12,735 nt of DNA from Rickettsiales bacterium (GTDB taxonomy: Bacteria; Pseudomonadota; Alphaproteobacteria; TMED109): positions 16,428-29,162 of the forward strand of contig PBGQ01000017.1 of assembly GCA_002720125.1 (NCBI GenBank), in the 5' to 3' direction. The first letter of the stretch is position 1, and every line of letters starts with the position of its first letter. Both the position numbers and the translations under genes were made by a program. Below are positions 1 to 12,735 of the stretch, piece by piece. The notes under the pieces are model-generated. The model was given only the letters and a program-made list of their open reading frames with translations, had not been told where the DNA came from and made no database searches.

Positions 1-396
1 GAAAGCTATAGTACAAAGTATACTTTAGTTATTTTTGAAAGAGCAAGTAGGCTAAAATTCTTTTTAAGTGTAATTAAAAAAGAATTTGTTAGTTTTTTTA
101 TAGTTTTAGCTAAAGAGCTTACAAAATTAAATGAAGAAATTATTACTATTGATATCAATAATATTGATGAATATTTAAGTAAAAAAAAATCTTACAAGGG
201 AGAATACACAGTGATTATAGAATTCAATGAACCTTTGATAAAAAAGAGGTTTTCAGATAAAGTACTGTTAAAAGAACTTTTAAAATTGAATCCCTCTCAG
301 GTTTCTTCTATGCTGTCGAAGAAATCATCTGAAAGCAGAAGGAACATATATAAAAGATGTATAAAGCTGAAAACCAGAAATGAAAAAAATAATTAA
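1..396 (+). CDS. rsmI: RsmI, 16S rRNA (cytidine-1402-2'-O)-methyltransferase, 3' part
   Basis: Frame 1 is open from the first base to a TAA at 394-396, giving 131 residues of a protein whose start lies outside the window. The fragment matches the C-terminal part of RsmI (YraL), which 2'-O-methylates C1402 in the decoding centre of 16S rRNA using S-adenosylmethionine. Family landmarks are TLVIFERASRL (the usual form is TLIFYES.HR), VLAKELTKLNEE (usual LARELTK..EE) and KGEYTVII (usual KGE.V..I), followed by a basic C-terminal helical region. A GTG at 211 could be taken as the start of a small separate gene, but the reading frame and homology continue upstream without a stop, so it is internal. 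The stop overlaps the next gene by 17 bp, suggesting cotranscription. The yraN gene often found beside rsmI is absent. Confidence 0.85.
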   Translation, partial: ESYSTKYTLVIFERASRLKFFLSVIKKEFVSFFIVLAKELTKLNEEIITIDINNIDEYLSKKKSYKGEYTVIIEFNEPLIKKRFSDKVLLKELLKLNPSQVSSMLSKKSSESRRNIYKRCIKLKTRNEKNN

Positions 397-985
397 AATA
401 GTAATGTCCTTTTTGTTAACTTTATCTATTCTGGCAAATAGTTCTTGTGCTCCTATAATGATTGGTGGCGCTTCTAGTGGCGGACTAATTCTTGTTCAAG
501 AACGTAGTTCTAAACAAGCTGGCATAGATATACTTACCAAAACTAAAATAGAAGAAGCCTTATTCTCAAATAATTATGAGAATCTATTTTCTAAAATTAG
601 AGTTATTGTATATGAAGGTAGGGTTTTATTAGTGGGAACTGTTAGTAAAGAAGAGCACAAAAATAGTGCAGAAGAGCTTGCAAATAAGATTTCTAATGTT
701 AAAGAGATTGCTAACTATATTTCTATAGGAAAACAAGGGTTAGTTGATTATATCAAAGATACTAGAATATCATTAGAGCTTAAGGCAAAACTACTTACTG
801 ATAAAGAAGTTTCAGAAGTAAACTTTACAAGCACTACTGAAAATAGAGTGTTATTCATAATTGGAATAGCAAAAGATGAAAAAGAAATTAATAGAATATT
901 GCAACATGCGTCTAATATTGCTGGAGTTAAAAAAGTTATTAATCTTATAGTTGAAAAAAATGATCCGAGAAGATTTAACAAGTAA
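380..985 (+). CDS. BON-domain envelope lipoprotein, DolP (YraP)-like
   Basis: This 201-residue protein starts with a signal peptide (basic MKKIIK, then a hydrophobic core at residues 7-19) ending at Cys23 in NSSCAP, a plausible but non-canonical lipobox because -3 is Asn. Two BON domains follow, at about residues 50-118 and 125-195. The repeated BON signatures are IRVIVYEGRVLLVGTV in the first and ENRVLFIIGIA with NIAGVKKVINLIV in the second. This is the architecture of E. coli DolP/YraP, an outer-membrane lipoprotein that binds anionic phospholipid and supports envelope integrity. In E. coli dolP also lies near rsmI, which supports the assignment. It overlaps rsmI by 17 bp and precedes gshB by 10 bp. 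The family is clear; the precise role is inferred. Confidence 0.8.
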   Translation: MKKIIKIVMSFLLTLSILANSSCAPIMIGGASSGGLILVQERSSKQAGIDILTKTKIEEALFSNNYENLFSKIRVIVYEGRVLLVGTVSKEEHKNSAEELANKISNVKEIANYISIGKQGLVDYIKDTRISLELKAKLLTDKEVSEVNFTSTTENRVLFIIGIAKDEKEINRILQHASNIAGVKKVINLIVEKNDPRRFNK

Positions 986-995
986 AAAAGATTTC

Positions 996-1925
996 ATGTT
1001 AAAAGTTGCAGTACAAATGGACAGCCCTGAAAAACTAGACAAGAAGGGAGATAGCACCTTAGCTTTAATTGAAGAGGCATTAAAAAGAAACTTTTTTGTA
1101 TATATTTATAAGGTAGATGATCTCGCTTTAATAGACAACAAACCTGTAGCGCATGCAAGAAAGGTAACGGATATAAATATTAGATCTGAACACTTCATAA
1201 ATCTACAAAAAGAAAGGTTATTAATGCTTGATAGTTGTGATGTCATATTAGTAAGACAAGATCCGCCTTTTGATATGAACTATATCACAGCTACTCATAT
1301 TCTTGATAAAGTTAAGGAAGGAATAAAGGTAATAAATAAACCAGACTCCATTAGAAATTCGCCGGAAAAATTATTTGTTACAAATTTCTATCATCTCATG
1401 CCCCCTACTGTTATAGCGAAAAAAAAAACTACTATCTTAAACTATGTTAAAAAATTCAAAAAATCGGTCATCAAGCCTCTTTATGGAAATGGAGGTAAAG
1501 ATGTCTTCTATTTATCTAATAAAGAGCCTAACTTGAATGTAATAGTTGAAAAATTACTTAGCGAAAATCAGCACTTGATAGTTCAGAAATTCATAAATAA
1601 TGTAAAAAAAGGTGATAAGAGAATTTTACTTATAGATGGTGAACCGGTAGGAGCTGTTAATAGAGTACCGAAGGGTTCAGAAATTAGAGCTAACCTTCAT
1701 ATTGGTGCGACGGCAAGAAAATCAACTCTTAATAAAAGAGATTTATATATTTGCAAGCAAATTGGGCCCTTTTTAAGGTCTAAACAGCTCTATTTCACTG
1801 GCATTGACATTATAGACGGTTTTTTAACAGAAATAAACGTTACCTCTCCCACTTGTATAAGAGAGATTGATAAGTTGAATAAAACTAAAATTTCTGAAGT
1901 ATTTTGGAATAAGCTTAGCTTTTAA
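996..1925 (+). CDS. gshB: Glutathione synthetase
   Basis: GshB joins gamma-glutamylcysteine and glycine with ATP in the cytoplasm, the second step of glutathione synthesis. From the ATG at 996 the product has 309 residues, against about 316 in E. coli, and begins MLKVAVQMD, which matches the family N-terminus. In-frame TTG (951) and ATG (960) codons exist upstream but would add residues lying inside the preceding gene and unlike the family. Signatures in order are QDPPFDMNYITATHIL, NKPDSIRNSPEKLF, KPLYGNGGKDVF (ATP-grasp glycine loop), GDKRILLIDGEPVGAVNR and LTEINVTSPTCIREI at the C-terminus. A run of ten A at 1419-1428 encodes part of AKKKT and is in frame here. The gene is 10 bp after the BON lipoprotein gene and converges on the HIT gene with 14 bp between stops. 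No ribosome-binding site stands out. Confidence 0.95.
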   Translation: MLKVAVQMDSPEKLDKKGDSTLALIEEALKRNFFVYIYKVDDLALIDNKPVAHARKVTDINIRSEHFINLQKERLLMLDSCDVILVRQDPPFDMNYITATHILDKVKEGIKVINKPDSIRNSPEKLFVTNFYHLMPPTVIAKKKTTILNYVKKFKKSVIKPLYGNGGKDVFYLSNKEPNLNVIVEKLLSENQHLIVQKFINNVKKGDKRILLIDGEPVGAVNRVPKGSEIRANLHIGATARKSTLNKRDLYICKQIGPFLRSKQLYFTGIDIIDGFLTEINVTSPTCIREIDKLNKTKISEVFWNKLSF

Positions 1926-1939
1926 GATAACAAATAATT

Positions 1940-2302
1940 TCAATTAGTCATCTTTCCAATGTCTTTCCCTGCTAGTAAGTGAAAATGTAAATGAGGTATT
2001 TCTTGTCTCCCATCTACACCTGAGTTTGTAATTATTCTATTACCTTTTTCAATTATTTTATATTTTTCTATCAGGTGTTTTATAGAAAAAAAAATTTGCT
2101 CTTTTTCCTCAATACTTGCTCTCAAAGAAAAATCATATATGTCAATATATTTCTTTTTAGGAAGTATAAGCAAATGTAATGGTGCCCTAGGAAAAAGATC
2201 CTTCAGACATATTACGTAAGAATTTTCATAGACTACTTCCGCTTCAGCTTTTCCATCAATTATTTTTGAAAAAATATTTTCCTTATCGTATTTTCTAGTC
2301 AT
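1940..2302 (-). CDS. HIT-family nucleotide hydrolase, HinT-like
   Basis: A 120-residue histidine-triad protein. The triad HLHFH lies at residues 104-108 (H104, H106, H108) within GRQEIPHLHFHLLAG, the HinT-branch signature; in this branch the middle histidine is the nucleophile that hydrolyses AMP-linked phosphoramidates. The N-terminus DKENIFSKIIDGKAEAEVVY, followed by RAPLHLLILPKK, also matches HinT. It is the last gene of the histidine run and its start overlaps the hisE stop by 8 bp, so it is probably cotranscribed. HIT genes beside hisE are, as I recall, seen in other alphaproteobacteria, but a direct role in histidine synthesis is not established. HinT could act on adenylated intermediates; that is inference. 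Confidence 0.88.
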   Translation of the reverse strand: MTRKYDKENIFSKIIDGKAEAEVVYENSYVICLKDLFPRAPLHLLILPKKKYIDIYDFSLRASIEEKEQIFFSIKHLIEKYKIIEKGNRIITNSGVDGRQEIPHLHFHLLAGKDIGKMTN

Positions 2303-2600
2303 TTTTCCTTCTTACTAATTCTTTAGCTATATCTTCAATAGATAGCTTTTTTCTTCTTAATAAGATCAGCAAGTGAAAAACTAAATCTGCAGTTTCATAA
2401 ATTAAATCTTGCTTGTTATCTGTTCCAGCGGCAATAATAACTTCTACTGCCTCTTCGCCAAATTTCTGAGTTATTCTATTTAATCCTTTTTGTGATAATT
2501 TATATATATAAGAATCATTATCTTTTGACCTGCTTTTTTTATCTATAATATCCTCAAGATACTTTAAAATTTCAGTAAATTTTTCTTCTTTACTTGTCAT
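2295..2600 (-). CDS. hisE: Phosphoribosyl-ATP pyrophosphatase
   Basis: HisE removes pyrophosphate from phosphoribosyl-ATP to give phosphoribosyl-AMP, the second step of histidine synthesis. The 101-residue product is a stand-alone HisE, as is usual in alphaproteobacteria, not a HisIE fusion. It belongs to the all-alpha MazG-like NTP pyrophosphatases. The metal-binding acidic residues are visible as E49, E50 and E53 in KFGEEAVEVIIAA and E69 and D72 in YETADLVFHLLILL. The ATG lies 1 bp after the hisF stop, so translation is probably coupled. The partner hisI, needed for the next step, is not in the window. Confidence 0.95.
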   Translation of the reverse strand: MTSKEEKFTEILKYLEDIIDKKSRSKDNDSYIYKLSQKGLNRITQKFGEEAVEVIIAAGTDNKQDLIYETADLVFHLLILLRRKKLSIEDIAKELVRRKND

Positions 2601-2601
2601 A

Positions 2602-3372
2602 TCACATCCTTACAGGAATTCCTTCATCTAAAAGAACTCTTTTAACATCCTTTATAGTAAATTGTCCATAGTGAAATACTGAAGCTGCCAGTAACCCTGA
2701 TGCACCACCTTGTTTAAATCCAGAAACAAAATGTTTTAAATCCCCAACACCACCTGATGCTATTACAGGAGTGTTAATGGAAGAAGTTACTTTTTTAGTC
2801 AAATCTAAATTAAATCCTTTTTTTGTCCCATCATTATCCATTGATGTTAGAAGAATTTCTCCTGCTCCCATTTTTACCGCTTGTTTTGCCCATTCAATAG
2901 CATCTAGTCCTGTTGCTTTAGTTCCTCCATAAGAAAAAACTTGGTAACCGCTTGGCATTTCCCTTTCAATTGTGGCCTTAGCATCAATTGCAACTACTAT
3001 ACATTGGCTACCAAAATTATTTGCTGCTTTTCTGATTAAATTTGGATTTTTAATAGCACTTGAGTTAATTGATATTTTGTCTGCTCCTGCGTTTAGTAAA
3101 TTCCTTATATCTTTTACAGAAGATATTCCACCTCCAATGGTAAGTGGCATAAAGCATTTCTTTGCTACACTATTGATCATTTCTAATATGATATTTCTTT
3201 TCTCTAAACTAGCAGCTATGTCTAAAAAACAAAGCTCATCTGCTCCTTGTTTATCGTAAATTTGCGCCTGCCTAACTGGATCGCCTGCATCTTTTAGATC
3301 AAGAAAGTTTATACCTTTAACAACTCTTCCATCTTTAACATCTAAACATGGTATGATCCTAACTTTAAGCAT
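2602..3372 (-). CDS. hisF: Imidazole glycerol phosphate synthase, cyclase subunit
   Basis: HisF is the (beta-alpha)8-barrel subunit that uses ammonia from HisH to convert PRFAR into imidazole glycerol phosphate and AICAR. The 256-residue length is typical. It opens with [20 protein letters not shown], placing catalytic D11 in the first strand; the second catalytic aspartate is D130 in CIVVAIDAK. Phosphate-binding glycine motifs are present ([10 protein letters not shown] at about residues 78-86 and [10 protein letters not shown] near the C-terminus), as is [14 protein letters not shown]. The gene sits 1 bp after hisA and 1 bp before hisE. All key residues I can check are intact. Confidence 0.97.
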
Positions 3373-3373
3373 A

Positions 3374-4087
3374 TTATTTTATATTAATAACTTTCTCTAT
3401 ATCAATTTTTTTCTCGTAGATTGCTTTTCCTATAATAACACCATAGACATTATTTTTCTTTAACTTTAATAAATCGGAGTAAGATGATACGCCACCTGAA
3501 GCTATTAAAGGAACTTCTATAGCTTTCTTATAATAAAGCGTATTTTTTATATTTGGACCTTTTAAAATTCCGTCTTTGTTAATATCGGTGTATATTATAC
3601 ATTCTACAGATAAGTCTGAAAACTTTTTAAAAAAGTAATCTGCCTTTTTTTCCTTTACAACTTTTGTCCATCCGTCTATGGCTACATAATTACCTAATAA
3701 ATCAAGGCCTACTGCTACCTTATTAGGAAAATTTCTAACAGCCTCTTTTACAAAGCTTGGATTTTTTATGGCCTCTGTTCCTACAATTATTCTATCTATA
3801 CCTAATTTAAGCCATTGTTCTATTCTTGATAACGTTCTAATGCCACCTCCCAGCTGTATTTTGCAATGAGATAAATTAGATATTTTCTCTATAGCTTTAG
3901 CATTCTTACTTTTTCCTGTTAACGCTCCATCCAAGTCAACTACATGTATCCATTTTGCTCCAGAATTTTCGAAAATTTTTATTTGTTTCTCTAAATTATG
4001 AGAATAGACTTTTTTTTTGTCGAAGTCACCATTACTCAGTCTAACTATTTTTCCTTCTGACAGATCAATGGCAGGAAAAATGATCAT
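3374..4087 (-). CDS. hisA: ProFAR isomerase (HisA)
   Basis: HisA performs the Amadori rearrangement of ProFAR to PRFAR, feeding the HisHF synthase. The 237-residue barrel protein shows D8 in [16 protein letters not shown] and D129 in VAVGLDLLG, the catalytic acid/base pair, plus [10 protein letters not shown] and [10 protein letters not shown] for phosphate binding. It is a few residues shorter than many homologues (about 240-245) but ends in the usual IIGKAIYE.K.. region. A nine-T run on the plus strand at 4010-4018 encodes KKK and is in frame. The ATG overlaps the stop of the upstream acetyltransferase gene by 4 bp (ATGA). Confidence 0.96.
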
Positions 4088-4605
4088 TGTTTTTCTAGTG
4101 ATTTATAATAAAATTTTCCACTTACCATTAAATTATTTTCCAATTTATGGTATATGGGCAAGCTCCCCCAGCAAACATACCCCATTTGTTCATATAATCT
4201 GATTGCCCTATTTTGAGTTTCTCTGACGTCTAATAATATATGAGTATATCTATTTTTAATACACTCTTTCTCTGCGCTTTCCATCAATGATTTAGCTAGT
4301 CCATGTCCTCTAGCCCAGGTGGCAACAAAATGGTTATCTATTGTTACTCTAAATAAGGCTACTTCATTGGAAGAAAAAGAAGAGACAACCTGAATAGATC
4401 CTGCCACCACTCCTTTTAATTTTCCAATAAAAAGCCACCTGTTTGGAACTAATAATACTCCTTGCCAATAGGATTTTACTCTGTTTTTAGGAGGTTTCTC
4501 TACCCATCCAAATCCTATTCCTTCTTCTATAGCATTCATCGTAGCGCTTGTTAACTCTTCTAGTTCGCCGTTTTTAAATTTTTCTATTTTATAAACTTCA
4601 ATCAA
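4084..4605 (-). CDS. GNAT-family N-acetyltransferase inside the his operon
   Basis: A 173-residue GNAT-fold protein. The acetyl-CoA pyrophosphate-binding signature is ARGHGLAKSLM (R..G.A type, about residues 98-108), followed by THILLDVRETQNRAIRLYEQMGY, the usual strand and helix before the GNAT C-terminal motif. The substrate cannot be read from sequence. It lies between hisH (1 bp gap) and hisA (4-bp overlap), so it is translated with histidine enzymes. The start appears to be TTG at 4605; there is no in-frame ATG upstream before a stop, and GGAAG lies about 7 bases before it. In relatives a small extra gene often sits between hisH and hisA, sometimes of another family. A role in histidine metabolism is only suggested by position. 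Confidence 0.82.
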   Translation of the reverse strand: MIEVYKIEKFKNGELEELTSATMNAIEEGIGFGWVEKPPKNRVKSYWQGVLLVPNRWLFIGKLKGVVAGSIQVVSSFSSNEVALFRVTIDNHFVATWARGHGLAKSLMESAEKECIKNRYTHILLDVRETQNRAIRLYEQMGYVCWGSLPIYHKLENNLMVSGKFYYKSLEKQ

Positions 4606-4606
4606 T

Positions 4607-5251
4607 TTATGGCTTCCACAAAATAAATTCTTTTAAGAAATTTAAACCCTCTTTTTGACTTTTTTCAGGATGAAACTGTACACCTATAATATTTTCTTTG
4701 CAAATTGCTGCTACTATTTTTCTTCCGTATTGTACTGAAGCTAATACATCAGTTTTGTTTTTGCAAACCATTTTGTAACTATGAACAAAATAAAAATCCT
4801 TGTTATCGAGTGACTTGAAATTGTCTTTTATTTCTGCATTTTCAACATCAACAGTATTCCATCCCATATGGGGAATTTTAATATTACTATTATTATTATC
4901 AATTTTATCTACTTTTGCATCAAAGTAACTTAAACCCCTGTGTTTACCTCTTTCCTCGCTTGAGTTGGCCATAAGCTGCATCCCTATACATATTCCTAGA
5001 AAAGGTTTTGATAAGATATGAGAATGTTCATAAAGAGAATCTACCATACCGTCAATATTCTCTAGTTGTTTTTTGCAATTTGAAAAGTCTCCGACTCCCG
5101 GAAGTATTACTTTATCAGAAAGGTATATATCTTTAGGAGATTTGCTTACTTTAATAAAAATTTCTTTACTAATTTCTTGACTGACCTTTATTAAGGAGTT
5201 TGCTAAAGAAGCTAAATTTCCAGCATTGTAATCAACAACTAAAATATTCAT
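4607..5251 (-). CDS. hisH: Imidazole glycerol phosphate synthase, glutaminase subunit
   Basis: HisH is the class I glutamine amidotransferase that hydrolyses glutamine and channels ammonia into HisF. The 214-residue product has the nucleophile C88 in [12 protein letters not shown] and the H194-E196 pair in GVQFHPEKS, completing the catalytic triad. The N-terminus [16 protein letters not shown] and the oxyanion-strand region [10 protein letters not shown] are typical. The FYFVHSYK segment near residues 153-160 is also conserved. The ATG overlaps the hisB stop by 4 bp (ATGA), and the stop is 1 bp before the TTG of the acetyltransferase gene. No defect seen. Confidence 0.97.
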
Positions 5252-5856
5252 AATTCTCCATCATTAATTATCTTTCCTTTAGTAGAAGGAATTTGTCCAT
5301 TATTAGCTGCTGATATGGTTATAGCTTTTTTAATAGCTATGGCTAATCCTTTATAGCAAGACTCGATAATATGATGATTGTTTACTCCATATAAATTTTC
5401 TACATGAATATTAGCACCTATGGCCTGTGAGAAAGCTTGAAACCATTCTTTAAAAAGTTCTGTATCCATTTCTCCTAATTTATTTTGCGTAAAGAATACT
5501 TTCCAAATAAGATAGGGCCTACCTGAGAAATCTATCACCACTCTTGAGAGAGTTTCATCCATGGGAATATAAGCAATGCCAAATCTATTAATACCCCTTC
5601 TACTTCCAAGGGCTTCTGATATTCCTTTTCCTATAGTATAACCTACGTCTTCTGTAGTATGGTGATCATCTATATGCAAGTCTCCTTTAGCTTTAAGATA
5701 AATATCTATAGCACTATGTCTAGAAAGTTGCTCTAACATGTGATCTAAAAACCCTATGCCCGTAGATATATTATATTTACCCTTTCCGTTAAGGTCTATT
5801 TTGACCTTAATATTTGTTTCCTTAGTAATTCTATCTAATTCTGATTTTCTTTTCAT
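5248..5856 (-). CDS. hisB: Imidazoleglycerol-phosphate dehydratase
   Basis: This monofunctional IGPD dehydrates imidazole glycerol phosphate to imidazole acetol phosphate; there is no fused histidinol-phosphatase domain, unlike E. coli HisB. The 202-residue length is normal. Metal-binding signatures are [14 protein letters not shown] (about residues 35-48), [14 protein letters not shown] (H65, H66, E69) and [13 protein letters not shown] (H161, H162, E165), arranged as two related halves that assemble into a manganese-containing 24-mer in the family. It overlaps smr by 4 bp upstream and hisH by 4 bp downstream. Confidence 0.97.
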
Positions 5857-6404
5857 AAAACCTTATCCTTTTTTCTTAACAAAACGTATCTAGCACCATC
5901 TCCTCCATCTTTAATAGTAGCGAAACAATTTGCTAGTGACATGTAAGCGATATCTTCTTCTTTTAACCAATCAGGCAGAGACTCTCTTAATACTCCGCTT
6001 GCCCCCCAAAAAGTGTTTTTTTTTCCTGTGATAATCAAAATACATCTTAGATTATTTGAGACACTCTCCCTAATAAAATTTTTAACTACATTCTTGGCAT
6101 TATTTTTGGAATAGCCATGAAGGTCAAGTTGTGCTTCTATGTTTATCTTGCCTCTTTTAAGTTTTAATAAAGTACTTTTGTTAATCTGAAGATCTTCGTT
6201 AGCATTATTTTTCTTTTTATTTTCTTCAGAGGAACTAACATGTGTACGTTTTTGCGGTATTTTTTTTAATTTTTTATCAAGGGTTTTAGTAATTTTTTCA
6301 GCTTTGTTTTCATCTAAGTACTCTTTGATTTTTTTATCATTTTTTGTTACTTCTTTCCAAAGCTTCAATTCTTCTAAATTAACTCTTCTTATCTTAGAAT
6401 TCAT
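5853..6404 (-). CDS. Smr-domain protein
   Basis: A 183-residue protein with a lysine-rich, probably disordered N-terminal half (about residues 1-85) and a C-terminal Smr domain (about 92-178). Domain signatures are [13 protein letters not shown] (LDLHG at 93-97), CILIITGKK (about 121-129), [12 protein letters not shown] and [12 protein letters not shown]. Stand-alone Smr domains are nucleic-acid binding and some are nucleases acting on DNA or RNA; the exact activity here is unknown. The usual TGKG is TGKK here, encoded within a nine-A run (plus-strand T at 6016-6024), but spacing to the following motif is normal, so no frameshift is implied. The gene overlaps lldD by 11 bp and hisB by 4 bp. 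In alphaproteobacteria smr commonly lies beside mltA; here lldD separates them. Confidence 0.88.
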
Positions 6405-7539
6405 AAGGATATAAATTTTCTTTATTAAGATTGTTGCTGTTTGTTACTCCACATAAAGCCATAGTTATATCCAACTCTTTTTTAAGGATTTCTAAAACTT
6501 TTTTTATTCCGTTCTTTCCGTTAGCTCCTAGTCCATATAGATAAGGTCTTCCGAAAAAAGCTGCTTTTGCTCCAAGAGACAAAGCTTTAACTATATCTTG
6601 TCCTGACCTAATGCCTCCATCAAAATAAATATCAAGTTTATCTCCCAAAAGATTGGTAATCTTTTCTAGTGCCAGTATGGAGGACATTGTTCCATCTAGT
6701 TGCCTACCTCCGTGATTCGAAACTATGATACCTTCAATGCCCATGTTGTTTGCAATTTTAGCATCTTCTATATCTAAAATACCCTTTAAGATTATAGGCC
6801 CATTCCACATCTTTCTTATCCACTCTATATATGACCAAGATAAGCCTTGATCAAATTGTTCATGTGTCCATTTTACCATAGATGAGAGATCATTTACATT
6901 TTTTGCGTGCCCTAAAATGTTTCCAAATGTTCTATTTTTAGTTTTGGTCATCCTAATGCACCATCCTGGTCTTTGCATTAATTGAACTATATGGGACATA
7001 GTCAATTTAGGTGGTGCAGATAAACCATTTCTTAAATCTTGATGTCTTTGTCCTAGCACGGGAAGATCCATTGTAATAATTAAAGCACTACACTTGGCCG
7101 CTTTTGCTCTAGCTATTAGATTCTTTATAAAGTCTTTATCTTTCATTACATAAAGCTGAAACCAAAAAGGAACACTTGTATTTTTTGATATTTCTTCAAT
7201 TGAGCATATGCTCATCGTAGATAAAATGTAAGGAATATTGTTTTCTTCACAAACTTTTGCTGCTATTATTTCGCCATTAGGATAAAGCATACCTCCCATA
7301 CCTACAGGAGAAAAACCAAACGGAAAATCATAATTCTTGTTTAATATTTTTGTACTGTAGCTTCTATTGCTTATATCTATTCCCACTCTTTGTCTTAGTT
7401 TGATTTTCTTGAAATCCTTTTCATTAGAGTCATAAGTAGTTTCTGTCCAAGAACCGGAGTCCACATAATCATAAAACATTTTTGGAACCCTTTTTTTTGC
7501 CAGTCTTTTTAAATCATTAATTTCATATATTTTTTTCAT
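6394..7539 (-). CDS. FMN-dependent alpha-hydroxy-acid dehydrogenase, LldD-like
   Basis: A 381-residue flavoenzyme of the L-lactate dehydrogenase/glycolate oxidase family, which oxidises 2-hydroxy acids to 2-oxo acids and, for LldD types, passes electrons to the respiratory chain. Visible landmarks are MFYDYVDSG (active-site Tyr region, 21-29), FSPVGMGGMLYP (FMN binding, 76-87), WFQLYVMKD with Y130, TMDLPVLGQRHQDLRNG (157-172), GPIILKGI with K252, SNHGGRQLDG with catalytic H276 (274-283), DGGIRSG (308-313) and FGRPYLYGL. The C-terminus ITMALCGVTNSNNL is typical. L-lactate is the most likely substrate, but glycolate or another hydroxy acid cannot be excluded. It starts the tight run leading into the his genes, 51 bp after mltA, with no obvious metabolic link to histidine. 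Confidence 0.9.
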   Translation of the reverse strand: MKKIYEINDLKRLAKKRVPKMFYDYVDSGSWTETTYDSNEKDFKKIKLRQRVGIDISNRSYSTKILNKNYDFPFGFSPVGMGGMLYPNGEIIAAKVCEENNIPYILSTMSICSIEEISKNTSVPFWFQLYVMKDKDFIKNLIARAKAAKCSALIITMDLPVLGQRHQDLRNGLSAPPKLTMSHIVQLMQRPGWCIRMTKTKNRTFGNILGHAKNVNDLSSMVKWTHEQFDQGLSWSYIEWIRKMWNGPIILKGILDIEDAKIANNMGIEGIIVSNHGGRQLDGTMSSILALEKITNLLGDKLDIYFDGGIRSGQDIVKALSLGAKAAFFGRPYLYGLGANGKNGIKKVLEILKKELDITMALCGVTNSNNLNKENLYPYEF

Positions 7540-7590
7540 GTTGTTTATTTTTACATCTCATTTAAAAGTTAGTCAAACAAACTAAAATTA

Positions 7591-8585
7591 TTACTTATTC
7601 AGTTCTAGTGGCCACACCCTTATCTTCTTTTTTAATCCCGAAGCAATGAATTCTGCATTTTTACCAAAACCAGTGAATAAATCAATTCTGTATTTCCCTT
7701 TTATAGCATTACCCCTATCATGCGCCAATCCTAGAAAAATATCTTTTTTGTTTTCTATATTTTGTATTATAATAGGAGTTCCACTTTTAATATAACTATC
7801 ATCTACAGCTACACTTACTTTTGGAACTAGAGGAAGTTGACTACTACCTTCTATTTCCCCTTTGTAAACTTCAAAAAAAATGAATCTTTTATTTTTTTCC
7901 ATTATTTTTCTTGCTAAATTAGGGTTATCATAAAGCCACTTTTTTATACTGAACATATTTACTTCCTGCTTTTTTAGGTAACCTTTTTTTATAAGTATTT
8001 TACCAATGGATTTGTATTTCTTATTATTATTTCCTGCGTATTTTATTTTAATTACTTCCGTGTTAGAAAATTTAAGCCTTCCCGATCCTTGGATATGTAA
8101 AAAAAAAGCTTCTATTTCATTCTCTACCCACGCTATTTCTAAATTGTACCCATTTAAAGCTCCCCTGTTTATCTGTTGCCTAGATAACTCTGTTAATTTT
8201 TTATTACCTATGATGTTAGGGTTTTTGTAGATCGGATATCTACTATTCCCTTTACTTTTATAAGCCCTCAATTCTGGTTCATAATATCCCGTCATAAGGC
8301 CTATATTATTCACTTCTGGTATAAGGAAAAATTTTTCTTTTAAAAAATTTACTGCTTCTTTTGAGCTATATATCTTGCTAATACTCTTATCACACAAATT
8401 ATACTTAATTTTGAAGTTAGGTTTGTTTTCATTGCATGAATCTAAAATTAAATTTGTAGTTAACAATAAATTTTCATCATAATAATGTAAATTTCTCAGT
8501 AATGAGTTGTATTGGGTACTATCTTCTATGCGAAAGTGACAACTAGAAAAAAAAACATAATGATATAAATAGATAAAAAACGCAT
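7591..8585 (-). CDS. mltA: Membrane-bound lytic transglycosylase A, with apparent frameshift in the signal peptide
   Basis: MltA cleaves peptidoglycan to 1,6-anhydromuropeptides in the periplasm. The body shows LMTGYYEPELRA, FFLHIQGSGRL, YKSIGKILIKKG, the FFEV region, and the catalytic double-psi-barrel motif AHDRGNAIKG with D290 (restored numbering), then RIDLFTGFG. In its own frame the only usable start is TTG 8466 (291 aa), which removes the signal peptide and a conserved N-terminal segment, yet the frame stays open upstream to 8590. An ATG at 8585, overlapping the timA stop as TAATG, encodes a signal peptide MRFLSIYIIMFFF and hits TAG at 8526. One extra T (or a -1 slip) in the nine-T run at 8547-8555 joins the two as MRFLSIYIIMFFFSSCH, with lipid-attachment Cys16 and a 331-residue product (E. 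coli about 365). The cause may be sequencing error, slippage, or true decay. Confidence 0.85.
8547..8555 (-). other. Nine-T homopolymer at the mltA frame junction
   Basis: On the coding strand nine T lie directly after ATG codon 10 of the signal-peptide frame. Reading through in frame gives LVVTFA and a stop; a -1 ribosomal slip on TTT TTT, or a transcript with ten U, gives FSSC and the MltA frame. Both runs of T and the U_UUU_UUU heptamer are known slippage-prone sequences. Whether slippage happens here is inference. Confidence 0.6.
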
Positions 8586-9160
8586 TATTCTACGCTAACC
8601 TCAGTTAATAGCCAATTCGGATTTTGATTGTTTATTTCTTTTTCGAAAGTCCACACGTCCTTTATTTTTGTAGAACTTTCTTTACTGTTTTCTATATCTT
8701 GTGTTGACAAAAACTGTACTTTTATCCTGGCAAGCTTTTTTACTACTTCTACTTTTAATATGGAGGCATCTAGACTAGTAATTTTTATATTGCTCTTTTT
8801 TGAATTACTATCTTTGTTTTCTTCCATTGATTTCTTGAACGCCTTGTAGACATTCGTACTAATTAAATCTTTAGCTTTTTCAAGGGAATTTTGTTTATAT
8901 GAGGCAACAATAAGATTAAATGCTTTTTTAGCACCCTCTAAAAATACTTCATAGTTGAAGTTTTTATCTAGTTTAAGTAGTCTCTCTTGAGGGCTATCTG
9001 AGGAAATTTCAGGCTTTATGCTCTCTTCATCATTGAAAAATCTGGCATTTTCATCTTTAGTCATTAAATCTGATGAGTCTGTTTTCTTTCCCAATATCCT
9101 ATAGAGATTAGCTGCTAGCACTCCTGCAATTACAGCAAATATTATAATATCTATGTACAG
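8585..9160 (-). CDS. timA: Tim44/TimA-family membrane adaptor protein, probable CTG start
   Basis: The bacterial Tim44-like proteins are inner-membrane proteins with a cytoplasmic or lumenal Tim44 domain; their function is poorly defined. The likely start is CTG at 9160, with an AAGGAG site at 9167-9172 six bases upstream. This gives 191 residues: an N-terminal membrane helix MYIDIIIFAVIAGVLAANLY, then RILGKKT, which matches the family N-terminus (DIIIFA...RLRSVLGRRT type), an acidic linker to about residue 60, and a Tim44 domain from about 65 to 190 (EVFLEGAKKAFNLIVASY; VWTFEK; NWLLTEVSVE). A GTG at 9121 would yield 178 residues and cut the helix in half. No ATG fits before the upstream stop at 9184. 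The TAA overlaps the ATG of mltA (TAATG). In relatives timA sits next to mltA, as here; secB, often upstream, is missing. Confidence 0.82.
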   Translation of the reverse strand: MYIDIIIFAVIAGVLAANLYRILGKKTDSSDLMTKDENARFFNDEESIKPEISSDSPQERLLKLDKNFNYEVFLEGAKKAFNLIVASYKQNSLEKAKDLISTNVYKAFKKSMEENKDSNSKKSNIKITSLDASILKVEVVKKLARIKVQFLSTQDIENSKESSTKIKDVWTFEKEINNQNPNWLLTEVSVE

Positions 9161-9166
9161 AAAATA

Positions 9167-9172
9167 CTCCTT
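9167..9172 (-). promoter_or_regulatory. Ribosome-binding site that decides the timA start
   Basis: AAGGAG on the minus strand, following a run of A, with a six-base spacer TATTTT before CTG 9160. It is the strongest Shine-Dalgarno match I noticed in the window and it points to CTG, not to the GTG 39 bases further on. Confidence 0.75.
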
Positions 9173-9233
9173 TTTTTTAATTTACAATATATTACAAAAA
9201 AATATTAAGATAAATATATTTTTACGTTATAAA

Positions 9234-9905
9234 TCAGTGCTTTCCATTTGCGTACAAGATTTTTATCATTTCTTTGTGCAAACTTAATTCTTCTTCAGTA
9301 ATATTATATACTTTTTTTTCATACTTTGTAGGTATATTTATTTGATTTTCTTTTTTATTTTCCTTCTTTAAGGTTACTAGGTCTATTCCCTGTTGTCTTC
9401 CCCCTTGCATTTCAAGGAAAACTTCCGCTAATAATTCTGCATCTAGCAATGCTCCATGTTTAACCCTTTTGCCCAAATCTATTTTGTATCGTCTACATAA
9501 TGCATCAAGACTAGAAGGCATTCCTGGAAAAAGTGTTCTTGCCATTTTTAAAGTGTCTATTACTTCCAGGTTTTCTAGGTTATCTTTTGAAATTAGTTCC
9601 AGCTCATAGTTTAGGAACTTCATATCGAATAAAGCATTATGTATTATTAGCTCTGCTTTTCCTATAAATTCTATAAACTCATTAGCTATCTCATCGAAAG
9701 GCTTCTTATCTGACAAGAAATCTTCTGTAAGTCCATGAATTTCGTAAGCCTCCTGGGGCATAGATCTATTGGGGTTTATATATCTCTGCCATGTTTTTCC
9801 TGTAGGAAAATTATTATCGAGTTCAACACAACCTATTTCTATTATTCTATGTCCTTGATAGGGATCTAGTCCTGTTGTCTCTACATCTAAAGCTATTCTT
9901 CTCAA
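9234..9905 (-). CDS. dnaQ: DNA polymerase III epsilon subunit (3'-5' proofreading exonuclease)
   Basis: DnaQ is the proofreading exonuclease of the replicative polymerase. The 223-residue protein carries all DEDDh residues: Exo I D7 and E9 in RRIALDVETTGLD, Exo II D94 in IIHNALFDMKFLNYEL, and Exo III H150 and D155 in KHGALLDAELLAEVFLEM. The region after residue 170 is lysine-rich and would carry the polymerase-binding segment; it is short but comparable to other alphaproteobacterial DnaQ. The ATG overlaps the coaE stop by 4 bp. A 73-bp gap separates its stop from timA, where relatives often carry secB. Confidence 0.95.
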   Translation of the reverse strand: MRRIALDVETTGLDPYQGHRIIEIGCVELDNNFPTGKTWQRYINPNRSMPQEAYEIHGLTEDFLSDKKPFDEIANEFIEFIGKAELIIHNALFDMKFLNYELELISKDNLENLEVIDTLKMARTLFPGMPSSLDALCRRYKIDLGKRVKHGALLDAELLAEVFLEMQGGRQQGIDLVTLKKENKKENQINIPTKYEKKVYNITEEELSLHKEMIKILYANGKH

Positions 9906-10528
9906 TTGAATTCCTTTATAATTGAACTTGTAAGCCTATGTTTTTTGTATTTGAGTTCACACAATACAGTATTAATTTCGGATAAGGCATACCTTTTACC
10001 TCTATCTGTATGAATTATTTTGTCCGCTAATACTTTTTTTTCTAATTCGCTCATTTGTTTGCTAACAGTTAAGTCGTATCTTTTAACATCCCAATCTTTC
10101 CTTTTAATCACTCTTATTCTTTGCACATTTCTTGAGCAAGTCAACAAAATTTTAAGATCGTATTTCTCTAAATTATCTTTTTCAAACAATAAGGGAACGT
10201 CTAGAACCACTATTTTTTTTCTTTCTGTTAATTTTTTTTTTATCCATTTTTTTTGTACTTTATTTAGCTCTGTATGTATTATGTTTTCTAATTTATTTAA
10301 CTTATTTTGATCATTGAATACTATTTCAGCTAGTGTTCTTCTGTTGATTTTTTTTTCTGATATAGCCTCTGGAAAAGCTTTAAAAAGTTTTTCTTGTATT
10401 GTTTTTTTGTCGTGTATCTTTCTTACGTGTTTATCACTTTCAAACACCGATATTTTATTTCTAGTAAGATATTTACTTATTTCCGTTTTACCTGTTCCCA
10501 CTGAACCAGTAAGTCCTACAATAATCAT
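9902..10528 (-). CDS. coaE: Dephospho-CoA kinase
   Basis: CoaE phosphorylates the 3'-hydroxyl of dephospho-CoA, the last step of coenzyme A synthesis. The 208-residue P-loop kinase starts MIIVGLTGSVGTGKTEISKY, with the Walker A loop at residues 8-15. The acceptor-site aspartate is probably D32 in FESDKHVRKIH, and the Walker B-like strand is VVLDVPLLFEKD (about 107-118). The lid-region arginines RNVQRIRVIKRKDW are present. It overlaps aroE and dnaQ by 4 bp each, within the widespread alphaproteobacterial aroE-coaE-dnaQ block. Confidence 0.95.
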   Translation of the reverse strand: MIIVGLTGSVGTGKTEISKYLTRNKISVFESDKHVRKIHDKKTIQEKLFKAFPEAISEKKINRRTLAEIVFNDQNKLNKLENIIHTELNKVQKKWIKKKLTERKKIVVLDVPLLFEKDNLEKYDLKILLTCSRNVQRIRVIKRKDWDVKRYDLTVSKQMSELEKKVLADKIIHTDRGKRYALSEINTVLCELKYKKHRLTSSIIKEFN

Positions 10529-11355
10529 TTTTTTTCTATTGCTTTTTTTAAGTCTTTTAGGACTCTCCCATCTATCTTTGGGGTTTTATTAAACCATAAC
10601 TTAAAACTCTCTAGAGCTTGTCCTATAAACATATCTAACCCTGTAATTGTTTGTAGCTCTTCTTTTAATGCTTTCTTTATAAATCCTGTTTTTAGTGGAT
10701 TATAAACAATATCATAAATGATAGCATCTTTTTCCACATTTTTAAGTTTTATTGGTAACTCTTGATATCCAGTCATTCCTAGACTTGTGGAATTTATTAT
10801 CAACCCGCTGTTATTAATAATGTCATAGTCTAACCACTTCCCACAAAATACTTTTGAGTGCTTTTCTGCTATTTTTTTTGCTCTTTTTTCAGTTCTGTTT
10901 ATTATGTAAATTTCTTTTAAATTATTCTTTGACAAAGCATGTACTATTGATTCTGCAGCACCGCCTGCTCCTATTATTACTGCTGGTTTATTCTTATTCC
11001 AATAATTAATTTTTTCCAGCCCTTTTTCAAAGCCTATTATATCTGTGTTGGTTCCTAATAGTTTCCCTTCCTTATTAACTATAGTATTCACAGCTTGTAG
11101 CTTTTTTGCCTCTTCTTCTACGGCATCTAAGTAACCAATTATCTCTTTTTTATATGGTATCGTAACATTCATTCCAACAAAGTTTATTTTCTTTATAGCT
11201 ATGTGAATATTATTAAGATTTTCAATTTCTATTGGTATATAATATGAATTAATTTTATTTTTCTGGATCCAATAATTGTGTAATAAAGGAGACATTGTCT
11301 GCTTTAGTGGATTTCCTATTATGCCTGTTAATCTGAATTTATTCTTTTTTCTCAT
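10525..11355 (-). CDS. aroE: Shikimate dehydrogenase (NADP+)
   Basis: AroE reduces 3-dehydroshikimate to shikimate in aromatic amino acid synthesis. The 276-residue protein has the substrate motif GIIGNPLKQTMSPLLHNYWI (11-30), the catalytic lysine K69 in NVTIPYKKE, the catalytic aspartate D105 in GTNTDIIGF, a nucleotide-binding loop IIGAGGAAESIVHAL (about 127-141) and the NADP-selecting NRTEKRA. INSTSLGM and the C-terminal IDGRVL are also typical, so the enzyme appears complete. The ATG lies inside the end of ppsR (17-bp overlap). Relatives often carry maf between these two genes; it is absent here. Confidence 0.95.
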   Translation of the reverse strand: MRKKNKFRLTGIIGNPLKQTMSPLLHNYWIQKNKINSYYIPIEIENLNNIHIAIKKINFVGMNVTIPYKKEIIGYLDAVEEEAKKLQAVNTIVNKEGKLLGTNTDIIGFEKGLEKINYWNKNKPAVIIGAGGAAESIVHALSKNNLKEIYIINRTEKRAKKIAEKHSKVFCGKWLDYDIINNSGLIINSTSLGMTGYQELPIKLKNVEKDAIIYDIVYNPLKTGFIKKALKEELQTITGLDMFIGQALESFKLWFNKTPKIDGRVLKDLKKAIEKK

Positions 11356-12178
11356 CTGTTTTACTCTTATATATTTTGTAATACTCTATTGCTGTTGCTG
11401 CTATTTCCTCAATAGATTTTCTAGTTACATCTATGGTGGACCATTTATTTTTAGAACAGATTTTTTTTGCTTCCAATATTTCTTTTTTTAAATATTCTAT
11501 GTCTACATAACTAGTTTGGCTTTTCTCCTTTAAAGTATTAAGTCTAGATTTTCTTATTTGTTGTAATCTTTCTGGACTTGCAAACAATCCTATTACTAAA
11601 GTATTTCTGTTTATACCTGAAAAGTCTGCTTCTTGATCCAGTATAAAAGGAATATTTGCAACCTTAATACCTTTATTTGCTAAGTATATTGATGTTGGTG
11701 TCTTAGATGTTCTTGAAACTCCGAATAATACAATATCGGCCTCTGACAGTTCCTGAGTTTTCTGTCCATCATCATTTGCTATTGCATATTGTAATGCCTC
11801 AATCCGTTCGAAATAATCCTCTGTCAAACTATGCTGTTTTCCTGGTTTTTGTTCTTTTTCTGTTTTATAATTATATTCTTTTTTGATCGCTTGTATGGTC
11901 GAATCTAGTATTGGTGTTAACCCTACCCCTATTTTTTCACATTTTACTTTAAGATACTTCTCTAAATTTTTATTTATCATGGTGTATAATACTAAACCAG
12001 GATTTTCCCTAATCTTTTCTATTATATTGTCTATCTGTTTTTCAGTTCTTATTAGCGCCCATTTACTTTCTTTAAATTTTATATTATTGAACCTTGCTAA
12101 TACTGACCTTGCAACTATTGATACCGTTTCTCCTGTGGAATCTGATATTAAATAAATGTGTGGTTTAATTGTGGACAT
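11339..12178 (-). CDS. ppsR: Pyruvate, phosphate dikinase regulatory protein (DUF299)
   Basis: The family proteins are bifunctional kinase/phosphorylases that switch pyruvate, phosphate dikinase or PEP synthase off and on by ADP-dependent phosphorylation of a threonine and phosphate-dependent removal. The 279-residue product has the N-terminal HIYLISDSTGETVS (7-20) and the P-loop LFGVSRTSKTPTSIYLANKG (151-170), followed by VANIPFI. I cannot tell which target is used here. It is the homologue of RP001, the gene flanking the origin opposite hemE in Caulobacter and Rickettsia. It heads the leftward gene run, with a possible promoter at 12214-12219. No clear ribosome-binding site is seen. A symbol such as ppdR is used for the dikinase-specific form. 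Confidence 0.92.
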   Translation of the reverse strand: MSTIKPHIYLISDSTGETVSIVARSVLARFNNIKFKESKWALIRTEKQIDNIIEKIRENPGLVLYTMINKNLEKYLKVKCEKIGVGLTPILDSTIQAIKKEYNYKTEKEQKPGKQHSLTEDYFERIEALQYAIANDDGQKTQELSEADIVLFGVSRTSKTPTSIYLANKGIKVANIPFILDQEADFSGINRNTLVIGLFASPERLQQIRKSRLNTLKEKSQTSYVDIEYLKKEILEAKKICSKNKWSTIDVTRKSIEEIAATAIEYYKIYKSKTDEKKE

Positions 12179-12213
12179 AATGTTGATTATTTCACTTTTT
12201 ACTAAATCTTCTT

Positions 12214-12219
12214 ATTATA
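12214..12219 (-). promoter_or_regulatory. Possible -10 element for the ppsR-aroE-coaE-dnaQ run
   Basis: The minus strand reads TATAAT, a perfect -10 hexamer, 35 bases upstream of the ppsR ATG. The best -35 is TTGGAT with a 19-base spacer, which is weak. In such AT-rich DNA a single hexamer is modest evidence. Confidence 0.4.
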
Positions 12220-12236
12220 CATCATTTTTAATTGTT

Positions 12237-12245
12237 TTATCCAAA
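12237..12245 (+). promoter_or_regulatory. DnaA-like box, one mismatch
   Basis: TTATCCAAA differs from TTATCCACA only at position 8. It lies upstream of the possible ppsR -10 element, about where a -35 element would be. Confidence 0.5.
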
Positions 12246-12275
12246 ATTTAATAGTTTCTGTTTTTTTATTTTATC

Positions 12276-12284
12276 TGTGGATAA
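12276..12284 (-). promoter_or_regulatory. DnaA box, perfect consensus
   Basis: TGTGGATAA on the plus strand is the exact reverse complement of the consensus TTATCCACA. It lies mid-gap between ppsR and hemE, next to T-rich runs. Confidence 0.75.
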
Positions 12285-12349
12285 AAGTAGAGATTTAATT
12301 TTTTTTTCCTATACTTACGCTATTTTTATAATCTTTTTATTATGTTTTC

Positions 12350-12370
12350 TGTTGATAAGTCTGTTGATTT
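12350..12370 (-). repeat. Tandem DnaA-like boxes with 12-bp spacing
   Basis: TGTTGATAA (12350-12358) and TGTTGATTT (12362-12370) have one and two mismatches to the inverted consensus TGTGGATAA. They sit inside two direct copies of TCTGTTGAT (12348-12356 and 12360-12368). A 12-bp period puts them close to the same helix face, which would suit cooperative DnaA binding. Confidence 0.5.
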
Positions 12371-12425
12371 AATTTTATCCTTGTAATTCTATTCTATACT
12401 ACTACAACAATATTATTATATTATT

Positions 12426-12735
12426 ATGAATGTATTTCTGAAAAGATTAAATAATCAAAATACTAAAGAAATTCCTGTTTGGTTTATGAGACAAGCTGGA
12501 AGATATATGAAAGAATATCATCTAGTAAAAAATAAATTCGATGATTTTATTACCATGTGCAAAAATATAGATGCAGTAACTGAGATTACGCTACAACCAA
12601 TTAATAGATTTGAAATAGACGCAGCAATAATATTTTCAGATATATTAATCCTTTTGGAATGTTTGGGGTTAAAAGTTTCTTTTGTAAAAGGAAAAGGGCC
12701 CATAGTGGATAATAAAGATTTTGAAAAAGTAATAG
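12426..12735 (+). CDS. hemE: Uroporphyrinogen decarboxylase, 5' part
   Basis: The frame opens at ATG 12426 and runs off the window end after 103 complete codons, against about 340-355 residues for the full family. HemE decarboxylates the four acetate side chains of uroporphyrinogen III to give coproporphyrinogen III in haem synthesis. The N-terminal signature PVWFMRQAGRYMKEYH (usual PVW.MRQAGRYLPEYR) starts at residue 17 and includes the substrate-binding arginines. It is followed by TLQPINRFEIDAAIIFSDIL, which contains the conserved QP..R...DA.I.FSDIL segment. The missing LP in GRYMKEYH is mild drift. No ribosome-binding site precedes the ATG; TATACT at 12395-12400 is a weak -10 candidate. 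The gene points away from ppsR across the candidate origin, as in Caulobacter. Confidence 0.92.
   Translation, partial: MNVFLKRLNNQNTKEIPVWFMRQAGRYMKEYHLVKNKFDDFITMCKNIDAVTEITLQPINRFEIDAAIIFSDILILLECLGLKVSFVKGKGPIVDNKDFEKVI

Follow-up and report, generated by a model that had tools for sequence, protein, structure and literature searches.

A predicted lipoprotein gene, mltA, with signal peptide and enzyme body in different frames separated by a T-run in a marine alphaproteobacterial clade

How could a cell make a lipoprotein whose signal peptide and enzyme body are encoded in different reading frames? The question is raised by mltA in a 12,735-nucleotide stretch of a Rickettsiales bacterium (hereafter the window), which belongs to a MAG of 1.42 Mb in 51 contigs that is 79% complete. 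A first-pass annotation, made from the letters of the window, had placed a nine-T run between the two frames and had proposed that either the base count is wrong or slippage makes the lipoprotein, with changes in the length of the run acting as an on/off switch.

The mltA/timA junction in the window

The features of the junction are collected in Table 1. The layout described earlier was found again on re-reading the sequence: ATG 8585 overlaps the stop of timA in TAATG, the frame that it opens reads MRFLSIYIIMFFF and is terminated at 8526, the nine-T run is present as A9 on the forward strand, and the MltA frame has no ATG, GTG or TTG ahead of TTG 8466, its earliest ATG being that at 8295. A small detail had to be corrected, namely that the opening of the MltA frame lies at 8589 and not at 8587. 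In this frame the T-run is followed by F-S-S-C and then by HFRIEDSTQYNSLLRNLHYYDENLLL, while NLHYYDENLLLTTNLILDSCNENK is one peptide from the segment between the lipobox and TTG 8466. The start codon lies 44 bases from the cysteine codon, so that signal peptide and body do not share a DNA frame, and the one-base gain that had been said to restore a lipoprotein start ending in FSSC is the change that this distance requires. The frame split at the window mltA is thereby confirmed as real.

Table 1. Features of the mltA/timA junction and of the mltA body (positions in the window)
Feature	Position	Strand	Remarks
timA (Tim44-like)	8585..9121	-	ORF; PF04280, E=2.1e-19; TAA stop overlaps mltA ATG
TAATG overlap	8583..8587	-	timA stop TAA 8587-8585 over signal-peptide start ATG 8585-8583
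Start-frame ORF	8526..8585	-	MRFLSIYIIMFFFLVVTFA plus stop; signal-peptide n-region and hydrophobic core
T9 run (A9 on + strand)	8547..8555	-	putative slippage site; Phe in the frames used
Lipobox-like F-S-S-C	8539..8550	-	body frame; Cys codon 8541-8539
mltA body frame	7591..8589	-	open from 8589; TAG at 8592-8590
MltA domain PF03562	7873..8298	-	E=4.7e-41; residues 57-198 of ORF from 8466
3D domain PF06725	7606..7815	-	E=2.8e-14; residues 218-287 of ORF from 8466

By domain content the product is predicted to be an MltA lytic transglycosylase with a good, intact and conserved body. Its sequence matches to solved structures include MltA and GNA33 (PDB), and D222, D250 and D262 of the 3D domain are invariant among 12 clade proteins. 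An Rfam scan of the window gave zero matches. Elsewhere in the window, a gene for an FMN-dependent dehydrogenase (6394-7539) lies between mltA and an Smr-domain gene, and in the his cluster a GNAT acetyltransferase gene (4084-4605) separates hisA from hisH.

Recurrence of the split within the clade

The order is represented in the set by 28 genomes, all of one family, and an mltA match was found in 21 of these, namely the eight clade genomes (G000, G004, G005, G006, G015, G018, G019 and G020, from three genera, with L004 to L009 as contig records of six of them), G016 with a fragment only, and 12 genomes outside the clade; in the list of mltA loci, L011-L015 and L018-L036 were left uninspected. 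Comparison of the run in close relatives, as had been suggested, revealed the split together with a T-run in all eight clade genomes with a readable junction. In each, the start codon (ATG in four, GTG in two, TTG in two) shares bases with the stop of timA; a short n-region containing Lys or Arg comes next, and after it one or two T-runs, which measure 9; 10; 10; 9+9; 13+7; 11+10; 7+10; and 10, with a run of T9 to T13 in every genome. A body-frame cysteine after small residues is likewise present in all eight (SSC, TSC, ASC, TNC, TSC, TSC, SGC and ISC). The distances from start to cysteine are 44, 46, 44, 46, 35, 38, 41 and 40 bases, none of them divisible by three; the remainders (2, 1, 2, 1, 2, 2, 2 and 1) call for one additional base in five genomes and for one base fewer in three, and the sign of the shift varies inside two genera. 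An alternative start in the body frame is ruled out for L009 and L040, where a body-frame stop lies six codons upstream of the cysteine and therefore leaves no other start for the signal peptide, and in the window only rare codons such as ATC would be left for this role.

Counted from the cysteine onward, the eight clade proteins are 43 to 85% identical. In a midpoint-rooted tree of 15 rows, from which L044, L055 and L084 had been dropped, the off-frame rows form one side of a branch with a support of 92/93, which is below the 95/80 mark; the off-frame state is old. The stretch from the cysteine to GYYEP is constrained in close pairs, with dN/dS of 0.11/0.60 for L006/L007 and 0.21/1.57 for L004/L005, and in four distant pairs, where synonymous change is saturated, it has a dN/dS of about 0.5 to 0.7 and is under weaker constraint than the body. 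A private sequencing error is an unlikely source of the clade-wide split. Scans of viral contigs found no further junctions, with one weak mltA match (L177, 33%) and zero for timA.

Protein clusters of the clade, 105 in all, were obtained from the best 120 of 2489 and the best 120 of 943 protein matches, their clade boundary being set by a drop in identity and not by a tree; 96 of them reach GYYEP and count as informative, and the nine without GYYEP were dropped. As assigned by script with hand correction, and among the matches listed, five of the 96 start with an in-frame signal peptide (P0011, P0047, P0054, P0064 and P0098), seven at the lipobox itself and 84 beyond it; when the longest contig is at least 5 kb, two of 37 clusters among these matches are in frame. 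Against a random-frame expectation, 5/96 among the matches listed has a binomial probability of 2.7e-11, a value that assumes independence where the clusters are related and gene callers decide at which site each begins. P0002, which by eye is one residue off the window protein, is also called from TTG 8466.

Loci outside the clade and long runs in the same genomes

At all 41 loci checked outside the clade (12 from the family and 29 from the class, the latter drawn from the best 30 of 283 matching genomes), the mltA signal is in frame; in 40 of them an in-frame start ahead of a hydrophobic segment was picked up by a script, and in L092 it was seen by eye. Some of these outsiders come from AT-rich genomes, such as L044, which carries two T8 runs, and the family to which L080, L084, L088 and L090 belong. 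Relatives with a plain in-frame ATG, which had been named as grounds for refuting the split-frame reading, are thus confined to genomes outside the clade and to the five in-frame clusters within it.

As a control, long runs were surveyed in 1.15 Mb from G000 (393 kb, window included), G004 (391 kb) and G020 (361 kb). Among 300 runs of at least nine with coding sequence on both sides, 289 are in frame and at most 11 are off-frame. Because all eight readable clade junctions are split, against at most 11 of 300 long coding runs, the split exceeds what chance would give, and the idea that these genomes tend generally towards off-frame runs is rejected, apart from the cases named below. By eye, the 11 comprise four apparently real breaks (L067, L070 at 14885, L110 and L123 at 9633), four ambiguous cases (L071, L073, L123 at 12968 and L125) and three gene junctions (L075, L131 and L142). 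Three of the breaks, as seen by eye, fall on forward-strand runs in genes that seem to encode a TolC-like protein (A10, L070:14885), a DJ-1-like protein (A10, L110:15396) and an aminotransferase (A12, L123:9633). The A10 run inside gshB in the window (1419-1428) is in frame, unlike the mltA run.

Of the T-runs of at least eight close to gene starts, 57 are preceded by an in-frame start. Eleven lack one: three belong to mltA, one in each genome, another belongs to ileS of G000, and in the other seven a plausible start follows the run; nine more T-runs, including the first T9 of the L112 mltA, lie ahead of the frame. When coding sequence upstream of the first start was sought ab initio, mltA was flagged in G004 and G020, together with a dozen other matches in G004, and the window mltA was not flagged. 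A CaiB-like CoA-transferase gene on the reverse strand of L070 (7640) also has coding sequence before its first start, with an A10 run near. The T9 frame break in the essential gene ileS (L067:5702, G000 contig C11) leaves a frame of 766 codons, where 21 other genomes of the family have 930 to 1113, and could be an error or a break that slippage can rescue. The base count of the window is therefore less certain than the pattern of the clade.

Proposed polymerase slippage and competing explanations

We propose, with a probability of roughly 0.6, that the clade mltA is a live lipoprotein gene whose two frames are joined by RNA polymerase slippage on the T-run. A T-run of at least nine separates the signal-peptide start from the body, which is held in another frame, and RNA polymerase slipping on this run would produce mRNAs of mixed run length, of which those with the right number of U gained or lost would have joined frames. 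From these mRNAs, ribosomes that initiate at the codon overlapping the stop of timA would make prelipoprotein MltA, and from the remainder a short hydrophobic peptide (19 codons in the window). With the T-run inside the hydrophobic core, in which extra or missing Phe residues should make little difference, slippage would alter only the downstream frame. At the junction, as in slippage genes, an A/T run of about nine or more marks the frame change, the off-frame state is kept and the coding parts are conserved. We favor RNA polymerase because both gains and losses are needed, because no unusual RNA folding was seen downstream in five sequences, two of which began further from the run, and because a bacterial polymerase slips on at least seven T; the occurrence of both signs (five against three) agrees with a process in which bases are both gained and lost. 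According to the available text of one study, productive slippage of the E. coli polymerase occurs on at least seven T and more on T than on A runs, with insertions about three times as frequent as deletions (PMC6260861), and nine A/T is described, in an excerpt, as a run length that many genomes avoid (PMC1088944). Slippage as the source of the lipoprotein, one of the two outcomes first proposed, is in our assessment well supported as far as sequence can tell, the split being recurrent at differing run lengths. Against it stand the in-frame clade members (5/96 clusters among the matches listed), the weaker constraint between the cysteine and GYYEP in distant pairs, some G000 and G004 genes other than mltA that lose their frame at a long run, the T9 break of ileS among them, and transcription spectra which, in the accessible part of their source, include few homopolymer deletions and zero restored frames (PMC5574713).

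The same product would result if the ribosome, instead of RNA polymerase, shifted frame on the U-run. A U-run of at least nine contains U UUU UUU, which is a known slippery type, but the relatives need both signs of shift, unlike ordinary -1 programmed frameshifting, and downstream folding gave z-scores of -0.56 to 0.30 in five sequences, only three of which started at most two bases from the run end; we regard a ribosomal shift as unlikely. Slightly less likely still is phase variation at the DNA level, in which replication slippage would toggle mltA and the assemblies would have caught the off state. The on/off switch envisaged earlier shares its basis with this explanation, since the run length does vary among relatives and in-frame clusters exist, and the available text of PMC2831843 describes switching by homopolymers close to the 5' ends of genes; free switching should nevertheless leave about one third in frame, where none of the eight genomes (chance 0.039) and 5/96 clusters among the matches listed (binomial 2.7e-11, independence assumed) are, far below that share, and MltA does not stand out as a surface antigen.

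In 84 of the 96 clusters among the matches listed, gene callers place the start past the lipobox, as would be expected if MltA were made from a downstream start and had no signal peptide, or if the gene were decaying. A cytoplasmic MltA would be unable to reach its substrate, and the lipobox-like cysteine is retained in the body frame of all eight genomes next to an intact, conserved enzyme body, which makes this explanation improbable. We give marginally less weight yet to errors of base count in the assemblies. Long homopolymers are error-prone, and a wrong count is possible for the window MAG in view of its ileS T9 frameshift against at least 930 codons in 21 family genomes, but for the clade the split recurs in seven further genomes, the eight coming from differently named projects, and at least 289 of 300 coding runs of nine or more are in frame in three of them.

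Homopolymer frameshifts of endosymbionts were reportedly treated by Tamas (2008) and Wernegreen (2010). In Blochmannia and Buchnera, as described in the excerpted source, such frameshifts are rescued by transcriptional slippage (PMC3017870). The clade mltA resembles these cases in its AT-rich reduced genome, in a break that occurs only at an A/T run of an otherwise intact gene and in breaks that are common to several species, whereas it differs in that its hosts are marine bacteria, with metagenome and single-cell-type records, and not insect endosymbionts, in that the run is of T and lies inside a signal peptide, and in that the sign of the shift changes yet the gene stays off-frame. Programmed transcriptional slippage in Thermus dnaX and in IS elements likewise involves an A/T run of about nine, with the off-frame product set by the RNA run length, but dnaX gives two useful products, where the unslipped mltA product would be a short hydrophobic peptide (available portion of PMC1088944). 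Phase variation of Helicobacter pylori pldA also lets homopolymer length set the frame (PMC11756786, PMC11768039), although, in the accessible text, pldA is off in about 12% of strains (PMC11768039), as compared with nearly all clade members for mltA. Helicobacter papers considered as precedents for a lipoprotein signal were rejected, as they concern other tracts. In the literature searched, no paper turned up that describes an mltA signal peptide split at a slippage site, which is not proof of its absence in print. What is new here is the site, in the core of a signal peptide, the hosts, which are marine metagenome lineages, and a persistent off-frame state with changing sign.

We infer RNA polymerase slippage, its product and a lowered enzyme dose from these comparisons. 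More tentatively, the off-frame state itself may be selected, with the T-run serving as a conserved attenuator that keeps a dangerous enzyme, one that cuts the cell wall, at a low dose and tolerates any off-frame length. If polymerase slippage does join the frames, a marine lineage depends on it for a cell-envelope enzyme, and the rescue of the endosymbiont type would extend beyond insect hosts and become a regulatory layer. In addition, gene callers would be assigning a false cytoplasmic start to MltA throughout the clade, and a frame broken at a long run in a genome of this kind should be compared with relatives before it is put down to a pseudogene or an error.
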